A program made the translations under genes and the position numbers. A stretch of 64,000 bases of DNA from positions 1 through 64,000 of the forward strand of contig JAFQBK010000006.1 in NCBI GenBank assembly GCA_017399695.1. The letters are read 5' to 3'. Shown one piece after another: positions 1 to 64,000 of this stretch (position 1 is its first letter; every line of letters starts with the position of its first letter). The DNA comes from Clostridia bacterium. Lineage in GTDB: Bacteria > Bacillota > Clostridia > UBA1381 > UBA9506. Under the pieces are notes generated by a model. That model saw only the letters and a list, made by a program, of their open reading frames with translations. It did not search any database and was not told where the DNA came from.

Positions 1-40
1 AAAGCACCTCAAAAACATTATTTTGAGTGCAGAACAAGGC

Positions 41-79
41 AAAACTCCCCCATAATCCTGGCGGATATGGGGGAGTTTT
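41..79. terminator. Perfect inverted repeat, terminator-like
   Basis: Bases 41-54 are the exact reverse complement of 66-79 (14 bp), with an 11-base loop. Five G:C pairs are flanked by A4 and T4, the shape of a bidirectional rho-independent terminator. The gene it would serve lies left of the window. A weaker imperfect repeat lies at 4-30. Confidence 0.65.
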
Positions 80-135
80 AACAAAGTTATGTGCCAAAAT
101 TATGCTTTTGAGGCGAATCCTCCCTAAGTGAGGCC

Positions 136-160
136 GCCCAATCGGGCTCTTTTTTATTTT
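136..160 (+). terminator. Weak terminator-like hairpin
   Basis: GCCC at 136-139 pairs with GGGC at 144-147 around AATC and is followed by a T-rich run. It overlaps the 3' end of the minus-strand XRE gene, so it could stop rightward transcription from outside the window. The stem is only 4 bp. Confidence 0.3.
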
Positions 161-360
161 AACATTTTGGGGTTGTCGGTGCGTTCTAAAAGATAATCAA
201 CCGAAACCTGAAAATAATCAGCAATTCTTATCAATTCTCTAATTCCGGGTTCATGTGCGCCGGTTTCATAACGGCTGATTGTATTTTGTGTTGTATCTAA
301 ATCCATTGCAAGTTTTAGCTGTGTGATTCCTTTTGACATTCTGATTTCTTTTAATCGCAT
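154..360 (-). CDS. XRE-family helix-turn-helix repressor
   Basis: Small (68 aa) Cro/C1-type DNA-binding protein, essentially one helix-turn-helix domain: MRLKEIRMSKGITQ, then QNTISRYETGAHEP (recognition helix region), ending in the usual FQVSVDYLLERTDNP tail. I start at 360 because AAGGAG sits just upstream of that ATG; the in-frame ATG at 378 lies upstream of this Shine-Dalgarno. It is transcribed divergently from the gene at 465. The shared intergenic region holds two inverted repeats over a consensus promoter, so the likely role is repression of the rightward genes and perhaps of itself. There is no ligand or peptidase domain. Confidence 0.9.
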   Translation of the reverse strand: MRLKEIRMSKGITQLKLAMDLDTTQNTISRYETGAHEPGIRELIRIADYFQVSVDYLLERTDNPKMLK

Positions 361-371
361 GCAATCACTCC

Positions 372-400
372 TTGACATTATTATCCCATAACGGTATAAT
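372..400 (+). promoter_or_regulatory. Consensus sigma-A promoter for the 465 gene
   Basis: TTGACA at 372-377 and TATAAT at 395-400 are both perfect hexamers, with a 17-bp spacer. Transcription would start near 407 and read into the genes at 465 and 753. Such a strong promoter would need tight repression, which fits the operators lying over it. Confidence 0.85.
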
Positions 401-422
401 AGTGATATCCCTATTCGGGATA
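382..422. promoter_or_regulatory. Tandem operators for the XRE repressor
   Basis: Two repeats share one geometry: TATCCC-N5-GGTATA (382-398, one mismatch) inside the spacer and -10 box, and TATCCC-N5-GGGATA (406-422, perfect) over the predicted start site. Their centres are 24 bp apart. A dimer on either would block polymerase. Assignment to the adjacent XRE protein is inference from position and symmetry. Confidence 0.65.
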
Positions 423-464
423 TTTGAAGTTTAATATTATGAATCAGACAAAAGGAGCGTTATA

Positions 465-701
465 ATGACGATTAAAGTGGAGTGTTTAAAAAGCTATTTG
501 GCAGATTACATCACTCGCCAAATAGACGATTTCGAAATTGATGAAAGTGCGATTGCTGACAGTGTGGCACTTCGTGTTTTATCCGAAATTCAAAAAATTA
601 TTCAAAATGACAACTATTCGGATTTTTATATGGTAGAAGAAATCGTAAAAGTATTTGAAAAGTATCACATTGATGCAGGAAGTTGTCATGATTTTGGTTA
701 A
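465..701 (+). CDS. Small acidic hypothetical protein
   Basis: 78-aa protein with a strong Shine-Dalgarno (AAAGGAG) about 8 bases before the ATG. The sequence is acidic and probably all-helical (ITRQIDDFEIDESAIADSV, then SEIQKIIQ and MVEEIVKVFEKY), with no signal peptide, membrane segment or metal motif. I do not recognise the family. It is the first gene after the XRE-controlled promoter and lies 51 bp before the DUF2383 gene, so the two are probably co-transcribed. Possible roles include a partner or antirepressor for the XRE protein, but nothing in the sequence proves this. Confidence 0.7.
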   Translation: MTIKVECLKSYLADYITRQIDDFEIDESAIADSVALRVLSEIQKIIQNDNYSDFYMVEEIVKVFEKYHIDAGSCHDFG

Positions 702-752
702 TTTCCAAAACACAGGAAATACTAATGGTATCAAATAGGAAAGGACGATAGT

Positions 753-1187
753 ATGATTGAACAAGATACCATTAAACTGTTAAGAGAATGTGATGCAGGA
801 GTCAAAATGGGTGTTTCCTCGATTGAGGATGTGCTGGACAATGTGGAAAATAAAGAATTCAAATCCCTTTTGACCAAATGCAAAGAGGAACACGAAACAT
901 TAGAAGATGAGCTCCAAACGCTTTTGGATAAGTACCACGACGACGGCAAAGACCCCGCGCCGATTGCCAAAGGTATGTCGTGGATGAAAACCAATATGAA
1001 GCTTGCGATGAATGAAAGCGATAAAACCGTAGCCGACCTGATGACGGATGGCTGCAATATGGGCGTGAAATCCTTAAATATGTATCTGAACAAATACAAG
1101 GCGGCGGACGAGGTTTCCAAAGACATTACCAAAAAGCTGATTAACCTGGAAGAAAAGCTTGCGGTAGATATTCGTAAGTTTCTTTAA
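753..1187 (+). CDS. DUF2383 ferritin-like helical-bundle protein
   Basis: 144-aa soluble protein that fits the DUF2383 family: an N-terminal IKLLRECDAGVKMG segment, a central KEEHETLEDELQTLL helix, and a later DLMTDGCNMGVKSLN helix, ending in paired basic/acidic helices. The family is predicted to fold as a ferritin-like four-helix bundle. Its biochemical role is not established, and stress or membrane-associated roles have been suggested for relatives. The start is supported by AGGAAAGGA before the ATG. It sits behind the 465 gene under the XRE-controlled promoter and is followed by a strong terminator, which closes this two-gene unit. Confidence 0.7.
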   Translation: MIEQDTIKLLRECDAGVKMGVSSIEDVLDNVENKEFKSLLTKCKEEHETLEDELQTLLDKYHDDGKDPAPIAKGMSWMKTNMKLAMNESDKTVADLMTDGCNMGVKSLNMYLNKYKAADEVSKDITKKLINLEEKLAVDIRKFL

Positions 1188-1194
1188 AAAAATT

Positions 1195-1236
1195 AAAAAA
1201 GGCTGTAAAAAATTACTTTTTGCAGCCTTTTTTTAT
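1195..1236 (+). terminator. Rho-independent terminator after DUF2383 gene
   Basis: AAAAAAGGCTG(T)AAAAA at 1195-1211 pairs with 1217-1233 (one G-U), 5-base loop, then T-rich sequence. Confidence 0.85.
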
Positions 1237-1248
1237 ATATATTTTCGG

Positions 1249-1277
1249 TTGACTTTCTTCCTCCAAAATGCTATAAT
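1249..1277 (+). promoter_or_regulatory. Sigma-A promoter for the antiporter/CLC operon
   Basis: TTGACT (1249-1254), 17-bp spacer, TATAAT (1272-1277). The expected start near 1284 leaves a leader of about 124 bases, longer than translation alone requires. Confidence 0.75.
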
Positions 1278-1307
1278 CAACTCTTGTATGGTGTTTTTCA
1301 AATGACG

Positions 1308-1400
1308 AAAAAAGGAGCTTTTTGAGCCTTTTTTCTGCCGGTTTTTCACGAATGGTGAAGAAAACGAATATGATAATGCGAGAGAATATCTCGGGAGGAG
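1308..1400 (+). promoter_or_regulatory. Structured leader of the antiporter operon
   Basis: Three hairpins precede the start codon. 1308-1315 pairs with 1327-1334 (8 bp, T-rich 3' arm, attenuator-like). A TTTTTCAC/GTGAAGAAAA arm lies near 1342-1364. CGAGA/TCTCG at 1379-1393 abuts the Shine-Dalgarno at 1394-1400. It does not match the fluoride riboswitch core or the ydaO c-di-AMP core as I know them. A regulatory function is inference. Confidence 0.35.
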
Positions 1401-1407
1401 AAACGTT

Positions 1408-2709
1408 ATGAGTACATTATTATCTGTTTCTGTCGCCCTCTTGGCAGGGCTTTTAATGACACGGGCATTTAAACCGCTAAAATTGCCGTCGGTTACGGCA
1501 TATTTGATTGCGGGCGTTTTAATTGGTCCGTACTGCATGGGTCAGCTCGGAATTCATGGTCTCGGCTTTGACAGCATGGAGGCGGTGGAAGCCTTAGGTT
1601 TGGTCGCTGATGTTGCACTTGGCTTTATTGCTTTTTCCATCGGTAGTGAATTCCGCCTTTCCGAGCTCAAAAAGACGGGTAAGCAGGCAACGGTCATTGG
1701 TATCATTCAGGCACTGGTTGCAACTCTTTTGGTTGACCTTGCCCTTTTGGTTGTACACCTCATCATGCCGGATAAGCTTTCCTTGTCACAGCTTCTGACT
1801 CTGGGTGCGATTGCAACCGCGACGGCACCTGCCGCAACCTTGATGGTTGTCCGTCAGTATAAGGCAAAAGGACCGCTGACGAAGCTCTTGCTTCCCATCG
1901 TTGCTCTCGACGATGCCGTTGGCCTGATTGTGTTTGCGGTATCGTTCGGTATTGCCAAAAGCTTGATTGTTGGCGCGGTAGACGTCATTTCCATTGTGGT
2001 GAACCCTTTGCTCGAAATCATTTGTTCTCTTGGCTTGGGCGCTATCTTGGGTTGGGTACTCACGCAGTTTGAAAAGCTGTTTAACTCCAATACGAACCGA
2101 TTAAATATGACGATTGCCTTTGTGTTTGTCACAGTTGCACTTTCGATGATGAAATTCGAGGTAGGCTTGGTTCACATCGGTTTTTCGCCGCTTTTGGTAT
2201 GTATGATGCTGGGTACAATTTTCTGTAATATCTGTCCTTTGTCTGAGGACCTGATGGGTGCGGCGGATAAATGGACTTCGCCTCTGTTTGCCCTGTTCTT
2301 TGTCATCAGCGGCGCAGAGCTTGAGCTCGGCGTGTTTGGAGATTGGGCAATCGTTGTGATTGGTATGGTTTATATTATCTTCCGTTCGGTTGGTAAATAT
2401 TCGGGAACGTTTATCAGTTCCAAAATGACTCATTGCGCACCGCAGATTTGTAAATACCTCGGCATCACACTTCTTCCGCAGGCAGGTGTTGCGCTTGGTA
2501 TGTGCGCGATTGCGGCGGCAGATTTGCCGGGTGAGGGCGCGATGATTCGCAACATCACCTTGTTTGCCGTATTGATTTATGAGCTTGTAGGTCCGCTCCT
2601 TACGAAGATGGCACTGACGGCGGCTGGAGAAATTCAGCCGATGTCGGATGAAGTAAAAATGCGCCGTCAGACAAAACTCGATATGGCACAAAAGTCTTCT
2701 CAGGAGTAA
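1408..2709 (+). CDS. CPA2-type cation:proton antiporter
   Basis: 433-aa integral membrane protein with about 12 hydrophobic segments, matching monovalent cation/H+ antiporters of the CPA2 (Kef/NapA-like) type. The discontinuous-helix motif TATAPAAT is at about 136-144, and the paired aspartates of the ion-binding site are in ALDDAVGLIVF (Asp168-Asp169). There is no C-terminal TrkA/RCK domain; the protein ends shortly after the last helix with a charged tail. GGAGGAG precedes the start. It is 32 bp upstream of a CLC channel gene and clearly in one operon with it. Two aspartates favour electrogenic Na+/H+ exchange, although the ion cannot be read with certainty. Pairing with a fluoride-type CLC suggests a role in pH or halide homeostasis. 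Confidence 0.85.
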   Translation: MSTLLSVSVALLAGLLMTRAFKPLKLPSVTAYLIAGVLIGPYCMGQLGIHGLGFDSMEAVEALGLVADVALGFIAFSIGSEFRLSELKKTGKQATVIGIIQALVATLLVDLALLVVHLIMPDKLSLSQLLTLGAIATATAPAATLMVVRQYKAKGPLTKLLLPIVALDDAVGLIVFAVSFGIAKSLIVGAVDVISIVVNPLLEIICSLGLGAILGWVLTQFEKLFNSNTNRLNMTIAFVFVTVALSMMKFEVGLVHIGFSPLLVCMMLGTIFCNICPLSEDLMGAADKWTSPLFALFFVISGAELELGVFGDWAIVVIGMVYIIFRSVGKYSGTFISSKMTHCAPQICKYLGITLLPQAGVALGMCAIAAADLPGEGAMIRNITLFAVLIYELVGPLLTKMALTAAGEIQPMSDEVKMRRQTKLDMAQKSSQE

Positions 2710-2741
2710 TAAAATCGGAACATGGGAAAGGGGGAGCACAG

Positions 2742-3998
2742 ATGGAATTGTTCAAAACAACATTCGTGCAGGCGTTTGGCTATGTCAAAGCGCTGGTAAA
2801 GTGGCTTACCCTTTCACTTTTGGTTGGTGTCATTGGCGGAGTAGTCGGCAGCGTGTTTCACTTAAGCATTGATTATGTGACCGAACTTCGTACAGAGATT
2901 CATTGGTTGGTGTATCTGCTGCCTGTTGGCGGCTTGGCGATTGCTGGTATCTACGCGTTGTTTCGTTCGAAAGGAACGCTTGATACCAACCGTGTACTCG
3001 ATGCCGTTCGTCAGGAAGAAAAGGTTCCGCTAGTGATGGCGCCGCTGATTTTTATCGGTACGGTCATTACGCATTTATTTGGTGGCTCGGCAGGACGTGA
3101 GGGCGCGGCACTTCAGCTGGGCGGCAGTATTGGCTATAATGTGGGTCGGGCGGTAAGACTTCGTAAGCATGATATACATATGATTGTGATGGCGGGAATG
3201 AGTGCGGTTTTTTCTGCACTGTTCGGTACGCCTCTCACTGCAGCAATTTTCTCGCTTGAGGTCACAAACGTCGGTACGATGCGCTATGGAGCGTTTCTAC
3301 CCTGTATTGCTTCCTCAATTGTGGCAGCGCATATTGCCAAGGTCTTTGGTTTGTCTGCGGTTACATTTGCCGGACTCAGCCTTTCTAATGTCACATTAGA
3401 CAGTGCGGCAAAAGTAATCTTCCTTGCAGTTTTGTGTGCTTTAGTCAGCATCTTGTTCTGTTTTCTTATCAAACAGTGTGAGCATTTGATGGGAAAGTGC
3501 TTCAAAAATCGCTATCTGCGTTCCTTTGTCGGCGGAACGATTATTATTGTGTTGATGCTTTTGGTCGGGACGAGAGACTATAATGGTGCAGGTATGGATG
3601 TTGTGGCAAAAGCAATGGCAGGTGAGGCTCGGCCAGAGGCATTTTTCTTAAAAATTATTTTTACCGTGATTACCATTGCCGCAGGATTTAAAGGCGGAGA
3701 AATTGTACCGACCTTCTTTATTGGTGCAACTTTTGGCTGCACTATGGGAACCCTCATCGGGCTGGACGCGGGCTTTGCAGCAGCGGTCGGCTTTGTGGCG
3801 GTTTTCTGCGGTGTGGTGAACTGTCCGATGGCTTCCTGTATTTTAGCACTAGAGGTATTTGGTTCAGAGAATATCCTTTTGTTTGCCGTTGTGTGCGCTA
3901 TTAGCTATATGATGTCCGGGTATTCCGGTCTATACAAAAGCCAAACCATTGTTTATTCAAAACTCGGTGAAGAACAAGTGGATATGCCAACAAAATAA
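2742..3998 (+). CDS. CLC-family anion transporter, fluoride (CLC-F) type
   Basis: 418-aa membrane protein of the CLC family. The gating-glutamate motif appears as GGSAGREGAALQ (Glu120), and the later helix reads GGEIVPTFFIGAT (Glu320). Classical CLCs have GKEGP and GGIFAP at these places. The THLFGGSAGREG and GGE..P.F.IGAT forms are, to my knowledge, those of the CLC-F subgroup, which exports fluoride in exchange for protons, with the second glutamate implicated in coupling. YNGAG lies between them. AAGGGGGAG precedes the ATG. It is co-transcribed with the CPA2 antiporter and ends at a strong terminator. No cytoplasmic CBS domains are present. The fluoride assignment is from motifs only. Confidence 0.85.
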   Translation: MELFKTTFVQAFGYVKALVKWLTLSLLVGVIGGVVGSVFHLSIDYVTELRTEIHWLVYLLPVGGLAIAGIYALFRSKGTLDTNRVLDAVRQEEKVPLVMAPLIFIGTVITHLFGGSAGREGAALQLGGSIGYNVGRAVRLRKHDIHMIVMAGMSAVFSALFGTPLTAAIFSLEVTNVGTMRYGAFLPCIASSIVAAHIAKVFGLSAVTFAGLSLSNVTLDSAAKVIFLAVLCALVSILFCFLIKQCEHLMGKCFKNRYLRSFVGGTIIIVLMLLVGTRDYNGAGMDVVAKAMAGEARPEAFFLKIIFTVITIAAGFKGGEIVPTFFIGATFGCTMGTLIGLDAGFAAAVGFVAVFCGVVNCPMASCILALEVFGSENILLFAVVCAISYMMSGYSGLYKSQTIVYSKLGEEQVDMPTK

Positions 3999-4010
3999 TA
4001 TGTAATAAAT

Positions 4011-4039
4011 GGTCGTGGGGATTGCCACGGCCTTTTATT
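4011..4039 (+). terminator. Terminator after CLC gene
   Basis: GGTCGTGG (4011-4018) pairs with CCACGGCC (4025-4032), followed by TTTTATTTT. Confidence 0.85.
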
Positions 4040-4082
4040 TTACAATGCTGGGGCAAAAAGAAAAGATTTTGGACTAAAACAG

Positions 4083-4111
4083 TTTACAATACCTGCAAAG
4101 TTTGCTATAAT
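4083..4111 (+). promoter_or_regulatory. Sigma-A promoter for the first GH2 gene
   Basis: TTTACA (4083-4088), 17-bp spacer, TATAAT (4106-4111). No clear operator is visible next to it. Confidence 0.75.
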
Positions 4112-4171
4112 TAACCACGATGTGATTCGCTTTTACAATCAAATTTTAGAATGCGAACAGGAGAGAGTATT

Positions 4172-6937
4172 ATGAATTATACTGCATTTTCTTTAAATGG
4201 TGCATGGGAAATGAATTATGATGAAAAGGCGTATAAAGGGACAGAAAATCCCTTCTTAACTCCGGAAAGTCCGTGGAGAAAGCATGCGTGGGTTGCAGAT
4301 GCCGTCCCCGGTTACTGGGAGGATATGACGGAGAAATTTAAACTGACTCCTTTTTACTGTCATTTTAGAATCAATCCGGAATATGGACTTCAGCAGTACC
4401 CGATTTCCGGTGTTGCACCTGATATGGCACTTCCGAATGTGGTGGGAAACTTCTTTTACCGCCGCACGTTTGTCTGTAAGGACATCACCGCACCGACCGT
4501 GTTGCACTTTGAGGGCGTGCAGAATGCGGTTTCTGCTTGGCTGAACGATGTGTATCTCGGTCGCCATGAGGGATACTCCGCACCTTTTGATTTTGAAATT
4601 CCGGACGGTGTACTACTTGACGGCGAAAATACTGTCTGCCTGTCTGTTTCCAACCATCGATTAGAGGGATATGGAGGCGAGCCGATTTCGGGTCTTACCT
4701 CCCGTGCGGCAAATGAATGTACCGGCGGTATTACGGGCGATGTAGAGCTTCGTGTATACAACTGTCCGTTGCGTGATGTTGCCCTTTTGGTCTCGGATGA
4801 TTGCGAGAGCATAGATGCAAGAGTTGAAATGACAGAAAAAGCCGAACTGACCTGGCAGATTTTTGACGGCGAAAACGAAATTTCTTCCGGCACCGCAAAT
4901 GGTGACTTTACATTCCAAACCGCGGGTCTTACGCGTTGGAGTCCGGAAAATCCGAAACTCTATACGCTTGTTGTTTCTTGCGGCGAGGGCAGTATTGAGC
5001 GCACTTTCGGTGTAAGAAAACTACTTCCTGACGGCGTACATTTTAAGCTCAATGGAACGCCGTATTTCCTGCGTGGTGTTTGCGAGCATTGCTATTTTCC
5101 GGATACCATTCATCCGGCACACGATAAAATCTACTATCGCTCGATAATTAAAGAACTGAAAAAACTGGGCTTTAACTTTATCCGCTTCCATACCTATGTT
5201 CCGGAAGAGGAGTATATGCAGGCGGCGGATGAACTCGGTATGCTGATTCATGTAGAAAGCCCGAACAATACGACGGTTGCTGAGTGGAAGGACATCGTGA
5301 AACTCTGCCGCCGTCACACTTCAGTTGTGATTTATTGCTGCGGTAACGAGCTCCTTTTAGATGAGCCGTTCATTGAGCACTTAAATCAGTGTGCCGATGA
5401 GGTGCACGCACAGACGGACTCCTTATTCTCTCCGTTTTCCGCGCTTCGTGGGCTTGAGTATTTCTTTTTGGAGCCGGAACTGGAGCACGAGCTTGTTCAC
5501 GAGCCGTTTACGCACAATCCGCGCCGTTTTGCGCTGGTGGGTGCGTTTAGCGATATGTATTCGAGCTATGCAGTCAGCCGGTTCAGCTATAGTTCACTGA
5601 CGACGGCGGATGCTGAGGAATCCGACCGCTGGAGTGAGGTGTATCAAAAACCTCGTGCAAGCCACGAAATTTGTATTGATGGCACCTATACGGATTTGAG
5701 CTTAAAGTGTCGCTATAAAGATACCCGCGTGGGCAAAACCGAGATGTTTAGCTCTTTAGAAAAGCATCTCAAAGAAAAAGGCCTCTTAAAAAAAGCGCCG
5801 ACCTTCTTTAAGAATTCGTCTGAATGGCAGCGCCGCATTCGTAAATACTGTTTTGAAGAACTGCGCCGCAGTAACAATATGGCGGGCTACGACTTTTTAG
5901 GTCCGATTGATACCCATTGGCATACCTTTGGCTATGACGTCGGTATGATGAATGAGTTTTATGAGTTAAAACCGGGCGAAACCGTTCGCAATGTTTTGAT
6001 GTATAACTCGGAGACGGTACTTTTGACCGACTTAAAGAGAAAGGTGAATTTCGCCTCGGGAGATACCCTTTCCTGCGGCATTTACACTTCTTGCTACTAT
6101 CCGTCACCGCTTACGGATGCAACTCTTTCTGTTCGTCTTACCCTGGATGGTAAGGTGATTGAAAGAAAGAACGCTACGATTGATACTATCCAAAACGGTC
6201 AGGTTTCAAAGATTTATGACCTCGCGGTCAAGTTGCCGGAGGTCGAAACGCCGGGTGCGATGAAGCTTTATGTTTCATTGGATTGCGGCGAACTGACCGT
6301 AGAAAATGAGTGGGAACTGTATCTCTTCCCGAAGGTAAGACCCGTAGATGTGGCAGAACTCGTCGTAAAAGAACAGATGACGGAAGAAGAGCTTGTAGAG
6401 GCGTTACATAAAGGAAACGATGTACTTTTGTTGGGTGCAGAGCCTTTTGTTAGCCTTCCAACCACATTCCGTATCGGACTTGCAGGCAGAACCTCGGGTA
6501 ATCTTGCAACGATTGTCACTGATCATCCGGCAGTTTCAGGAATACCGCACGAAGGCTTCTGTGGCTGGCAGTTCTCGGGTATGATGGAAGCGGGAAAAGC
6601 CATCTGCTTTGAATGCGACGATGTTCCGTTTAACCCCATCATTGAAGTTGCATCTACCCATAAATATGCCATCCGTCAGGCGGCAATGTTTGAGTTCTCG
6701 GTTGGCGAGGGTAGACTCTTGGTTTGCGGATTTAACTTTTCGGAAACCGACCCGGCGGCTATGTGGATGAAAGAACAGCTCATTCGCTATGCGACGAGTG
6801 GCGCCTTTGACCCGAAAGACAGCATTAGTGAAGACGGACTGCGCAAGCTGATTCACAGTCAGGTAGGCGAGGTTATCGGCAATACAAACTTTGCATTTAA
6901 CCCGAACGATAAAACAGCAACCCGAAAGAAAAAATAA
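4172..6937 (+). CDS. Glycoside hydrolase family 2 protein
   Basis: 921-aa cytoplasmic (no signal peptide) GH2 enzyme of the beta-galactosidase/glucuronidase type. The sugar-binding jelly roll lies at about 90-190 (AWLNDVYLGRHEGYSAPF), followed by an immunoglobulin-like domain and a TIM barrel from about 290. The barrel shows FLRGVCEHCYFPDT, NFIRFHTYVPEEE and the acid/base motif YCCGNE (Glu393). The usual nucleophile motif (E-Y/F-G) is not obvious; the best candidate is Glu499 in ASHEICIDGTY. C-terminal beta domains follow. I start at 4172 because AGGAGAG lies six bases upstream; an in-frame ATG at 4151 precedes that site. It appears monocistronic with its own promoter and terminator. The substrate cannot be deduced. 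Confidence 0.8.
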   Translation: MNYTAFSLNGAWEMNYDEKAYKGTENPFLTPESPWRKHAWVADAVPGYWEDMTEKFKLTPFYCHFRINPEYGLQQYPISGVAPDMALPNVVGNFFYRRTFVCKDITAPTVLHFEGVQNAVSAWLNDVYLGRHEGYSAPFDFEIPDGVLLDGENTVCLSVSNHRLEGYGGEPISGLTSRAANECTGGITGDVELRVYNCPLRDVALLVSDDCESIDARVEMTEKAELTWQIFDGENEISSGTANGDFTFQTAGLTRWSPENPKLYTLVVSCGEGSIERTFGVRKLLPDGVHFKLNGTPYFLRGVCEHCYFPDTIHPAHDKIYYRSIIKELKKLGFNFIRFHTYVPEEEYMQAADELGMLIHVESPNNTTVAEWKDIVKLCRRHTSVVIYCCGNELLLDEPFIEHLNQCADEVHAQTDSLFSPFSALRGLEYFFLEPELEHELVHEPFTHNPRRFALVGAFSDMYSSYAVSRFSYSSLTTADAEESDRWSEVYQKPRASHEICIDGTYTDLSLKCRYKDTRVGKTEMFSSLEKHLKEKGLLKKAPTFFKNSSEWQRRIRKYCFEELRRSNNMAGYDFLGPIDTHWHTFGYDVGMMNEFYELKPGETVRNVLMYNSETVLLTDLKRKVNFASGDTLSCGIYTSCYYPSPLTDATLSVRLTLDGKVIERKNATIDTIQNGQVSKIYDLAVKLPEVETPGAMKLYVSLDCGELTVENEWELYLFPKVRPVDVAELVVKEQMTEEELVEALHKGNDVLLLGAEPFVSLPTTFRIGLAGRTSGNLATIVTDHPAVSGIPHEGFCGWQFSGMMEAGKAICFECDDVPFNPIIEVASTHKYAIRQAAMFEFSVGEGRLLVCGFNFSETDPAAMWMKEQLIRYATSGAFDPKDSISEDGLRKLIHSQVGEVIGNTNFAFNPNDKTATRKKK

Positions 6938-6943
6938 AAATTG

Positions 6944-6975
6944 CAGGCTGTGGCTTTGCCACAGCCTGTTTTAGA
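6944..6975 (+). terminator. Terminator after the first GH2 gene
   Basis: CAGGCTGTGG (6944-6953) pairs perfectly with CCACAGCCTG (6959-6968) over a 5-base loop, then TTTT. Confidence 0.85.
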
Positions 6976-6989
6976 AGAAGGTGAGCCGA

Positions 6990-7259
6990 ATGACAAAGAA
7001 AAAAGAAGAAACGCATTATGTGTATATCTTAGAGTGCCGTGACGGCTCACTGTATACAGGCTGGACGCCGGAGCTGGAAAAAAGAATTCAGGCGCACAAT
7101 AGCGGCAAGGGAGCAAAATACACCAAGAGCAGACACCCCGTGACGCTTCGGTATTTTGAGGAGTTTGCGACAAAGAGTGAGGCACTAAAGCGAGAATATG
7201 CTATTAAACAGTTAAGCCGTGAAGAAAAGATGAAATTAATAAGGGGTGTAGCAAAATGA
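6990..7259 (+). CDS. GIY-YIG domain protein, UPF0213 (YhbQ/YazA) type
   Basis: 89-aa single-domain GIY-YIG protein. The core motif is divergent but recognisable as HYVYILECRDGSLYTGWT (GIY = VYI, YIG = YTG), followed by the conserved Arg in EKRIQAHNSGKGAKYTKSRHP. A conserved glutamate lies in the KSEALKREYAIKQL helix. Family members are small structure-specific DNA nucleases of uncertain physiological role. I use the ATG at 6990, preceded by AAGGTGA; a GTG at 6981 in frame would overlap the ribosome-binding site. Its stop codon lies inside a perfect palindrome shared with the convergent dus gene. Confidence 0.85.
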   Translation: MTKKKEETHYVYILECRDGSLYTGWTPELEKRIQAHNSGKGAKYTKSRHPVTLRYFEEFATKSEALKREYAIKQLSREEKMKLIRGVAK

Positions 7260-7280
7260 AATCATTTTGCTACACCCCTT
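7241..7280. terminator. 40-bp perfect palindrome, bidirectional terminator
   Basis: 7241-7259 is the exact reverse complement of 7262-7280 (19 bp, 2-base centre). It contains the final codons and stop of the GIY-YIG gene and reaches the first base of the dus stop codon, so both convergent genes end on it. An AT-rich tract follows on both sides. Confidence 0.85.
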
Positions 7281-8224
7281 TATATGTCTATTTCATCAAT
7301 GATGGAGAGCACTTCGGAAAGCGTTGTCGCACTAAACGCGCGGGTTTTTAGCTTGGTCGCACCGGGAATTCCCTTGACATACCAGGCGAGGTGCTTTCTT
7401 GCCTCCAAAATGCCGATATGTTCGCCTTTGTTTTCAACCAAAAGCTTCATATGCTGACGAATCGTTTCTTGTTTTTCTTCTTTTGTCAGCGGAGGGATGG
7501 ATGTTTTACCCATCGCCGCCTTGATTTCGCGGAATAAAAACGGATTTCCCTCAGCGCCTCTGCCGACCATTATGCTGTCACAATCAGTTTCCTGCATCAT
7601 AGCAAGGGCATCGGAAGCAGATTGGATATCTCCGTTTGCAATGACGGGAATGGAAACTGCTTCTTTGACGGCGCGGATGATTGCTCTGTCCGCACGTCCG
7701 GAGTAAAACTGTGAACGCGTCCGACCATGCACAGCGATTGCTACAGCACCGACATCTTCTGCGATTTTTGCAATCTCCACCGCGTTGATATGCTCCTCGT
7801 CCCAACCGGCACGAATTTTCACGCTGACGGGAATGGTGCAGGCGGAAACAGTAGCAGAAATGACCTTTCGGGCAAGCGCCAGGTCTTTCATTAACGCAGA
7901 GCCATCGCCGTTTGAGACTATCTTTGGTGTCGGACACCCCATATTGATGTCGAGATATTTTACTCCGGCATCTTCCATATATCGTGCGGCTTCAGCCATA
8001 ATCTCCGGCTCGCAACCAAAAATCTGAACGATGAGCGGAGCTTCTTCTGCCGAGGTTTCCAGCAAAAGCTTTGTCTTTTTGTCGCCGTAGTGAATCCCCT
8101 TGGCACTAATCATCTCCGAATACACTGCATCTGCGCCAAAACGACGGCAAATGATGCGAAACGGGAGGTCGGTCACGCCTGCCATTGGCGCCAAAAAAAC
8201 TTTGTTTTTATAAAATGAGTCCAT
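7280..8224 (-). CDS. tRNA-dihydrouridine synthase, DusB/NifR3 type
   Basis: 314-aa FMN-dependent enzyme that reduces uridine to dihydrouridine in the tRNA D-loop. The TIM barrel starts with VFLAPMAGVTDLPFR. The FMN/tRNA region reads DINMGCPTPKIVSNGDGSALM, with the catalytic Cys97. HGRTRSQFYSG and VIANGDI are the further FMN-binding motifs, and MVGRGAEGNPF closes the barrel. Length and motifs are typical of DusB. AGAGAGGA precedes the start, and a promoter (TTGCGC-N17-TATACT) sits in the short gap after yqfD, so it is probably its own unit. In many Firmicutes dus neighbours other translation genes; here it follows sporulation genes. Confidence 0.95.
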   Translation of the reverse strand: MDSFYKNKVFLAPMAGVTDLPFRIICRRFGADAVYSEMISAKGIHYGDKKTKLLLETSAEEAPLIVQIFGCEPEIMAEAARYMEDAGVKYLDINMGCPTPKIVSNGDGSALMKDLALARKVISATVSACTIPVSVKIRAGWDEEHINAVEIAKIAEDVGAVAIAVHGRTRSQFYSGRADRAIIRAVKEAVSIPVIANGDIQSASDALAMMQETDCDSIMVGRGAEGNPFLFREIKAAMGKTSIPPLTKEEKQETIRQHMKLLVENKGEHIGILEARKHLAWYVKGIPGATKLKTRAFSATTLSEVLSIIDEIDI

Positions 8225-8255
8225 GGATATTCCTCTCTAATGAGTTGTTTTCTCA

Positions 8256-8284
8256 AGTATATCATAATTAATCCTTCGGCGCAA
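8256..8284 (-). promoter_or_regulatory. Sigma-A promoter for dus
   Basis: Read on the minus strand: TTGCGC (8284-8279), 17-bp spacer, TATACT (8261-8256). It begins within the last codons of yqfD's 3' flank. Confidence 0.6.
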
Positions 8285-8286
8285 GT

Positions 8287-9492
8287 CTAAGGTAATTCTT
8301 CTGTGGGACGCTCCATTTTCACTTTTTGTGCGATGTTTTCCAAATATTCACAAACAACGGTGACCTCTACCGTATCCTCGTCAATGACGTGGTGCGAAGG
8401 GGTCGAATTCAACAGTTCGGAATTTGGAAAAACTACTGCGTCAATCGCATCACAAAGCTCGCGAGCACCGTTTTCAACCACAAAATCTTGTGCAAGACGT
8501 ATGTCTTTATATTCAATTTCCCGATAGGTGTCTTTAGACAGTGAGATACCGAGATAATTTCCGAAAAGAGAAAGTTCATAGAGTTCATGCTCTGATATCG
8601 ACTCTTCATAGGGGTTTTCCTTGCCCCAAAAGCAGGGGATATCTAATCCGAACAAGGACAGCCGATAGCGCGTGACGTGAGCGCCGGTTTCCTTTGGATC
8701 TCGGCTATATAGCGAGAATGCCTTTGTTTTTTCGTACCAAGTGCGCGCATAAATTTCGGCTTCTGCCTGCAGGTAGCGGGTATCAACGCCGCGCTCGCTC
8801 TCTAACATCCCACTGACCAAAAGCGAATTCTTCTGGACGGTGTCTCCAATTTTCACTGCCGGAAAACCGTTTCTGACAATCATAGAATGAATCACGCCAT
8901 CTTTTGCCGCCACGATGGAGCAGTAGTCATTTGCATCAAAAATTTCAGGAATGGGGATTTTTTCTTTGACAGTGACAATGACTTTTGAGCCTTTCTTTTC
9001 TGCCCACAGCCAGGACAAATCTGTCATCTTGATGAGCATATCATTTTTAATTTTCTTTTGATTAAGACTGTGGCGAAAAGCACCGACGGAAAGACCGCAT
9101 TCTTTTAGATTCTCTAAAATAGTGGTGGTAGGAATTTTTTCGTTTCCGGTGATTTCAATTTTCCAGACAAACTGATTGAGCCCGATAAATAAAAACATAA
9201 AGACTAAAACACCAATGAGTAAGACCTTGCGCTTGCGGTGTTTGTGAAGCATAGGAAACAGACCGGACTTGCGCAAAATTTTGACACGCACTCCTGTGCG
9301 CCTGGCAATCGGCGGAAGCAAACGAAAAGAATGGATGCTCATAGTCAGCCGAATGGAATTTTTGGAAAGTCGTTTGATATCGCGGAGAAGAATTCCGCGG
9401 GATGCGCAGACATTGACAAAGCGTTCCGGAAAAGTTCCGCTGATACGCAAAACGACGCTTCCTTTCAAATAGTGAATCAGTCGGGACAACAT
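8287..9492 (-). CDS. yqfD: Sporulation protein YqfD
   Basis: 401-aa membrane-anchored protein of the YqfD family, made in the mother cell during engulfment in Bacillus. An N-terminal domain of about 90 residues (LIHYLKGSVVLRISGTFPERFVN, CASRGI) precedes one membrane segment (KVLLIGVLVFMFLFIGLNQ). The large extracytoplasmic domain begins KIEITGNEKIPTTTILENL, a POTRA-like FtsQ-type start, as expected. I start at 9492, where AAGGAAGG precedes the ATG; longer in-frame extensions lack a ribosome-binding site. It lies 13 bp after yqfC in the conserved yqfC-yqfD order. The usual next gene, phoH, is absent and dus follows. Confidence 0.92.
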   Translation of the reverse strand: MLSRLIHYLKGSVVLRISGTFPERFVNVCASRGILLRDIKRLSKNSIRLTMSIHSFRLLPPIARRTGVRVKILRKSGLFPMLHKHRKRKVLLIGVLVFMFLFIGLNQFVWKIEITGNEKIPTTTILENLKECGLSVGAFRHSLNQKKIKNDMLIKMTDLSWLWAEKKGSKVIVTVKEKIPIPEIFDANDYCSIVAAKDGVIHSMIVRNGFPAVKIGDTVQKNSLLVSGMLESERGVDTRYLQAEAEIYARTWYEKTKAFSLYSRDPKETGAHVTRYRLSLFGLDIPCFWGKENPYEESISEHELYELSLFGNYLGISLSKDTYREIEYKDIRLAQDFVVENGARELCDAIDAVVFPNSELLNSTPSHHVIDEDTVEVTVVCEYLENIAQKVKMERPTEELP

Positions 9493-9505
9493 AAAAAACC
9501 TTCCT

Positions 9506-9796
9506 TTATTGGGAAAATGAAATGGATAAAATATTGCCGCGGATAGATACGGAATCGTCCGTGATTGCGGTGATTTCAAGGTTTTCTCCGGTCAGGCGGA
9601 TGATTCCTTCTGTGCAGTTTAAAGAAATGGAATGCTCTAAATATTCCAGTACGTTTTTATAGTTTTCTACTTCCAGCTCGTGATTTCCGCACAGTGTCAG
9701 GCGTGGCAAATCCAGGAGCATATCATTGGGAAGAGATAGTTTTTCACTGAGCACTTCGCGAAAGGCGGGTCGTTTTTTCACTTTCTTTTTTTTCAT
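9506..9796 (-). CDS. yqfC: Sporulation protein YqfC (YabP/YqfC family)
   Basis: 96-aa protein of the YabP/YqfC family, whose members help build the spore envelope. The diagnostic run is visible: LPNDMLLDLPRLTLCGNHEL, then the VENYKNVLEY segment and a C-terminal ITGENLEI-type beta pattern (RLTGENLEITAI). The lysine-rich start MKKKKVKKR is common in this family. AAAGGAG precedes the ATG. It is first in the yqfC-yqfD operon and is read from a sigma-E-like promoter that overlaps a second one for ylbJ on the other strand. Confidence 0.92.
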   Translation of the reverse strand: MKKKKVKKRPAFREVLSEKLSLPNDMLLDLPRLTLCGNHELEVENYKNVLEYLEHSISLNCTEGIIRLTGENLEITAITDDSVSIRGNILSISFSQ

Positions 9797-9822
9797 TTTC
9801 TGACTCCTTTCTGTCTGCCATG

Positions 9823-9856
9823 GTCATTTATATGCCTTTTTTTTCATAATAATGAC
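9823..9856. promoter_or_regulatory. Overlapping divergent sigma-E-like promoters (yqfC and ylbJ)
   Basis: On the minus strand TCATTATT (9855-9848) and CATATAAAT (9834-9826) are 13 bp apart. On the plus strand TCATTTAT (9824-9831) and CATAATAAT (9845-9853) are also 13 bp apart. Both resemble mother-cell sigma-E -35/-10 elements. The ends GTCATT/AATGAC make the region palindromic, so each -35 overlaps the other promoter's -10. Sigma class is inferred from motif and gene function. Confidence 0.5.
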
Positions 9857-9882
9857 TGTATCAAAGAAAAAGGAGCGAGACA

Positions 9883-11025
9883 ATGAGCAGAAAAAAAGTG
9901 TATGTATGGTATGTAAAATCAGCGGTGATTTATGTGCTGCTTTTGAGTTTTTTACTTCTGTTTATACTGCGCTCCGAGTCGGTTATGGAGGAAATTATAT
10001 CAGCACTCGGCCTATGTTATCACACAATGATACCGTCCTTATTTCCTTTTTTTGTACTGAGTGGGCTGATGATGGAATTTGATTTTGCAACGGTCTCCGG
10101 AACACTTTTTTCTCCCGTGATGAGACCCTTATTTCGTGTGCGGGGCAGTGGTGCGGCAGCGTTTGTCATTGGTCTTTTTTGTGGTTATCCGACGGGCGCT
10201 AAAATCGTAGTGACGCTATACAAAAAGAACCAAATCAGTCGGACCGAGGGAATGCGACTTTTACCGTTTTGCAATAATTCAGGTCCCTTGTTTGTGATTG
10301 GCGCGGTAGGAGTGGGGATGCTTGGCAGCGTAGAGCTCGGCATCTATCTTTTTGTCATTCACGCCTTATCTGCATTTTTGGTGGGAATCCTTTTTCGGTT
10401 TTATGGTCGGGCAAGCGGAGAAAAAGAGCATAAAACAAAAGTGGCAAAGAAACTTGCGCAAGATGTGAGAAGTTACTGGAGTAACAACAGAAAATCCGTA
10501 GGACAGGTATTTTCAGACTGTGTTTTATCCTCGGTCAATACAACCCTGCTTATTTGCGGATTTATTGTATTGTTTTCGGCAGCAAATGCTTCATTTGCAC
10601 CACTCATATCTGCGCTCCGGTTACCGGTCATTTTTGAAAAAGTAGTGAAAGGGATGCTTGAGGTTAGTATGGGAACTAAGGGGATTGCGGAGCTTTATGA
10701 GCTGCCAATGCGATATATTCTTTCGCTTTTGTCTTTTTTAATCGGTTTTGGCGGTGCGTGCGTGCATCTGCAGGTGCTCGGGATTTTAGCAGGAAGCGGG
10801 CTTTCGATGAAAACGTATCTTTCAGGAAAGTGTCTGCAGGCGTTAATTTCCGCGGGACTCTCTTATGTCCTGTTTGAATTATTACCGGAAAAGAGTACCC
10901 TTGCGTGGAACAGTTTTTCCGGCGGAATTCTGGCTCCGAATTTACCCTGGTTTTTGCCTGTTCTGATTTGCGTCCTTGCTCTTTTGATTTTGTGGTATCA
11001 AACCAAAAAACGAATTGATTTTTGA
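9883..11025 (+). CDS. ylbJ: Sporulation integral membrane protein YlbJ
   Basis: 380-aa polytopic membrane protein of the YlbJ family, needed in Bacillus for normal spore cortex formation. The nucleoside-recognition-like fold is shown by MIPSLFPFFVLSGLMM, the signature IGLFCGYPTGAKIV, and LLPFCNNSGPLFVIGAVGVG; a second half repeats the pattern (SVNTTLLICGFIVLFS). About eight to ten membrane segments are evident. AAAGGAG precedes the start. It is divergent from yqfC-yqfD, sharing the sigma-E-like promoter region. The following hydrolase gene has its own promoter inside the ylbJ 3' end. Confidence 0.92.
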   Translation: MSRKKVYVWYVKSAVIYVLLLSFLLLFILRSESVMEEIISALGLCYHTMIPSLFPFFVLSGLMMEFDFATVSGTLFSPVMRPLFRVRGSGAAAFVIGLFCGYPTGAKIVVTLYKKNQISRTEGMRLLPFCNNSGPLFVIGAVGVGMLGSVELGIYLFVIHALSAFLVGILFRFYGRASGEKEHKTKVAKKLAQDVRSYWSNNRKSVGQVFSDCVLSSVNTTLLICGFIVLFSAANASFAPLISALRLPVIFEKVVKGMLEVSMGTKGIAELYELPMRYILSLLSFLIGFGGACVHLQVLGILAGSGLSMKTYLSGKCLQALISAGLSYVLFELLPEKSTLAWNSFSGGILAPNLPWFLPVLICVLALLILWYQTKKRIDF

Positions 11026-11043
11026 CAGCCGCTGTGATATACT
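11015..11043 (+). promoter_or_regulatory. Sigma-A promoter for the ComEC-like gene
   Basis: TTGATT (11015-11020), 17-bp spacer, TATACT (11038-11043). The -35 lies within the last codons of ylbJ. Confidence 0.6.
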
Positions 11044-11070
11044 GTTAAAAACGATTTAAGGAGATAAACG

Positions 11071-11919
11071 ATGAAAAAAAGAGTTAGATTCCTGCTTCCC
11101 GTTCTTGTTCTTTTGGCAATTTTAGCGGCGGAGTTGCCGTGGGAAACAAAAGAAGTGCCAAAACGGACAGAGGCGGCAATGGAGGTCCATTTTATCGATG
11201 TTGGGCAGGCGGATTGCTCTTTGATTCTGCTTCCCAATGATAAAACGATGCTGATTGATGCCGGTAATAATGATGACGGCGAAACGGTCGTGGATTATTT
11301 AAAGGCTTGCGGAGTCGAACAAATAGATTACCTCATCGGAACCCATCCGCACGAGGACCATATCGGTGGGCTGGATGATGTGATAGAGAGTTTTCCAATC
11401 GGAGAAATTTATATGCCGAAGGTGCAGACGAACACGAAGACCTTTCGTGATGTGCTGACAGCGGTTAAGAAAAAAGGGCTTTCTGTCCACTCGGCAAAAG
11501 CGGGAGTTGTTTTGTCGGAGTCTCCCGAGCTTTCAATTACGATGCTAGCACCAAATAAGGACGTATATGTAGAAATGAATGATTATTCCGCTGTGGTGCG
11601 CATTACGTACCAGGATACCGCCTTTTTGTTTATGGGCGATGCGGAAAAACAGTCTGAGAATGAGATTCGTGAGGATGTGCGTGCAGATGTTTTGAAAATC
11701 GGACACCATGGGAGCAGCACATCTACCTCGGAAAAATTCTTGCGTCGGGTCAACCCCGAGTATGTCTTTATTCCCTGCGGAAAAGACAACGATTACGGGC
11801 ATCCGCACAGAGAAATCAGGAATTTATTGAAACAGTATGATATTACGACCTATCGGGCAGATGCGGACGGAACGGTCGTTTTTGCTTCGGATGGAACAAC
11901 GGTTTGGGTGGTGGAGTAA
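11071..11919 (+). CDS. ComEC/Rec2-like metallo-beta-lactamase-fold hydrolase
   Basis: 282-aa exported or membrane-anchored hydrolase. A basic start and one hydrophobic stretch (LLPVLVLLAILAA) form a signal anchor. The metallo-beta-lactamase domain then begins MEVHFIDVGQADCSLI and carries the metal motif THPHEDH (92-97), MGDAE near 190 and IGHHGSS near 208, the order found in the ComEC C-terminal domain. Stand-alone copies lacking the ComEC channel are common in Clostridia; extracellular nuclease activity is a usual suggestion but is not shown here. AAGGAG precedes the ATG. The next gene (DUF3006) starts on the base after its stop codon, a known pairing. Confidence 0.88.
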   Translation: MKKRVRFLLPVLVLLAILAAELPWETKEVPKRTEAAMEVHFIDVGQADCSLILLPNDKTMLIDAGNNDDGETVVDYLKACGVEQIDYLIGTHPHEDHIGGLDDVIESFPIGEIYMPKVQTNTKTFRDVLTAVKKKGLSVHSAKAGVVLSESPELSITMLAPNKDVYVEMNDYSAVVRITYQDTAFLFMGDAEKQSENEIREDVRADVLKIGHHGSSTSTSEKFLRRVNPEYVFIPCGKDNDYGHPHREIRNLLKQYDITTYRADADGTVVFASDGTTVWVVE

Positions 11920-12117
11920 ATGGAAATGGTGATTGATCGGTTTGAGGGAAATTTTGCTGTTATCATATGTGAAGGTGCGACATACGATATACCTCGCGCT
12001 ATGCTTCCTGCGGGCGCAAAAGAGGGCGACGTTCTGCGAATTTTAATTGATGCAGCTAAAACGGAGAAAAACGCGGAAGAAATCAAACAATTGATGGATG
12101 ATGTGTGGGCAGATTAA
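11920..12117 (+). CDS. DUF3006 domain protein
   Basis: 65-aa cytoplasmic protein matching DUF3006: MVIDRFEGNFAVIICEG, then the IPRAMLPAGAKEGDVLRI core that defines the family. Function is unknown, but the family is repeatedly found beside ComEC-like hydrolases, as here. The ATG directly follows the hydrolase stop codon with no gap, so translation is almost certainly coupled, and the ribosome-binding site is the purine run inside the end of that gene. The last 25 residues form an acidic helix (EEIKQLMDDVW). Confidence 0.85.
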   Translation: MEMVIDRFEGNFAVIICEGATYDIPRAMLPAGAKEGDVLRILIDAAKTEKNAEEIKQLMDDVWAD

Positions 12118-12140
12118 ATCAGAACGGGGAGGAATACAGG

Positions 12141-14045
12141 GTGAAAACAAGAGATGAATCCGGCGCATTGTACGGAAAAAAAGATTTCTTTTTCGGACAA
12201 ATGCCAAAAAACTTTCAGAATATCCATTGGATTGAATTGATTGGCTTTGATAAAGACCAAAAGGATTTTGGTATCGGGGCATTTTTAGATCGCACCGGCT
12301 TTCGCCCAAAAGCAGTTACGATTTTGATGGCGAGCATTGATATTATCAATAATCACCGTGAAGGAGACTATGTTTTTGAGCCTTGGTATTGCTCCTATGG
12401 CGGACACGAGTATAACGATGAAAGACAGATTCAAAGCTGGACAAGCGGGGACTTTAAGGCTTTTGTCCGTGAATTTAAAAAGCACGGAATAGAAACCTAT
12501 ATCAGCGTGTTTGATTTTGTCGATACTAAAAATACAAATCCATTTCATAAAGCGCGAGCAACTTCTGAAATTGACGGAAATCTTTCGAAAACCTCTTTTG
12601 TTTATATGACAAAGCGTTTAGATGACGGATGTTTTTACGAGGATGTATTTTTAGAAAAAGCGATTCAGTTTCTTTCTGATTTCGGACTCGACGGATTGCA
12701 TTTAGCAGACGGCGTGTGCCGTCCGAGACTTCCGATTCAGTGGGTTGATTTGTCGGATGATATGCTTTCACAGGCGGGTATTTGTGTGCCGGAAGGAGAA
12801 TCCAGAGCAACATATATTGCGGAAAATAAGCGCAGAGAGTGGATTGATTTTTGCACTAAGCGATGGACTTCCTATATGGAAAAGGTGATCTGCGGCTTGT
12901 CTTCTGCCGGATTTAAGGTCATCATCAACAGCAGCTGGACCAAAGATCCCCTCGAGGCAAAGTATCGCTACGGTATTTCATATGCCGATTTTGACCGTTT
13001 GCCGATTGAGGCGGTGGTGGTTGAAAACGGCGCACCGACGATTTCCATTTTGGACAACGAAGCAAATGCAGGTTTTATCCAAAGCTATGAGGACAGAAAA
13101 ACCGTTTCCCACGCCTTTCGTGCATCGCTTCTGTCGATTTCCGCTTGCATGGAAAACACACCGCTTGCACCCTTGTTTCCTGTCAGAGATACCGCAGAGC
13201 AATATGATGTTTTGCACCATTTGCCGACGATGCTTTCGCGCCACGCCGCAGAGATTTTTTCTGATTTTGTGTGGAAAGACGGCGAGCGCAAACCCGTGAT
13301 TGAGGGACACACCTATTGCTTGAGCGACGGACTCAGTAAAGACGATTGGACATTTCTGCGGTTATTATCAGATAACGCTTATGTTAAAGATGTTGCAGAT
13401 GTATCGGGAGCAACGGTGATTTGGTCAGATGCACGAAATGAAAACGAGATAGATGCTTTGATCAAAAGCAGAACACCGAGCACGCATCGTTTGCTTACGC
13501 TCTTGCTCAGAAAAGGAGCGAATATCTTCCAGTCGGCGCATATCCGCAATCTTGAGATGGTAAGAGGTGACATCGTAGTTACCAATCCGCACTTGCTTCC
13601 TGAGAATGAGAGAAAAGCGGTGGAAAGCTATCAAAACGGACGTGTGATTTATGTTTCCGGAGGGGCGGCAGAGAAAGACTATTCCAAAGAGCTGAACCCG
13701 ACGGGCGTCGGTTTTCCGTTCCCCTTGTATTTTGAGGAGCCGGACGAAGCGTATTTAATGGAGTGTGTCAAAAAAATCAATGAGAATCTGTCAGAAGTTC
13801 TTACTTATCAGGAAGAGTGCAGACTGCAGGAGATTAAGCTGTCGGATACCGAGTCGAGATTTTTGGTGGGAAATGAAGAGTATTATTATATCAGACCGAC
13901 GATTGACACCAAACGAAAAATTAGAAGTTTGACCGACATCACAAAGCTAGAGGGATTTCGTGTTTCGTCTGACGGCACAACCTTCCGTGCGTTTGTTCCA
14001 CTCAGAGGAATTGCGATTGTTGAGGTCACCTTTGAAGAAGAGTAA
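12141..14045 (+). CDS. Unrecognised TIM-barrel-like protein, possible glycosidase
   Basis: 634-aa soluble protein with no signal peptide. I do not recognise a named family. The first 300 residues read like a glycosidase barrel: WIELIGFD, FKAFVREFKKHGIETYISVFDF, LSDFGLDGLHLADGV, GFKVIINSSWTKDP and EAVVVENG (Glu295, a nucleophile-like position). The middle part (GATVIWSDARNE, LLRKGANIFQSA, GDIVVTNPHLLP) resembles a glutamine-amidotransferase-like domain, and a beta domain ends the protein (GTTFRAFVPLRGIAIVEV). This order recalls clan GH-A enzymes with a trimerisation domain, but that is inference. The start is GTG at 12141 behind GGGGAGG, and the gene is in operon with the DUF3006 gene. Confidence 0.55.
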   Translation: MKTRDESGALYGKKDFFFGQMPKNFQNIHWIELIGFDKDQKDFGIGAFLDRTGFRPKAVTILMASIDIINNHREGDYVFEPWYCSYGGHEYNDERQIQSWTSGDFKAFVREFKKHGIETYISVFDFVDTKNTNPFHKARATSEIDGNLSKTSFVYMTKRLDDGCFYEDVFLEKAIQFLSDFGLDGLHLADGVCRPRLPIQWVDLSDDMLSQAGICVPEGESRATYIAENKRREWIDFCTKRWTSYMEKVICGLSSAGFKVIINSSWTKDPLEAKYRYGISYADFDRLPIEAVVVENGAPTISILDNEANAGFIQSYEDRKTVSHAFRASLLSISACMENTPLAPLFPVRDTAEQYDVLHHLPTMLSRHAAEIFSDFVWKDGERKPVIEGHTYCLSDGLSKDDWTFLRLLSDNAYVKDVADVSGATVIWSDARNENEIDALIKSRTPSTHRLLTLLLRKGANIFQSAHIRNLEMVRGDIVVTNPHLLPENERKAVESYQNGRVIYVSGGAAEKDYSKELNPTGVGFPFPLYFEEPDEAYLMECVKKINENLSEVLTYQEECRLQEIKLSDTESRFLVGNEEYYYIRPTIDTKRKIRSLTDITKLEGFRVSSDGTTFRAFVPLRGIAIVEVTFEEE

Positions 14046-14046
14046 A

Positions 14047-14082
14047 ATAAAAAACGGATTGCTTGGCAATCCGTTTTTTATT
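14047..14082. terminator. Bidirectional terminator between 12141 gene and serA
   Basis: CGGATTGC (14055-14062) pairs with GCAATCCG (14066-14073), with A-rich and T-rich flanks on both sides. It serves two convergent genes. Confidence 0.85.
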
Positions 14083-14095
14083 TATTATTTTTTAA

Positions 14096-15262
14096 TTATC
14101 TGATAATTCTGACACCCAATACGCCATCAATTGCAGAAAGCTCATCAGCAATGGAATCAGCAACATCGCTGTCGATATCCATGATGGTATAAGCATTTTC
14201 CTTCTTACTCTTGTTGAGCATGTGAAGGATGTTGAGGCCTTTTTCTGCAACTAAGGCAGAGAACTGGCTGAGCATCGTCGGAACATTCTTGTGCGCAATG
14301 GTGATACGGCTTTCGCCCTCGCGAGCCATTTCGCAGTTCGGGAAGTTCACGGAATTGGTAATATTACCATTTTCCAGATAATCCTTGAGTTCGTCTGCTG
14401 CCATCATAGCGCAGTTGTCCTCGGATTCCGGAGTGGAAGCACCCAGGTGCGGAATTGCAATCACATTGTCCATCGAAAGAACCGCATCAGACGGGAAGTC
14501 AACCACATAGGATGCAACCTTGCCTTCTTCTAATGCAACTGCCATATGCGCTTCGTTGACAAGCGTGCCACGTGCAAAGTTTAAGATTCTTACGCCATCT
14601 TTCATTTTTGCAAGTGTTTCGGAATTGATCATGCCGGTGGTAGAATCGTTTGCCGGAACATGAAGTGTGATATAATCGCAGTTTGCGTAAATATCATTAA
14701 TATCAGTTGCCTTTTTGATGCTGCGGGACAGATGCCAAGCAGCGTCGATGGTCATATACGGGTCATAGCCGATAACATCCATGCCCAGGCTGTGAGCGGC
14801 GTTTGCAACCATAACGCCGATGGCGCCCAAGCCGATGATACCAAGGGTTTTACCCTTAATTTCCGGGCCTACAAACTGGCTCTTGCCTTTTTCTACAAGC
14901 TTGCCAACCTCTGCGCCCTTACCTAAAAGGGTTTTTGCCCATTCGATACCGCCCACAATGTTACGAGAGGAGAGCAGAAGACCTGCGATAACCAATTCCT
15001 TTACGGCATTGGCGTTGGCGCCCGGGGTATTAAATACAACAATACCTTTTTCGGTGCACGCATCGATCGGAATGTTGTTGACGCCTGCGCCTGCACGTGC
15101 AACTGCCTTTAAGTTCGCGCCAAGCTCCATTTCGTGCATCGAAAAGCTGCGGAGGACGATACCATCCGGGTCAGCGCAAGTATCGGAAACTTTGTATTTG
15201 TCTGCGTCAAACTTATCAAGACCGCAGGCTGCAATTTTATTTAATGTTAAAATATCAAACAT
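14096..15262 (-). CDS. serA: D-3-phosphoglycerate dehydrogenase
   Basis: 388-aa NAD-dependent enzyme for the first step of serine synthesis, oxidising 3-phosphoglycerate to 3-phosphohydroxypyruvate. The Rossmann motif GLGAIGVMVANAA lies in the middle, with the dehydrogenase signature and catalytic residues around NFARGTLVNE (Arg), and HLGASTPESEDN (His). A C-terminal ACT domain (LVAEKGLNILHMLNKSKKENAYTIMDID) suggests serine feedback control. It is a short form without the extra ASB domain. It follows serC by 15 bp in a two-gene operon, covering two of the three pathway steps; no serB is in view. Confidence 0.95.
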   Translation of the reverse strand: MFDILTLNKIAACGLDKFDADKYKVSDTCADPDGIVLRSFSMHEMELGANLKAVARAGAGVNNIPIDACTEKGIVVFNTPGANANAVKELVIAGLLLSSRNIVGGIEWAKTLLGKGAEVGKLVEKGKSQFVGPEIKGKTLGIIGLGAIGVMVANAAHSLGMDVIGYDPYMTIDAAWHLSRSIKKATDINDIYANCDYITLHVPANDSTTGMINSETLAKMKDGVRILNFARGTLVNEAHMAVALEEGKVASYVVDFPSDAVLSMDNVIAIPHLGASTPESEDNCAMMAADELKDYLENGNITNSVNFPNCEMAREGESRITIAHKNVPTMLSQFSALVAEKGLNILHMLNKSKKENAYTIMDIDSDVADSIADELSAIDGVLGVRIIR

Positions 15263-15277
15263 TTGACAGCACCTCGA

Positions 15278-16357
15278 TTATTTATTGTTTTCTTCGAATT
15301 TCTTCATGAATTCAACCAAAGCGGCAACGCCCTCGGTAGGCATTGCATTGTAGATGCTTGCGCGCATACCGCCGACAGAACGATGGCCCTTTAAGTTAAC
15401 AAAGCCTGCTTCAGCAGCTTCCTTGCAGAATTTCTTGTCGAGTTCAGCGTCGCCGGTGACGAAGCAAACATTCATCAGCGAACGATATTTCTTTTCAGCC
15501 GTAGGCTTAAAGAGAGAAGACTGGTCAAGGAAATCATACAAAAGAGCAGCTTTCTTTTCGTTTCTTTCTTTCATAGCGACAAGACCGCCATTCTTCAGCG
15601 CCCATTTGTAAACCAGACCTGCAACATAGATTGCATAGCACGGCGGGGTGTTATACATCGAGTCGTTATCTGCCATGGTTTTGTAGTCAAGCATGGTCGG
15701 GATATCTTCGCGAGCCGTACCCAAAAGGTCTTCGCGGATGATAACAACCGTCAGACCTGCCGGAGCCATGTTTTTCTGTGCGCCTGCATAAATCACACCG
15801 AACTTGGTTACATCAACCGGTTCGCTGGTAATGCAGGAGGACATATCAGCAACTAAAACTTTATCGCCAACATTCGGCACTTCCGGATACTTGGTGCCGA
15901 AAATCGTGTTGTTATAGCATACGTGTACATAGTCTGCATCTTCGCGAACCATATCCGGCGTAATTTCTGGAATATAGCTGAAGGTTTTGTCTTCGGAAGT
16001 AGCAATACATTTTGCATCTCCGTATTTTTTCGCTTCTTTATATGCTTTACCGGAGAATTGACCGGAAACAACATAATCTGCTTTGCCGGTTTTCATCAGG
16101 TTCAGCGGAACTGCTGCGAACTGCGTCGAAGCGCCGCCCTGCAGGAAAAGCACCTTATAGTTATCCGGAATGTTCATGAGCTTTCTGAAATCAGCCTCGG
16201 TCTCCTTGATGATTGCATCATACACGGGAGAACGGTGGCTCATCTCCATTACCGACATACCGGAACCGTTGTAATTCGTCATTTCTTTTGCAGCCTGCTC
16301 TAATACTTCCATCGGAAGCATAGAAGGACCTGCCGAAAAGTTATAAACTCTGTCCAT
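15278..16357 (-). CDS. serC: Phosphoserine aminotransferase
   Basis: 359-aa PLP enzyme converting 3-phosphohydroxypyruvate and glutamate to phosphoserine. It begins with the family signature RVYNFSAGPSMLP; LFLQGGASTQFAAVP follows, and the PLP lysine lies in GVIYAGAQKNMAPAG. The end GHRSVGGMRASIYNAMP is also typical. The ATG at 16357 is preceded by GGAGG at the right spacing; a GTG five codons upstream overlaps that site. A consensus promoter lies upstream, and serA follows in the same transcript. No T-box or riboswitch is visible in the short leader. Confidence 0.96.
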   Translation of the reverse strand: MDRVYNFSAGPSMLPMEVLEQAAKEMTNYNGSGMSVMEMSHRSPVYDAIIKETEADFRKLMNIPDNYKVLFLQGGASTQFAAVPLNLMKTGKADYVVSGQFSGKAYKEAKKYGDAKCIATSEDKTFSYIPEITPDMVREDADYVHVCYNNTIFGTKYPEVPNVGDKVLVADMSSCITSEPVDVTKFGVIYAGAQKNMAPAGLTVVIIREDLLGTAREDIPTMLDYKTMADNDSMYNTPPCYAIYVAGLVYKWALKNGGLVAMKERNEKKAALLYDFLDQSSLFKPTAEKKYRSLMNVCFVTGDAELDKKFCKEAAEAGFVNLKGHRSVGGMRASIYNAMPTEGVAALVEFMKKFEENNK

Positions 16358-16401
16358 CTTAAAAACCTCCACTTAAATTAAGTTATTTCAATATGCAATA
16401 T

Positions 16402-16430
16402 ATTATATACTAAGGTAGGCTTTTCGTCAA
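16402..16430 (-). promoter_or_regulatory. Sigma-A promoter for serC-serA
   Basis: Minus strand: TTGACG (16430-16425), 17-bp spacer, TATAAT (16407-16402). Confidence 0.8.
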
Positions 16431-16587
16431 CTGCTTTTCGTTGTTTTGTTTATTTTTTAACATACTTTTTTTGAGAAAAATAAAAAATTTTGTGAAAAGT
16501 ATTTCCTTTTTTAAAAATATGTGATAGAATGAAATCATTCACCAGGGGAGGGAATCCTCCTTTGAACAATCTAGGGAGGTGTATCAA

Positions 16588-16758
16588 ATGGCTTATATTA
16601 TCAATGACGAGTGCATCAGCTGCGGCGCATGTGCATCAGAGTGCCCGGTTTCCTGCATCAGCGAAGGAGACGGCAAATATGTCATCGATGCTGATACCTG
16701 CATCGAGTGTGGTAACTGTGCAAATGTTTGCCCGGTAAGCGCTCCGGTTGCAGAGTAA
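16588..16758 (+). CDS. 2[4Fe-4S] ferredoxin
   Basis: 56-aa clostridial-type ferredoxin, an electron carrier for hydrogenase and related oxidoreductases. Two classical cluster motifs are visible: CISCGACASECPVSC in the first half and CIECGNCANVCPVSAP in the second, giving the two Cx2Cx2Cx3C sets. GGGAGG lies seven to eight bases before the ATG. It stands alone between a divergent serC promoter region and a strong terminator. Partners in this window could include the [FeFe] hydrogenase at 47.7 kb. The small size and internal symmetry leave little doubt. Confidence 0.97.
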   Translation: MAYIINDECISCGACASECPVSCISEGDGKYVIDADTCIECGNCANVCPVSAPVAE

Positions 16759-16772
16759 TCTGATGAAAAAAG

Positions 16773-16811
16773 AAAAATCCCGAAAGGCATTGTGCCTTGC
16801 GGGATTTTTTT
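16773..16811 (+). terminator. Terminator after ferredoxin gene
   Basis: AAAAATCCCG-AAGGCA pairs with TGCCTT-CGGGATTTTT over a short TTG loop (one mismatch), then T-rich sequence. Confidence 0.85.
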
Positions 16812-16840
16812 GCATAAAAAATCGGAACGAGTGAAACTTG

Positions 16841-16937
16841 TAATATGCGGCGTGGCCGCAGGGACTCAGACATAAGAAGCGACCGGTTATGAGCCGCTGC
16901 CTTAACCAATGGAGTGATTGGTCTGCCCCTAAGTACC
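16841..16937 (-). other. Degenerate tRNA-like element, CAT anticodon loop
   Basis: Part of the 366-base gap between ferredoxin and the tRNA operon. On the minus strand, CGG-CTCATAA-CCG (16896-16884) has the form of an anticodon arm with loop CTCATAA, as in tRNA-Met or tRNA-Ile2. It is preceded by a CATTGGTTAAGGCA D-loop-like run and followed by TCTGAGTCC, a distorted T-loop. A strong GCGGC/GCCGC hairpin lies at 16847-16859. Acceptor and D stems do not pair properly, so it looks like a tRNA pseudogene or tRNA-derived repeat. Confidence 0.35.
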
Positions 16938-17043
16938 GAACTATTTTATCAAGAGATTGTGTGATTATCAATAGATTTTTCTGGGTTTTTGCACATTCAA
17001 ATTTTAATAAATGAAAGAAAAAAAGATATTTTGAAAAAAAGTC

Positions 17044-17072
17044 TTGACTTTATCATATAAAACTGCTATAAT
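17044..17072 (+). promoter_or_regulatory. Sigma-A promoter of the tRNA operon
   Basis: TTGACT (17044-17049), 17-bp spacer, TATAAT (17067-17072), about 50 bases before tRNA-Gly. Confidence 0.85.
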
Positions 17073-17124
17073 ACTAAAAGTCGGCTCGGATTGCTGGCTC
17101 AGGAAAGCATATGTCAGTCGCTTT

Positions 17125-17198
17125 GCGGGTGTAGTTCAATGGTAGAATCTCAGCCTTCCAAGCTGATTGTGTGGGTTCGATTCCCATCACCCGCTCCA
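17125..17198 (+). tRNA. tRNA-Gly (TCC)
   Basis: Full cloverleaf: acceptor GCGGGTG/CACCCGC, anticodon stem TCAGC/GCTGA with loop CTTCCAA, T-loop GGTTCGATTCC, CCA encoded at 17196-17198. First of six tRNAs. Confidence 0.97.
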
Positions 17199-17211
17199 GA
17201 TTTTATATTAT

Positions 17212-17288
<77 letters not shown>

Positions 17289-17291
17289 TGT

Positions 17292-17369
17292 GGTGGGTAT
17301 AGCTCAGTTGGTTAGAGCGCTAGATTGTGGCTCTAGAGGTCGTCGGTTCGATTCCGGTTACCCACCCCA
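17292..17369 (+). tRNA. tRNA-His (GTG)
   Basis: Acceptor GTGGGTA/TACCCAC with the extra G(-1) at 17292 opposite C73. Anticodon loop TTGTGGC, T-loop GGTTCGATTCC, encoded CCA. Confidence 0.97.
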
Positions 17370-17412
17370 CTTGTTTTACTGCAAGGCAATCCTGTTATGC
17401 TGTCAGCTATAT

Positions 17413-17489
17413 TGGGCTGTCGCCAAGTTGGTAAGGCACCGGATTCTGATTCCGGCATTTCGTAGGTTCGAGTCCTGCCAGCCCAGCCA
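17413..17489 (+). tRNA. tRNA-Gln (CTG)
   Basis: Acceptor TGGGCTG/CAGCCCA, anticodon arm CCGGA-TTCTGAT-TCCGG, GGTTCGAGTCC T-loop, encoded CCA. Paralogous to the next gene. Confidence 0.96.
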
Positions 17490-17512
17490 TTTTTCTTTCG
17501 ATAGCATAATAT

Positions 17513-17590
17513 TGGGCTGTAGCCAAGTCGGTAAGGCACCAGACTTTGACTCTGGCATTTTCGTAGGTTCGAGTCCTGCCAGCCCAGCCA
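17513..17590 (+). tRNA. tRNA-Gln (TTG)
   Basis: Acceptor TGGGCTG/CAGCCCA, anticodon arm CCAGA-CTTTGAC-TCTGG, encoded CCA. Nearly identical to tRNA-Gln(CTG) outside the anticodon arm, so a tandem duplicate. Confidence 0.96.
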
Positions 17591-17629
17591 ATGTCTTCTC
17601 GTCTTATGACTGATATATAAACTGAATAT

Positions 17630-17705
17630 GACTCATTAGCTCAGTTGGCAGAGCACTTGACTTTTAATCAAGGTGTCCGGAGTTCGAATCTCCGATGGGT
17701 CACCA
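17630..17705 (+). tRNA. tRNA-Lys (TTT)
   Basis: Acceptor GACTCAT/ATGGGTC (one G-U), anticodon loop CTTTTAA, T-loop AGTTCGAATCT, encoded CCA. Its 3' end is repeated downstream at 17852. Confidence 0.97.
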
Positions 17706-17710
17706 AAACA

Positions 17711-17737
17711 AAAACCATCCATTTGGATGGTTTTTTG
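17711..17737 (+). terminator. Terminator of the tRNA operon
   Basis: AACCATCC (17713-17720) and GGATGGTT (17725-17732) pair over ATTT, followed by a T-run. Confidence 0.85.
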
Positions 17738-17744
17738 TTTTGAA

Positions 17745-17873
17745 AATTTTATCAGGTTCGAACTCGAGTTCGATAGCGCAGACTCCAAGAGAGCGAGCTT
17801 GCGATGCTCGATTGGCTAAGTCAAGCATACATGCGAGCGTAAGTGAGTCGTAATCTCCGATGGGTCACCAAAA
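17745..17873. repeat. tRNA-Lys 3'-end duplication with tRNA-like filler
   Basis: The 22 bases at 17687-17708 (tRNA-Lys 3' end with CCA) recur exactly at 17852-17873, offset 165 bp. Between them lie a 16-bp palindrome at 17758-17773 containing a T-loop-like GGTTCGAAC. There is also CGAGC-ATCGCAA-GCTCG on the minus strand, shaped like an anticodon arm. This is either the scar of an integration event at the tRNA-Lys 3' end or a tRNA-derived repeat. No integrase is nearby. Confidence 0.6.
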
Positions 17874-17904
17874 AACGACAATTTTCGACAGAAAGTTGTC
17901 GTTT
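17873..17904 (+). terminator. Hairpin after the duplicated tRNA end
   Basis: AAACGACAA (17873-17881) pairs with TTGTCGTTT (17896-17904) over a 14-base loop. The T-tract is short. Bases 17905-18010, between this and the araC stop, show nothing further. Confidence 0.45.
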
Positions 17905-18010
17905 CCAGATAATAGATTATGGTTGCTTTGCTCGCGCAAAGCTTATTTTTATATGTTATCTAAACCATTCGGATCTTCCAAAATACAATCCATCCGTTCG
18001 CGTAGTTTTT

Positions 18011-18808
18011 TCAACCCTGCTCCTTTATAAATGCTGTCGGTGTTACCCCTATTTGTTTTTTGAATATCTTTGAAAAATAAAAAGGATCATTATATCCACA
18101 TTTTTCTGCAATTTCGGAAACAATTTTGGAGTGATTTTTAATGAGAGTCACTGCGTGCTGAATTCGAAGTTGATTGAGATGATCGGTAAATTTTATTCCT
18201 GTTTTTTTTACAAAGAGCGCGGAAAGATATTTTTCATTATAGAAGAAAATATCAGCGACTTTTCTTAGTGTGATGCCGGGAGCGGTAAAGTGCGAGGAAA
18301 TATAATCTAAAATGCGCTCAAAACGGTCAGAATCGTCTGTTGAGGTATCTTTTTCTTCGGTATTTACATAGGAGAGCGTATACATCAGGACGCTTTCTGT
18401 CAGCGTGTTTGCATTTGCGAAATTAATTCTGCGGATTGAGGTCATCCAAAAGGAAAACAGATGAGAGAAATCCTGATATAAAAAATTCGAGGTATCGATT
18501 TCGGAAGCAGAAAGAAGCGAGGAAACCCCGGAGCCATTAAAGCTGATATACAGATAGGAAAGGGGCTCATCTTCTATGATTTCATGCGCCTGATACGGTT
18601 CGGTAAAAAAGAGCGTGCCGGGGGAAAGTGCGCATTCCTTGCCGTTGATTTTTAAATGGCCACTCCCTTTATAAATCAGATAAACATAGTAATCCGCATG
18701 TAAAAAGGGTTGCTTTAGCTTGCGCAAATGTGTTTCGTATACGAAATGAAAATAGGAAATACTGCCCTGATTCGGTTTCGGTGGTATAAAATTACAAATA
18801 TCCTCCAT
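18011..18808 (-). CDS. AraC-family transcriptional regulator
   Basis: 265-aa regulator. The N-terminal cupin-like sensor domain has an ADYYVYLIYKGSGHLKINGKE start and SPGTLFFTEPYQAHEI, typical of sugar-responsive AraC proteins. The C-terminal 100 residues carry two helix-turn-helix motifs (LRKVADIFFYNEKYLSALFVKK and VSEIAEKCGYNDPFYFSKIFKK) ending in GVTPTAF. The start at 18808 follows GGAGGTG; a longer ATG at 18838 lies upstream of that site. It is divergent from the EamA transporter gene, with CCAT repeats just upstream of that gene's -35 box, so activation of the transporter/oxidoreductase unit is the natural reading. Confidence 0.93.
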   Translation of the reverse strand: MEDICNFIPPKPNQGSISYFHFVYETHLRKLKQPFLHADYYVYLIYKGSGHLKINGKECALSPGTLFFTEPYQAHEIIEDEPLSYLYISFNGSGVSSLLSASEIDTSNFLYQDFSHLFSFWMTSIRRINFANANTLTESVLMYTLSYVNTEEKDTSTDDSDRFERILDYISSHFTAPGITLRKVADIFFYNEKYLSALFVKKTGIKFTDHLNQLRIQHAVTLIKNHSKIVSEIAEKCGYNDPFYFSKIFKKQIGVTPTAFIKEQG

Positions 18809-18828
18809 AAAAACACCTCCATTTCTTA

Positions 18829-18857
18829 ACAATAACATATAATCAGTAAAAAATCAA
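18829..18857 (-). promoter_or_regulatory. Promoter for araC-type gene
   Basis: Minus strand: TTGATT (18857-18852), 17-bp spacer, TATTGT (18834-18829). Confidence 0.5.
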
Positions 18858-18870
18858 GAAAAGAGGGTTT

Positions 18871-18899
18871 ATATCCATGTGAATATGGTTTTTTTCCAT
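18871..18899. promoter_or_regulatory. Candidate AraC-type activator site
   Basis: CCAT-N6-ATGG at 18875-18888 and another CCAT at 18896-18899 lie immediately before the -35 box at 18899. This is the usual position for an activating AraC dimer. Assigned by location only. Confidence 0.4.
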
Positions 18900-18927
18900 T
18901 TACAAGCCGGAGAGCGAATGATATATT
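18899..18927 (+). promoter_or_regulatory. Promoter for the EamA transporter gene
   Basis: TTTACA (18899-18904), 17-bp spacer, TATATT (18922-18927). Confidence 0.65.
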
Positions 18928-18945
18928 TTCCGTAGGGGGTGCGTC

Positions 18946-19803
18946 ATGGGAACGATATTATTGATATCTACACTGTTTCTTCAGGAAGGCGAAGCGATGC
19001 TTGTGCGTCGTTACGGAAAAAAACATAGCGCGGGACTATTCTTTAACGCGATATTATGTTTGTTTGCGACGCTGTTTTTTGTTATAACAGATCAGGACGG
19101 TATTTCTTTTTCGAAGGAATTACTGCTGTACGGAGTTATAAGTGCTTTTCTGTACGCCGGTGGGTTTTATTATATGTATCTTGCCCTGCAACAAGGGTCC
19201 TTCATTGGAACGAAAATGATCAGTTCGTTTTCCGTCGTTGTTTCTGTGTGTTATGGACTTTTCTTTTTGCAGGAAGACATTAAATTTACGTCATACATAG
19301 CGATTGTTCTGATATTTTTTTCTGTATTTATGCTGGTGTGGAAAAAATCGGAGCGAAAAAAACAGGAAAGAGCCTCTGCCCGCTGGCTGATTTACGCAAC
19401 GCTTTCAGCTTTGTGTAATGGTTTTATAGCGGTGGTTTCCAAGAGTCAACAGATGTATTTTGGAGGTTCTTGCGACAAGGAATTTATGTTTTTTTCCTTT
19501 TTGGGAGCATCGCTCTTTTTACTTGTTTTTGCTCTTGTAAAAGAACGGAATAACTTTAAAGATGCAGTAAAAACCGGATTTTTATATGGTGCCGGAGGAG
19601 GACTTTTAAATGGGGCAAAGAATCTCTTTGTGCTTTTGCTCTATTTATACCTTCCGATTTCCGTGGCAGTGCCACTTCGCACAGGATTAGGCTATATATT
19701 ATCCTTTCTCATTTCCGCATTTTTATATAAAGAACCATTCACAAAACTTCAGATTTCAGGAATTGCCGTGGGAGTTTTGGCGGTGTTATTATTTCAGTTA
19801 TAA
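18946..19803 (+). CDS. EamA/DMT-family transporter
   Basis: 285-aa membrane protein with about ten hydrophobic segments in two homologous halves, the drug/metabolite transporter (EamA) layout. The first half includes FLYAGGFYYMYLALQQGSFIG; the second includes FLYGAGGGLLNGAKNLFVLLLY and ends YKEPFTKLQISGIAVGVLAVLLFQL, a typical EamA tail. AGGGGGTG precedes the ATG. It is 12 bp upstream of an oxidoreductase gene and divergent from an AraC regulator. The context suggests uptake or export of a sugar or sugar derivative, but the substrate cannot be read from the sequence. Confidence 0.85.
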   Translation: MGTILLISTLFLQEGEAMLVRRYGKKHSAGLFFNAILCLFATLFFVITDQDGISFSKELLLYGVISAFLYAGGFYYMYLALQQGSFIGTKMISSFSVVVSVCYGLFFLQEDIKFTSYIAIVLIFFSVFMLVWKKSERKKQERASARWLIYATLSALCNGFIAVVSKSQQMYFGGSCDKEFMFFSFLGASLFLLVFALVKERNNFKDAVKTGFLYGAGGGLLNGAKNLFVLLLYLYLPISVAVPLRTGLGYILSFLISAFLYKEPFTKLQISGIAVGVLAVLLFQL

Positions 19804-19815
19804 GAGGTGTTGATG

Positions 19816-20946
19816 ATGAAAAGAATTCGTATCGGTGTGGTAGGGGGACACAGAGGCAGGGCTTTAGCTAAATTGTCTGATATTTTTGAGTATGTAGAAT
19901 TTGCGGCGGCTTGTGATATTAAACCGAGTAACTGGTATGAAAAACAATGGTTGATGCCGGGCGCGTTTTCAGACCTGTTTCCGAATGCTGTGTTTTATGA
20001 AGATTATGACAAGATGTTAGATGAAGCAGAACTCGATGTTGTGATTGTAGAAACCGGTGCAGATATCCATGCGGAATTTTGCATCAAGGCGCTGGAAAGA
20101 AATATCCATGTCCTTTCGGATATCCCGAATGTGGCAAATCTCGACGAGGCAGACCGACTGTGGAAAGCGGCAGAAAAGTCTTCTGCGATGATTTCTACCG
20201 GTGCCAACCCGAATGAGCAGAAATTTACGGTACTCCTGCAGGATTTTTACAACAAAGGCTTGCTAGGCAAGCCGTACTGCATGGAAGCGGAGTATATCCA
20301 CTGGACGCTCCCCGGTAGTGAAGAGAATATCCACTTAAACGAAAACGGGGACTGGAGAAAGTTGCTTGCCCCCATCCGATACTGCACACATTCATTAGGA
20401 CCTTTGCAGACCATTTTAGAGGAAGAATTGCGGACAGTTACCTGCTTTGGCACCGGACAACAGACGGACGAAGTTGGTACGATGATGTATCGTGACGATA
20501 TGATGTGTGCACAATTCCAGACCGATTCGGGCGTGATTGTGCGCTTGATGCGAAACGGCAGATGCCGTGCCAACATCGGCCACCACAACTACCGCGTCTT
20601 TGGAACGGAGGGATATATGGAACGAATTGACCGATTCGACAAACCGGTCATCCGCTATAATTCTTTCCGCGAGCTGGATACCGGCTTAAAGGAAATCGGT
20701 GGAGAATTTATGCCTCCGGCGTATGCAAATAATGAAAAGGCAACCGGTCACGGGGGAATGGACTATGCAATGCTTGACCATTTCTTTGATGCCGTACGCT
20801 TTGGAAAAGAGCCTCCGATTTCGCTTCGGGCAGGACTTTTGATGACGCTTCCCGGCATTTATGCCGAAGAGTCCGCAAAGCGTGGCGGGCAAATTATGAG
20901 AATGAAGTATCCGTGGGACGAGGATTTTTCAACCATAATGGAATAA
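19816..20946 (+). CDS. Gfo/Idh/MocA-family oxidoreductase
   Basis: 376-aa NAD(P)-dependent oxidoreductase. The N-terminal Rossmann fold begins IRIGVVGGHRGRALAKLSD, followed by AACDIKPSNWYEK, EAELDVVIVETGADIHAEFCIKALERNIHVLSDIPN. The C-terminal alpha/beta substrate domain includes EAEYIHWTLPGSE and the histidine-containing RYCTHSLGPL, a catalytic-region pattern of this family. The ATG at 19816 has the best spacing to AGAGGTG; ATG at 19813 is also possible. It is co-transcribed with the EamA transporter and precedes a GH2 gene with its own promoter. A sugar or sugar-acid substrate, possibly released by that enzyme, is inferred. Confidence 0.9.
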   Translation: MKRIRIGVVGGHRGRALAKLSDIFEYVEFAAACDIKPSNWYEKQWLMPGAFSDLFPNAVFYEDYDKMLDEAELDVVIVETGADIHAEFCIKALERNIHVLSDIPNVANLDEADRLWKAAEKSSAMISTGANPNEQKFTVLLQDFYNKGLLGKPYCMEAEYIHWTLPGSEENIHLNENGDWRKLLAPIRYCTHSLGPLQTILEEELRTVTCFGTGQQTDEVGTMMYRDDMMCAQFQTDSGVIVRLMRNGRCRANIGHHNYRVFGTEGYMERIDRFDKPVIRYNSFRELDTGLKEIGGEFMPPAYANNEKATGHGGMDYAMLDHFFDAVRFGKEPPISLRAGLLMTLPGIYAEESAKRGGQIMRMKYPWDEDFSTIME

Positions 20947-20963
20947 AAAAATAATCTTTTTTG

Positions 20964-20992
20964 AGGAATCTGCAAAAACAGATTCCTTTTTT
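20964..20992 (+). terminator. Terminator after Gfo/Idh/MocA gene
   Basis: AGGAATCTG (20964-20972) pairs with CAGATTCCT (20979-20987) over CAAAAA, then TTTTT. Confidence 0.85.
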
Positions 20993-21024
20993 GCGCCAAA
21001 TACAGAAAATATTGCAATTATATG

Positions 21025-21053
21025 TTGAATTTCTGCGCAGTATTTGGTAAAAT
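21025..21053 (+). promoter_or_regulatory. Promoter for the second GH2 gene
   Basis: TTGAAT (21025-21030), 17-bp spacer, TAAAAT (21048-21053). Confidence 0.6.
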
Positions 21054-21060
21054 TATCATG

Positions 21061-21084
21061 TGCAATTTTGTCCATAAAATTGCA
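21061..21084. promoter_or_regulatory. Operator-like inverted repeat at the GH2 start site
   Basis: TGCAATTTT (21061-21069) is the perfect reverse complement of 21076-21084, with a 6-base gap. It covers about +1 to +24 of the predicted transcript, where a repressor would block initiation. A 5' hairpin is the alternative. Confidence 0.5.
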
Positions 21085-21149
21085 ATGAGAAAGGGAATTT
21101 ATTTGTCGGGCAAGCTTGCCTTGACAGAGGGGAAAGGTAGGAGAAAATT

Positions 21150-24002
21150 ATGGCAAATGATGCTTTTATTGACATTGCGGCAGGCGGTATCGGAGGAAGA
21201 AGTGAATTTCTGCATGAGCCCAAGCCGAGATTTACTAACATCAAAAAATGCAAACTGAAAGAAAATGCGACGGAGCCGATTCCAACCGAAAAGAAAATAG
21301 ATACGAAAGAGGAAATGCAGGCAGAGCTTTTAAAGCTGCGTAAGCAGTATGAGCCGTTTCTTAAAAACTACGCGCCAAAGCAGGAGCTTATGCGAAAGAA
21401 GACTAAGCTTACAGACTTTGTTTTGAATGGTACGGAAAAGGTTACGCTTCCGCATTATGGCGGTCCTGTGGGCTATGCAAGACATACATACGAGTGCGAT
21501 TTTACAGTAGATGCAATCGGAGAAAATGAGACGGTATATATCTGTTTTGGCGGCGTTGACTATAAGTCGGCGGTTTTGGTTAACGGCGAATATGCCGGAA
21601 GCCATGAGGGTTTCTTCTCTCCGTTTGAATTTAATATTACGGCTTTGGTGCACGAAGGCGTAAACAAGCTGAAAATTGTGGTCGAAAATGACCATGTATA
21701 CGGTGGGCATAATGGTTCCAATGGCGAGCGTCACGAGGGAGATAAGCTCTATGCGGCAACCGGTATCGGCTGGGACGATGCAGCACTTGGCTGGCATCAT
21801 TGCCCCGCAGGTATGGGCATTTATGCCGACGTTACCGTAGAAACCCGTAGTTTTATCCATATTCACGACCTGTTTGTCCGTCCGATTCCGGCGGAAAACC
21901 GCGTGGAAGCTTGGGTTGAGGTAGAAGTGACCAGACATATGAAACAGGATTTGGAGTTCCGTCTGTCGCTTTATGGTCAGAATATAGAAGAAACTGTTTT
22001 CGAGCAGAAAAGATTTACGCCGGAGACCACCTATATGGCGGGAATGGGAGACAGTTTGACCCAGGCAGAAGTCAAGGACATTATGGGAAAAGCCATGGAT
22101 GTTCCTGCGCAGTGGGGCACCAATGTATATAAACTGAATGTTCCATTTGAAAATGCAAAGCTCTGGGATCTCCAGACACCGTATCTATATCAGCTTCAGG
22201 TGGAAATCTTAGATGAAGCCTCGGTGTTAGACCGTGGTGCTGTTACTTTTGGTATGAGAGAGTTTGTTCAGGACACAGAAAGCTCTCCGAAAGGTATGTT
22301 CTACTTAAACGGTAAAAAGACCCGTTTGCGTGGCGCGAATACAATGGGCTTTGAGCAGCTCGACGTAATGCGCGGCGATTTTGACCAGCTTATTGATGAT
22401 ATTCTACTTTCCAAGGTTTGCAATATGAACTTCTGGAGAATTACGCAGCGTCCGGTACAGGATGAGGTGTATCAGTACTGTGATATGCTGGGCTTTATGG
22501 TGCAGACGGACCTCCCGCTTTTTGGATGTATGAGAAGAAATAAAGTGGCAGAGGGTATCCGTCAGGCAGAGGAGATGGAACGTTTAATCAGAAAGCATCC
22601 GTGTTGCATCCTTGTCAGCTACATCAATGAGCCGTTCCCGAATGCGAAGAATGAGCCGCACAGACATTTGGAGCGTCCTGACCTTGAAAAGTTTTTTGAA
22701 AGCTGCGACTATATTGTTCGCTTAAATAATCCTGACCGTGTGATTAAGCACGTTGACGGCGACTACGACCCGCCGACGGAGGGCATGCCGGATAACCATT
22801 GTTATCCGACCTGGTACAACGGTCACGGAATCGATATCGGAAAACTGCATAAGGGATATTGGTTGCAGGTAAAACCGGGCTGGTACTATGGTTGCGGTGA
22901 GTTTGGAACGGAAGGCCTTGAGTGCTCCGAGGTAATGAAGAAATATTATCCGAAGGAGTGGCTGGTTGAGCCGTTTGATCCGGGTAATATCGTTTACGCA
23001 CAGACCAAGGGAATGCATCGTTTCTTCTATGATACGCAGGATGATATGGAGTCCTGGATTGAGAAGAGTCAGCATTATCAGGCGTTGGGAACTAAACTGA
23101 TGATGGAATCGTTCCGTCGGGATACCCGTATGATTTCCAATGCGATTCATCTGTTCATTGATGCTTGGCCGAGTGGATGGATGAAGACCATTATGGACTG
23201 TGACAGAAATCCGAAGCAGGCATACTTTGCATATAAAAATGCACTGGAGCCGATTATGATAAGTCTCCGTACCGACCGCTTCACCTATTTCTGTGGCGAA
23301 ACGGCAAGTGTCGAGGCGTTTATCTGTAACGATACCAATCTTTCCGGTAAGGACTTTAAGCTTTGCTATGAGCTTTATCGTGGTGAGAAAATGGTGATGT
23401 CCGGGAAAGCAAAGGCAGAAATCGAAAACTGCGAAGTAACAGCGATTTCTGATGTTCGCTTCACTGTTCCGCAGGTTTCCGACCGCGAGGAACTGACCTT
23501 AAAGGCGATTTTACTGGATGAGGCAGGCAAGGTGCTTGCGCATAATTCCATAACCATCGAGGCCTTTGAAGATAAGGGCGTTGCGAAAAATGACAAGGTC
23601 GTTTGGATAACCGACCTGACCGCCGGAGAGCATACGGTTGCGGGCGAGAAGATTCTTGTAAAAGAATGTGGCATGCTTCCGCTACACTTTGTTTCCAGAA
23701 AAACGGGACATGCGGCAATCAGCGAATTCCGCGAAAGAGATTTCTCGTATTGGTACAATAAAGAAGAGGATATGATTACCCCTCTGATTGAAAGAACCTT
23801 TACGGCAGAAGGCTTTACCCCGATTCTTCTAAGCGGAAACAAGAACGATGAGGGCGAGTGGGATACGGTATATGCAGCAGCAGCCAAAGAGTACGATGGT
23901 AAGCTCTATGTGGTATGTACTGTTGACTTGCGTGCGGAAAACCCGATTGCAAAAAGATTTATAAATGATATTTATCAGTACGCAGAAAAAGAGATTCAAT
24001 AA
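21150..24002 (+). CDS. Glycoside hydrolase family 2 protein
   Basis: 950-aa cytoplasmic GH2 enzyme. After an unusual 90-residue charged leader come a jelly-roll sugar-binding domain (VLVNGEYAGSHEGFFSPFEF), an immunoglobulin-like domain ending TFGMREF, and a TIM barrel. The barrel shows FYLNGKKTRLRGANTMG, the acid/base motif SYINEPF (Glu494) and the nucleophile-type motif GCGEFGTEG (Glu584). C-terminal beta domains follow. Both catalytic glutamates are in the expected places, unlike the GH2 gene at 4.2 kb. TAGGAG precedes the ATG. An inverted repeat over its promoter start suggests control by its own repressor. It lies beside the AraC/EamA/oxidoreductase group. The substrate is unknown. Confidence 0.87.
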   Translation: MANDAFIDIAAGGIGGRSEFLHEPKPRFTNIKKCKLKENATEPIPTEKKIDTKEEMQAELLKLRKQYEPFLKNYAPKQELMRKKTKLTDFVLNGTEKVTLPHYGGPVGYARHTYECDFTVDAIGENETVYICFGGVDYKSAVLVNGEYAGSHEGFFSPFEFNITALVHEGVNKLKIVVENDHVYGGHNGSNGERHEGDKLYAATGIGWDDAALGWHHCPAGMGIYADVTVETRSFIHIHDLFVRPIPAENRVEAWVEVEVTRHMKQDLEFRLSLYGQNIEETVFEQKRFTPETTYMAGMGDSLTQAEVKDIMGKAMDVPAQWGTNVYKLNVPFENAKLWDLQTPYLYQLQVEILDEASVLDRGAVTFGMREFVQDTESSPKGMFYLNGKKTRLRGANTMGFEQLDVMRGDFDQLIDDILLSKVCNMNFWRITQRPVQDEVYQYCDMLGFMVQTDLPLFGCMRRNKVAEGIRQAEEMERLIRKHPCCILVSYINEPFPNAKNEPHRHLERPDLEKFFESCDYIVRLNNPDRVIKHVDGDYDPPTEGMPDNHCYPTWYNGHGIDIGKLHKGYWLQVKPGWYYGCGEFGTEGLECSEVMKKYYPKEWLVEPFDPGNIVYAQTKGMHRFFYDTQDDMESWIEKSQHYQALGTKLMMESFRRDTRMISNAIHLFIDAWPSGWMKTIMDCDRNPKQAYFAYKNALEPIMISLRTDRFTYFCGETASVEAFICNDTNLSGKDFKLCYELYRGEKMVMSGKAKAEIENCEVTAISDVRFTVPQVSDREELTLKAILLDEAGKVLAHNSITIEAFEDKGVAKNDKVVWITDLTAGEHTVAGEKILVKECGMLPLHFVSRKTGHAAISEFRERDFSYWYNKEEDMITPLIERTFTAEGFTPILLSGNKNDEGEWDTVYAAAAKEYDGKLYVVCTVDLRAENPIAKRFINDIYQYAEKEIQ

Positions 24003-24016
24003 TCATTAAGGCATAA

Positions 24017-24057
24017 AAAAGGGATTTGTCAAACTGACAAATCCCTTTGGTTTTTTT
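24017..24057. terminator. Bidirectional terminator
   Basis: AAAGGGATTTGTCA pairs with TGACAAATCCCTTT over AAC (24017-24048), followed by T-rich sequence. It lies between convergent genes. Confidence 0.88.
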
Positions 24058-24071
24058 ATTCGGAATTTATT

Positions 24072-24551
24072 TTACGCTTCTTTCAAAATCTTATCTTTCA
24101 CGATATAAAACAAACCGCCAAGTACGCATAAAACTGCAAGCGCGATGCTGATATACCAAGACCAGTGCGTGCGAAAAGCTTCCACGGAGAGATAGCCTGC
24201 AATACCAACGAGACCAACTAAAATCGGGAAAATACCCATTGCTGAAATTTTCGGGCATTTTACCAGTAAGAAAATACCAAACAGCGTCAGAAGCCATTGT
24301 ACTGCCGGTGCAAACGCCATCATATTTTCGCTTACGTTTGCTACCTTAAAATGTTGATTATAGGCGTCCTTAAAGGTTTTCGGCATCCACACAACTTGTG
24401 CAATTGATGCTTCGCCGGTTTCTGCCTGCATTGTTTCTGCATTGATTGTGTTAAACGGGAAGAATCCCGGCCAGAACTGCACCAAAAGCACCAATAACAT
24501 TAAAACAATACACACAATGCCGCTTACTTTTTTCATTTTACTTACATCCAT
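24072..24551 (-). CDS. Hypothetical four-helix membrane protein
   Basis: 159-aa membrane protein with four hydrophobic segments: VSGIVCIVLMLLVLLVQFWPG near the start, then AFAPAVQWLLTLFGIFLLVK, ISAMGIFPILVGLVGIAGYL and SWYISIALAVLCVLGGLFYIV. A 55-residue extracytoplasmic loop follows the first helix. I do not recognise the family. GGAGG lies eight bases before the ATG. It follows the SLH-protein gene by 35 bp on the same strand and is probably co-transcribed, which hints at a cell-envelope role, but nothing in the sequence shows a function. Confidence 0.7.
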   Translation of the reverse strand: MDVSKMKKVSGIVCIVLMLLVLLVQFWPGFFPFNTINAETMQAETGEASIAQVVWMPKTFKDAYNQHFKVANVSENMMAFAPAVQWLLTLFGIFLLVKCPKISAMGIFPILVGLVGIAGYLSVEAFRTHWSWYISIALAVLCVLGGLFYIVKDKILKEA

Positions 24552-24586
24552 CCGACGTTCCTCCTTGCTATATAAAATTTATTTGA

Positions 24587-26227
24587 TTATTCGTAAATAA
24601 TCTGGTCGATGTACATCAGGCTCGGATCCATTGTGATGGAAGAGAGCGGAGCACCGCTTGCAATGTCTGCGTAGAAGGAAGCATTGGCCTTCAGCTGGAA
24701 GTTCGCATCTACAGCTACATTATGATTAAAGTAAGCTCCTAAATGGCTAGCACCGCTAAGCGAATTGATCGTGATTTTTGCACGCATTGTATAGCCGTTT
24801 CCATTGTCAACCACGAGGGACGGATAATAGGTGATGGTGCAGGAAAGACCTTTTTCAGAAGCTAGCACATCTTTATAAAGGCTTAACGAAGTGGTGAATA
24901 TCGAAGAGTATGCCTTTGCAAAGCGTGTGCTTGCCTTGGGCAGATTCTGCGTGTCACCATAGTAGTTAAACGGCGTGGTATACACCGCATTCGGTACATC
25001 CTTTAAGACCAGCTGGAAATTCGGATATGTGCGTCCGGACTGGTCGATACTGTGGTTGTATTTAACAAGACCTAAAGCGGAAGTATCCGTTGTAAAGTCC
25101 GTGCTAAGACCGATGACCAAGTCAAACTGCAAAAGAATGGCAGCGATATCCTTTAAGGTAGCCTTTCTTTCCAGTGCCTGAAGGCTGTTATCAATATCAA
25201 TCAAGATGCCATGACGGTTTGCAAAGGTCAGATAGCGGTTCTTGTTTGTTGACATGACGCCCTTGTATTCCTCAGTCGTCAAATCTGCAGCATACGGTTT
25301 TGCAGAGCGATACCAGCTTGCAAATGACAAAGCAGAAATCGCATCGCCGAGCGTTACCTGAGTGTCAATTTTATCTTTCGTAACGTATTCTGCACTCCAC
25401 GCATTGTTTGCAATCGCGTCGAAATCGCGAGCATATTTATGCTCAAACTTGATATCGGACGGGAAGCCGAAATAAGACGGTTCATATTCACCGCTTGCCA
25501 GGCGGATCGCCGCACGGGAAAGCTCACCGTAAGTAACTTTCTTATCAGCAACGTAAGTATTATCATCGAATAAATCCAAACCGTTAAGCGTGCGCTTTAA
25601 GAGGTCTTCATTCACAGCGTTTACAAAGGAAACGCTTGCGCCTGCCTTCGATTTTTCTCTGGAACGGACAATTAAAGCCGCCCCTTCCGCACGGGACATC
25701 GTATCCGCCAAACGGAGGTGAACGCCGTCGTCACCATTCATAATACCACAGCTGTATGCCCAGGCAAGTGCCTTTTTTTCACCTGACCAGTTTACCTGCG
25801 AGGTGATGGCAGCGGGAGCTGTGTAGGTATCCGGAGAGCCTGCACGCTTCCAGAGCAGGGTGACTACTTCTAAACGGGTGATGGGCTGGTTGGGTAAGAA
25901 ATAAACGGCCTCAGGAGATACCAGACCGGAATACATTACATACTCATACGCCCAATGGTTTTTCGGAACGTCGACAAAATCTACAGCATAAACATCCGGA
26001 CCTTTGCCAATCATTTTTACAAATTCAGCTCGGGTAACCGTTCCATTCGGGCGGAAAGAACCGTCCTCATAGCCGCGGATGGTACCATCGTTTACCAAGG
26101 TCTGAACATTAGCATACGCCCAATGGTTTGCGCTAAGGTCAGTAAAAGCGAGATCAGCAAAAGCGACAGTTGAGAGTGTTGAAAATGTCAAAAGACAAAT
26201 CAAAACCAGTGCCGTCAATCGTTTCAT
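24587..26227 (-). CDS. Secreted SLH-domain protein
   Basis: 546-aa exported protein. The signal peptide is MKRLTALVLICLLTFSTL with cleavage near AFA. Three SLH repeats fill residues 25-195: FTDLSANHWAYANVQTL / GYEDGSFRPNGTVTRAEFVKM, FVDVPKNHWAYEYV / FLPNQPITRLEVVTLL, and the third ending TMSRAEGAALIV. These bind secondary cell-wall polymer and hold the protein on the surface. The remaining 350 residues are not recognised and end in a beta-rich part. AAAGGA lies 11 bases before the start, which is long. The promoter is divergent from the PqqD operon. It may be an S-layer-associated structural protein. Confidence 0.9.
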   Translation of the reverse strand: MKRLTALVLICLLTFSTLSTVAFADLAFTDLSANHWAYANVQTLVNDGTIRGYEDGSFRPNGTVTRAEFVKMIGKGPDVYAVDFVDVPKNHWAYEYVMYSGLVSPEAVYFLPNQPITRLEVVTLLWKRAGSPDTYTAPAAITSQVNWSGEKKALAWAYSCGIMNGDDGVHLRLADTMSRAEGAALIVRSREKSKAGASVSFVNAVNEDLLKRTLNGLDLFDDNTYVADKKVTYGELSRAAIRLASGEYEPSYFGFPSDIKFEHKYARDFDAIANNAWSAEYVTKDKIDTQVTLGDAISALSFASWYRSAKPYAADLTTEEYKGVMSTNKNRYLTFANRHGILIDIDNSLQALERKATLKDIAAILLQFDLVIGLSTDFTTDTSALGLVKYNHSIDQSGRTYPNFQLVLKDVPNAVYTTPFNYYGDTQNLPKASTRFAKAYSSIFTTSLSLYKDVLASEKGLSCTITYYPSLVVDNGNGYTMRAKITINSLSGASHLGAYFNHNVAVDANFQLKANASFYADIASGAPLSSITMDPSLMYIDQIIYE

Positions 26228-26318
26228 AATGCATTACATCCTTTCAAGGAAAAAATTAATTGCCTGAAAGTCTTGCAAAAGGGAAAGCCACCTGCAAAAC
26301 TTACAAAAATACAAAATA

Positions 26319-26347
26319 ATTTTATCATATTTTATGCACTTTTGCAA
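26319..26347 (-). promoter_or_regulatory. Promoter for the SLH-protein gene
   Basis: Minus strand: TTGCAA (26347-26342), 17-bp spacer, TAAAAT (26324-26319). It leaves an 85-base leader with a TTGCA/TGCAA hairpin near 26270-26295. Confidence 0.6.
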
Positions 26348-26356
26348 GTATTAAAA

Positions 26357-26385
26357 TTGACAAAAGGATTGCAGTGGTGTAAAAT
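26357..26385 (+). promoter_or_regulatory. Promoter for the PqqD/peptidase/ABC operon
   Basis: TTGACA (26357-26362), 17-bp spacer, TAAAAT (26380-26385), back to back with the SLH-gene promoter. Confidence 0.75.
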
Positions 26386-26422
26386 AATAAAAAAGGAAGC
26401 TATAATAGCGGGAGGTAGCAAA

Positions 26423-26683
26423 ATGAAAATTAAAGACGGATTTATATTGAAAGAAATGGCAGGCAGTTGGGTGGTTGTTCCGCTGGGTGAAAAACTGGTT
26501 AATTTTGAAATGATGATGACGCTCAATGAAACGGGTGCATTCTTATGGGAACAGCTCAAAGAGGATAAGCCAGAAGAAGAGCTTGTAGCAGCACTCTTGG
26601 CAGAATACAATGTCGAAAAAGAAGTTGCAGCAAAGGATGTCTCGGAGTTTGTTCAAAAACTGAAAGAAAAGGAAGTTTTATAA
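26423..26683 (+). CDS. PqqD-family (RiPP recognition element) protein
   Basis: 86-aa winged-helix protein of the PqqD family. The core is recognisable: FILKEMAGSWVVVPLGEKLVNFEMMMTLNETGAFLWEQLKEDKPEEELVAALLAEY split by the LNETGAFLWE motif, then a C-terminal helix FVQKLKEKEVL. PqqD-like domains bind leader peptides of ribosomally made, modified peptides and present them to partner enzymes. GGGAGG precedes the ATG at 26423. It is the first gene of a three-gene operon with an S26-like peptidase and an ABC exporter. No radical-SAM enzyme or precursor peptide is visible nearby, which is unusual. Confidence 0.85.
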   Translation: MKIKDGFILKEMAGSWVVVPLGEKLVNFEMMMTLNETGAFLWEQLKEDKPEEELVAALLAEYNVEKEVAAKDVSEFVQKLKEKEVL

Positions 26684-26688
26684 ATCGC

Positions 26689-27177
26689 ATGATGAAACAA
26701 ACAGACGGTAAAAGGATAGAGGCGAGTATGCTGGAGCTTTCCCCCGTGCTTGCCGAGTTGATCCGTTCCGGCGCGGCGGTTCGGCTGACGGTTACCGGAA
26801 ACAGTATGTATCCGATGCTCCGTGACCGTGAGGATGCGGTGATTATCCGTGCATCCAAGAAGCTCCGGCGATTGGATGTTCCTTTATATGTAAGGGACAA
26901 TGGACAGCTTGTTTTGCATCGGATTATCGGGAAGAAAAAAGATACCTATACGATGTGCGGTGATAATCAGTTGCGTAAGGAAAAGGGGATTACCAAGGAG
27001 CAGATTATCGGCGTTGTGGAGTCGTTTGTCCGTAAAGGCAAGACCTATTCCTGCACAAACCGATGGTATCGGTTGTATGCACACCTTTGGGTACCTTTGA
27101 GAAAAATTCGCCCCTTGTTGCTCAAATGGGGCGTAGCACTACGCAGTAAACAAAAGAAGAGGCAGGATGAGAAATGA
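26689..27177 (+). CDS. S24/S26-like (signal-peptidase family) protein
   Basis: 162-aa protein with the serine-peptidase core of the S26 family. The nucleophile box is VTGNSMYPML (Ser39). LVLHRIIG places His77 where SipW/ER-type signal peptidases have histidine in place of lysine. TMCGDN (91-93) matches the conserved GDN box. There is no N-terminal membrane anchor, and the basic C-terminus (LRKIRPLLLKWG) may be peripheral. The start codon has only a weak, distant purine run; a second ATG follows at 26692. It starts six bases after pqqD and overlaps the ABC gene by ATGA. It may process a peptide exported by that ABC protein. Confidence 0.75.
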   Translation: MMKQTDGKRIEASMLELSPVLAELIRSGAAVRLTVTGNSMYPMLRDREDAVIIRASKKLRRLDVPLYVRDNGQLVLHRIIGKKKDTYTMCGDNQLRKEKGITKEQIIGVVESFVRKGKTYSCTNRWYRLYAHLWVPLRKIRPLLLKWGVALRSKQKKRQDEK

Positions 27178-28859
27178 AGAAGCAGTCAGCTCTTAAGTGG
27201 GATTTGCAAATAGCGAAAAAAGTATGGCGCGGAATTTTGGCGTTGTCTGTTTGCGGTGTCATTTATTCGGTGCTGGGTGCTTCTTTTGCGTTAACCTCTA
27301 AAAATGTAGTTGATTCCGCTGTTTCGGCGTTGACCGAGGGTGCACCGATGGAAACTCTGTGGAAAGCCTGTATTTTTCTCGCACTTTTGGTTGTGATTCA
27401 GCTTTTGATGCAGGTGGGCGTGTCAGAACTTACGGTACGTCTTTCAGGGAAGATTACAATTCTTTGCAAGACTAAATTGTTTCATTCTTTGATTCATAAA
27501 GAAGCGGGACGTGTTCTTGGTTACCACACGGGAGAACTTTTAACACGCCTGACGAGCGACGTATCGGTCATTTCTACGGCAATCAGCACACTGCTTCCCG
27601 ATGCGATTCACTATGTCACTCGTGCACTTGCAAGCTTTGTGGTTTTATATACGCTGGACCGGTTGTTTGCTCTTTTGTGTCTTTTAGTTCTGCCGATTGT
27701 GCTCTTTGCCAGCGGTATTTATCGCAAGAAAATGAAGAACCTACACAAAAAGGTGCAGGAAAGCGACGGAAAAACCCGTTCCTTTATGCAGGAAACGCTT
27801 GCAAATCTTCTGGTAATTAAATCATTCGGCAATGAAGCACGGATGGTGGAAAATGCGGGACGACTTCAAAAGGAAAATTATCGTTTCAACTTAAAACGGA
27901 ACCATATCAGTATTATAATGAATGTGTTCTTCTTTATTGCAATGACGGCAGGCTATTATTTTGCACTCGGCTGGGGCGCGATTCGCCTATCGCAAGGTCT
28001 TATGACCTTTGGTACCTTAACCGCTATATTACAACTGGTTGAGCAATTACAGTCTCCGTTTCGCAGCCTCGCATCGCTTCTTCCGCAGTATTACGCGATG
28101 ACTGCATCGACCGAGCGAATTTTAGAACTGGAAGAACTGCCGGAGGAGGAGACAGCGGGAGAAGATTTTAATAAGGCAGAAATCTATGAAAATGCGGCGG
28201 CTTTCTGCGTAGAGAACCTTACTTTTTCATACGAAGATAAAACCGTGCTCCGCGGGGTAAGCTTTCAGCTTAATAAGGGCGAGTTTGCAGCGGTGACCGG
28301 TCTTTCCGGCGCCGGAAAATCAACCCTTCTGAAGTTGTTTTTGGGTATCATTGAGCCGGAAGAGGGAGAGATTTATCTCCTGACCAAGGACGGAAATAAA
28401 ATTCCGTTGGATGCAAAAACCAGACCCTTATTTGCTTATGTGCCACAGGGAAATATGATTCTTTCCGGCAGTGTCAGGGAAAATATTGCGTTTGCCAAAG
28501 AGGATGCGACAGAAGAAGAAATCATCTGTGCGGCAAAGGATGCCTGCATCTGGGAGGAAATCGAAAAACTGCCTGAGGGACTTGATACAAAGCTCGGTGA
28601 GGGCGGTTTGGGTCTTTCCGAGGGACAGGTGCAGCGTCTTGCCATTGCGCGCGCTCTTTTATACGATGCGCCGATTCTGCTTTTGGATGAATGCACCTCG
28701 GCACTCGATGAGGAAACGGAAAAAGCGGTGCTTGAGCATCTGATTGCGAAAAAACGAAAAACCTGCTGTATTGTTTCACATAAAGCGGCGGCAAAAGAAA
28801 GCTGCAATGTTAATTTTTATGTGGAAAATGGCGTGATTTACCGACTTGAAAAAAATTAA
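27174..28859 (+). CDS. ABC transporter, fused membrane and ATPase domains
   Basis: 561-aa half-type exporter. Six membrane segments occupy residues 20-310, starting VCGVIYSVLGASFALTSKNVVDSA. The nucleotide-binding domain has Walker A GLSGAGKST near 376, a Q-loop in FAYVPQGNMI, signature LSEGQ near 480 and Walker B ILLLDECTSALDEETE, with the H-loop in IVSHKAA. It lacks an N-terminal C39 peptidase domain, so any leader cleavage would need another enzyme such as the S26-like protein just upstream. Its ATG overlaps that gene's stop, so translation is coupled. A homodimeric peptide or lipid exporter is likely; the cargo is unknown. Confidence 0.9.
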   Translation: MKKQSALKWDLQIAKKVWRGILALSVCGVIYSVLGASFALTSKNVVDSAVSALTEGAPMETLWKACIFLALLVVIQLLMQVGVSELTVRLSGKITILCKTKLFHSLIHKEAGRVLGYHTGELLTRLTSDVSVISTAISTLLPDAIHYVTRALASFVVLYTLDRLFALLCLLVLPIVLFASGIYRKKMKNLHKKVQESDGKTRSFMQETLANLLVIKSFGNEARMVENAGRLQKENYRFNLKRNHISIIMNVFFFIAMTAGYYFALGWGAIRLSQGLMTFGTLTAILQLVEQLQSPFRSLASLLPQYYAMTASTERILELEELPEEETAGEDFNKAEIYENAAAFCVENLTFSYEDKTVLRGVSFQLNKGEFAAVTGLSGAGKSTLLKLFLGIIEPEEGEIYLLTKDGNKIPLDAKTRPLFAYVPQGNMILSGSVRENIAFAKEDATEEEIICAAKDACIWEEIEKLPEGLDTKLGEGGLGLSEGQVQRLAIARALLYDAPILLLDECTSALDEETEKAVLEHLIAKKRKTCCIVSHKAAAKESCNVNFYVENGVIYRLEKN

Positions 28860-28868
28860 AAATTTATG

Positions 28869-28897
28869 TAGACAAAACACGATTTTTGTGCTATACT
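28869..28897 (+). promoter_or_regulatory. Promoter of the pyrimidine operon
   Basis: TAGACA (28869-28874), 17-bp spacer, TATACT (28892-28897). The start near 28904 gives a leader of about 190 bases. Confidence 0.65.
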
Positions 28898-28920
28898 ATT
28901 TGTTAGTGGCGAAAGCTTGG

Positions 28921-29066
28921 AAAAACCTTTAAATCGGTACAGAGATGCTGATAAGGTGTGGTTAATTTCATACTGCTTGCGGGCGGAGTGCATCCTTGGG
29001 TGCGCAAAAAGTCTGTATGTTGTTTTGTAAACACACTCTTATCACACAGTGGTAAGAGTTTTTTTA
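28921..29066 (+). promoter_or_regulatory. PyrR-binding attenuator
   Basis: The PyrR-binding loop is visible as ACAGAGATGCTGATAAGG (28939-28956) within an AACC...GGTT stem, close to the known consensus with CAGAGA and the GCUG-AAGG side. The terminator is 29035-29045 paired with 29049-29059 (11 bp, G-U tolerant), followed by eight T. UMP/UTP-bound PyrR would free the terminator and stop pyr transcription; this mechanism is established for the family. Confidence 0.85.
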
Positions 29067-29098
29067 TACCCAAAATAAAGAAAAAGAGGGTGATTGCG

Positions 29099-29638
29099 GT
29101 GGAAACGCAATATGCGGAAATTATGGATAAGGAAGCGATGAAACGGGCAATTTCCCGTATCGCATATGAAATACTGGAAAAAAACAAGGGAACCGAAGAT
29201 TTGGCATTGGTTGGCATCTTACGCCGCGGCGTGGTGTTAGCTGAACGCTTAAAAACTCGTTTTTTAGAGATTGAAGGGGTCGATGTTCCGACGGGGGTGC
29301 TCGATATTACGAGATTTCGAGATGACCTGCCAAAGGGCGAGCGTGAGGGTTCCGTGAGTGGAACCCAGATTCCGTTTTCCGTTGAGAATAAAAAAATTGT
29401 GCTGGTAGACGATGTCTTATATACCGGGCGCACCGTGCGTGCCGCGATTGAGGCGATTATGGATATGGGCAGACCGGCAAAGATAGAGCTTGCGGTGATG
29501 ATTGACCGCGGGCACAGAGAACTTCCGATTCGAGCAGATTATGTCGGCAAGAACCTGCCGACCGCCAAAAGCGAAAGCGTCAAGGTCGAATTTTCCGAAT
29601 CGGGACAGAAAGAATGCGTCAGACTCAGAAAAGATTAG
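29099..29638 (+). CDS. pyrR: PyrR, pyrimidine operon attenuation protein
   Basis: 179-aa bifunctional regulator and uracil phosphoribosyltransferase that binds pyr leader RNA when charged with UMP. The PRPP-binding signature [12 protein letters not shown] is at 101-112. [24 protein letters not shown] and [13 protein letters not shown] are all family hallmarks. I take GTG at 29099 as start behind AGAGGGTGA; a GTG three codons earlier is also in frame. It is the first gene of the operon, right after the attenuator it is expected to control. pyrB follows 12 bp later. Confidence 0.95.
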
Positions 29639-29650
29639 GAGGAAGCATCC

Positions 29651-30580
29651 ATGCAGTTTCATCACAAGGATTTGTTGGGATTAAAAGAACTTTCCAAAGA
29701 GGAAATTTTGTCGATTCTGCGCCATGCACAGACGATGAAAGAAATCCTGATGCAGGATTCTAAAAAGACACCGCATCTGCAGGGAAAGTCAGTTGTTACA
29801 CTGTTTTATGAAAACAGCACGAGAACGAGAATGTCGTTTGAACTCGCATCCAAATATATGAGCGCCAATGCAGCAAACATTACGGCAAGCGGTTCTTCCG
29901 TTGCCAAGGGAGAAAGCCTCATCGATACGGCGCGTACCCTTGACCGGATGGGAACGGATGTCATTATCGTGCGCCATTCTTCCTCCGGTGCACCGCATCT
30001 GATTGCGCGGAACGTAAAAGCATCGGTGATTAACGCCGGTGACGGCATGAACGAGCATCCGACACAGGCGCTTCTCGATATGTTCACAATGATGGAGAAA
30101 AAAGGAAGCATCGAGGGCTTAAAGGTTGCGATTGTTGGTGATGTCAAGCACAGCCGTGTGGTTCGTTCCAACATTTATGGTTTGACAAAGCTGGGCGCAG
30201 AGGTTTCGGTTGGCGGCCCGTCAACCCTGATGCCGCCGGATATGGATAAGCTGGGTGTTTCGGTCTACCACAGCGTGGACGAGGCGATGATGGACGCTGA
30301 TGTGGTGATGGGATTAAGAATTCAGCAGGAACGTCAGAAAAGCGGTCTTCTGCCGAGCCTTCGTGAGTATCACAGATTCTTCGGAATTGACGAAAAACGC
30401 CTAAAATGTGCCAAACCGGATGCACTCTTAATGCATCCCGGACCGGTCAACCGCGGTGTCGAGCTGACCAGCGGCGTAATGGAGCTTGACCGTTGCTTTA
30501 TCGATGAGCAGGTCACCAACGGCGTTGCCGTTCGTATGGCGATCTTAAACATTTTGACCAGAGGAGGACGCGTAGAGTGA
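29651..30580 (+). CDS. pyrB: Aspartate carbamoyltransferase, catalytic subunit
   Basis: 309-aa enzyme joining carbamoyl phosphate and aspartate to carbamoyl aspartate. The carbamoyl-phosphate motif STRTR is at 56-60, the lysine loop is in SSVAKGES, and the HPTQ motif is at 136-139. [16 protein letters not shown] and [10 protein letters not shown] are the aspartate-domain hallmarks, and [11 protein letters not shown] is near the end. No regulatory chain gene (pyrI) follows, as expected for Firmicutes, so it should be a simple trimer. TAGGAGG lies before the ATG, overlapping the pyrR stop. pyrC overlaps its stop by GTGA. Confidence 0.97.
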
Positions 30581-31863
30581 AAATATTGATTCAAGGCGGT
30601 CGTGTGATTGACCCGAAAACCAATACCGATAAAAAAGCAGATGTTTATATAGAAAACGGCGTGATTTCTGCCATTGGCGAAAATCTTGCAGCAAGCGATG
30701 CAGTAGTCATCAAAGCGGAAGGCAAAGTAGTTGCCCCCGGACTTTTGGATATGCACTGCCATCTGCGTGACCCGGGACAGGAATATAAAGAAGATATCGA
30801 AAGCGGAACGAAATCTGCGGCAAAGGGCGGCTTTACTTCGGTTGCCTGTATGCCGAACACCTCTCCGGTGATTGACAATGCTCCGTTGGTTGAGTATATC
30901 TTAAACAAAGCGCAGAAGGTCGGAAAAGTCAATGTCTTCCCGATTGGTGCAGTTACCAAGGGACTGGCAGGCGAGGTGTTAGCTGATATCGGCGAGCTTA
31001 AATTTGCCGGTGCGGTTGCTATTTCTGATGATGGCAAACCGGTGCAGAATGCAAACCTGATGCGAAGAGCATTAGAATATTCTTCGATGTTTGATATCCC
31101 CGTGCTTTCCCATTGTGAAGAGAAGGAACTGTTAGACGGCGGCGTAATGAACGAGGGATACATGTCCACCTATTTAGGGCTTAAGGGCATCTCCAATGCG
31201 GTGGAGGATGTACAGATTGCAAGAGATATTATCTTAGCAGAAACGACAGGAACGAAAGTTCATATCTGCCACGTCAGCACCAAGGGCGGTGTGGAACTCA
31301 TCCGAAACGCAAAGGCGCGTGGTGTTCGCGTGACCTGCGAAACCTGCCCGCATTACTTCTCTTTGACCGAGGCGGCAGTCGAGGGCTTTAACACCAACGC
31401 AAAGATGAATCCTCCGCTTCGTACGCAGGCGGATGTCGATGCAGTGATTGAGGGTCTCGTTGATGGCACGATTGATGTCATCGCAACTGACCACGCACCG
31501 CACCATATTGATGAGAAAAATCTGGAGTTTGACCAGGCATTAAACGGCATCGTCGGTTTTGAAACCGCCCTCAGCCTTGGCATTACCTATCTAGTGAAAA
31601 CAGGTAAGTTAACGCTCATAGAGCTTCTTCGCAAAATGACGGTCAACCCTGCAGCAATCCTTTCTCTTGCTAAAGGCGAGATTTCAGAAAATAAGGTGGC
31701 GGATGTGATTGTCTTTAACCCCGAGGAAGAATATACCGTAGATGTAAAAAGCTTTGCTACAAAATCAAAGAATTCGCCGTATGACGGTTACCGTTTGCAT
31801 GGTAAGGTAGAGTATACTATCGTTGGCGGTGAGCTTATCGTAGCAGAGGGTGAATTATTATAA
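30577..31863 (+). CDS. pyrC: Dihydroorotase
   Basis: 428-aa zinc amidohydrolase of the class I type, cyclising carbamoyl aspartate to dihydroorotate. The metal motif [10 protein letters not shown] (His60, His62) is near the start. [17 protein letters not shown] follows, and the later metal ligands are in HICHVST and [16 protein letters not shown]-type sequence appears as [13 protein letters not shown]. The GTG start overlaps the pyrB stop (GTGA), with GAGGAGG upstream, so translation is coupled. It is followed by pyrF after a 19-base gap. Confidence 0.96.
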
Positions 31864-31882
31864 ATCGCAGGAGGATATAGAG

Positions 31883-32800
31883 ATGTCAATGGATGCACTG
31901 ATTGAAAAAATAAAAGAGACAGGCAACCCGACCGTTGCAGGTCTTGACCCGAAACTGGACTATGTTCCTGAATTTATTAAGGAAGAAGCATACGACACTT
32001 ACGGCAAAAACGCCAAGGGTGCGGCGAAAGCACTTTTAGCGTTTAATAAAGGCTTAATGGACGAGCTTTCCGGCATTGTTCCTGCAGTGAAGCCGCAGAT
32101 GGCATACTATGAGATGTATGGTTTAGAGGGTCTTATGGCACTTTCTGAAACCGTCAGCTATGCAAAGGAAAAAGGATTTTATGTGATTTTAGACGGCAAG
32201 CGTAACGATATCGGCTCCACTGCAGAGGCATACGCAGAAGCATACCTCGGCGAATCGAAGATTGATGCAGACACGACCTGGACCGATTTTCCTGCCGATG
32301 CACTCACGGTTAACCCGTATCTCGGAACAGATGGCGTTTTGCCGTTTGTCAAGCAGTGCGAGGACAGAGATAAGGGCATTTTCGTTTTGGTTAAAACCTC
32401 GAACCCGTCCTCTGGTGAATTCCAGGACCTTGTGATTGACGGACAGACGCTTTATGAGCGTGTGGCAACGCTAGTCAACCGTTGGGGTATGAGTACGGTT
32501 GGAAAAACCGGTTATTCGGGAGTGGGCGCTGTAGTTGGCGCAACCTATCCGCAGCAGATTGAAGACCTTAGAAAGCTGATGCCGAATACGTATTTCTTAG
32601 TACCCGGCTATGGAGCACAGGGCGGAAAAGCAGAGGATGTAGCCAAAGCATTTAACGCAGACGGACTCGGCGCAATCATCAATGCGTCCCGTTCCATTAT
32701 GTGCGCTTATAAAAAAGCAGGAGCGCCGGAGGCTGACTTTGCAAAAGCTGCAAAGGAAGAGGCTCTGCGTATGAAATATGATATTATTCGGTTCATATAA
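31883..32800 (+). CDS. pyrF: Orotidine 5'-phosphate decarboxylase, type 2
   Basis: 305-aa enzyme converting OMP to UMP. This is the long type 2 form: NPTVAGLDPKLDYVPEF near the start, and the active-site DGKRNDIGS at 104-112 (Lys106 with the catalytic aspartates). ALTVNPYLGTDGVLPF and LVKTSNPSSGEFQ follow, and LVPGYGAQGG is the phosphate loop. AGGAGGAT supports the ATG at 31883, and a further ATG two codons on is weaker. pyrE, its usual partner, is not here but at 46.6 kb on the other strand. Confidence 0.96.
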   Translation: MSMDALIEKIKETGNPTVAGLDPKLDYVPEFIKEEAYDTYGKNAKGAAKALLAFNKGLMDELSGIVPAVKPQMAYYEMYGLEGLMALSETVSYAKEKGFYVILDGKRNDIGSTAEAYAEAYLGESKIDADTTWTDFPADALTVNPYLGTDGVLPFVKQCEDRDKGIFVLVKTSNPSSGEFQDLVIDGQTLYERVATLVNRWGMSTVGKTGYSGVGAVVGATYPQQIEDLRKLMPNTYFLVPGYGAQGGKAEDVAKAFNADGLGAIINASRSIMCAYKKAGAPEADFAKAAKEEALRMKYDIIRFI

Positions 32801-32842
32801 CGAAAAACAACGGTCTTATATAAAACCAAGGGAGGAATCAGT

Positions 32843-33919
32843 TTGAAACAGGCATATTTGGTGCTGGAGGACGGAACCGTTTTCGAGGGAGAGTCTTTTG
32901 GCGCAGAGGGAGAAACCATTGGTGAGGTTGTATTCACGACCGGCATGGTAGGGTATCAGGAGGAACTCACGGACCCCGCTTTTTCCGGAATGATTGTGAT
33001 GAGAACGTATCCGCTGACGGGTAATTACGGCGTCAACAGCGAGGATAACGAGTCAGATAAAACTTCGGTCCGCGGGTTGATTATCAAAGAGGCAGCGCTC
33101 TGTCCGAATAATTTCCGCTCGGAGGGAACCATTGAAGATTATCTTGTAAAAAACAATATTATTGCCATTACGGGCATTGATACCCGTGCGCTGACCCGAA
33201 AGCTCCGCGACGAGGGCGCAATGAACGGCATGATTACGACCGATAGCAACTTTGATTTTGAAAAACGCAAGGATGAAATCAAAGCATACGAGATCAGCGC
33301 AGATATGAAGGAATACAGCACAAAGGAAATTGATACCAAAGGAAACGGAACATATAAAGTCGCTGTGTTAGACATTGGAACTAAGCACAGCTTGATTGAG
33401 AATCTCATAGCGCACGATATGACAGTTACGGTGTATCCGGCAGATGCGAGCGCAGAAGAAATCTTAAAGAGAAGTCCCGACGGGATTGTGATTTCCGATG
33501 GCACAGGAAACCCCAAAGACTATGAGGGGATTTTGGATACGGTAAAAGAACTGCTTACCTCCAAACTCCCGATGATGGGTGTGGGCATGGGACATCTTTT
33601 GATGGCAAAAGCGAGTGGTGCAAGCCTTTTGAAAATGAAGTTTGGTCATCGTGGTGCCAACCAGCCGGTCAAGGACTTAGCAAGCGGTCGTACCTATATT
33701 ACCACACAGAATCACGGCTATGTTGTGGATAAGGATAGCGTACCGACAGATGTAATGGAAATTTCGCATATCAATATCAATGATGAAAGTGTCGAGGGAC
33801 TTCGCTTTCTAAACCAAAAGGCATACACCATGGCGTTTTCTCCTGATGCTGCGCGTGGCGTGCATACGACGGAGTATATGGTCAGCCGTTTGACAGAAAT
33901 GATGGGAGGAAACAAATAA
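32843..33919 (+). CDS. carA: Carbamoyl phosphate synthase small subunit, catalytic triad lost
   Basis: 358-aa CarA, normally the glutaminase that feeds ammonia to CarB. The N-terminal domain is ordinary (YLVLEDGTVFEGESFG, GYQEELTDPAF, TGIDTRALTRKLRDEGAMNG). The glutaminase domain keeps its length and fold landmarks (MKFGHRGANQPVKDL, QNHGYVVD) but lacks the active site. The nucleophile elbow reads GVGMGH with Gly248 in place of Cys, and the His-Pro-Glu pair reads Ser333-Pro-Asp335. The SNGPGDP loop reads SDGTGNP (218-224). The frame is intact. It starts at TTG behind GGAGGA, and its stop overlaps carB by one base. It probably serves as a structural subunit of an ammonia-dependent enzyme. Confidence 0.93.
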   Translation: MKQAYLVLEDGTVFEGESFGAEGETIGEVVFTTGMVGYQEELTDPAFSGMIVMRTYPLTGNYGVNSEDNESDKTSVRGLIIKEAALCPNNFRSEGTIEDYLVKNNIIAITGIDTRALTRKLRDEGAMNGMITTDSNFDFEKRKDEIKAYEISADMKEYSTKEIDTKGNGTYKVAVLDIGTKHSLIENLIAHDMTVTVYPADASAEEILKRSPDGIVISDGTGNPKDYEGILDTVKELLTSKLPMMGVGMGHLLMAKASGASLLKMKFGHRGANQPVKDLASGRTYITTQNHGYVVDKDSVPTDVMEISHININDESVEGLRFLNQKAYTMAFSPDAARGVHTTEYMVSRLTEMMGGNK

Positions 33920-36900
33920 TGCCGAAGAGAGAAGATGTAAAAAAAGTATTGGTTATCGGCTCCGGCCCGATTGTCATCGGACAGGCGGCAGAATTTGACT
34001 ACGCAGGTACACAGGCGTGCCGTGCGCTCAAAGAAGAAGGCTTAGAGGTTGTCTTAATCAACTCCAACCCCGCAACCATCATGACGGATAAAATGATGGC
34101 GGATAAAATCTATATCGAGCCATTAGTTGCCGATGTGGTGAAAAAGATTATAGAAATTGAAAAACCCGACAGTATCCTCCCGACCTTAGGCGGCCAGACG
34201 GGCTTAAACCTTGCCATGGAGTTGGCAGAGGAAGGCTATCTTGACAAGATGGGTGTAAAGCTTTTGGGAACGGCTACCTCTGCAATTAAAATGGCAGAAG
34301 ACCGTCAGGAATTTAAGGACACGATGGAGTCCATCGGTGAGCCGTGTATCGCATCCAAAGTGGTTGATACCTATGAGGATGCACTTTCCTTTGCGAAAGA
34401 AATTGGTTTTCCGGTCATCGTGCGTCCGGCATATACCCTGGGTGGTACCGGCGGCGGTATCGCATATACCGAGGCTGACCTTGAGGAAATCGCACCGAAC
34501 GGGCTTAGACTATCTCGTGTGCATCAGGTACTGATTGAAAAATGTATCTCCGGTTGGAAAGAGATTGAGTTTGAGGTTATCCGTGATGCCAAGGGCAACG
34601 CAATTACTGTTTGCTCGATGGAAAACATTGACCCTGTCGGTATCCATACGGGTGATTCTATCGTTGTCGCTCCGGCGCAGACCCTTTCCACAAAAGAATA
34701 TCAGATGCTTCGTAATGCATCCTTAAATATCATCAACGCACTCGGCATTGAGGGCGGTTGTAACTGCCAGTTTGCACTGCATCCAGACAGCTTAGAGTAT
34801 GCGGTCATCGAGGTAAATCCGCGTGTGTCTCGTTCATCGGCACTGGCATCCAAAGCAACCGGCTATCCGATTGCAAAGGTAACCTCTAAAATCGCCATCG
34901 GCTACAGCCTTGACGAAATTAAAAATGCCGTTACTGGAACGACTTTCGCTTGCTTTGAGCCGACCATTGACTATGTGGTCATTAAGTTCCCGAAATGGCC
35001 GTTTGATAAGTTTGTAAAGGCAAAGAGAACGCTCGGCACGCAGATGAAAGCAACCGGCGAAATTATGGCAATTTCCGATTCCATCGAGGGAGGACTTATG
35101 AAATCTGTTCGCTCGCTCGAACTCGGACTTCACAGCTTTGAAATGCCGAAGCTGAAGAATCTGCCGAAGAAAGAAATTGAAAAACGTCTGTCGGCAGTTG
35201 ATGATGAGCGTATGTTTGTCATCTGTGAGGCAATCCGCCGTGGTATTTCGCTGGACACCATTCACGAAATTACAATGATTGATATTTTCTTCTTAGATAA
35301 GCTCAAAAATATCGTAGAGATGGAAAACATCTTAAAGGAGGGCAATCTTTCCCGTGGCATTTTAGCCAAGGCAAAGCGTATGGGCTTTGTTGATAAGACC
35401 ATCGCGGCGTTTTCCGGTATGAAAGAAGAGGAAATCAAGGCTCTGCGCAGCCGCTACGGAATCCTTCCGACCTATAAGAAGGTTGACACCTGTGCAGCGG
35501 AGTTTGAGGCAGAAACTCCGTACTACTATTCTACCTATAACCAATTCTCCGAGGCGGCACCGTCTGACAAGAAAAAGATTTTGGTTATCGGCTCCGGTCC
35601 GATTCGTATCGGTCAGGGTATCGAGTTTGACTACTGCTCGGTTCATTCCGTATGGGCATTAAAAGAGGCGGGCTACGAAACCATTATTGTAAATAACAAT
35701 CCCGAAACCGTAAGTACCGACTTCGATACGGCAGACAAGCTCTATTTTGAGCCGCTGACCGCAGAAGATGTACAGAATATTGTTGAGATTGAAAAGCCGT
35801 ATGGCGCACTCGTTCAGTTCGGCGGTCAGACAGCAATCAAGCTGACACAAGCCCTCAAAGATATGGGCGTAAATATCCTCGGCACCAAAGCAGAAGATGT
35901 TGATGCGGCAGAGGACAGAGAACTGTTTGACGAGATTTTGGAAGAGTGCAATATTCCGCGTCCGGCAGGCAGAACGGTATTTACGCATCAGGAAGCATTA
36001 GAGGCAGCGAATGAGCTTGGCTATCCTGTGTTAGTTCGTCCGTCCTATGTGCTTGGCGGTCAGGGCATGGAAATTGCGTTTAACGACAATGATGTCAAGG
36101 AATTTATGGATATCATTACGCTGATTAAGCAGGAGCATCCGATTCTGGTTGACAAGTATATGATGGGTAAGGAACTTGAGGTTGATGCTATCTGTGATGG
36201 CGAGGATATCTTAATCCCCGGTATTATGGAGCATTTGGAGCGTGCAGGTGTGCACTCCGGCGACTCCATCTCGGTTTATCCGACACAGACGATTTCCCAA
36301 AAGCACAAGGATATTTTGGTTGACTACACGAAGAAGCTTGCCAAGGCACTCCATGTCGTTGGTCTTGTCAACATCCAGTTCGTGCTTTATGAGGATGAGG
36401 TGTATGTCATCGAGGTAAACCCGCGTTCCTCGCGTACCGTACCGTATATCTCCAAGGTAACCAATGTACCGATGGTAGACCTTGCAACGCGTTGCGTGCT
36501 CGGCGAGAAGTTAAAGGATATGGGTTGCGGAACGGGCTTGCATCCGGAGGGAGACTATGTTGCAGTCAAGGTTCCGGTGTTCTCGTTTGAAAAGCTTCAC
36601 GATGTTGATACTTCGCTCGGACCGGAAATGAAATCCACCGGTGAAGTTTTGGGTATCTCCAAGACCTTTGGTGAGGCGCTTTATAAGGGTCTTTTAGCTG
36701 CAGGCTTTAAGATGACAGCTGGCGGAAATGTCTTGATTACCGTCCGTGATAACGATAAGCGGGAGATGCTTGATATTGCCAAGAATTTTGAAGAAATGGG
36801 CTTTAATATTTACGCAACCGCAAACACCGCACATTACTTAAACAATAACTGTGTGGCAACGAGCGTGGTGAAGAAAATCGGCGAGGGTAGCCCTGACATT

Positions 36901-37116
36901 TTAGATTTAATGCAGGCAGGCAAGTTTGATATGGTCATCAATACGCCGACCCGTGGTCGTCAGCCGGGCAGAGACGGATTTAAGATTCGCCGTAAGACGG
37001 TGGAACATTCCATTCCGTGTCTGACTTCGCTCGATACGGCAAACGCTTATATCAAGAGCTTAAAATCGGGCGTATCCAGAGAAGAACTCAATATGGTTGA
37101 TTTAAGAGATGTATAA
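33919..37116 (+). CDS. carB: Carbamoyl phosphate synthase large subunit
   Basis: 1065-aa synthetase making carbamoyl phosphate from bicarbonate, ATP and ammonia. Two homologous ATP-grasp halves are clear: VLVIGSGPIVIGQAAEFDYAG at the start and VIGSGPIRIGQGIEFDYCS at about residue 557. Each is followed by the PTLGGQTGLN / VQFGGQTAIK motif and a glycine-rich ATP loop (RPAYTLGGTGGG, RPSYVLGGQGM). EVNPRVSRSSAL and EVNPRSSRTVPY are the metal-site repeats. The C-terminal MGS-like allosteric domain (FEEMGFNIYATANTAHYL, TPTRGRQPGRDGFKIRR) is complete. Length is normal. It ends the operon at a strong terminator. Confidence 0.97.
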   Translation: MPKREDVKKVLVIGSGPIVIGQAAEFDYAGTQACRALKEEGLEVVLINSNPATIMTDKMMADKIYIEPLVADVVKKIIEIEKPDSILPTLGGQTGLNLAMELAEEGYLDKMGVKLLGTATSAIKMAEDRQEFKDTMESIGEPCIASKVVDTYEDALSFAKEIGFPVIVRPAYTLGGTGGGIAYTEADLEEIAPNGLRLSRVHQVLIEKCISGWKEIEFEVIRDAKGNAITVCSMENIDPVGIHTGDSIVVAPAQTLSTKEYQMLRNASLNIINALGIEGGCNCQFALHPDSLEYAVIEVNPRVSRSSALASKATGYPIAKVTSKIAIGYSLDEIKNAVTGTTFACFEPTIDYVVIKFPKWPFDKFVKAKRTLGTQMKATGEIMAISDSIEGGLMKSVRSLELGLHSFEMPKLKNLPKKEIEKRLSAVDDERMFVICEAIRRGISLDTIHEITMIDIFFLDKLKNIVEMENILKEGNLSRGILAKAKRMGFVDKTIAAFSGMKEEEIKALRSRYGILPTYKKVDTCAAEFEAETPYYYSTYNQFSEAAPSDKKKILVIGSGPIRIGQGIEFDYCSVHSVWALKEAGYETIIVNNNPETVSTDFDTADKLYFEPLTAEDVQNIVEIEKPYGALVQFGGQTAIKLTQALKDMGVNILGTKAEDVDAAEDRELFDEILEECNIPRPAGRTVFTHQEALEAANELGYPVLVRPSYVLGGQGMEIAFNDNDVKEFMDIITLIKQEHPILVDKYMMGKELEVDAICDGEDILIPGIMEHLERAGVHSGDSISVYPTQTISQKHKDILVDYTKKLAKALHVVGLVNIQFVLYEDEVYVIEVNPRSSRTVPYISKVTNVPMVDLATRCVLGEKLKDMGCGTGLHPEGDYVAVKVPVFSFEKLHDVDTSLGPEMKSTGEVLGISKTFGEALYKGLLAAGFKMTAGGNVLITVRDNDKREMLDIAKNFEEMGFNIYATANTAHYLNNNCVATSVVKKIGEGSPDILDLMQAGKFDMVINTPTRGRQPGRDGFKIRRKTVEHSIPCLTSLDTANAYIKSLKSGVSREELNMVDLRDV

Positions 37117-37122
37117 AGCAGA

Positions 37123-37159
37123 AACGCCGTGGCATTATGCTGCGGCGTTCTATTTTTTT
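37123..37159 (+). terminator. Terminator of the pyr operon
   Basis: AACGCCG (37123-37129) pairs with CGGCGTT (37143-37149), inner GGCA/TGC pairing, then a T-run. Confidence 0.85.
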
Positions 37160-37170
37160 GCAGAAAAACA

Positions 37171-37199
37171 TAGACTTTCTTTTGGAAATTTAGTATAAT
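37171..37199 (+). promoter_or_regulatory. Promoter for apgM-like/yitT/pyk operon
   Basis: TAGACT (37171-37176), 17-bp spacer, TATAAT (37194-37199). Confidence 0.6.
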
Positions 37200-37231
37200 A
37201 AAAAGAGAATTTTTGGCAAGGAGGCCCTTTT

Positions 37232-38446
37232 ATGAAATATGTAGTATTTTTAGGCGACGGCATGGCGGATGTTCCGTCCTCTGCTCTGGGTGGAAAAACG
37301 CCACTTGAGCTTGCCGATAAGCCGAATATAGATGCGCTCTGCGAGCATGGAATCATCGGTCTTGCAAAGACGATTGATGATTCATTATCTCCGGGCAGCG
37401 ATGTTGCAAACTTAAGCGTTTTGGGCTATGACCCGACTGTGTATTATACCGGTCGTTCGCCCTTAGAGGCGCTCAGCATCGGCGTTGCACTTTCGGACAA
37501 TGACGTGACGTTTCGTGCCAATTTGGTAACGGTATCAGACGAATCTGACTACGCGGAAAAAACGATGGTCGATTACAGCTCGGGCGAAATCACCACCGAA
37601 GAGGCAGGCGAGTTGATTGCATACTTAAAAGAACATATGAGCTTTCCGCATATCGAGCTTCACGCAGGCATCAGTTACCGCCATCTCTTGGTATGGGACG
37701 GTGGTTCAACGAATGTCAGCCTGACTCCGCCGCATGATATTTCCGATAAAAAAGTGACCGAATACCTGCCCAAGGGTGACGGCGCAGAGACGCTGCTTGC
37801 CATTATGAAAAAGAGCCATGAGCTTTTATCCGATCACCCGATTAACAAAGCACGTATTGCGCGTGGTTTAAATCCAGCCAATTCGCTTTGGATTTGGGGC
37901 GAGGGCAGAAAACCGCAATTAGATTCATTCCGCGAAAAGTACGGTCTTTCAGGCAGTATGATTTCGGCAGTCGATTTATTAAAGGGCATCGGCAAAGGAA
38001 CGGGGATGAATGTCGTCGAGGTTCCGGGTGCCACGGGAAATATTGACACCAACTTTGACGGAAAAGCCGAGGCTGCAATCAATGAATTAAAGAAAGGTCA
38101 GGAGTTTATCTATATCCATGTCGAGGCTCCGGACGAATGTGGTCATCACGGCGACGCAGAAGGAAAAATTGAGTCAATTGGTCTCATTGATAAAAAAATT
38201 GTTGGTCCGGTCGTTTCCTACTTAAAGGAAAGCGGAGAAGACTTCCGTATTTTAGTAACGCCTGACCATCCGACACCGCTTGCGATTAAAACACATTCGC
38301 GCGCGGAGGTTCCGTTTGTGATTTATGATAGCGGTGCGAAAGAAGGCTTAGGTCTTTCCTATACCGAGGCAAATGCAAAGCAGACGGGCATCTATTTAGA
38401 TAAGGGATATCAGCTGATGCAGTATCTTCTGAATGGGGAAATATAA
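37232..38446 (+). CDS. Archaeal-type phosphoglycerate mutase / proposed homoserine kinase
   Basis: 404-aa alkaline-phosphatase-superfamily enzyme. It begins YVVFLGDGMADVP (metal aspartate) and has the nucleophile serine in LSPGSDVANLSVLGYDP. It ends with the metal-binding EAPDECGHHGD and TPDHPTP / THSRAEVPF motifs, as in cofactor-independent phosphoglycerate mutases of archaeal type (ApgM). Bacterial members of this exact form have also been proposed to be homoserine kinases, so the name is not settled. AAGGAGG precedes the ATG. Being in operon with pyruvate kinase favours glycolysis; no threonine genes are in view. Confidence 0.8.
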   Translation: MKYVVFLGDGMADVPSSALGGKTPLELADKPNIDALCEHGIIGLAKTIDDSLSPGSDVANLSVLGYDPTVYYTGRSPLEALSIGVALSDNDVTFRANLVTVSDESDYAEKTMVDYSSGEITTEEAGELIAYLKEHMSFPHIELHAGISYRHLLVWDGGSTNVSLTPPHDISDKKVTEYLPKGDGAETLLAIMKKSHELLSDHPINKARIARGLNPANSLWIWGEGRKPQLDSFREKYGLSGSMISAVDLLKGIGKGTGMNVVEVPGATGNIDTNFDGKAEAAINELKKGQEFIYIHVEAPDECGHHGDAEGKIESIGLIDKKIVGPVVSYLKESGEDFRILVTPDHPTPLAIKTHSRAEVPFVIYDSGAKEGLGLSYTEANAKQTGIYLDKGYQLMQYLLNGEI

Positions 38447-38474
38447 AATTTGATGTTATAAGAATGGTGATCGT

Positions 38475-39356
38475 ATGAAAAAAATCGCTGCCTTGTTTCA
38501 ACAAATGAGTATCAAGAACATATTGCTTTTGACTTTGGCAGGAATGGTAAATGCCGTAGGAATTACCTTGTTTTTATATCCTGTTAAGCTGTATGACAGC
38601 GGAATTTCCGGAACTTCTATGCTTTTGGCACAGATTACGCCGGAGTATTTGACTCTGTCTATATTCTTGTTGGTTCTTAATATTCCGTTGTTTATTTATG
38701 GATTAAAAAAGCAGGGCTTGGTATTTACGATATATGCCATTTATACAGTCGTAATTTATTCCATATCCGCCTGGCTGATTACGGATATTTTGCCGGTAGA
38801 TGTGAGCTTTGCCTCGCCTCTTGCCGGAACAGACCTGCTTTTATGCGCGCTCTTTGGCGGTTTGATTTCCGGTATCGGCAGCGGTCTTGCCATTCGGAAT
38901 GGCGGCGCAATGGATGGCATTGAGGTTATGGCGGTTATATTTGCCAAGAGAATCGGCATTAGTGTCGGAAGTTTTGTGATGACTTATAATGTTTTGCTGT
39001 ATGTAACCTGCGGTATGATTCTTAGCAGCTGGACATTGCCGCTATATTCCATCATAACCTATATGGCAGGACTTAAGACTATCGACTTTATTGTCGAGGG
39101 CTTAGACCGTGAAAAATGTGCGATGATTGTAACCGACAAACCGGATGAAATCTGTGCTGTCTTAACTAAGACATTTGAAATTGGAATGACGCGTGTGGAG
39201 GCAAAGGGCGGCTATTCCGGCAAGGATAAAACAGTGGTATATTTTGTCGTGAACCGATTTCAGGTAACAAAGATGAAGAGTATCGTTCACGAAATCGACA
39301 GTGGCGCTTACATTATTTTGAGTGAGGTTGCGGATATATTTAAGTCGAATCAGTAA
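38475..39356 (+). CDS. YitT-family membrane protein
   Basis: 293-aa protein of the YitT (DUF161 plus DUF2179) family. Five to six membrane helices fill the first 200 residues (NILLLTLAGMVNAVGITLFLYPVK is the typical opening, GGLISGIGSGLAIRNGGAMDG the signature). A C-terminal soluble DUF2179 domain follows (CAMIVTDKPDEICAVL, KGGYSGKDKTVVYFVV). The function of the family is unresolved. AATGGTGAT precedes the start. It lies 28 bp after the mutase gene and 34 bp before pyk, so it sits inside a glycolytic operon without an obvious connection. Confidence 0.9.
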   Translation: MKKIAALFQQMSIKNILLLTLAGMVNAVGITLFLYPVKLYDSGISGTSMLLAQITPEYLTLSIFLLVLNIPLFIYGLKKQGLVFTIYAIYTVVIYSISAWLITDILPVDVSFASPLAGTDLLLCALFGGLISGIGSGLAIRNGGAMDGIEVMAVIFAKRIGISVGSFVMTYNVLLYVTCGMILSSWTLPLYSIITYMAGLKTIDFIVEGLDREKCAMIVTDKPDEICAVLTKTFEIGMTRVEAKGGYSGKDKTVVYFVVNRFQVTKMKSIVHEIDSGAYIILSEVADIFKSNQ

Positions 39357-39390
39357 AATCAGAGGAAAAGTATTTAACGGAGATGAGAAT

Positions 39391-40806
39391 ATGCGTAAAA
39401 CGAAAATTATCTGTACGATTGGTCCGGCGTGTGAAAATGAAGAAGTTTTGGAGCAAATGTGTAAAAACGGCATGAATGTCGCGCGCCTGAACTTTTCACA
39501 CGGGACGCATGAAGAACATAAAACGAAGATTGATTTGATTAAAAAAGTGCGAGTCAAGCTGGAGCTTCCGATTCCGATTATGCTTGACACCAAGGGTCCG
39601 GAGTACCGAATTAAGACCTTCGAAAATAAGAAAATCAAGCTTTCTGACGGTGATACCTTTACCTTTACAACGGAAGATATTGTTGGAAATCAGGAGCGCG
39701 TGTCGGTCAATTATGAGCACTTAACGGAAGATTTGAATATCGGCGATATCGTGATGGTCAATAACGGATTGGTACAGTTTCGGGTTGATGAAATCGATGG
39801 AAAAGATATTCGATGTACTGTTATTGCCGGCGGCGAAATATCTGACCGGAAGAGCATGAATTTCCCAAACAAGGTGCTCAAGCACGATTATTTGAGCGAG
39901 CAGGATAAGGATGACCTCCTGTTTGGTATTGAAAACGGAGTTGACTTCGTTGCGGCGTCTTTTGTTTCGTCGAAAGACGATGTCGAGGCAGTCCGCACAT
40001 TCTTAAATGAAAACGGCGGCAAAGATATTGATATCATTGCTAAAATCGAAAACCGCGCCGGCGTGGACAATATCGATGAAATCTGTAAGGTTGCCGACGG
40101 AATTATGGTAGCGCGCGGCGACTTGGGCGTAGAAATTCCGTTTGTTGAGGTTCCCTCCGTTCAAAAATTCTTAATCAAAAAATGCCGTCTGCTCGGCAAG
40201 CGTGTCATTACGGCAACCGAAATGCTCGAGTCGATGATTTATAACTCACGACCGACCCGGGCAGAGATTTCCGATGTGGCAAATGCAGTGTATGACGGCT
40301 CGTCCGCAGTAATGTTATCAGGAGAAACTGCCGCAGGAAAATATCCGGCAGAAGCCGTTAAGAATATGGCAGAGATTGCCGAGTTTACGGAAAAGCACAT
40401 CGATTATAAAGAGTGGTTTAAATCGACAGATTATAAAATCAATAATGTACTCGATGCCATTTCGCACTCCACCTGTGCGATGGCAATTGATGTGGATGCA
40501 AAATGTATCGTGGTAAACTCCATTACAGGTATGACGGCACGTATGGTCAGCCGCTTCCGCTCGCCGGCAGACATTATCGGCGCAACGACGAATGTGCGGG
40601 CGTGGAGAAAGCTGAATATGAGCTGGGGCGTCATTCCAATTCTGTGTGAGCAGTATCCCTCTTTGGATATTGTATTCTATCAGGCGGAATTGCAGGCAAA
40701 AAAATGCCTCGACTTAAAGACAGGCGATCATATCGTTATGACCGGCGGACAGATTAATGGGGTCATCGGAAATACCAATACCATTAAGGTTGAAATCATC
40801 AAATAA
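39391..40806 (+). CDS. pyk: Pyruvate kinase
   Basis: 471-aa glycolytic enzyme making pyruvate and ATP from phosphoenolpyruvate. It begins KTKIICTIGPAC. The barrel and lid are visible as LNFSHGTHEEH, MLDTKGPEYRIK, and the signature IAKIENRAGVDNIDEI with the catalytic lysine. ARGDLGVEIP and ATEMLESMIYNSRPTRAEISDVANAV are further hallmarks. It ends shortly after the normal C domain and lacks the extra phosphohistidine-like C-terminal domain of many Bacilli. The ATG at 39391 follows CGGAGATG. It is last in an operon with the mutase and yitT genes and closes at a perfect terminator. Confidence 0.96.
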   Translation: MRKTKIICTIGPACENEEVLEQMCKNGMNVARLNFSHGTHEEHKTKIDLIKKVRVKLELPIPIMLDTKGPEYRIKTFENKKIKLSDGDTFTFTTEDIVGNQERVSVNYEHLTEDLNIGDIVMVNNGLVQFRVDEIDGKDIRCTVIAGGEISDRKSMNFPNKVLKHDYLSEQDKDDLLFGIENGVDFVAASFVSSKDDVEAVRTFLNENGGKDIDIIAKIENRAGVDNIDEICKVADGIMVARGDLGVEIPFVEVPSVQKFLIKKCRLLGKRVITATEMLESMIYNSRPTRAEISDVANAVYDGSSAVMLSGETAAGKYPAEAVKNMAEIAEFTEKHIDYKEWFKSTDYKINNVLDAISHSTCAMAIDVDAKCIVVNSITGMTARMVSRFRSPADIIGATTNVRAWRKLNMSWGVIPILCEQYPSLDIVFYQAELQAKKCLDLKTGDHIVMTGGQINGVIGNTNTIKVEIIK

Positions 40807-40839
40807 AAAACAGGGGCAAAATGCCCCTGTTTTTTATTT
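40807..40839. terminator. Bidirectional terminator between pyk and sigE
   Basis: CAGGGGCA (40811-40818) pairs with TGCCCCTG (40822-40829) with A6/T6 flanks. Confidence 0.9.
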
Positions 40840-40852
40840 GATAAAATGAAGT

Positions 40853-41599
40853 TTATGATTGCACCATCTTGGAGATTTCCTTTTTCAGTCTTGAAATGAT
40901 GCGTTTTTCGAGGCGTGATATGTAGGATTGGGAAATGCCCAACAGGTCGGCGACCTCTTTTTGCGTTTTTTCTTTTTGGTTTTTCAGACCGAATCTTAGT
41001 TCCATAATGGCACGCTCGCGGGAGCCAAGCTTTAAGATGGCGGCGCGGAGCAGTTCCCGGTCAACCTGGTCTTCTAAATGTTTACTGACGTCGTCGCCGT
41101 CTGTTCCCAAAACATCAGAAAGCAAAAGTTCATTTCCATCCCAGTCGGTGTTTAATGGCTCATCAATCGAGATTTCTGTTCGTACATTATGATTTTTCCG
41201 AAGAAACATTAAGATTTCGTTCTCGATGCACCGCGAGGCATAAGTGGCGAGCTTGATGTTTTTCCCCGGGTCAAAGGAGTTGATTGCCTTAATTAAACCA
41301 ATCGAGCCGATGGAAATCAGGTCCTCGATGGAGACGCCGGTGTTTTCAAACTTCCTTGCAACATAAACGACAAGTCTTAAATTTCGTTCTACAAGCGTCT
41401 TTTTTACTTCGTAGCTTTCAGGCGTAAGCTGAGCAATTAAGTCTGCCTCTTCTTCGGCAGAGAGGGGAGTGGGAAGAGATTCCCCGCCGGTAATATAATA
41501 AAATTCGTCGGAATCGTTCATTCGCATCTGTAAAACCGTGAGTCCAACACTATGGTTTTTTGCCAGCTGTATGAGATTTTTAATGAACTGTGTCACCAT
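40853..41599 (-). CDS. sigE: RNA polymerase sporulation sigma factor SigE
   Basis: 248-aa mother-cell sigma factor, made as an inactive precursor. The N-terminal pro-sequence precedes [14 protein letters not shown] (34-47), which matches the processing region of pro-SigE. Region 2 reads [59 protein letters not shown] split over standard positions. Region 4 has [24 protein letters not shown] use the ATG at 41599, nine bases after GAGGGAG. It overlaps the end of spoIIGA, its activating protease, in the conserved spoIIG order. The usual next gene, sigG, is absent; pyk's terminator follows. Confidence 0.97.
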
Positions 41600-42443
41600 A
41601 TTGATTCGCTCCCTCAAAGTCATTTGGCAATAGCAGATGATATCTGCCGCTTTGGTCTAAAATTTTGTTTGTTACAGCAACCCAACGCCGGATTTCCGGT
41701 GTGTGGTTTCCGTCGGACAGCGTCATCAAAAACGCAGGAAGTGTTTCTTCCCTGCCGATGCCGGAGCAGGTAAAAAAACGAATGCTTTTTGCAGAAAAAA
41801 TGGCGGCATCCCGACTGTTTTGTCCTGAAAACAATGGCGAGACGCCTTCCCAGTCTGCGATGCAAACACCGCTTCCCCGGCTGTCACGTACGAAATTTCC
41901 CGTGTCGTAAAGCGCAGGAAGTGTCTTTTGTTTACCATCGTAAGATAGAGTAATTCTTTGCACCGATTTCTTGACGTTTTGCGCTTTTTTCGCTGTGTGA
42001 AAAACGAGCTTCAGCAGGAATGAAAGCAAAGCGACGGAAAGAAAAATAACGCCGGCGGAGACATTTAAAAACAGAGCGTCTTGCACAAAAAACATCGGCG
42101 CACGATTTTGTCCCGGCAGCAGCATCAAAACAAATAAGCAAAGGCCGTAAAGGGACAAAGAGGTAACGTAAAATGTGGCAAGTTGCTTTATAAAAATTGA
42201 CCACGTTCGCGCCCGAAATGCCAAAAAAACCATCCAAGCGGCCATGGAAAATGAAAAAAGGATGCTGGACAAAAAGGGCATAAAGACGCATACTACGGCG
42301 TAAAGCGCGCCCGAAAGTGATGAAAGACTTAGCCTGAGTGGGCGAATGGGGAGCCCTGATATAAGCGCGCAAAGCAAAAGGAGGATACCGTCAACGAAAA
42401 AATTAAAAACAAATAAAATGTCTACATAAACAGTGACGGTCAT
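41580..42443 (-). CDS. spoIIGA: Sigma-E processing peptidase SpoIIGA
   Basis: 287-aa membrane-embedded aspartic protease that cleaves pro-SigE after asymmetric division. Five membrane segments fill residues 1-150 ([20 protein letters not shown] is the family opening). The cytoplasmic protease domain has the catalytic DTG in ALYDTGNFV (Asp180), fewer residues than a retroviral half-site but as in other Spo proteins of this family. Its 3' end overlaps sigE by 20 bases. Upstream lies a promoter with a 21-bp spacer and inverted Spo0A boxes, matching the unusual spoIIG promoter of Bacillus. Confidence 0.95.
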
Positions 42444-42483
42444 GTCGATTCCTCCTTGGTGCTAAAAACTTGCCGGTAAGTTC

Positions 42484-42549
42484 ATTATACCTGCTTAGGT
42501 ATAAAAAACTTGTCAATTTGCCGTGTCGAAGAAGAAAAATATTTCGACA
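42484..42549 (-). promoter_or_regulatory. spoIIG promoter with long spacer and Spo0A boxes
   Basis: Minus strand: consensus TTGACA (42516-42511) and TATAAT (42489-42484) are separated by 21 bp rather than 17. Upstream, TGTCGAA occurs on the minus strand at 42549-42543 and on the plus strand at 42524-42530, both exact 0A boxes. In B. subtilis the spoIIG promoter likewise has an overlong spacer (22 bp) and depends on phosphorylated Spo0A. Confidence 0.8.
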
Positions 42550-42557
42550 AAAACGGA

Positions 42558-42586
42558 TTGTAATTTGAATCAAGGTGTGCTACAAT
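42558..42586 (+). promoter_or_regulatory. Promoter for the phosphoribosyltransferase gene
   Basis: TTGTAA (42558-42563), 17-bp spacer, TACAAT (42581-42586). The inverted 0A boxes of spoIIG lie just upstream and could affect it too. Confidence 0.55.
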
Positions 42587-42625
42587 GAAACCGTAGCATT
42601 ACAATGTAATAAAGGAGCGATAGAA

Positions 42626-43186
42626 ATGGATAAGTGTTATACCATAGAAATTGCGGGGGTCAAGAGAGATTTGCCCTTGTGCCCGCTGAATGAAGATTTA
42701 TATATTGGTGCTTTTGTTATGTTCGGGGATGTGGAGCTTACGGTAAAAGCGGCAGCGGCACTGCTTAAAAAAGCGCCGGAATTTGATGTTTTGATTACTG
42801 CTGAATCCAAAGGAATTCCGCTTCTTTATGAAATGGCTCGGCAGTCGGGCAATAATTACTATATTGTTGCAAGAAAAGGTCCGAAGCTTTATATGAAGAA
42901 TATCATTACCACGCAGGTTGATTCCATTACCACGGCTCACGTGCAGACGCTCTGTATCGGCTCAGCGGAAGCCGATGCGATGAGGGGAAAGCGCGTTTTG
43001 GTTGTTGATGATGTTATCAGCACGGGCGAATCGTTAGTGGCACTGGAAACCCTAATCAATCAGGTGGGCGGAAATATTGTCGGCAAAATGGCGGTTTTAG
43101 CAGAGGGTGATGCCATTGGACGCAGTGACATTACATATCTGTCGCCCCTTCCGTTGTTTGATAAAGAGGGTAATCCGATAAAATAA
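42626..43186 (+). CDS. Type I phosphoribosyltransferase, adenine/xanthine-like
   Basis: 186-aa PRT-fold protein. The PRPP-binding loop VLVVDDVISTGES is at 124-136, and the hood region LITAESKGIPLLYEMARQSG resembles adenine or xanthine phosphoribosyltransferases. It is not a full match to Apt or Xpt as I know them, so the base (adenine, xanthine or other) is left open. I start at 42626, after AAAGGAGCGA; the longer in-frame start at 42575 lies upstream of the promoter's transcript start. It is monocistronic, divergent from spoIIGA, and ends at a strong terminator shared with reverse rubrerythrin. Confidence 0.8.
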   Translation: MDKCYTIEIAGVKRDLPLCPLNEDLYIGAFVMFGDVELTVKAAAALLKKAPEFDVLITAESKGIPLLYEMARQSGNNYYIVARKGPKLYMKNIITTQVDSITTAHVQTLCIGSAEADAMRGKRVLVVDDVISTGESLVALETLINQVGGNIVGKMAVLAEGDAIGRSDITYLSPLPLFDKEGNPIK

Positions 43187-43190
43187 AAAC

Positions 43191-43233
43191 AAAAACGGCG
43201 ATTGAATTGAAAACAATTCAATCGCCGTTTTTT
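43191..43233. terminator. Bidirectional terminator
   Basis: A 19-bp perfect stem (43191-43209 with 43214-43232) closed by an AAAA loop, between convergent genes. Confidence 0.92.
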
Positions 43234-43278
43234 AATACCGTATTCGTATTTTCTGGTTTTAAGTGACTTTCTCTTCCA

Positions 43279-43863
43279 TTAGAAATATCTCTTCAAAAGT
43301 CCTTCCAAGCCTTTACCATGTCGGGCCTCATCGCGCGCCATCTCATGCACGGTATCATGGATTGCATCCAGACCGTTTTTCTTTGCGCAAGCAGCGAGGT
43401 CAAATTTGCCCTGCGTTGCGCCGTACTCGCAGTCAACTCTCCATTTTAAGTTGTCCTTGGTGGTTGCTTTCATATTCGGCTCTAAATCTTCGCCTAAGAG
43501 TTCCGCAAATTTTGCTGCATGCTCTGCTTCTTCGTATGCAGCCTTTTCCCAGTAAAGACCTACTTCCGGATAGCCTTCGCGGTGTGCAATTCTGGCCATG
43601 CAGAGGTACATACCGACTTCTGCGCATTCGCCATTGAAGTTAGCCATCAGCTGCTCAAAGATATATTTTTTATCTTCTTCCGAAATGTCGGGGTTGTTCT
43701 TTACGGTTTTTCCGTAAACACCGTATTCGTGCTGGGCAGCAAGAGCCGCACCTTCTTCCATTACCTTAAATTTTTCGCCCGGAACCTTGCATACCGGACA
43801 AAATTCAGGAGCAGAATCTCCCTCGTGAACATAACCGCAAACAGGACATACAAATTTCTTCAT
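43279..43863 (-). CDS. Reverse rubrerythrin
   Basis: 194-aa oxygen-stress protein that reduces peroxide or oxygen in anaerobes. The rubredoxin domain is at the N-terminus (CPVC at 6-9 and CPVC at 22-25), and the ferritin-like diiron domain follows (FEQLMANFNGECAEVGMYL, YWEKAAYEEAEHAAKF, HEMARDEARHGKGLEGLL with the E/EXXH ligands). This domain order is the reverse of classical rubrerythrin. GGAGGTT precedes the ATG at 43863. It lies 24 bp after a PerR-like gene on the same strand, so it is probably regulated by it, as in Clostridium acetobutylicum. Confidence 0.93.
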   Translation of the reverse strand: MKKFVCPVCGYVHEGDSAPEFCPVCKVPGEKFKVMEEGAALAAQHEYGVYGKTVKNNPDISEEDKKYIFEQLMANFNGECAEVGMYLCMARIAHREGYPEVGLYWEKAAYEEAEHAAKFAELLGEDLEPNMKATTKDNLKWRVDCEYGATQGKFDLAACAKKNGLDAIHDTVHEMARDEARHGKGLEGLLKRYF

Positions 43864-43887
43864 GTGAATAACCTCCAAAATATAATT

Positions 43888-44274
43888 TTATTGTTTTAGT
43901 TGCTTGCAACACGGACAGAGTCCGTAAAGAAATACACTGCATTTTTCGAGTGAAAAGTCATCACCTAAAAGCTTTTTCGCTTTTTTTTCATCCACCAAAT
44001 CGGCAAAAAGGTCAAATACCGTCTGACAATGCTGACAAATGAAATGTGCGTGTGGGGAAGTGTCGGCATCGAAGCGGTCGCCGTTTTCGCCGGTGTCGAG
44101 CCTGCGTACCTCACCTAGACTGCATAACAAATTCAGGTTGCGGTAAACCGTAGCTAGACTCAGCGCCGGTGCCTCCGGTTTTAAGTCAGCATAAATTTGC
44201 TCGGCGGTGGGATGATTTTTCTTCTCGCAAAGGTAACGCAGAATCATTTCCCGTTGCCTTGAGTACTTCATCAT
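43888..44274 (-). CDS. perR: Fur-family regulator, PerR type
   Basis: 128-aa metal-dependent repressor. The winged helix is NHPTAEQIYADLKPEAPALSLATVYRNLNLL in family order. The metal/redox region is DADTSPHAHFICQHCQTVFDL, with zinc cysteines C80 and C83 and the C-terminal pair in CPCC. The aspartate in VFDL aligns with the Asp that marks PerR, where Fur has glutamate. Three successive ATG codons (44277, 44274, 44271) follow AGGGGTGA; the middle or last has best spacing. A perfect 23-bp palindrome lies between its promoter and start codon, so it probably represses itself and the co-transcribed reverse rubrerythrin. Confidence 0.87.
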   Translation of the reverse strand: MMKYSRQREMILRYLCEKKNHPTAEQIYADLKPEAPALSLATVYRNLNLLCSLGEVRRLDTGENGDRFDADTSPHAHFICQHCQTVFDLFADLVDEKKAKKLLGDDFSLEKCSVFLYGLCPCCKQLKQ

Positions 44275-44287
44275 CATAATCACCCCT

Positions 44288-44310
44288 ATAATGATAATGA
44301 TTATCATTAT
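44288..44310. promoter_or_regulatory. Fur/PerR box
   Basis: Perfect 11-1-11 palindrome made of AATGATAAT/ATTATCATT arms (44288-44298 and 44300-44310), a textbook Fur-family operator, placed just downstream of the predicted start site. Confidence 0.85.
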
Positions 44311-44323
44311 TGTTTACAAGTTC

Positions 44324-44352
44324 ATTATACAGAAACTAAGAATCATTGTCAA
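44324..44352 (-). promoter_or_regulatory. Consensus promoter for perR
   Basis: Minus strand: TTGACA (44352-44347), 17-bp spacer, TATAAT (44329-44324); both hexamers perfect. Confidence 0.85.
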
Positions 44353-44403
44353 GTATTTTTTTAAAATTTTTAAAAAATTATATATGATTTGATATATAAA
44401 AGG

Positions 44404-44436
44404 AAAGAACAATCTCCTGGGACGAGATTGTTCTTT
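44404..44436. terminator. Hairpin, terminator-like
   Basis: AAAGAACAATCTC (44404-44416) pairs perfectly with 44424-44436 over CTGGGAC. T-rich on both strands; it may end leftward transcription from yebC or rightward readthrough. Confidence 0.65.
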
Positions 44437-44463
44437 TGTAAATGTATTATTTTTATGTAATTC

Positions 44464-44729
44464 TTACCTTTTGCGTTCTGCGCCTTTTCATTCGGGAATA
44501 GGGAAAAAGGATGCAGAATCAGCAAACTGAGCGACAAAGCGGGACGCTTTGTCGGCACCCGAAGGTGTACATTAGTACTCAGAGAGGCGAAGTTTGCTGA
44601 TAGCAAAAAGGAATCAGAACGAAGAAAAGTCGAACAGGGTGAGGCTTTTCAACCGAAAAATCTCACCCTGTTATTTTTAAGTAAACTATAATTTTGTATG
44701 TTGGTTACCTTTTGCGTTCTGCGCCTTTT
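44464..44729. repeat. 25-base direct repeat enclosing a folded element
   Basis: The 25 bases at 44464-44488 recur exactly at 44705-44729 (offset 241 bp), both starting TTACCTTTTGCG and both followed by a similar T/CATTC. The enclosed segment is highly structured (separate entry). This may be a duplicated intergenic repeat family member or a small element with flanking repeats. No open reading frame is convincing here. Confidence 0.65.
44519..44679 (+). ncRNA. Candidate structured RNA with intrinsic terminator
   Basis: A closing stem pairs 44519-44528 with 44591-44600 (10 bp). Inside are GAG/CTC (44529-44531 with 44578-44580), a 9-bp hairpin 44532-44540/44546-44554, GCACC-CGAA-GGTGT (44555-44568), and GTAC-ATTA-GTAC, giving a cloverleaf-like junction. 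Downstream, AACAGGGTGAG (44633-44643) pairs with 44662-44672, then TTATTTTT. The 5' segment 44474-44488 can pair with either 44504-44516 or 44603-44620, suggesting alternative folds. No promoter is clear, and strand is inferred from the terminator. Confidence 0.45.
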
Positions 44730-44742
44730 TCACATTCCCGTC

Positions 44743-45471
44743 TTATTCTTCCCAGTTGTGATATACATTCTGCACATCGTCGTTGTCTTCCAGTGCATCA
44801 ATCAACTTACCCATAAATAAGATATCCTTTTCATCGGTCAAAGCAACAGTGGTTTGCGGAAGCTTCTCCACATCGGCAGAAGCAAAGGTATAGCCCTTTT
44901 CCTCTAATGCATCACGAACCGAACCCAAAGAGTCGGGGTCGGTCAGAATTTCGAAGCAGCCTTCCTGCGCGGAAAAATCCTCTGCGCCGGAATCGAGTGC
45001 ATCCATCATCACGGTATCCTCATCGAGGTCGCCGTCTTCGTTATCGATAATGATGACACCTTTTTCATCAAACATGAAGCTGACACAACCGGACTGACCG
45101 AGGTTTCCGCCGAACTTATCAAAATAGTGGCGCATATCGCCTGCAGTACGGTTTCTATTATCGGTTAAAGTCTCAACGATAACGGCAACACCGCTCGGGC
45201 CATAGCCTTCATAGGTGATTTCTTCGTAGTTATCGCCGTCCATTGCGCCCGCTGCTTTTTTGATGCAACGCATAATATTGTCGTTGGGCATATTATTGGA
45301 TTTTGCTTTTGCGATGGCGTCCTTTAATTTGGAGTTAGACTCCGGGTCGGGACCGCCTGCTTTTACGATAACCGTAATTTCGCGACCGAGCTTGGTAAAG
45401 ATTTTACCTTTGGCAGCATCGGTTTTTTCTTTCTTTCTTTTAATGTTGGACCATTTGGAATGTCCTGACAT
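44743..45471 (-). CDS. yebC: YebC/PmpR-family protein
   Basis: 242-aa protein of the YebC family (TACO1-like), described as transcription regulators and more recently as factors that relieve ribosome stalling at proline-rich stretches. The opening [28 protein letters not shown] is diagnostic in part ([13 protein letters not shown]). [28 protein letters not shown] and [21 protein letters not shown] follow as in the family. The ATG at 45471 follows AGGAG; a GTG three codons earlier is less likely. It is divergent from spoVAE. Downstream lies the structured repeat region, not another gene. Confidence 0.95.
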
Positions 45472-45498
45472 ATCTTTCACTCCTGACTTTTGTATTTC

Positions 45499-45527
45499 GC
45501 ATAAAATTTTCGTTTTGAAACATACTA
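45499..45527 (+). promoter_or_regulatory. Sigma-G-like promoter for spoVAE
   Basis: CATACTA (45521-45527) matches the sigma-G -10 exactly, with GCATA (45499-45503) 17 bp upstream as -35. Forespore expression fits the gene. Inferred from motif. Confidence 0.5.
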
Positions 45528-45564
45528 TCAGTAAAACTGTACCATATAGAAAGAGGGTTTTATC

Positions 45565-45921
45565 TTGCAGTATGTGTGGGTCTTTTTGGTTGGTGGCGCA
45601 CTTTGTGCGATCGCGCAGATTTTAATTGATAAGTGCAAATTAACCCCTGCCCGTATTTTAGTGATTTACGTTACCGCGGGCGTCGTCCTGACGGTCTTGG
45701 GGCTTTACGAGCCTTTGGTTGACTTTGCTGCTTGCGGAGCGACGGTTCCTTTAACAGGCTTTGGTTATACGCTTGCCAAAGGTGCCTTAAAAGGAGTCAG
45801 CGAGCAAGGCTTTTTCGGAATCTTTTCCGGTGGTGTCGCAGGCTCGGCGGCGGGGATCGCCGCAGCAGTCTTTTTTGGTTATCTCATCGCGCTGATTGCC
45901 AAACCAAAAGAGAAAAAATAG
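45565..45921 (+). CDS. spoVAE: Stage V sporulation protein AE
   Basis: 118-aa membrane protein of the SpoVAE (SpoVAEb) family, part of the channel that loads dipicolinic acid into the forespore. Family motifs are clear: [50 protein letters not shown] split in order, then [17 protein letters not shown] and a last helix. The start is TTG at 45565 behind AAAGAGGG. The usual partners spoVAC and spoVAD are not adjacent; it stands alone between yebC and radC. A sigma-G-like promoter sits upstream. Confidence 0.93.
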
Positions 45922-45926
45922 GAAAC

Positions 45927-45959
45927 AGCTCAAACGCATTCGTTGCGCTTGGGCTTTTT
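45927..45959. terminator. Bidirectional terminator between spoVAE and radC
   Basis: 12-bp stem with G-U pairs (45927-45938 with 45944-45955), then TTTTT. Confidence 0.75.
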
Positions 45960-46626
45960 ACATCATACCCAGCATCATCATAGAATTGAAGCGGTCGCCG
46001 GAAACAATGATATGGTCTTTGACCGTAACACCGATGGCCTCTAAAGCGGTTACGATGTTTTTCGTTGCTTCGCGGTCACTCGCAGATGGCATAATGCTTC
46101 CGCTGGGATGATTGTGCGTAAGCACGACATTCACCGCATTGTGCTTTAAGACCTCAGCAACAATCAGACGGGGATACGCTTCGGTCTGATTGATGGTTCC
46201 TTTGATGATGGTGCCGCTAAAATGCACCTGGTGATTGGAATCGAGACAAATGATGCCGAACTCCTCGTTCTTTTTGCCTATGTACATTGAAACAGCATAC
46301 TGACCGATGGAGTCTATGGTTGCGAGCGTGTCCGTCCGGTTCCACTTGGACTGCTGGTAAACCCTTGCCAGTTGCGGAATCAGATTGAGAAGTATCGCAG
46401 AGCTTTCGCTGATACCATCTACTTCACAAAGTGCTTCCACATCGGCGTCAAACACATTGGCAAGAGAACCAAAGCGGTCAATCAGCTGATGCGCGAGCTC
46501 GTTTATGTCTCTGCGAGGGATGGAGTAGTAGAGCAGAAGCTCTAAAATCTCGTGCGGCTCAAAGTGGTCGAGTCCCTCGTGCAAATAGCGATGCTTCATT
46601 CGCATTCTGTGTCCTTCGTGTATCAT
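45958..46626 (-). CDS. radC: RadC/UPF0758 JAB-domain protein
   Basis: 222-aa protein of the RadC family. The N-terminal helix-hairpin-helix part (HEILELLLYYSIPRRDINELAHQLIDRFGS, LCEVDGISESSAILL) precedes a JAMM metalloprotease-like domain with HNHPSGS (171-177) and the downstream Asp184. The family is not actually required for recombination repair, and its role is unsettled. AGAGGTAAC precedes the ATG. It follows pyrE by 20 bp on the same strand, so both are probably read from the pyrE promoter. Confidence 0.94.
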   Translation of the reverse strand: MIHEGHRMRMKHRYLHEGLDHFEPHEILELLLYYSIPRRDINELAHQLIDRFGSLANVFDADVEALCEVDGISESSAILLNLIPQLARVYQQSKWNRTDTLATIDSIGQYAVSMYIGKKNEEFGIICLDSNHQVHFSGTIIKGTINQTEAYPRLIVAEVLKHNAVNVVLTHNHPSGSIMPSASDREATKNIVTALEAIGVTVKDHIIVSGDRFNSMMMLGMM

Positions 46627-46646
46627 TGTTACCTCTTTTTATTTCA

Positions 46647-47228
46647 TCAAACTTTAAGTGCGCGGCTGCCCGGCTTGACAAGTGGCAGACCCTCTTTGCA
46701 CAGAGGACATTCATCTGCTTCGTAAGAAATAACTTCCATAGAAATTACGGATTCGAGCGAAACACCGAAATCGATTTTTCCGCCGGTACGGTCAACAATT
46801 ACACCAAGACCGACAACCTCGCCGCCGTTCTTTCTTACAATATCAATCACCTCGCGGACAGAACCGCCGGTGGTTACAACATCCTCTACGACCAAGACCT
46901 TCTGTCCCGGCTCAATGGTAAAACCGCGTCTTAAGGTCATTTCCCCATTTTCACGTTCAGCAAAGATATTCTTTACGCCTAAATGACGGGATACTTCATA
47001 GCTCATTTGGATTGCGCCAATGGCAGGTCCGATGACCAGCTCAACGCCCTTATCCTGAAATTTTTCAGCAAGTGCTGCACAGAGCTCTTCGCTGTATTTC
47101 GTGTGCTGGAAAATTTTTGCACACTGCATGTACTTATCCGAGTGACGACCGGAGGTCAGAAGAAAATGTCCTTCCTGCAGAACACCGGCTTCTTTTAAGA
47201 CTTCCAAAACTCTTTCTTTTGTGATCAT
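46647..47228 (-). CDS. pyrE: Orotate phosphoribosyltransferase
   Basis: 193-aa enzyme joining orotate to PRPP to make OMP. The PRPP motif [13 protein letters not shown] is clear, with [16 protein letters not shown] near the start and [19 protein letters not shown] as the middle signature. The C-terminal [15 protein letters not shown] is typical of the type found in Clostridia and archaea. AAAGGATG supports the ATG at 47228. It is separate from the main pyr operon and shows no PyrR-type attenuator in its short leader. radC follows in the same unit. Confidence 0.95.
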
Positions 47229-47263
47229 GGAATTCATCCTTTCATTTTATGTCTATCATTTCT

Positions 47264-47292
47264 ATTTTACACATTTTCCGCCGAAAATTCAA
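47264..47292 (-). promoter_or_regulatory. Promoter for pyrE-radC
   Basis: Minus strand: TTGAAT (47292-47287), 17-bp spacer, TAAAAT (47269-47264). Confidence 0.6.
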
Positions 47293-47401
47293 CCTATTTA
47301 TTTATTTTTTCGCAGAATATCCCGAAAAACTGAAATATGAATATATTGATAAGGGAAAGAATTTTTTGTTTGGCATAAAAAAGTTGGAAAGGAGGAAGAC
47401 A

Positions 47402-47668
47402 ATGGGAGCTTTTTTATTGATATTCTCTTCATCAACGACGGCAGGCAGACTCAAGCGAATCGCGGCAAAAAACGGGTATGCGCCGGTAAATTTAGTGCAG
47501 ACGCCAAAGTCGATATCGGAAAACGGTTGCAGTTATGCCTTAAAGGTCAGTGGCACACATCTTTCTGCACTAAAAGCTATGGCGGAGGAGTATGGACTCA
47601 GGATTAACGGTATTTATCGTGAACTGATGGGTACAGACGGGACAAAAAGTTATGAAAGATATGTTTAA
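47402..47668 (+). CDS. DUF3343 protein
   Basis: 88-aa protein matching DUF3343, annotated elsewhere as a putative Se/S carrier-like protein. It shows the FSSSTTAGRLKRIAAKNGYAPVNLV opening and the TPKSISENGCSYALKV motif, with the single conserved cysteine in the NGCSYAL context. The biochemical role is unproven. AAAGGAGG lies directly before the ATG. It is monocistronic and convergent with the hydrogenase gene, sharing its terminator. Confidence 0.8.
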   Translation: MGAFLLIFSSSTTAGRLKRIAAKNGYAPVNLVQTPKSISENGCSYALKVSGTHLSALKAMAEEYGLRINGIYRELMGTDGTKSYERYV

Positions 47669-47692
47669 TCATATATTTCTTTTGCGAACAAA

Positions 47693-47729
47693 GACTGCGC
47701 TGACATTTTAACTGTCGGCGCAGTCCTTT
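47693..47729. terminator. Bidirectional terminator overlapping the hydrogenase 3' end
   Basis: GACTGCGCTGACA (47693-47705) pairs with 47713-47725 (one G-U), then TTTT. The hydrogenase stop codon is in the loop. Confidence 0.85.
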
Positions 47730-49216
47730 TGTCTTAGCAGAGGATTTTCTGTCGCGTTTTTCTTCTCTGACTGCTCTTTGTATTTTTTAATCGCAGTAGC
47801 GGCTTTTTGCGTCGGGAGGACTGTTCCCGCGCCGCCAATGCATCCGCCGGGGCAAGCCATACCTTCTAAGAGATAGCCATTTCGTTTTCCTGCACGGGCA
47901 AGCGTCAGCATTTTCCGACACTCCGAAAGGCTGTCCGCACGTTCGGTCGGGATGGTGATGCCGGGATTGATTGTTTTGGCGGCACCGATAATCGCCTCTG
48001 CTACACCACCCGAAACGGGATATCCTCTCCCTGCGGCGGTAGCGTCAGTAAAAGGCTCTTTTTCTGTGTCTTCGCCGAGTGTGATTCCCTTTGCTGCCAT
48101 CATCCCCATCAGTTCTTCGAAAGTGATGACAAAATCTACCTCACTCCGCACGCTTTTCCGCATTGCCTCCAGCTTTTTGGCAGCACAAGGGCCAATGAAA
48201 ACGACCTTGGCGTCGGGATGCTTTTCTTTAATCAGATGCGCAGTCACAACCATTGGTGTACGACCCTCGGAAACACAGTGCGCGATATCAGGAAACAGTT
48301 TTTTTGCCATTGATGCCCAGGAAGGACAGCATGAGGTGGCTAAAAAAGGTTGCTTGTCGGGTACGTTTTCCAAAAAATGTTTTGCTTCTTCGACGGCACC
48401 GATGTCGGCACCTGCGGCAACCTCGTAGACGTCATAAAATCCAAGTTCTTTCAGGAGCGGCTTAATGTTTTCAGGCTCAGCAAGTGGTCCGAGCTGACCG
48501 ACAAACGCGGGAGCAATTTCTGCGATGACGTGCGCGCCCTCTTTCATACTGCGAATGAGCTGATAAATCTGGGATTTGTCAGCGATAGCGGCAAAGGGGC
48601 AGTTTACGAGACACATTCCGCAGGAAACGCATTTGTCGTAGTTGATTTTGGCACGTCCCATCTCATCCGATTCAATCGCATCCACACCGCAGGCTTTAGC
48701 GCAGGGACGCGAAAAATGCACAATGGCGTTATAAGGGCAAGCCTCGCGGCAACGGCCGCAACGCACGCACTTGTCTTTGTCAATCGCGGATTTTCCGTCA
48801 ATGATACTGACCGCCTGCACCGGACAGACAGCAGTGCAGGGATGGGCAAGGCAGCCGCGGCAGTTGTCCGTGACATAAAAGGCAGTCTCCGGACAAGCTT
48901 CGCAGGCAAAGGGAATGACATTAACGAGTGGCGGCGTGTAATAGGTTTCGGGTGTGGCGCACTCCTCAATTCCCTCACGAAGCGGTGCGTGACGGTCGGC
49001 AGAGCGTACGGGCAGTCCCATGGCAAGCCGGATACGCTCGCCGACAATCGCACGTTCTTTAAACACGCTGTCGCGGTATCTTGCAATTTCGCCGGGGATG
49101 ATGCGATAGGGGATTTTATCAATTTCCGAAAAATCCTTTTCCTCATAGGCGAAACGGGCAACCTCAGAAAACACTTTTCTTCTGATTTTAGTAACGGGCG
49201 TATAGACTCCTCTCAA
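47708..49216 (-). CDS. [FeFe] hydrogenase, group B-like
   Basis: 502-aa hydrogenase catalysing proton reduction or H2 uptake. A cysteine-rich start (CEACPETAFYVTDNCRGC, 105-122) leads into two ferredoxin-type clusters (CVRCGRCREACP and CVSCGMCLVNCP). The H-cluster domain follows with TSCCPSW (294-300), IGPCAAKK (341-348) and MACPGGCIGG (453-462). These forms, with GPC in place of MPC, fit the group B enzymes typical of Clostridia. The start appears to be TTG at 49216 behind a run of G. It follows a small [2Fe-2S]-like protein gene by 16 bp. A role in ferredoxin-linked H2 metabolism is inferred. Confidence 0.92.
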   Translation of the reverse strand: MRGVYTPVTKIRRKVFSEVARFAYEEKDFSEIDKIPYRIIPGEIARYRDSVFKERAIVGERIRLAMGLPVRSADRHAPLREGIEECATPETYYTPPLVNVIPFACEACPETAFYVTDNCRGCLAHPCTAVCPVQAVSIIDGKSAIDKDKCVRCGRCREACPYNAIVHFSRPCAKACGVDAIESDEMGRAKINYDKCVSCGMCLVNCPFAAIADKSQIYQLIRSMKEGAHVIAEIAPAFVGQLGPLAEPENIKPLLKELGFYDVYEVAAGADIGAVEEAKHFLENVPDKQPFLATSCCPSWASMAKKLFPDIAHCVSEGRTPMVVTAHLIKEKHPDAKVVFIGPCAAKKLEAMRKSVRSEVDFVITFEELMGMMAAKGITLGEDTEKEPFTDATAAGRGYPVSGGVAEAIIGAAKTINPGITIPTERADSLSECRKMLTLARAGKRNGYLLEGMACPGGCIGGAGTVLPTQKAATAIKKYKEQSEKKNATENPLLRQKDCADS

Positions 49217-49232
49217 ATCATATCCCCCCCCT

Positions 49233-49493
49233 TCACATATTGTCGGTATGTGCTAAAATTTTAGCCATTACATTTTGAGTCGTCGCATTTTCCATGACCT
49301 CGTCTTCTACCTTAATTACGGGCGCGCAAGCGGAATGGTCGTGACAGTCAAGAGGTGTTGTCGGAATAATTTTCACAGTAAATGGCGACGCTTTTGGCAC
49401 CTTTTTAAGACTTTCAATACCGCAGATCAAATCCATGGCACCAGAGAGCATACATTCAGCACAAACACAGACAAATACATCAATTTTTTTCAT
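49233..49493 (-). CDS. Small NuoE-like [2Fe-2S] protein
   Basis: 86-aa protein with a thioredoxin-like [2Fe-2S] ferredoxin look. Cysteines cluster in FVCVCAECMLSGAMDL near the start and in LDCHDHSACAPVIKVEDEV, followed by the VMENATTQNVMAKIL helix. The second half resembles the C-terminal half of NuoE/HndA proteins, except that the spacing between its cysteines is longer than usual. AAAGGGTGA precedes the ATG at 49493. It is immediately upstream of the hydrogenase in one operon, so an electron-transfer subunit for it is likely. Cluster binding is inferred, not shown. Confidence 0.7.
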   Translation of the reverse strand: MKKIDVFVCVCAECMLSGAMDLICGIESLKKVPKASPFTVKIIPTTPLDCHDHSACAPVIKVEDEVMENATTQNVMAKILAHTDNM

Positions 49494-49624
49494 TTTTTCA
49501 CCCTTTTTTGATTGTTCTGCCATAAACATTGATAAAAGTGGCAGTATTTAGCGAAGTATTATCGTTATGTAGGACAAAAATGGAAAAAATTTCATAATTT
49601 TTTACATTTTATGGTAAAAAAGTC

Positions 49625-49653
49625 TTGCATTTACTGGAAATAAATGGTATACT
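49625..49653 (+). promoter_or_regulatory. Promoter for spo0A
   Basis: TTGCAT (49625-49630), 17-bp spacer, TATACT (49648-49653). Confidence 0.65.
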
Positions 49654-49722
49654 ACTTACAGAAATTGTAAAAAATACCCAATTTCGCAGAGAAAAGAAAT
49701 GGAAAATGATAAGGAGGACATC

Positions 49723-50556
49723 ATGAGTAAGAAAATATCGGTTGTGTTGGTGGATGACAGTAAGTCGCTTTGTGAGTACATTGCAAACTGCTTTTCCGAG
49801 ACTGAGGAATTGGAGGTGGTTGGCATAGCGCATAACGGGGCAGACGGGTATGACCTGATCTGTGAGAAAAAGCCGGATGTTGCGCTTTTGGATGTGGTGA
49901 TGCCGAAGATGGACGGACTCGAGCTGCTAGAAAAACTGGGAGAAGCGAACATCGACAAGAAAATTACCTATATCATGCTTTCGGCGGTTGGCAATGACAG
50001 TATCACGGCAAGAGCAATGCAGCTTGGGGCACATTATTATATTGTGAAGCCGTTTGAGAAAATGGATGTGCTTACGAGAAAAATTCAGCAAATCCATTCT
50101 ATCATCAGTAGTCATCCTGCTTCTGTAAGTACCTCCGTACCCGCGGATACAGCGATGGTTAAAGAAGCAAAGGGAAGAATCCCGATGGTTATCAGCGAGG
50201 AGAATTTAGAGTCTGTGATTACGGATGTGATTCACGACATCGGTGTTCCGGCGCATATCAAGGGTTATCATTATCTGCGTGAGGCGATTGGCCTTTGTAT
50301 CCACGACAGCGAGTTTATCAATTCCATTACGAAAATGCTTTATCCGACGGTCGCAAGAAATTACCGTACAACATCCTCGCGTGTCGAGCGTGCAATTCGT
50401 CACGCCATTGAGGTTGCGTGGAGCAGAGGTAAAGAGGAGGTCTTAACCGAGCTCTTTGGTTATACGATTGACACAAATAAAGGAAAACCGACCAATGGCG
50501 AATTTATCGCGATGATTTCGGACAGCATCCGCCTGAAAATGAAAAATGCAATCTAA
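49723..50556 (+). CDS. spo0A: Sporulation master regulator Spo0A
   Basis: 277-aa response regulator that commits the cell to sporulation. The receiver domain has the acidic pair Asp11-Asp12, the phosphorylated Asp57 in LLDVVMP, and the conserved lysine in IVKPFE. After a short linker the DNA-binding domain carries the hallmark [19 protein letters not shown] recognition region, which contacts 0A boxes, and LFGYTID further on. AAGGAGG supports the ATG at 49723. It is monocistronic with a terminator; the usual upstream neighbour spoIVB is absent. Its likely target spoIIG promoter is in this window at 42.5 kb. Confidence 0.98.
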
Positions 50557-50566
50557 ATAGTTATTT

Positions 50567-50594
50567 GAGGCAGCGAACTGCTGCCTCTTTTTAT
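50567..50594. terminator. Terminator after spo0A
   Basis: GAGGCAGC (50567-50574) pairs with GCTGCCTC (50580-50587), then TTTTTATTT. It touches the end of the convergent 50591 gene. Confidence 0.88.
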
Positions 50595-51073
50595 TTAACG
50601 TGTAAATGAAAAAGCTGATCAGATGGTGTGCCTGTCAAAAGAGCGAGTGTGACAAAAGCCAGTGCAGAGTGAATGTCCGTAAGGAACCCGTCGATACAGA
50701 CGGGAAATTCCTGCGGTTCAAGCTCTTTTTGTTGTGGACTGATAACCGAGCGTTGGAGACAGTACTGAAAGGAGAGTCCGCCCACGTCCTCGCGCAAAGA
50801 AGAAGCAGTTACCGTTGCAAAGTGGTTTAGCCCGTAGCTGACCACTAAACCGGAATCTTTTTCCTGTGGCAAGGGGACTGCGTCCGTATTTAACAAAAGA
50901 ATTTTAGAAGACGGACGGGTAATGAGCGGGCGGTTTTCAATTAAAATGTCGCAGGAAGTACTGTCATCAGGTGAAGACAGGAGGAAAGAACTAGATGTCG
51001 GACCGTTTGAAAACAGAAAAAGATGTAAAAGTTGCCTGATTGTTTCGTCTGATTCGGGAATTGTGACGGTCAT
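50591..51073 (-). CDS. Hypothetical protein with Mur-ligase-like tail
   Basis: 160-aa protein that I do not recognise by name. It has no signal or membrane segment. The second half (VVSYGLNHFATVTASSL, then SFQYCLQRSV and a final LAFVTLALLTG helix) is reminiscent of the glycine-rich and hydrophobic motifs of the Mur-ligase central/C-terminal domains, but it lacks the P-loop, so at most it is a fragment or distant relative. The start is ATG at 51073 or TTG at 51076, behind GGAGTG. It is convergent with spo0A and divergent from sipL. Placed between sporulation genes, it may be spore-related; this is only context. Confidence 0.55.
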   Translation of the reverse strand: MTVTIPESDETIRQLLHLFLFSNGPTSSSFLLSSPDDSTSCDILIENRPLITRPSSKILLLNTDAVPLPQEKDSGLVVSYGLNHFATVTASSLREDVGGLSFQYCLQRSVISPQQKELEPQEFPVCIDGFLTDIHSALAFVTLALLTGTPSDQLFHLHVK

Positions 51074-51250
51074 CAATTATAAGCACTCCATCGTTTTGGT
51101 CATGCGCATAGTTTGTGCGGTTTTTGCGTTTTTAATCAGAAAAAATTAATTTGAAGATTTTTGTTCTTTTTTTATTCGTAGCATCATAGGTATAAACGAG
51201 AATGAATTTATGCCGGGGATTCGGCGTAAAAAAAGGGAGGAAATGTCATT

Positions 51251-52804
51251 ATGACGATGGAATTAAAAAAAGAGCAGGTCAATCTGCGGGAGCTTACATA
51301 TTCTCAAACCTCATCCGTATTGGTTGACGGAGATATCATTGTACCTGATGTAAAACCAGACATCAAGGAAATCCTTCTTGCTGAAGCAACGGCTGTGGTT
51401 ACGGGAAGCGAAATTGCAGGCGAGCGATTAAATGTCAGCGGTCATATTTCCGTTCATATTTTATATGTCCCGGAAACGGACAATGAGTTCAGTGCAAAAT
51501 TAAAGAGCATGACAGCAAAATTTGATTTTACGGATCGCCTGGAATGTCCGGTGCAGGGAGTTGCTTCTGTTTCAGCCAAAACGGAGCATATTGAGTTTTC
51601 AGTTTTAAATTCACGAAAACTAAATGTCAAGGTCGGCGTCGGCATTTGCGCAAAGGTTTACACTGATAAAGAACTGATGCTTCCAACTGGAGCACCGGAT
51701 GGGGTAAATATCGAAATGAAAATGAAGCCGGTCAGTCTTTACAATGTCATCTGTGACCGTGTGTATGATGTATTGGTATCAGAAAGTGTTGAAGTCCCTG
51801 CCGCAAAGCCGGAAATCGATGAGATACTTAAGGTAGACATCCGTGCGGTACGTGGGGAGTGTGAGACGGTCAATCACAAAATGGTCTTAAAAGGCTCACT
51901 TTGTATTTCGACCTTGTATTCTTCGGTGGCGGACGGTGCAAGCATTCAGCATATGGAGCACGAAATTCCGTTTACGGAGGTTTTGGACATCGAGGGTCTC
52001 GATGAAAACGCCGTGTGTCATGTACAGTATGAGGTAGGCGAGGTCTTTTATGCCGTGAGAAAAGATGATAACGGCGAACCCCGAATGCTGGCATTGGAGG
52101 TGCTTTTGGGCGCGCATATTGTTGCTTCCCGCTGTATGGATGTCGAGATGCTGGAGGATTGCTACTGCCCGTTTGCCAAAACGGATATCAGTCGCGAAAC
52201 GGTGCGATTGGACGAATTGATTTCCGAGGGTGAAAGCCGGATGACCGTGAAAGAAATCATCGCAGCAGAACAGACACAGCCGTCCGTCGATGCGGTGTAT
52301 CATATGCATACCAAACCCTTGATTTCAGAACAGTTTGTCAAAGACGGAACGATGGTTGTCAGGGGGAATCTGGTAGTATTCCTTTTATATATGTCCGGTG
52401 CAAGCGAGATTCCGGTACAAAGTTTAGTTACAGAGTTCCCGTTTGAACACAGTTTGCCCATTGGTGATGATTGCAGCGGAGAAATGCTTACAAGTGATGT
52501 ATCTGTTTTGTCGGAGAGTTTTTCCTTAAATACGGCAGGTGAGGTGGAAATCCGCTGCAATCTGGAGTTTTATACCAAGGTGACCTGTCCGTATGAGCTT
52601 TCCGTGATTTGTGAGTGTGAGCAGGGAGAAGAAGAGGCGAAAGGATGCCGCGCGCCATTGGTTCTCTATTTTGTTCAGCCGGGCGATACCCTTTGGGAAA
52701 TTGCCAAACGTTATCATACCACCTACGGAAAAATCATGGCGGCGAACGGATTGGATCATGATATGATTATGCCGGGTCAGAAACTGTTAATTCCGAGAGC
52801 GTAA
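51251..52804 (+). CDS. sipL: SPOCS/DUF3794 protein with C-terminal LysM, SipL type
   Basis: 517-aa spore morphogenesis protein. Three SPOCS (DUF3794) domains fill residues 1-460, the first with VDGDIIVPDVKPDIKEILL, the others marked by VPAAKPEIDEILKVD and the EGESRMTVKEI region. A LysM domain closes the protein (FVQPGDTLWEIAKRYHTTY, GQKLLIP). This architecture and length match SipL of Clostridioides difficile, which binds SpoIVA through its LysM domain and helps place the coat on the forespore. AGGGAGG lies ten bases before the ATG. It is monocistronic, with no clear sporulation promoter that I could identify. Confidence 0.88.
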   Translation: MTMELKKEQVNLRELTYSQTSSVLVDGDIIVPDVKPDIKEILLAEATAVVTGSEIAGERLNVSGHISVHILYVPETDNEFSAKLKSMTAKFDFTDRLECPVQGVASVSAKTEHIEFSVLNSRKLNVKVGVGICAKVYTDKELMLPTGAPDGVNIEMKMKPVSLYNVICDRVYDVLVSESVEVPAAKPEIDEILKVDIRAVRGECETVNHKMVLKGSLCISTLYSSVADGASIQHMEHEIPFTEVLDIEGLDENAVCHVQYEVGEVFYAVRKDDNGEPRMLALEVLLGAHIVASRCMDVEMLEDCYCPFAKTDISRETVRLDELISEGESRMTVKEIIAAEQTQPSVDAVYHMHTKPLISEQFVKDGTMVVRGNLVVFLLYMSGASEIPVQSLVTEFPFEHSLPIGDDCSGEMLTSDVSVLSESFSLNTAGEVEIRCNLEFYTKVTCPYELSVICECEQGEEEAKGCRAPLVLYFVQPGDTLWEIAKRYHTTYGKIMAANGLDHDMIMPGQKLLIPRA

Positions 52805-52810
52805 ACATAT

Positions 52811-52843
52811 ATCCGCACTGTTCTTACAGTGCGGATTTTTTTG
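52811..52843 (+). terminator. Terminator after sipL
   Basis: ATCCGCACTGT (52811-52821) pairs perfectly with 52826-52836 over TCTT, then TTTTTTT. Confidence 0.92.
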
Positions 52844-52854
52844 TGTAGAAAACC

Positions 52855-52883
52855 TTGGACTTTTTCTTTTTTTGTGATATGAT
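52855..52883 (+). promoter_or_regulatory. Promoter for the flippase gene
   Basis: TTGGAC (52855-52860), 17-bp spacer, TATGAT (52878-52883). Confidence 0.55.
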
Positions 52884-52938
52884 ATATAAGGAATACTTTT
52901 TTCAGGATAAAATTTGGCATCGGAGATGATTCTGATTC

Positions 52939-54357
52939 ATGGATAAATACAAAAATCTGGCGAAGAACACGCTTGTGTTTGCCATTGGCACCTTGTCTTC
53001 CAAGCTTTTGGTGTTCTTCCTGCTTCCGTTTTATACGCGCGTGCTTCCCAAAGGGGATTACGGCGCAGTTGATGTGGTGGTGCAGACCTGTAATCTGTTG
53101 ATTCCGATTGCAACCCTCGGCATTACGCACGCCATCATCCGCTTCGGTCTCGATAGGCTTTCGGATAAAAAAAGCGTCTTTACTTTAGGACTATTTACAG
53201 TTTTCTGCGGTTTTGGTTTTTTGCTTTTGTTCTGGCCGCTGGTCGGACAGATATCCTTCCTTTCGGACTATGTCGGCTACATCTATTTTTATATTCTGAC
53301 CGCATCGCTGCAGATGCTGTGCGCAGAGTTTGTCCGTGTGCGCGGAATGGTTCGGTTTTATGCGATTGACGGCGTGTTCCGTACTGTGCTGACCATTCTT
53401 TTGAATGTATTGTTTTTAGGTGTTTTCCGCATGGGAACGGTCGGTTATCTTCTGGCAACGATTTTGACGGATTTTGTTTCGATGCTTGTTTTATTCTTTG
53501 TGGGTAAGCTATACCGTTTTGTCAGTCCCAAAAGTGCAAAGGCAGACCTTGCGAAAAATATGCTCCGTTACGCAATTCCGATGATACCCAATACGATTTG
53601 CACTTGGATTGTCAATATCTCCGACCGCTACATCATTTCCTTTATTATTGGTGTTGCGGCAAACGGCCTTTATGCGGTTTCCAACAAAGTGCCGACGATT
53701 TTGATTCATGTGGCGAACATTTTCAGCGGTGCGTGGCAGATTTCTGCCGTGACGGAAGAAGAGGAGAGGGAACGCTTTTTTACGCGTGTGTTTAAGATGT
53801 ACAGTGCGATTGCGTTTCTGTCAGCGTCTGCTTTGATTGCAACTGCGCAGATTACTACGCGGATGCTTGCAGCACCTGATTATTTTGAGGCTTGGAAATG
53901 CGTTCCATTCTTGGTGATGGGAACGATGTTTGCCTGCCTCGCCTCGTTTTTGGCAAGTGTTTATATGGTGGAGAAAAAAAGTCAGTATACCTTTTTAACC
54001 ACACTTTTGGGTGCGGTGACTAATATTGTTCTCAATATGATTATGATTCCGCGCCTTGGCGCAAATGGTGCGGCGATTGCGACCTTTATCAGTTATCTCG
54101 TGATGTTTTTGGTGCGCTTTTTCCATACACAAAAGTGGATTAAAATCCGTTGTAATTTAGCGCAATTTGCACTTTGCAGTGTACTGGTTCTGCTTCAGTG
54201 CATCCTGATTTTGGCGGAGCTTCCGTACTATCTGCTGTATCAGGCGGTGTTGTTTGTGCTGGTTTTCCTTTTGAATATGAGACCGCTCTTTTCAGCACTT
54301 TCCGGCATTGGTTTTCTGCGCCGGTTCATCCCGAAAAAGTTTTTGATGGAAAAATAA
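52939..54357 (+). CDS. Polysaccharide flippase (Wzx/MATE-like)
   Basis: 472-aa membrane protein with 12-14 hydrophobic segments of the oligosaccharide flippase family, which moves lipid-linked sugar units across the membrane. The opening NLAKNTLVFAIGTLSSKLLVFFLLPFYTRVLPKGDYG is typical in part (LLPFYTRVLPKGDYGAVD). AIPMIPNTICTWIVNISDRYII and LNMIMIPRLGANGAAIATFISY are the mid- and late-family motifs. GGAGAT is the nearest ribosome-binding site. It stands alone, without glycosyltransferases around it. Given its neighbours sipL and a coat-like gene, a role in a spore or cell-surface polymer is possible but unproven. Confidence 0.88.
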   Translation: MDKYKNLAKNTLVFAIGTLSSKLLVFFLLPFYTRVLPKGDYGAVDVVVQTCNLLIPIATLGITHAIIRFGLDRLSDKKSVFTLGLFTVFCGFGFLLLFWPLVGQISFLSDYVGYIYFYILTASLQMLCAEFVRVRGMVRFYAIDGVFRTVLTILLNVLFLGVFRMGTVGYLLATILTDFVSMLVLFFVGKLYRFVSPKSAKADLAKNMLRYAIPMIPNTICTWIVNISDRYIISFIIGVAANGLYAVSNKVPTILIHVANIFSGAWQISAVTEEEERERFFTRVFKMYSAIAFLSASALIATAQITTRMLAAPDYFEAWKCVPFLVMGTMFACLASFLASVYMVEKKSQYTFLTTLLGAVTNIVLNMIMIPRLGANGAAIATFISYLVMFLVRFFHTQKWIKIRCNLAQFALCSVLVLLQCILILAELPYYLLYQAVLFVLVFLLNMRPLFSALSGIGFLRRFIPKKFLMEK

Positions 54358-54368
54358 AATAGATGGGA

Positions 54369-54395
54369 ACATAAAACCTCTGTTTGCATATTATA
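54369..54395 (+). promoter_or_regulatory. Sigma-K-like promoter for the coat-like gene
   Basis: CATATTATA (54387-54395) matches the sigma-K -10 pattern CATANNNTA, with AACA/ACA at 54368-54371 about 15 bp upstream. Late mother-cell expression would fit a coat protein. A hairpin GAGAC/GTCTC follows. Confidence 0.45.
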
Positions 54396-54448
54396 TTGTA
54401 TAGAGACACAGGTCTCTTCTGCGTGTAATATGTAAAGGAGGTTTTTAT

Positions 54449-55291
54449 ATGGGTGAAAAATTCCATCCGGGCAATGACTGCTGCGACAGAGAAATCAAGG
54501 ATGCGGTATGTATACATACCGATAAAGTTTACGATTCCTGTAAAGATAAAGATTGTATTGAGGATGCAAGAGTGTATCTGACCTCGTGTGGTCAGGAAAT
54601 CATTGATAAAGCGGTGAATGTCAAATGCCGCAAAGCTGAAATCATCTGGGTTTTCCCTGATGTTGAGCCGGTTCCCTTTAACCGTGGCTACTACACCGTA
54701 GACTTAAAATTCTTCTTTAAGATTACGCTCGATGCCTACCTCGGCGTAGGTAAACCGACACAGGTCGAGGGTCTAGCATCCTTTGATAAGAGAGTCATCT
54801 TATTCGGCTCCGAGGGCTCTGCGAAAGTCTTTGAATCCAAATACAGTTATGATAGCTTTGATGAGCAGCTCTGGAAGAAGACCAATATGCCCAAGGCGGT
54901 TGTCGAAGTGGTTGACCCGCTTTGTCTGGGCGCAAAAGTGGTGGAGGCTTGCGATAAAAGCTGCTGCTGTCACGATGATTTGGATATCTCCGGCATTCCG
55001 GAATGTGTCTGCAAAATCTTTGACGGTAACCTCGTGATGGGCGGAGAACAGAAACGCGTCTATGTTTCTATCGGCCTGTTCTCCATTGTCAAGATTGAAC
55101 GAAACGTTCAGCTCTTAATTCCTGCGTATGACTTCTGCGTGCCGCAGAAAGAGTGCGTAGCATCGACGGATGACAGTCCATGTGAACTGTTTGAAAAAAT
55201 TCAGTTCCCGTTTGATGAATTCTTCCCGCCGGAGAGAGATGCCTGCAGTTTCGATACCTTTGACGACTATCGAAACGGCTGCTGCGACTAA
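54449..55291 (+). CDS. Cysteine-rich protein, coat-like
   Basis: 280-aa soluble protein with many cysteines, including paired and clustered ones (CCDRE, CKDKDC, KSCCCHDD, NGCCD at the end). The DKVYDSCKDKDCIEDARVYL segment, the VEPVPFNRGYYTVDLKFFF segment and GLASFDKRVILFGSEGSAKVF are motifs I associate with a conserved family of clostridial spore-formers. I think the C. difficile coat protein CotB belongs near it, but I am not certain. There is no signal peptide. AAAGGAGG precedes the ATG. A sigma-K-like promoter lies upstream, and a strong terminator follows, so it is its own unit. Confidence 0.7.
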   Translation: MGEKFHPGNDCCDREIKDAVCIHTDKVYDSCKDKDCIEDARVYLTSCGQEIIDKAVNVKCRKAEIIWVFPDVEPVPFNRGYYTVDLKFFFKITLDAYLGVGKPTQVEGLASFDKRVILFGSEGSAKVFESKYSYDSFDEQLWKKTNMPKAVVEVVDPLCLGAKVVEACDKSCCCHDDLDISGIPECVCKIFDGNLVMGGEQKRVYVSIGLFSIVKIERNVQLLIPAYDFCVPQKECVASTDDSPCELFEKIQFPFDEFFPPERDACSFDTFDDYRNGCCD

Positions 55292-55300
55292 AACACCTGA

Positions 55301-55336
55301 AGGCTACCCTTTTGATAAAAAGGGTAGCCTTTTTTT
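55301..55336 (+). terminator. Terminator after the coat-like gene
   Basis: AGGCTACCCTTTT (55301-55313) pairs perfectly with 55318-55330 over GATA, then TTTTTTT. Confidence 0.93.
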
Positions 55337-55418
55337 GATGTTTGTGATACAATAAAAAGAAAACGGCATATTTTGTCGCAGAGCGCATACAAATAGAAAA
55401 AAGGAAAGGTCGGGGAAT

Positions 55419-56231
55419 ATGGACATCTTTGAGATTTTGAAATCCGTCTTTTTGGGGATTGTAGAAGGTATTACCGAGTGGCTTCCCATCAGCTCGACGG
55501 GACACATGATTTTAGTGAATGAGTTTATTGAAAATACCGGTTTTACGGCGAGTGATTTATATCTGTATGTCATTCAGCTGGGCGCAATTTTAGCGGTGGT
55601 GACGCTGTATTTCCATAAACTGAACCCGTTTTCACCAAAGAAAACCGAGCAGGAAAAACAAGACACCTGGCAGATGTGGTTTAAGGTTATTGTTGCCTGT
55701 CTACCTGCGGCGGTGATTGGACTTTTGCTCAATGATTATATGGAAAGCTTTGAGAATTGGCAGGTTGTTTCTTCTACGTTGATTCTCTACGGTGTCGCAT
55801 TTATTTTCCTTGAACAGCGCAAGAAAACGGTGCGCATTGATTCCGTGGATGACCTGGATTATAAAACAGCACTTTTGATTGGTGCCTTTCAAGTGCTTTC
55901 CATCATTCCGGGCACCTCGCGCAGCGGTTCCACAATTTTAGGAAGTATGATTTTAGGCTGTTCCCGTGCGGTTTCCGCGGAGTTTTCATTCTTTTTGGCG
56001 ATTCCCGTGATGGTTGGCGTGAGCCTTTTAAAGATTGTAACCTACGACTTGCCGTTTACCTTTTATGATGTCGTTGTTTTGCTGACGGGCATGGCAGTTG
56101 CGTACTTCGTTTCGATGCTTGCGATAAAGTTTTTGGTCGGCTTTGTCAAAAAACACGACTTCAAAGCCTTCGGCATTTACCGCATTTTGCTCGGCGTTTT
56201 AGTTATTCTGTACTTTCTGCTACTGAAATAG
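55419..56231 (+). CDS. uppP: Undecaprenyl-diphosphatase UppP/BacA
   Basis: 270-aa integral membrane phosphatase that recycles undecaprenyl pyrophosphate, the lipid carrier for cell-wall sugars. The two catalytic loops are visible: EGITEWLPISSTGH (16-29) and PGTSRSGST (164-172). Seven to eight membrane segments match the family, and length is normal. It can confer bacitracin tolerance. GGAAAGGTCGGGG precedes the ATG. It is monocistronic and follows the coat-like gene's terminator; the flippase 1 kb upstream uses the same lipid carrier. Confidence 0.96.
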   Translation: MDIFEILKSVFLGIVEGITEWLPISSTGHMILVNEFIENTGFTASDLYLYVIQLGAILAVVTLYFHKLNPFSPKKTEQEKQDTWQMWFKVIVACLPAAVIGLLLNDYMESFENWQVVSSTLILYGVAFIFLEQRKKTVRIDSVDDLDYKTALLIGAFQVLSIIPGTSRSGSTILGSMILGCSRAVSAEFSFFLAIPVMVGVSLLKIVTYDLPFTFYDVVVLLTGMAVAYFVSMLAIKFLVGFVKKHDFKAFGIYRILLGVLVILYFLLLK

Positions 56232-56266
56232 GAGCATAAAAATATTAAAAAATTGTTAAAAAAGAC

Positions 56267-56295
56267 TTTACAAACCCGGGGGTTTATGCTAAAAT
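56267..56295 (+). promoter_or_regulatory. Promoter for rpsO
   Basis: TTTACA (56267-56272), 17-bp spacer, TAAAAT (56290-56295). Confidence 0.7.
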
Positions 56296-56301
56296 AGCTT
56301 T

Positions 56302-56393
56302 TGTACCGATTTTCTGGGGATGCGGTGTCGCCTCGATTGTGGCCGTATGCTCGGGGTCCGGTGAATAAAAAATTTTTAGAGGAGGGTTTCAGT
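56302..56393 (+). promoter_or_regulatory. rpsO leader, possible S15 autoregulatory RNA
   Basis: A GC-rich leader of about 90 bases in otherwise AT-rich surroundings, with CCTCG/CGGGG pairing (near 56331-56356) and GCGGTG/CGCC elements near 56320-56332. S15 represses its own mRNA in several phyla through structurally different leaders. Function here is inference from position. Confidence 0.4.
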
Positions 56394-56657
56394 ATGAGAC
56401 CGGAAGTAAAACAGGAAATCATTAAAAAGTATGCAATCCATGAAGGAGACACTGGTTCTCCGGAAGTTCAGATTGCAATTTTAACGGAGCGCATCAACCA
56501 CTTGAACGAGCACCTCAAAGTGTTCAAAAAAGACCATCATTCCCGTCGCGGACTGTTAAAGATGGTTGGTCAGAGAAGAGGCCTCTTAAACTACCTGACC
56601 AAGGTTGACATCGACAGATATCGTGCAATCATTGAAAAACTGAACTTAAGAAAATAA
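56394..56657 (+). CDS. rpsO: 30S ribosomal protein S15
   Basis: 87-aa ribosomal protein binding the central domain of 16S rRNA. The sequence is typical throughout: [55 protein letters not shown], and the final [16 protein letters not shown]. Start is ATG at 56394 after GGAGGG. In many Firmicutes rpsO is followed by pnp; here a strong terminator follows at once, so it is single. Its structured leader suggests autoregulation. Confidence 0.98.
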
Positions 56658-56680
56658 GCGTTTCGCTTTTTTCACAATAA

Positions 56681-56724
56681 AAGTACCGCGTTACTGCCTT
56701 GCCGCTGACGCGGTACTTTTTTTG
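56681..56724 (+). terminator. Terminator after rpsO
   Basis: AAGTACCGCGT (56681-56691) pairs perfectly with 56708-56718, with inner structure, then TTTTTTT. Confidence 0.9.
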
Positions 56725-56755
56725 AAAAAATCTTGTCGAAATTTTGTTTAAATTG

Positions 56756-56784
56756 TTGGCAAACGAAAAAAAGTGTGTTATACT
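56756..56784 (+). promoter_or_regulatory. Promoter for dnaD-dnaC
   Basis: TTGGCA (56756-56761), 17-bp spacer, TATACT (56779-56784). An exact 0A box (TGTCGAA) lies at 56734-56740, which may be chance. Confidence 0.65.
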
Positions 56785-56834
56785 AATTCTGTGTGAGTTT
56801 AATTCGTGAAATTGTTTTGAAGTGAGAGGGTAGT

Positions 56835-57815
56835 ATGATCGTAAATCAGCCACAGGATTGTGCCGGGGAACAGTATATAAAAGTTCCGAATGTCGTGGTA
56901 GACCGGTGGATTGCAGAGGGGAGCCCCGTGTATCTTGCGGTGTACCTTTTTGCGTTGCGTCAATTAGAGGCGGGCAATACCTCGATTACCAACTCACAGA
57001 TTGCAGAGGTTTTGCATATCAGCGACGTGGATGTGATGAATGCCTTTTTGTTTTACAGCACCAAAGGTCTCGTTAAAATACATAATTTCGTTGGTGTGGA
57101 TGATACAGATTTTGATATTGAGTTTTGTTTTTCCCAACCCAAAGGTGCGCCGGTGGAATTCCGTCCCAGCTATAAGCTGTCGGAAATCAGCCGCCAGCTG
57201 ACGAACAATCCCAAGGTCAGCCATATGTATCAGATGGTTAGTCAGATGATGGGGAAAACCCTTTCGACCGCGGATACGGAGCTTTTGTATTCGTTGTATG
57301 ATTATTACGGTCTTCCGGCAGAGGTTGTTCTGGTCTTGGTAGAATACCATGTGAATAAAGGGAAACGCTCCATGCGTGCCATCGAAAAAGAAGCGGCAAA
57401 ATGGGCATCGGGCGGAATTGATACCGTTGACAAAGCACGAAAGTATATTAAAAAGCGAGAAGAATTTTTAAGTTATGCTTATCGCGTACGGAGTATTGTC
57501 GGGGTTGAAGGACGCCGCTTGACGACAAAGGAACTGGAATATATCAATGCATGGCAGAACGAATTTCGTATGGATTTTGATATGGTGAAGGCTGCGTTTG
57601 AACTGACGGTGAATCAGACCGGACGCTTGTCCTTTGCTTATATGAATAAAATTTTGGAATCGTGGGCAGCTCTTGATATCCGTAAGCAGTCCGAGATCGG
57701 TAAGGACAAAAAGGAAAAACCGGTAAAGAAAGAGAAGAAGAGCGGCTACGATTTTGCAGAACTTGAAAGACGCGCAATGCAAAGGCAGATGGGAGGCGGC
57801 ACGGATGGGGTATGA
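56835..57815 (+). CDS. DnaD-domain replication initiation protein
   Basis: 326-aa primosome protein. The N-terminal winged-helix part (YIKVPNVVVDRWIAEGSPVYLAVYL, TNSQIAEVLHISDVDVMNAFLFYSTKGLV) is of the DnaD/DnaB type. Two DnaB_2 (DnaD C-terminal) domains follow, one around LLYSLYDYYGLPAEVVLVLVEYHV and one near YINAWQNEFRMDFDMVKAAFELTV ending AYMNKILESW. Lysine-rich linkers separate a final helix that contains AELERRAMQRQM. GAGAGGG precedes the ATG. It overlaps dnaC by 11 bases, the standard helicase-loader pairing. Confidence 0.92.
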   Translation: MIVNQPQDCAGEQYIKVPNVVVDRWIAEGSPVYLAVYLFALRQLEAGNTSITNSQIAEVLHISDVDVMNAFLFYSTKGLVKIHNFVGVDDTDFDIEFCFSQPKGAPVEFRPSYKLSEISRQLTNNPKVSHMYQMVSQMMGKTLSTADTELLYSLYDYYGLPAEVVLVLVEYHVNKGKRSMRAIEKEAAKWASGGIDTVDKARKYIKKREEFLSYAYRVRSIVGVEGRRLTTKELEYINAWQNEFRMDFDMVKAAFELTVNQTGRLSFAYMNKILESWAALDIRKQSEIGKDKKEKPVKKEKKSGYDFAELERRAMQRQMGGGTDGV

Positions 57816-58800
57816 TAAAGAGCTTTACCGCGAGGTTGCGCTTGAATACGAAGAAATCCGCCGTCACGACCGTCAGGATTTGGAAGAGCGCAGAGCGAAA
57901 GTTTTTGCGATGGTTCCCGAACTGGAAGAAATTGAAGACGAGATTCGTGGCGCAGGACTTCGCATCATTAAGCTTGCGGCTACCGAGGGCGGTGACCGTA
58001 CGGAGCGCGTATATATGCTTCGTGACAGACAAAAAGCCCTGCTGGTTAAAAGAAAAGCCCTGCTGTTAGAAAACGGCTTTTCGGAGGACGAGCTTTCGAT
58101 GCGCTATCTGTGTGAAAAATGCGAGGATACAGGTATTTTTGAAGACCGCGATTGCGAATGTTTCCGCCGCAGATTGATTACGAAAGCATTTGAAAATTCA
58201 AATCTTTCAATGCAGCTTCGTGACCAAAGCTTTAAGACGATGAATCTCGAGCTATATTCGCGCGAAATTGACCCGGAAACGGGTGTTTCGCCGTATGACT
58301 GCATGGTTAATATTGTCGGTATCTGCAATCGTTTTGTGCAGAATTTTGACTCCGAAACAAAGAATCTACTGTTTTGGGGCGCGCCGGGCCTTGGAAAGAC
58401 CTTCCTTTCTACTTGCGTAGCAAAGGAACTCATAAAAAGTGGGCACTCGGTGATTTATGAAACGGCATACCGTATCTTTTCGATGCTGGAGGACTTTAAA
58501 TTCCGCCGCACGAATGATATTGAAAAGCTTCGTGCACAGACCGAGCGCTTGTATGAATGTGACCTTTTGATTTTGGATGATTTAGGTACAGAGTTTTCCA
58601 CCGGATATACCAATGCGGCACTGTTTGATATCTTAAATGCGCGCCTCATTGCAAACAAAAAAACGATTTTAAGTACCAATCTTGACATGGAAGAGCTTGC
58701 AAAGAAATATTCCGACCGTGTCTTTTCCCGCATCTTCGGGCATTATCGCGCCCTGCGGTTTATCGGCGAGGATATACGCATGAAAAAATCAGTAAATTAG
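57805..58800 (+). CDS. dnaC: Helicase loader DnaC/DnaI-like ATPase
   Basis: 331-aa AAA+ ATPase that loads the replicative helicase. The N-terminal helical part ends in a zinc-ribbon-like CEKCEDTG...DCEC (Cys103, 106, 117, 119), as in DnaI. Walker A is GAPGLGKT (192-199), Walker B LLILDDLGTE near 254, and sensor-type STNLDMEELAKKYSDRVFSRIFG follows with an arginine finger. GGGAGG lies eight bases before the ATG at 57805, inside the dnaD 3' end, so translation is coupled. It is the Firmicute counterpart of DnaI; the symbol dnaC is used loosely in Clostridia. Confidence 0.93.
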   Translation: MGYDKELYREVALEYEEIRRHDRQDLEERRAKVFAMVPELEEIEDEIRGAGLRIIKLAATEGGDRTERVYMLRDRQKALLVKRKALLLENGFSEDELSMRYLCEKCEDTGIFEDRDCECFRRRLITKAFENSNLSMQLRDQSFKTMNLELYSREIDPETGVSPYDCMVNIVGICNRFVQNFDSETKNLLFWGAPGLGKTFLSTCVAKELIKSGHSVIYETAYRIFSMLEDFKFRRTNDIEKLRAQTERLYECDLLILDDLGTEFSTGYTNAALFDILNARLIANKKTILSTNLDMEELAKKYSDRVFSRIFGHYRALRFIGEDIRMKKSVN

Positions 58801-58869
58801 TCATAAAGACCTTTTGTGGTCTCCGATATGTTAATTTTAATTTAAGATAAATAAAAGGGAGAGTGTGTC

Positions 58870-59826
58870 ATGATTAGTCACGGCAAAGATGTCAAAATTT
58901 TCACTTGCAATTCCCATCCGGAGCTTGCAAAAAAAATCGCAGAGTATTTGGGTTTAACCCTCGGCGATGCAAATGTAACCATGTTTTCTGATGGTGAAAT
59001 TTCGGTTAACATTTATGAAACGGTCAGAGGCTCGGATGTATTTATCATTCAGTCCACCTGCAATCCGGTCAATGATAACCTGATGGAACTTTTGATTATG
59101 ATAGATGCGTTTAAGCGTGCATCTGCAGGCAGAATTACGGCGGTTATTCCGTATTTCGGCTATGCACGTCAGGACAGAAAATCCAAGGCAAGAGATCCGA
59201 TTTCTGCAAAATTGGTTGCTGACCTCATTACGGCAGCAGGTGCAGACCGCGTACTGACGATGGATCTTCACGCAGCGCAGATTCAGGGCTTCTTCAATAT
59301 CCCGATGGATCACCTATTGGGCGGAACAACGCTGACTTCTTATTATATGAGAAAATTCGAGGGCAACACCGAAAATCTGGTTGTTGTATCTCCCGACCTC
59401 GGTAGCGTAACCCGTGCAAGAACCTTTGCATCGCGCCTGAATGCTCCAATTGCGATTATTGATAAACGCCGTCCGAAGCCGAACGTAGCAGAGGTTATGA
59501 ATATTATCGGTGATATCAAGGATAAGGATGTTATCTTGGTAGACGATATGATTGATACCGCAGGCACAATTACCAACGGTGCTGCAGCCCTCAAAGAGCG
59601 CGGTGCGAAAAATGTATATGCTTGCTGTACTCACGGTGTTCTTTCCGGCCCGGCAATCGAGAGAATTGAAAATTGCCCGATTTCTGAGCTTGTCATTCTT
59701 GATACCATTCCGCTTCCGGAGAATAAGAAGATTGATAAAATTAAGGTTTTATCGGTTGCTCCGATTTTTGCTGAAGCAATCAAGAGAATTTATGGTGACG
59801 TTTCTGTCAGCGAAATGTTTGATTAA
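58870..59826 (+). CDS. prs: Ribose-phosphate pyrophosphokinase
   Basis: 318-aa enzyme that makes PRPP from ribose 5-phosphate and ATP, feeding the purine, pyrimidine and amino-acid pathways. [17 protein letters not shown] opens the protein, the ATP region reads [25 protein letters not shown], and the PRPP loop is [31 protein letters not shown] is the class I signature. AAAAGGGAG precedes the ATG. No own promoter was clear, so it may be read with dnaD-dnaC. It supplies the substrate for PyrE and PyrR in this window. Confidence 0.97.
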
Positions 59827-59833
59827 ATCCAAC

Positions 59834-59878
59834 AAAAAAGAACCGCTTGTGGATAATCTCCGCAAGCGGTTCTTTTTT
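59834..59878. terminator. Bidirectional terminator between prs and trxA
   Basis: 16-bp perfect stem (59834-59849 with 59863-59878), A/T runs at both ends. Confidence 0.9.
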
Positions 59879-60182
59879 ATATCATATCTAAGATTTGATT
59901 CTTCGGTTTCGCTCCAACGCTTGACGCCGTAATCTCTCCGTTTTTCACAACAAAAAGGGAGGGAATACTCATCACTTGGAATTCTGCAGCGAGCTCAGGC
60001 TCTTCGTCCACATTTACTTTTCCTACTTTAATTTCAGGATGCTCATCGGCAATCTGCTCGATGATAGGCGAGACCATACGGCACGGTCCACACCAACTGG
60101 CCCAAAAGTCTAAAAGTACAGGTTTGTCGCTGTTTTTGACCTCGGCTTCGAAATTGTCCTTTGTGATTTTTATTGCAGACAT
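59877..60182 (-). CDS. trxA: Thioredoxin
   Basis: 101-aa thioredoxin, a cytoplasmic disulfide reductant. The WCGPC active site is at 30-34, with the buried Asp at DFWASWCGPC, then KVNVDEEPELAAEF and the cis-proline loop SIPSLFVVKNG. Length is normal. The ATG at 60182 follows GGAGG by eight bases; an ATG two codons earlier overlaps the site. It has its own promoter. No thioredoxin reductase is in the window. Confidence 0.96.
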   Translation of the reverse strand: MSAIKITKDNFEAEVKNSDKPVLLDFWASWCGPCRMVSPIIEQIADEHPEIKVGKVNVDEEPELAAEFQVMSIPSLFVVKNGEITASSVGAKPKNQILDMI

Positions 60183-60222
60183 CTTCATTTCCTCCTTTGT
60201 CAGTTCACTCTTTCTTACTTTC

Positions 60223-60251
60223 ACTTTACCATACAAGCTATATTTTTGCAA
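60223..60251 (-). promoter_or_regulatory. Promoter for trxA
   Basis: Minus strand: TTGCAA (60251-60246), 17-bp spacer, TAAAGT (60228-60223). Confidence 0.6.
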
Positions 60252-60280
60252 GCTTTTTTAGAAATATCCGTATCTGCTAA

Positions 60281-60328
60281 AAAAGAAAAGCGAAGGGAGC
60301 AATTCGCTCTTTCCTTCGCTTTTCTTTT
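60281..60328. terminator. Terminator of the cdaA-cdaR operon
   Basis: AAAAGAAAAGCGAAGG (60281-60296) pairs with 60313-60328, inner GAGC/GCTC, AATTC loop. Leftward it ends in a T-run, which fits cdaR. Confidence 0.8.
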
Positions 60329-60350
60329 CCTTTGTATCAAAGGAGGGAAA

Positions 60351-60377
60351 ATGAAAAAAGTTTGTTGTGTGTGTTAG
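60351..60377 (+). CDS. Possible eight-residue cysteine-rich peptide
   Basis: In the 186-base gap between terminator and cdaR end, a perfect AAAGGAGGG stands before ATG for MKKVCCVC and a TAG stop. No downstream gene exists on this strand, and no promoter is clear. It may be a chance ribosome-binding site or a tiny peptide. The rest of 60378-60514 shows only a GTATG/CATAC hairpin. Confidence 0.2.
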   Translation: MKKVCCVC

Positions 60378-60514
60378 TTGTGTAGTATGGATTTATCATA
60401 CCATAAAACAGCAAAATACACAATTCGCACATTGTATAAAAATAGTTAAATTATGTCAAATGCCGTTGTATGAGTTGCACAAGCAACCATTAATTGCGGG
60501 TTTTTAGCGAAATA

Positions 60515-61465
60515 TCAGCCATCATTTTCGCCGATTAAGCGCAGCGTAAAGGTATTTCCCTCTAAGGACTGAATTCCTGCCGGGAGATTTAATTCTGCTG
60601 TGACTTCACCATTGGCACGAATGTCAAAAATGGAAATGGGTTTGGTTTTGATGCTTTCAATGGATTCGATTTTATCTTTTGGACCGGCAACCATAATCTG
60701 CTTGATGCTTCCGGCATCCAATCGCCAATCGCTGCTTCCCAAAGGACCGATGCCGGCTAAAATCGGTTGGATGCTTACCAGCTTGGTCTTTAAGATTTCG
60801 CAACGGACTTCTGCCTGCTCGATATCAGGTGTCAGATAGGAGGATTTAATCTCCTTATTATTGGAACCGAAAATTTTAAGCGGAAGAATTGTTTCTATAT
60901 CTGTAGATTTCCCACTGACATCGGGTTCAACCACTACGGCAGAAACACCGTCAATCAAAGTTTTTGGACCCTTGATGGTAACCGTTTTTGGATTGACCGT
61001 CGGTGTGCCCACAGCAAAACCATCTGCCGGTTTTCCTTGCGTGCGCACCTCGATTTCCTTTTCAATGGTTGCAAGATGGTCAACCTCAATCTCTAATGCA
61101 CTCGGTTCCTGATTTAAAATCTGCAGGTTTGCATACGGCAGAATGATGTTTGTGTAAACCATATGCGTTCCGGTGGCGTTGATTGCGCTGACATCCGCAA
61201 CGACTGTAATGTTTTCCGGATTTGCTTCCATCAGGTATTTACGTTTTCCGCGAAGCCGGACATCAATGGTTTGCTCGTTGTCGTTTAAGATGGCAAGATT
61301 GCGTTCTTCCAGTAGTGTTTTTTGCGTAAACACAACAGGAACGCCTTTAATCGTTCGTTCTACATCGGGGCTTTGCACCTGAACGATGTAGAGCCAAAGA
61401 CCAATTGCAATCAAGACGGATATGATTTTTAAAGCGAGATCGCCTTGCAATTTCTTTTTCTTCAT
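60515..61465 (-). CDS. cdaR: YbbR-domain protein CdaR
   Basis: 316-aa regulator of the diadenylate cyclase CdaA. One N-terminal membrane helix (ALKIISVLIAIGLWLYIV) anchors an extracytoplasmic part of three YbbR repeats, each with the GxP-type start (KGVPVVFTQ, GKPADGFAV, LVSIQPILAG) and VTVKGP-type turns (VTIKGPKTLIDGV, IMVAGPKDKIESI). It overlaps cdaA by four bases (ATGA) so translation is coupled. In Bacillus the next gene is glmM, which is absent here; a terminator follows. Confidence 0.93.
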   Translation of the reverse strand: MKKKKLQGDLALKIISVLIAIGLWLYIVQVQSPDVERTIKGVPVVFTQKTLLEERNLAILNDNEQTIDVRLRGKRKYLMEANPENITVVADVSAINATGTHMVYTNIILPYANLQILNQEPSALEIEVDHLATIEKEIEVRTQGKPADGFAVGTPTVNPKTVTIKGPKTLIDGVSAVVVEPDVSGKSTDIETILPLKIFGSNNKEIKSSYLTPDIEQAEVRCEILKTKLVSIQPILAGIGPLGSSDWRLDAGSIKQIMVAGPKDKIESIESIKTKPISIFDIRANGEVTAELNLPAGIQSLEGNTFTLRLIGENDG

Positions 61466-62301
61466 TTGTTGCCCCTCACTTTCAGGAACCGCAGGTTTTT
61501 GGGTTTATCCTGGTCGGGTTCTGCAATTTGTTTGGTTAACAGACGGCTGAGCGATGAGACGGATAAATTTCTCATCATTTCACCGTTCATCATAACCGAA
61601 ATTTTACCCGTTTCCTCCGACACAGTCAGCGCCACACAGTCAGATTGTTCGCTGATGCCAAGTGCTGCGCGGTGTCTGGTGCCGAATTCCTTACTCAAAT
61701 TCTTATTGGAAGAAAGAGGAAGCACACAGGCTGCCTTATAAATCTTTCCGTCGCGGATGACAACTGCGCCGTCGTGAAGCGGTGTATTCGGGACAAAAAT
61801 ATTTTCTAAAAGCTCCGAAGAAATATCGGAATTTACTACGGTACCCCCGGTGAGCAGGTCATCGAGCTTCGTCCTGCGTTCAAAGACCAAAAGCGCGCCG
61901 GTTTTTGTTCTTGAAAGCGAATTGGCAGCGAGGCAAACCTCGTCTACCATATCGCCCAAAGAGCCATTCTCATCAAAAGAAAAAATAGAGGTAAATTTAC
62001 TTCTTCCCATATGCTCGAGCGCACGGCGAAGCTCCGGCTGAAACACAATCAAAAGTGCGGTAGCTCCGATTTGCATTGTGTTGGAAAGAATGAAGTTAAT
62101 TACATTGAGCTGGAACCAATCAGATATAAACATAATCGCGAGCAGTATTCCAATGCCCTTTAAGAGCTGTGCGGCACGGGTCTGTCGGATGAATTTAATG
62201 ACGTTATAAAGGATAAACGCAACGATAATGATGTCAACGATATCCGAAAGCTGAATGGTTCGTATGAAAGGATATAGATTTGTTTCCCAGAATTGAATCA
62301 A
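61462..62301 (-). CDS. cdaA: Diadenylate cyclase CdaA
   Basis: 279-aa enzyme that makes c-di-AMP from two ATP, governing potassium and osmolyte balance and wall stress. Three membrane helices (IVDIIIVAFILYNVIKF, GIGILLAIMFIS, VINFILSNTMQIGATALLIVFQPE) precede the DisA-type catalytic domain with PLHDGAVV (DGA at 177-179) and GTRHRAALG (RHR at 209-211). The start is TTG at 62301, nine bases after AAAGGA. cdaR follows in the operon. The CPA2 antiporter at 1.4 kb is a type of protein often governed by c-di-AMP, but it lacks an RCK domain here. Confidence 0.96.
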   Translation of the reverse strand: MIQFWETNLYPFIRTIQLSDIVDIIIVAFILYNVIKFIRQTRAAQLLKGIGILLAIMFISDWFQLNVINFILSNTMQIGATALLIVFQPELRRALEHMGRSKFTSIFSFDENGSLGDMVDEVCLAANSLSRTKTGALLVFERRTKLDDLLTGGTVVNSDISSELLENIFVPNTPLHDGAVVIRDGKIYKAACVLPLSSNKNLSKEFGTRHRAALGISEQSDCVALTVSEETGKISVMMNGEMMRNLSVSSLSRLLTKQIAEPDQDKPKNLRFLKVRGNK

Positions 62302-62372
62302 TTGTCATCGTCCTTTCCTGCGTTATTGTAGCAAATGTCAGCCGAATGGTCGGCAGAACAATAGATATTTTT

Positions 62373-62402
62373 ATTATAACATATAAAAGTGGGAATGCGC
62401 AA
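62373..62402 (-). promoter_or_regulatory. Promoter for cdaA-cdaR
   Basis: Minus strand: TTGCGC (62402-62397), 18-bp spacer, TATAAT (62378-62373). A GCCGA/TCGGC hairpin follows in the leader. Confidence 0.65.
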
Positions 62403-62826
62403 CGACCTTTTTGCGAAATTCACGGATTTTTTACAAGATGCATCGAACGGGAGACAAATGAGAAAACAACGTCTTTAGATTAACATAATAAGTTTACATA
62501 ATATTAAATGAAGGAAAATTTTTCCTCGTATATTTTTTTGCTTTTTCGGAACTAAACGTCGAAAACGGTCGTTCAATATTGTGTACTTCGCATGCTGACA
62601 AAACAAACTCAGACATAGCGGCAAAACGGTAGCGGAAAAGCATCCCCGTCATACCGTTTGCTTCATTATATTATGTAAACCTCATATTCTTATGGGGTAT
62701 AGGAGGTATGATGTGTACAGCAGTGTTATTTGCCGATGAGCAGATCACGAATGACAACAGAGCTTGACGATACAGGGAAGACAAAGGAAGAAAAAAGGAA
62801 AGTTAACATTCAAGGAGGAATTTTTC
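62403..62826 (+). other. Intergenic region with structured leader before the SLH gene
   Basis: No real gene. Visible features: hairpin 62621-62631 with 62652-62661 (GCAAA-ACGGTA/TACCGTTTGC, one bulge), hairpin CCTCATA-TTCT-TATGGGG (62680-62697), then AGGAGG (62701-62706) before a short open frame 62711-62767 of 18 codons. The gene's own AAGGAGG is at 62812. It does not match the c-di-GMP or ydaO riboswitch cores. No clear -35/-10 pair was found. Confidence 0.4.
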
Positions 62827-64000
62827 ATGTCTAAGGCAAAAAAGATTACTTCGTTTTTGATGGCATCAGCTTTGGCGACAGGTATGACACTGACTTCGTT
62901 TGCGGCACTTCCGACAGATGTACAGGGTTCTAAATATGAAGAGGCAATCGAGACTTTGGGCGCACTTGAAATCATGGTGGGTGACGCAGAAAGCGGTAAC
63001 TTCCGCCCGGATGCAGAGATTAAGCGTTCCGAGTTTGCAAAGGTTGCCGTAGAGGCGATGGGTCTTGGTGAGGTAGCAGAAAGCTCTTCGCAGAAAACGA
63101 AATATCCTGACGTTGTGGAAAACCACTGGGCGAACGGATATATCAACGTTGCAACGCAGCAGGGCGTGGTAATCGGTGACGACGAAAACAACTTCCGTCC
63201 GGACGATTCCATCACCTACGCAGAAGCAATGACCATTTTAGTCAGAATTATCGGCCACGAGCCGTCCGCGCTGAAAAAGGGTGGTTTCCCGACCGGTTAT
63301 ATGGTTGTTGGTTCCCAGAACGGCATCAACAAAAATGCAGCAGCCGGCGAAAATGTAAAAGTACAGCGTGGCATGGTTGCACAGATGACCTTTAACGCCT
63401 TAACCGTCAATAAGATGGAGCAGGTTGGTTTCGGTAACGATGAAACCTATGAGATTGTAGACAAGACCCTTTTGGAAGACAGTCTTTCTACCAAGAAAAT
63501 TCACGCACAGATTACTGCAATCGGTACCAGCAGTCTTTCCGGTACCAGCGCATTAAAGGACAATGAAGTTCGTCTGGGCGAGGAAGTTTATGAAGTAACT
63601 GACCGTGCGATTGCTGGTGTCCGTAATCTTCTTGGTTTCCATGTAACTGCTTATGTTCAGGAACAGGAAGACGGCGAAGAACGCCTGATTTTGGCGCGTG
63701 CGGAAAAGAATAAAAACCATGCGCTGAAGATTTCTGCAGATGATATCGAAGGCGTTACTTCGAATGGTTCCCATGTATTAGAATACTGGGAAGACAAAGA
63801 AAATGACAAAAACACACAGGAAATTGAAATTGCAAGCGATGCAAAAATGATTTACGGCGGTAAGGCCATCAGCTTTGATGCGGCCCTCTTGAAGCCGGAG
63901 GCAGGCACAATCACCGTGCTCGACCCAGATAACGACGATGTTTATGAAATCGTGTTTGTAAGAGCAACGGAAAACTATGTTGTAGAAGAAATCATTGAAA
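62827..64000 (+). CDS. Secreted SLH-domain protein (3' end outside window)
   Basis: First 391 codons of an exported protein, cut by the window edge. The signal peptide is MSKAKKITSFLMASALATG with cleavage near SFA. SLH-type repeats follow in residues 28-190: ALEIMVGDAESGNFRPDAEIKRSEF with AKVAVEAMG, YPDVVENHWANGYINVA with NNFRPDDSITYAEAMTILVRI, and a weaker third one (VQRGMVAQMTFNAL). The rest (EVYEVTDRAIAGV, VLDPDNDDVYEIVFV) is beta-rich and repetitive in style, unlike the SLH protein at 24.6 kb. AAGGAGG lies eight bases before the ATG. It is probably a surface-layer protein. Confidence 0.88.
   Translation, partial: MSKAKKITSFLMASALATGMTLTSFAALPTDVQGSKYEEAIETLGALEIMVGDAESGNFRPDAEIKRSEFAKVAVEAMGLGEVAESSSQKTKYPDVVENHWANGYINVATQQGVVIGDDENNFRPDDSITYAEAMTILVRIIGHEPSALKKGGFPTGYMVVGSQNGINKNAAAGENVKVQRGMVAQMTFNALTVNKMEQVGFGNDETYEIVDKTLLEDSLSTKKIHAQITAIGTSSLSGTSALKDNEVRLGEEVYEVTDRAIAGVRNLLGFHVTAYVQEQEDGEERLILARAEKNKNHALKISADDIEGVTSNGSHVLEYWEDKENDKNTQEIEIASDAKMIYGGKAISFDAALLKPEAGTITVLDPDNDDVYEIVFVRATENYVVEEIIE

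Follow-up and report, generated by a model that had tools for sequence, protein, structure and literature searches.

Loss of the glutaminase active site in a bacterial carbamoyl-phosphate synthetase small subunit and its relatives suggests nucleotide synthesis on free ammonia

The pyrimidine biosynthesis genes of the Clostridia bacterium studied here are organised in an intact pyr operon with the order pyrR-pyrB-pyrC-pyrF-carA-carB. The operon lies on the forward strand of the window, which is the whole stretch of DNA that was analysed (positions 1 to 64,000 of contig JAFQBK010000006.1, 64,000 nucleotides, genome G000). It starts with the operon regulator/uracil phosphoribosyltransferase gene pyrR (28958..29638; NCBIfam NF003549, 240.7 bits), for which the alignment begins at residue 50, so that the true start is probably downstream of the ORF start. 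This gene is followed by pyrB for aspartate carbamoyltransferase (29651..30580; NCBIfam NF002032, 402.9 bits), pyrC for dihydroorotase (30577..31863; TIGR00857, 442 bits) and pyrF for orotidine-5'-phosphate decarboxylase (31850..32800; TIGR02127, 279.8 bits). The orotate phosphoribosyltransferase gene pyrE is located apart from the operon on the reverse strand (46647..47237; TIGR01367, 236 bits).

The last two genes of the operon encode the small and the large subunit of carbamoyl-phosphate synthetase (CPS). Both are on the forward strand and overlap by one base, position 33919, at which the carA stop codon ends. The large subunit gene carB (33919..37116; TIGR01369, 1526 bits) is apparently normal: its product aligned to E. 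coli CarB over residues 1-1053 with the key residues kept, including the ammonia-gate residues C232/A251/A314 (E. coli numbering, transferred by this alignment), which match those named in the CPS1 structure paper (PMC4655335). The small subunit gene carA (32843..33919) uses a TTG start codon, is preceded by the Shine-Dalgarno sequence AAGGGAGG (32828..32835, forward strand) and encodes 358 amino acids. By homology the protein is a CarA, with the N-terminal CPSase_sm_chain domain present (PF00988, 173.8 bits, cut-off 27) and a TIGR01368 score of 399.5 bits. An AlphaFold2 (AF2) model built from the family alignment (mean pLDDT 87.8) showed the two-domain CarA fold. Its nearest structure was E. 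coli CarA 1cs0_B (TM 0.94, whole length aligned), and the second-best match was PDB 1c30, the C269S mutant of E. coli CarA.

Despite this fold, the Cys-His-Glu triad of the glutamine-hydrolyzing enzymes (CPS II) is absent. Alignment to E. coli CarA revealed that the nucleophile elbow GICLGHQ is replaced by GVGMGHL (33578..33598), in which Gly248 (codon GGC, 33584-33586) occupies the position of Cys269. Further downstream, Ser333-Pro-Asp335 (TCT CCT GAT, 33839..33847) stands at the position of His353-Pro-Glu355, and the loop that reads SNGPGDP in intact CarA is SDGTGNP (residues 218-224, 33494..33514). In addition, E. coli Gln273 of the elbow corresponds to Leu252 and E. coli Ser47 to Ala46, while Gly241, Asn311 and other pocket residues are still present. 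The original prediction had named the altered elbow, the Ser-Pro-Asp replacement and the changed loop and had described an intact frame with preserved fold, length and operon position next to a normal carB; each of these residues and codons was confirmed, and the description of the surroundings held as well. The corresponding NCBIfam model calls this dead CarA 'glutamine-hydrolyzing' with a score above the cut-off. Judged from the sequence and the AF2 model, without an enzyme assay, it is likely that catalysis is gone and that the fold and the partner are retained.

A glutaminase that persists through a non-canonical site could in principle make use of Asp335 as an acid together with Gly241, Asn311 and the other remaining pocket residues. 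We consider this highly improbable: the window CarA has other residues at all three catalytic positions as well as at those of Gln273 and Ser47, and related proteins differ in their replacements, which are chemically unrelated and resemble relaxed constraint rather than a new site.

A second, normal carA in the same genome would have refuted the original prediction. The assembly (1.69 Mb, 17 contigs, 86.8% complete) contains a single match to the CPSase small-subunit N-domain, and a family search within these limits found no second carA.

To map the loss of the three residues, we aligned CarA proteins and reconstructed a CarA tree. The genome collection provided 80 named CarA relatives, and the elbow and histidine motifs are intact in 78 of them. 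Only L102 (GIGLGHQ, FRPD) and L147 (GCGLGHQ, FMPN), both from uncultured Clostridia-type MAGs, deviate clearly; three lactic-type sequences have HPD in place of HPE with Cys and His kept. In the window's own order, 95 genomes were searched and CarA was found in 83. The full triad was present in 57 of these 83 rows, and both counts show that its positions are by no means free to vary. It was broken in the other 26 rows, where the Cys is replaced by Gly (13), Ala (4), Ser (3) or Asp (1); the remaining five retain the Cys without the Glu or the His and might possibly hold some activity. All of these genomes are drafts, and the states of CarA, GuaA and PyrG were read for this set and not for all Clostridia.

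On the CarA tree, we counted a minimum of 12 changes in the Cys state, towards Gly, Ser, Ala or Asp, and a minimum of 11 in the triad state. Most of the triad changes are interpreted as losses because regain of a lost triad is unlikely. The tree was a quick one from which the active-site columns were left out; branches of broken CarAs tend to be long, and the long branches L102 and L147 are unsurely placed. We infer from the tree that CarA was very likely broken in place many times, and thus the loss recurs across the order, which goes beyond the original prediction.

Sequencing or assembly error can be all but excluded as the origin of these changes. The only point in its favour is that the exact Gly/Ser/Asp triad occurs in the window genome alone. 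Against it, the gene contains neither a frameshift nor a stop, the changes are spread over four motifs, and separate genomes have lost residues in common (G013/G017, G014/G018, G006/G007 and G001/G002), which led us to reject this explanation.

The distribution of the changes within the protein was analysed for the columns that are conserved in intact CarA. In broken CarAs, 91% of these columns are kept in the N-domain and 74-79% in the glutamine amidotransferase (GATase) domain, compared with 19% for C269, 29% for H353 and 42% for E355. The pocket was not a focus of erosion, with 74% of its columns kept as against 79% of the remaining conserved GATase columns (p 0.54). Erosion is thus sharp at the triad and elsewhere spread across the GATase domain.

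To assess selection on the dead proteins, we calculated dN/dS by the Nei-Gojobori method. Six pairs of CarA-broken genomes gave values of 0.05-0.12 for the N-domain and 0.05-0.13 for the dead GATase domain, and pairs with intact CarA about 0.02-0.10, the corresponding range for the GATase domain being about 0.02-0.09. dS was high in several pairs, and two further, more distant broken pairs were saturated or had high dS. As the window CarA has no close relative for a dN/dS estimate of its own, the evidence for selection comes from the relatives; its identity to CarA of the intact congener G003 amounts to 69% for the N-domain and 57% for the GATase domain. When neutral drift to a similar divergence was simulated, just 4 of 300 runs remained stop-free. 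The dead GATase domain is therefore under purifying selection in the relatives and not part of a pseudogene, and pseudogene decay was rejected on the basis of dN/dS and simulation.

These data also bear on the possibility that carAB is decaying and non-functional and that the cells rely on uracil salvage or pyrimidine import instead. The long branches of broken CarAs and the missing CTP synthase PyrG in several relatives would be compatible with such a scenario. Nevertheless, the low dN/dS values, the scarcity of stop-free neutral runs, the full-length CarB match with its key residues and the intact pyr operon speak against it, and we regard it as unlikely.

GMP synthetase (GuaA) shows a parallel loss. 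In CarA-broken genomes, GuaA either has about 330 amino acids and consists of the ATP-PPase and dimerisation parts only, or it carries a GATase remnant. The remnant-bearing proteins have about 440-458 amino acids and lack the nucleophile elbow; they were found in G001, in G002 and as a second copy in G003. In these intermediate forms (L287, L286 and L303, respectively), the rest of the active site is gone from the remnant as well. Both enzymes could be scored in 35 genomes: 17 combine a broken CarA with a GuaA without working GATase and 16 have both intact, while broken CarA with normal GuaA occurs twice and intact CarA with a lost GuaA GATase not at all (Fisher p 4e-8). The two genomes that break the pattern are G037, with 8% contamination, and G071, in which CarA is cut by a contig end. 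In a phylogeny-aware test, 4-5 independent, well-supported pairs agree and none oppose, although the sign test alone cannot reach 0.05 with this number.

The GATase-less GuaA proteins (L285, L288-L302) form one clade across three families of the order, and the branching within it departs from the families. This clade likely reflects horizontal spread, so the GATase was not lost independently each time. As for CarA, the GATase-less GuaA carries the NCBIfam label 'glutamine-hydrolyzing'. Near-complete genomes such as G015 (97% complete) and G012 (93%) showed no additional class I GATase that might act as the missing GuaA subunit.

In CarA-broken genomes, CTP synthase is affected in a similar way. 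Eight genomes of genus g6 encode a PyrG that has Ser or Gly in place of the catalytic Cys and retains His-Pro-Glu, and PyrG of G092 is Cys-less, too. CTP synthase (PF06418) was undetected in several genomes, including the near-complete G002 (96%), G012 (93%), G030 (91%) and G084 (92%), and also in the genomes of L102 and L147 and in the window genome. PyrG of G009 (L061, G009:C17) is eroded over its whole length in an open frame of 532 amino acids, with SGGAVSDFGKT instead of TGGVVSGLGKG in the N-terminal nucleotide-binding motif. For the window genome, a family search found neither GuaA nor PyrG, which may be a gap in the draft; co-loss in this organism is therefore inferred from its relatives.

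Other glutamine-dependent enzymes are retained. The HisH protein of the window genome has an intact GICLGM...FHPE site and is encoded beside a HisG-like ORF. Across the order, the HisH Cys was kept in all 23 genomes read and His and Glu in 22, with the gene in G072 being cut by a contig end. GlmS is kept, the catalytic Cys of PurF is kept in the genomes examined, and 34 of 35 genomes have a glutamine synthetase. This pattern argues against a general loss of glutamine use and indicates that nucleotide amination is affected.

Some details of these enzymes deserve mention in their own right. Neither type of glutamine synthetase was found in G012 (93% complete), which has kept HisH and PurF, and two glutamine synthetase matches contain one in-frame stop each (G083:C39:30126-31034, TGA; G031:C86:3346-4248, TAA). 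The PurF pocket motifs HVRYST and AHNGN are altered in several CarA-broken genomes (L345, L348, L352, L365, L339); PurF of the window genome (L345, contig C10) reads HVRDST and AYNGN with the catalytic Cys kept. Tyr74 or the His before Asn101, for which we take the numbering to be that of E. coli PurF, was changed in 7 of 11 CarA-broken and in 1 of 8 intact genomes. An erosion of the PurF pocket is possible, and these counts are merely suggestive. PurL was sought near purF and not found.

The retained glutaminases raise the question of whether one of them serves CarB. According to this explanation, ammonia would be delivered to CarB in trans by another cellular glutaminase and synthesis would still be fed by glutamine. 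The presence of glutamine synthetase and of intact glutaminases (HisH, the PurF Cys) would allow for it. However, apart from CarA, the search of the window genome yielded no class I GATase except the intact HisH, and the class I GATases of G015 (97% complete) are limited to CarA, PyrG and one 203-aa HisH. Furthermore, the parallel losses in GuaA and PyrG would each need a trans donor. The original prediction had left open a supply by another amidotransferase; no candidate emerged, and this route appears unlikely.

Its first reading, in which the enzyme depends on ammonia and CarA serves as a structural or channel subunit, has good support, with the activity itself inferred in the absence of an assay. 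The support comes from the single carA, the normal carB with its gate residues and the purifying selection in relatives, as well as from the many independent losses and the parallel loss of the GuaA and PyrG glutaminases.

Some relatives possess both kinds of enzyme. In G031, one contig carries a dead carA together with a carB of its own, and another carries an intact cluster of carB, carA, purF, pyrG, glmS and guaA (L397, G031:C33). The cluster in G083 (L398, G083:C39) reads glnA - ANTAR-type regulator - glnN - amtB/PII - asnB - guaA - gltB - gltD - pyrG; these gene names were assigned by sequence reading. Two GuaA forms occur in G003, G004, G031 and G083 and two PyrG forms in G093. Intact carA elsewhere in the order often adjoins an amtB-like gene, glnA-ANTAR or glnN. 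Broken carA lies in the pyr operon in the window, G001, G002, G014 and G018, as does the intact carA of G003. The dual sets would fit a putative conditional system, in which one set uses ammonia in times of plenty and the other uses glutamine in times of scarcity.

There is precedent for such chemistry in other organisms. In human CPS1, Ser has replaced the equivalent Cys and ammonia taken from solution is the only nitrogen source, and tunnel-blocked variants of the E. coli enzyme lose glutamine use with normal use of external ammonia (PMC4655335). The ATPPase unit of GMP synthetase can likewise use external ammonia (PMC10526850). Like the window CarA, vertebrate CPS I has kept the GATase fold after loss of the catalytic Cys. 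It works with free ammonia, which for the window CarAB is inferred, and has other altered glutamine-site residues (PMC4655335, PMC7657897). The two systems differ in several respects: GATase and synthetase are fused in vertebrates and encoded by separate carA and carB genes in a bacterial pyr operon here, the window CarA has lost all three triad residues, and vertebrate CPS I acts in the urea cycle and needs N-acetylglutamate. Moreover, the position of E. coli Gly293 is a tunnel-blocking Gln in CPS1 and still Gly in the window CarA (GHRGANQP) and in those broken relatives whose sequence extends to this motif. Compared with E. coli CarAB (CPS II), fold, length, operon partner and CarB gate residues are alike and the triad is missing, and in contrast to the engineered single change in E. 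coli C269S (1c30), the whole triad was lost naturally.

NadE type N, the single-domain, ammonia-dependent NAD synthetase, also dispenses with the glutaminase, and some genomes have both forms of NadE (PMC3376133). That survey, which covered about 800 prokaryotic genomes, recorded no instance of carAB, guaA or pyrG lacking a glutaminase component (PMC3376133 Table 1). It scored components and not residues, and dead CarAs could have counted as normal. In the literature searched, we found no prior report of a triad-less bacterial CarA or a GATase-less bacterial GuaA; most subscription papers were outside this search, and an earlier report may exist. Ammonia-specific CPS in vertebrates and ammonia-only NadE are known already, and the joint switch in nucleotide enzymes is the surprising part.

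While residue losses, recurrence, selection and co-occurrence are shown, the substrate, the ammonia route and the reason for the switch are inferred. With this reservation, CarAB is likely a functional CPS that works on free ammonia as part of a repeated, coordinated switch from glutamine to ammonia. In this model, CarA would not hydrolyse glutamine and would be retained since CarB depends on the N-terminal domain and on the folded shell of the GATase. CarAB would use bicarbonate, ATP and free ammonia to form carbamoyl phosphate, with ammonia passing from solution to the carboxyphosphate site either through the original tunnel or by a side entrance. As the E. coli Gly293 position is still Gly, this tunnel may have stayed open, and ammonia may enter it at the vacant active site. 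Amination by CarA, GuaA and PyrG would move to ammonia, and HisH, GlmS and probably PurF would stay glutamine-dependent; some relatives keep both enzyme kinds, with the glutamine-using copies often beside nitrogen-assimilation genes. L147, one of the two named relatives that show the trait, originates from water-deer colon, a habitat that is generally rich in ammonia.

A bolder reading, towards which the evidence tips by a narrow margin, is that the order has repeatedly and jointly abandoned glutamine for nucleotides (CarA, GuaA, PyrG). The routes would be point mutation, replacement by a GATase-less GuaA moving between families, and gene loss, and the dual sets of some relatives would allow nitrogen supply to be switched according to conditions.

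In nucleotide synthesis, glutamine is regarded as the almost universal amide donor. In many uncultured genomes, however, a broken CarA goes together with a GATase-less GuaA and a Cys-less or missing PyrG, a trait that the 'glutamine-hydrolyzing' labels on the dead proteins would hide. Although biochemistry is lacking, this bacterial group probably feeds nucleotide synthesis on free ammonia, which is not described for bacteria in the literature searched. If true, the order would offer a natural repeated experiment on why enzymes channel glutamine-derived ammonia and on the conditions under which they can give this up. It would also provide a bacterial counterpart to the way in which vertebrate CPS I arose, and a genomic marker of bacteria that rely on abundant ammonia.
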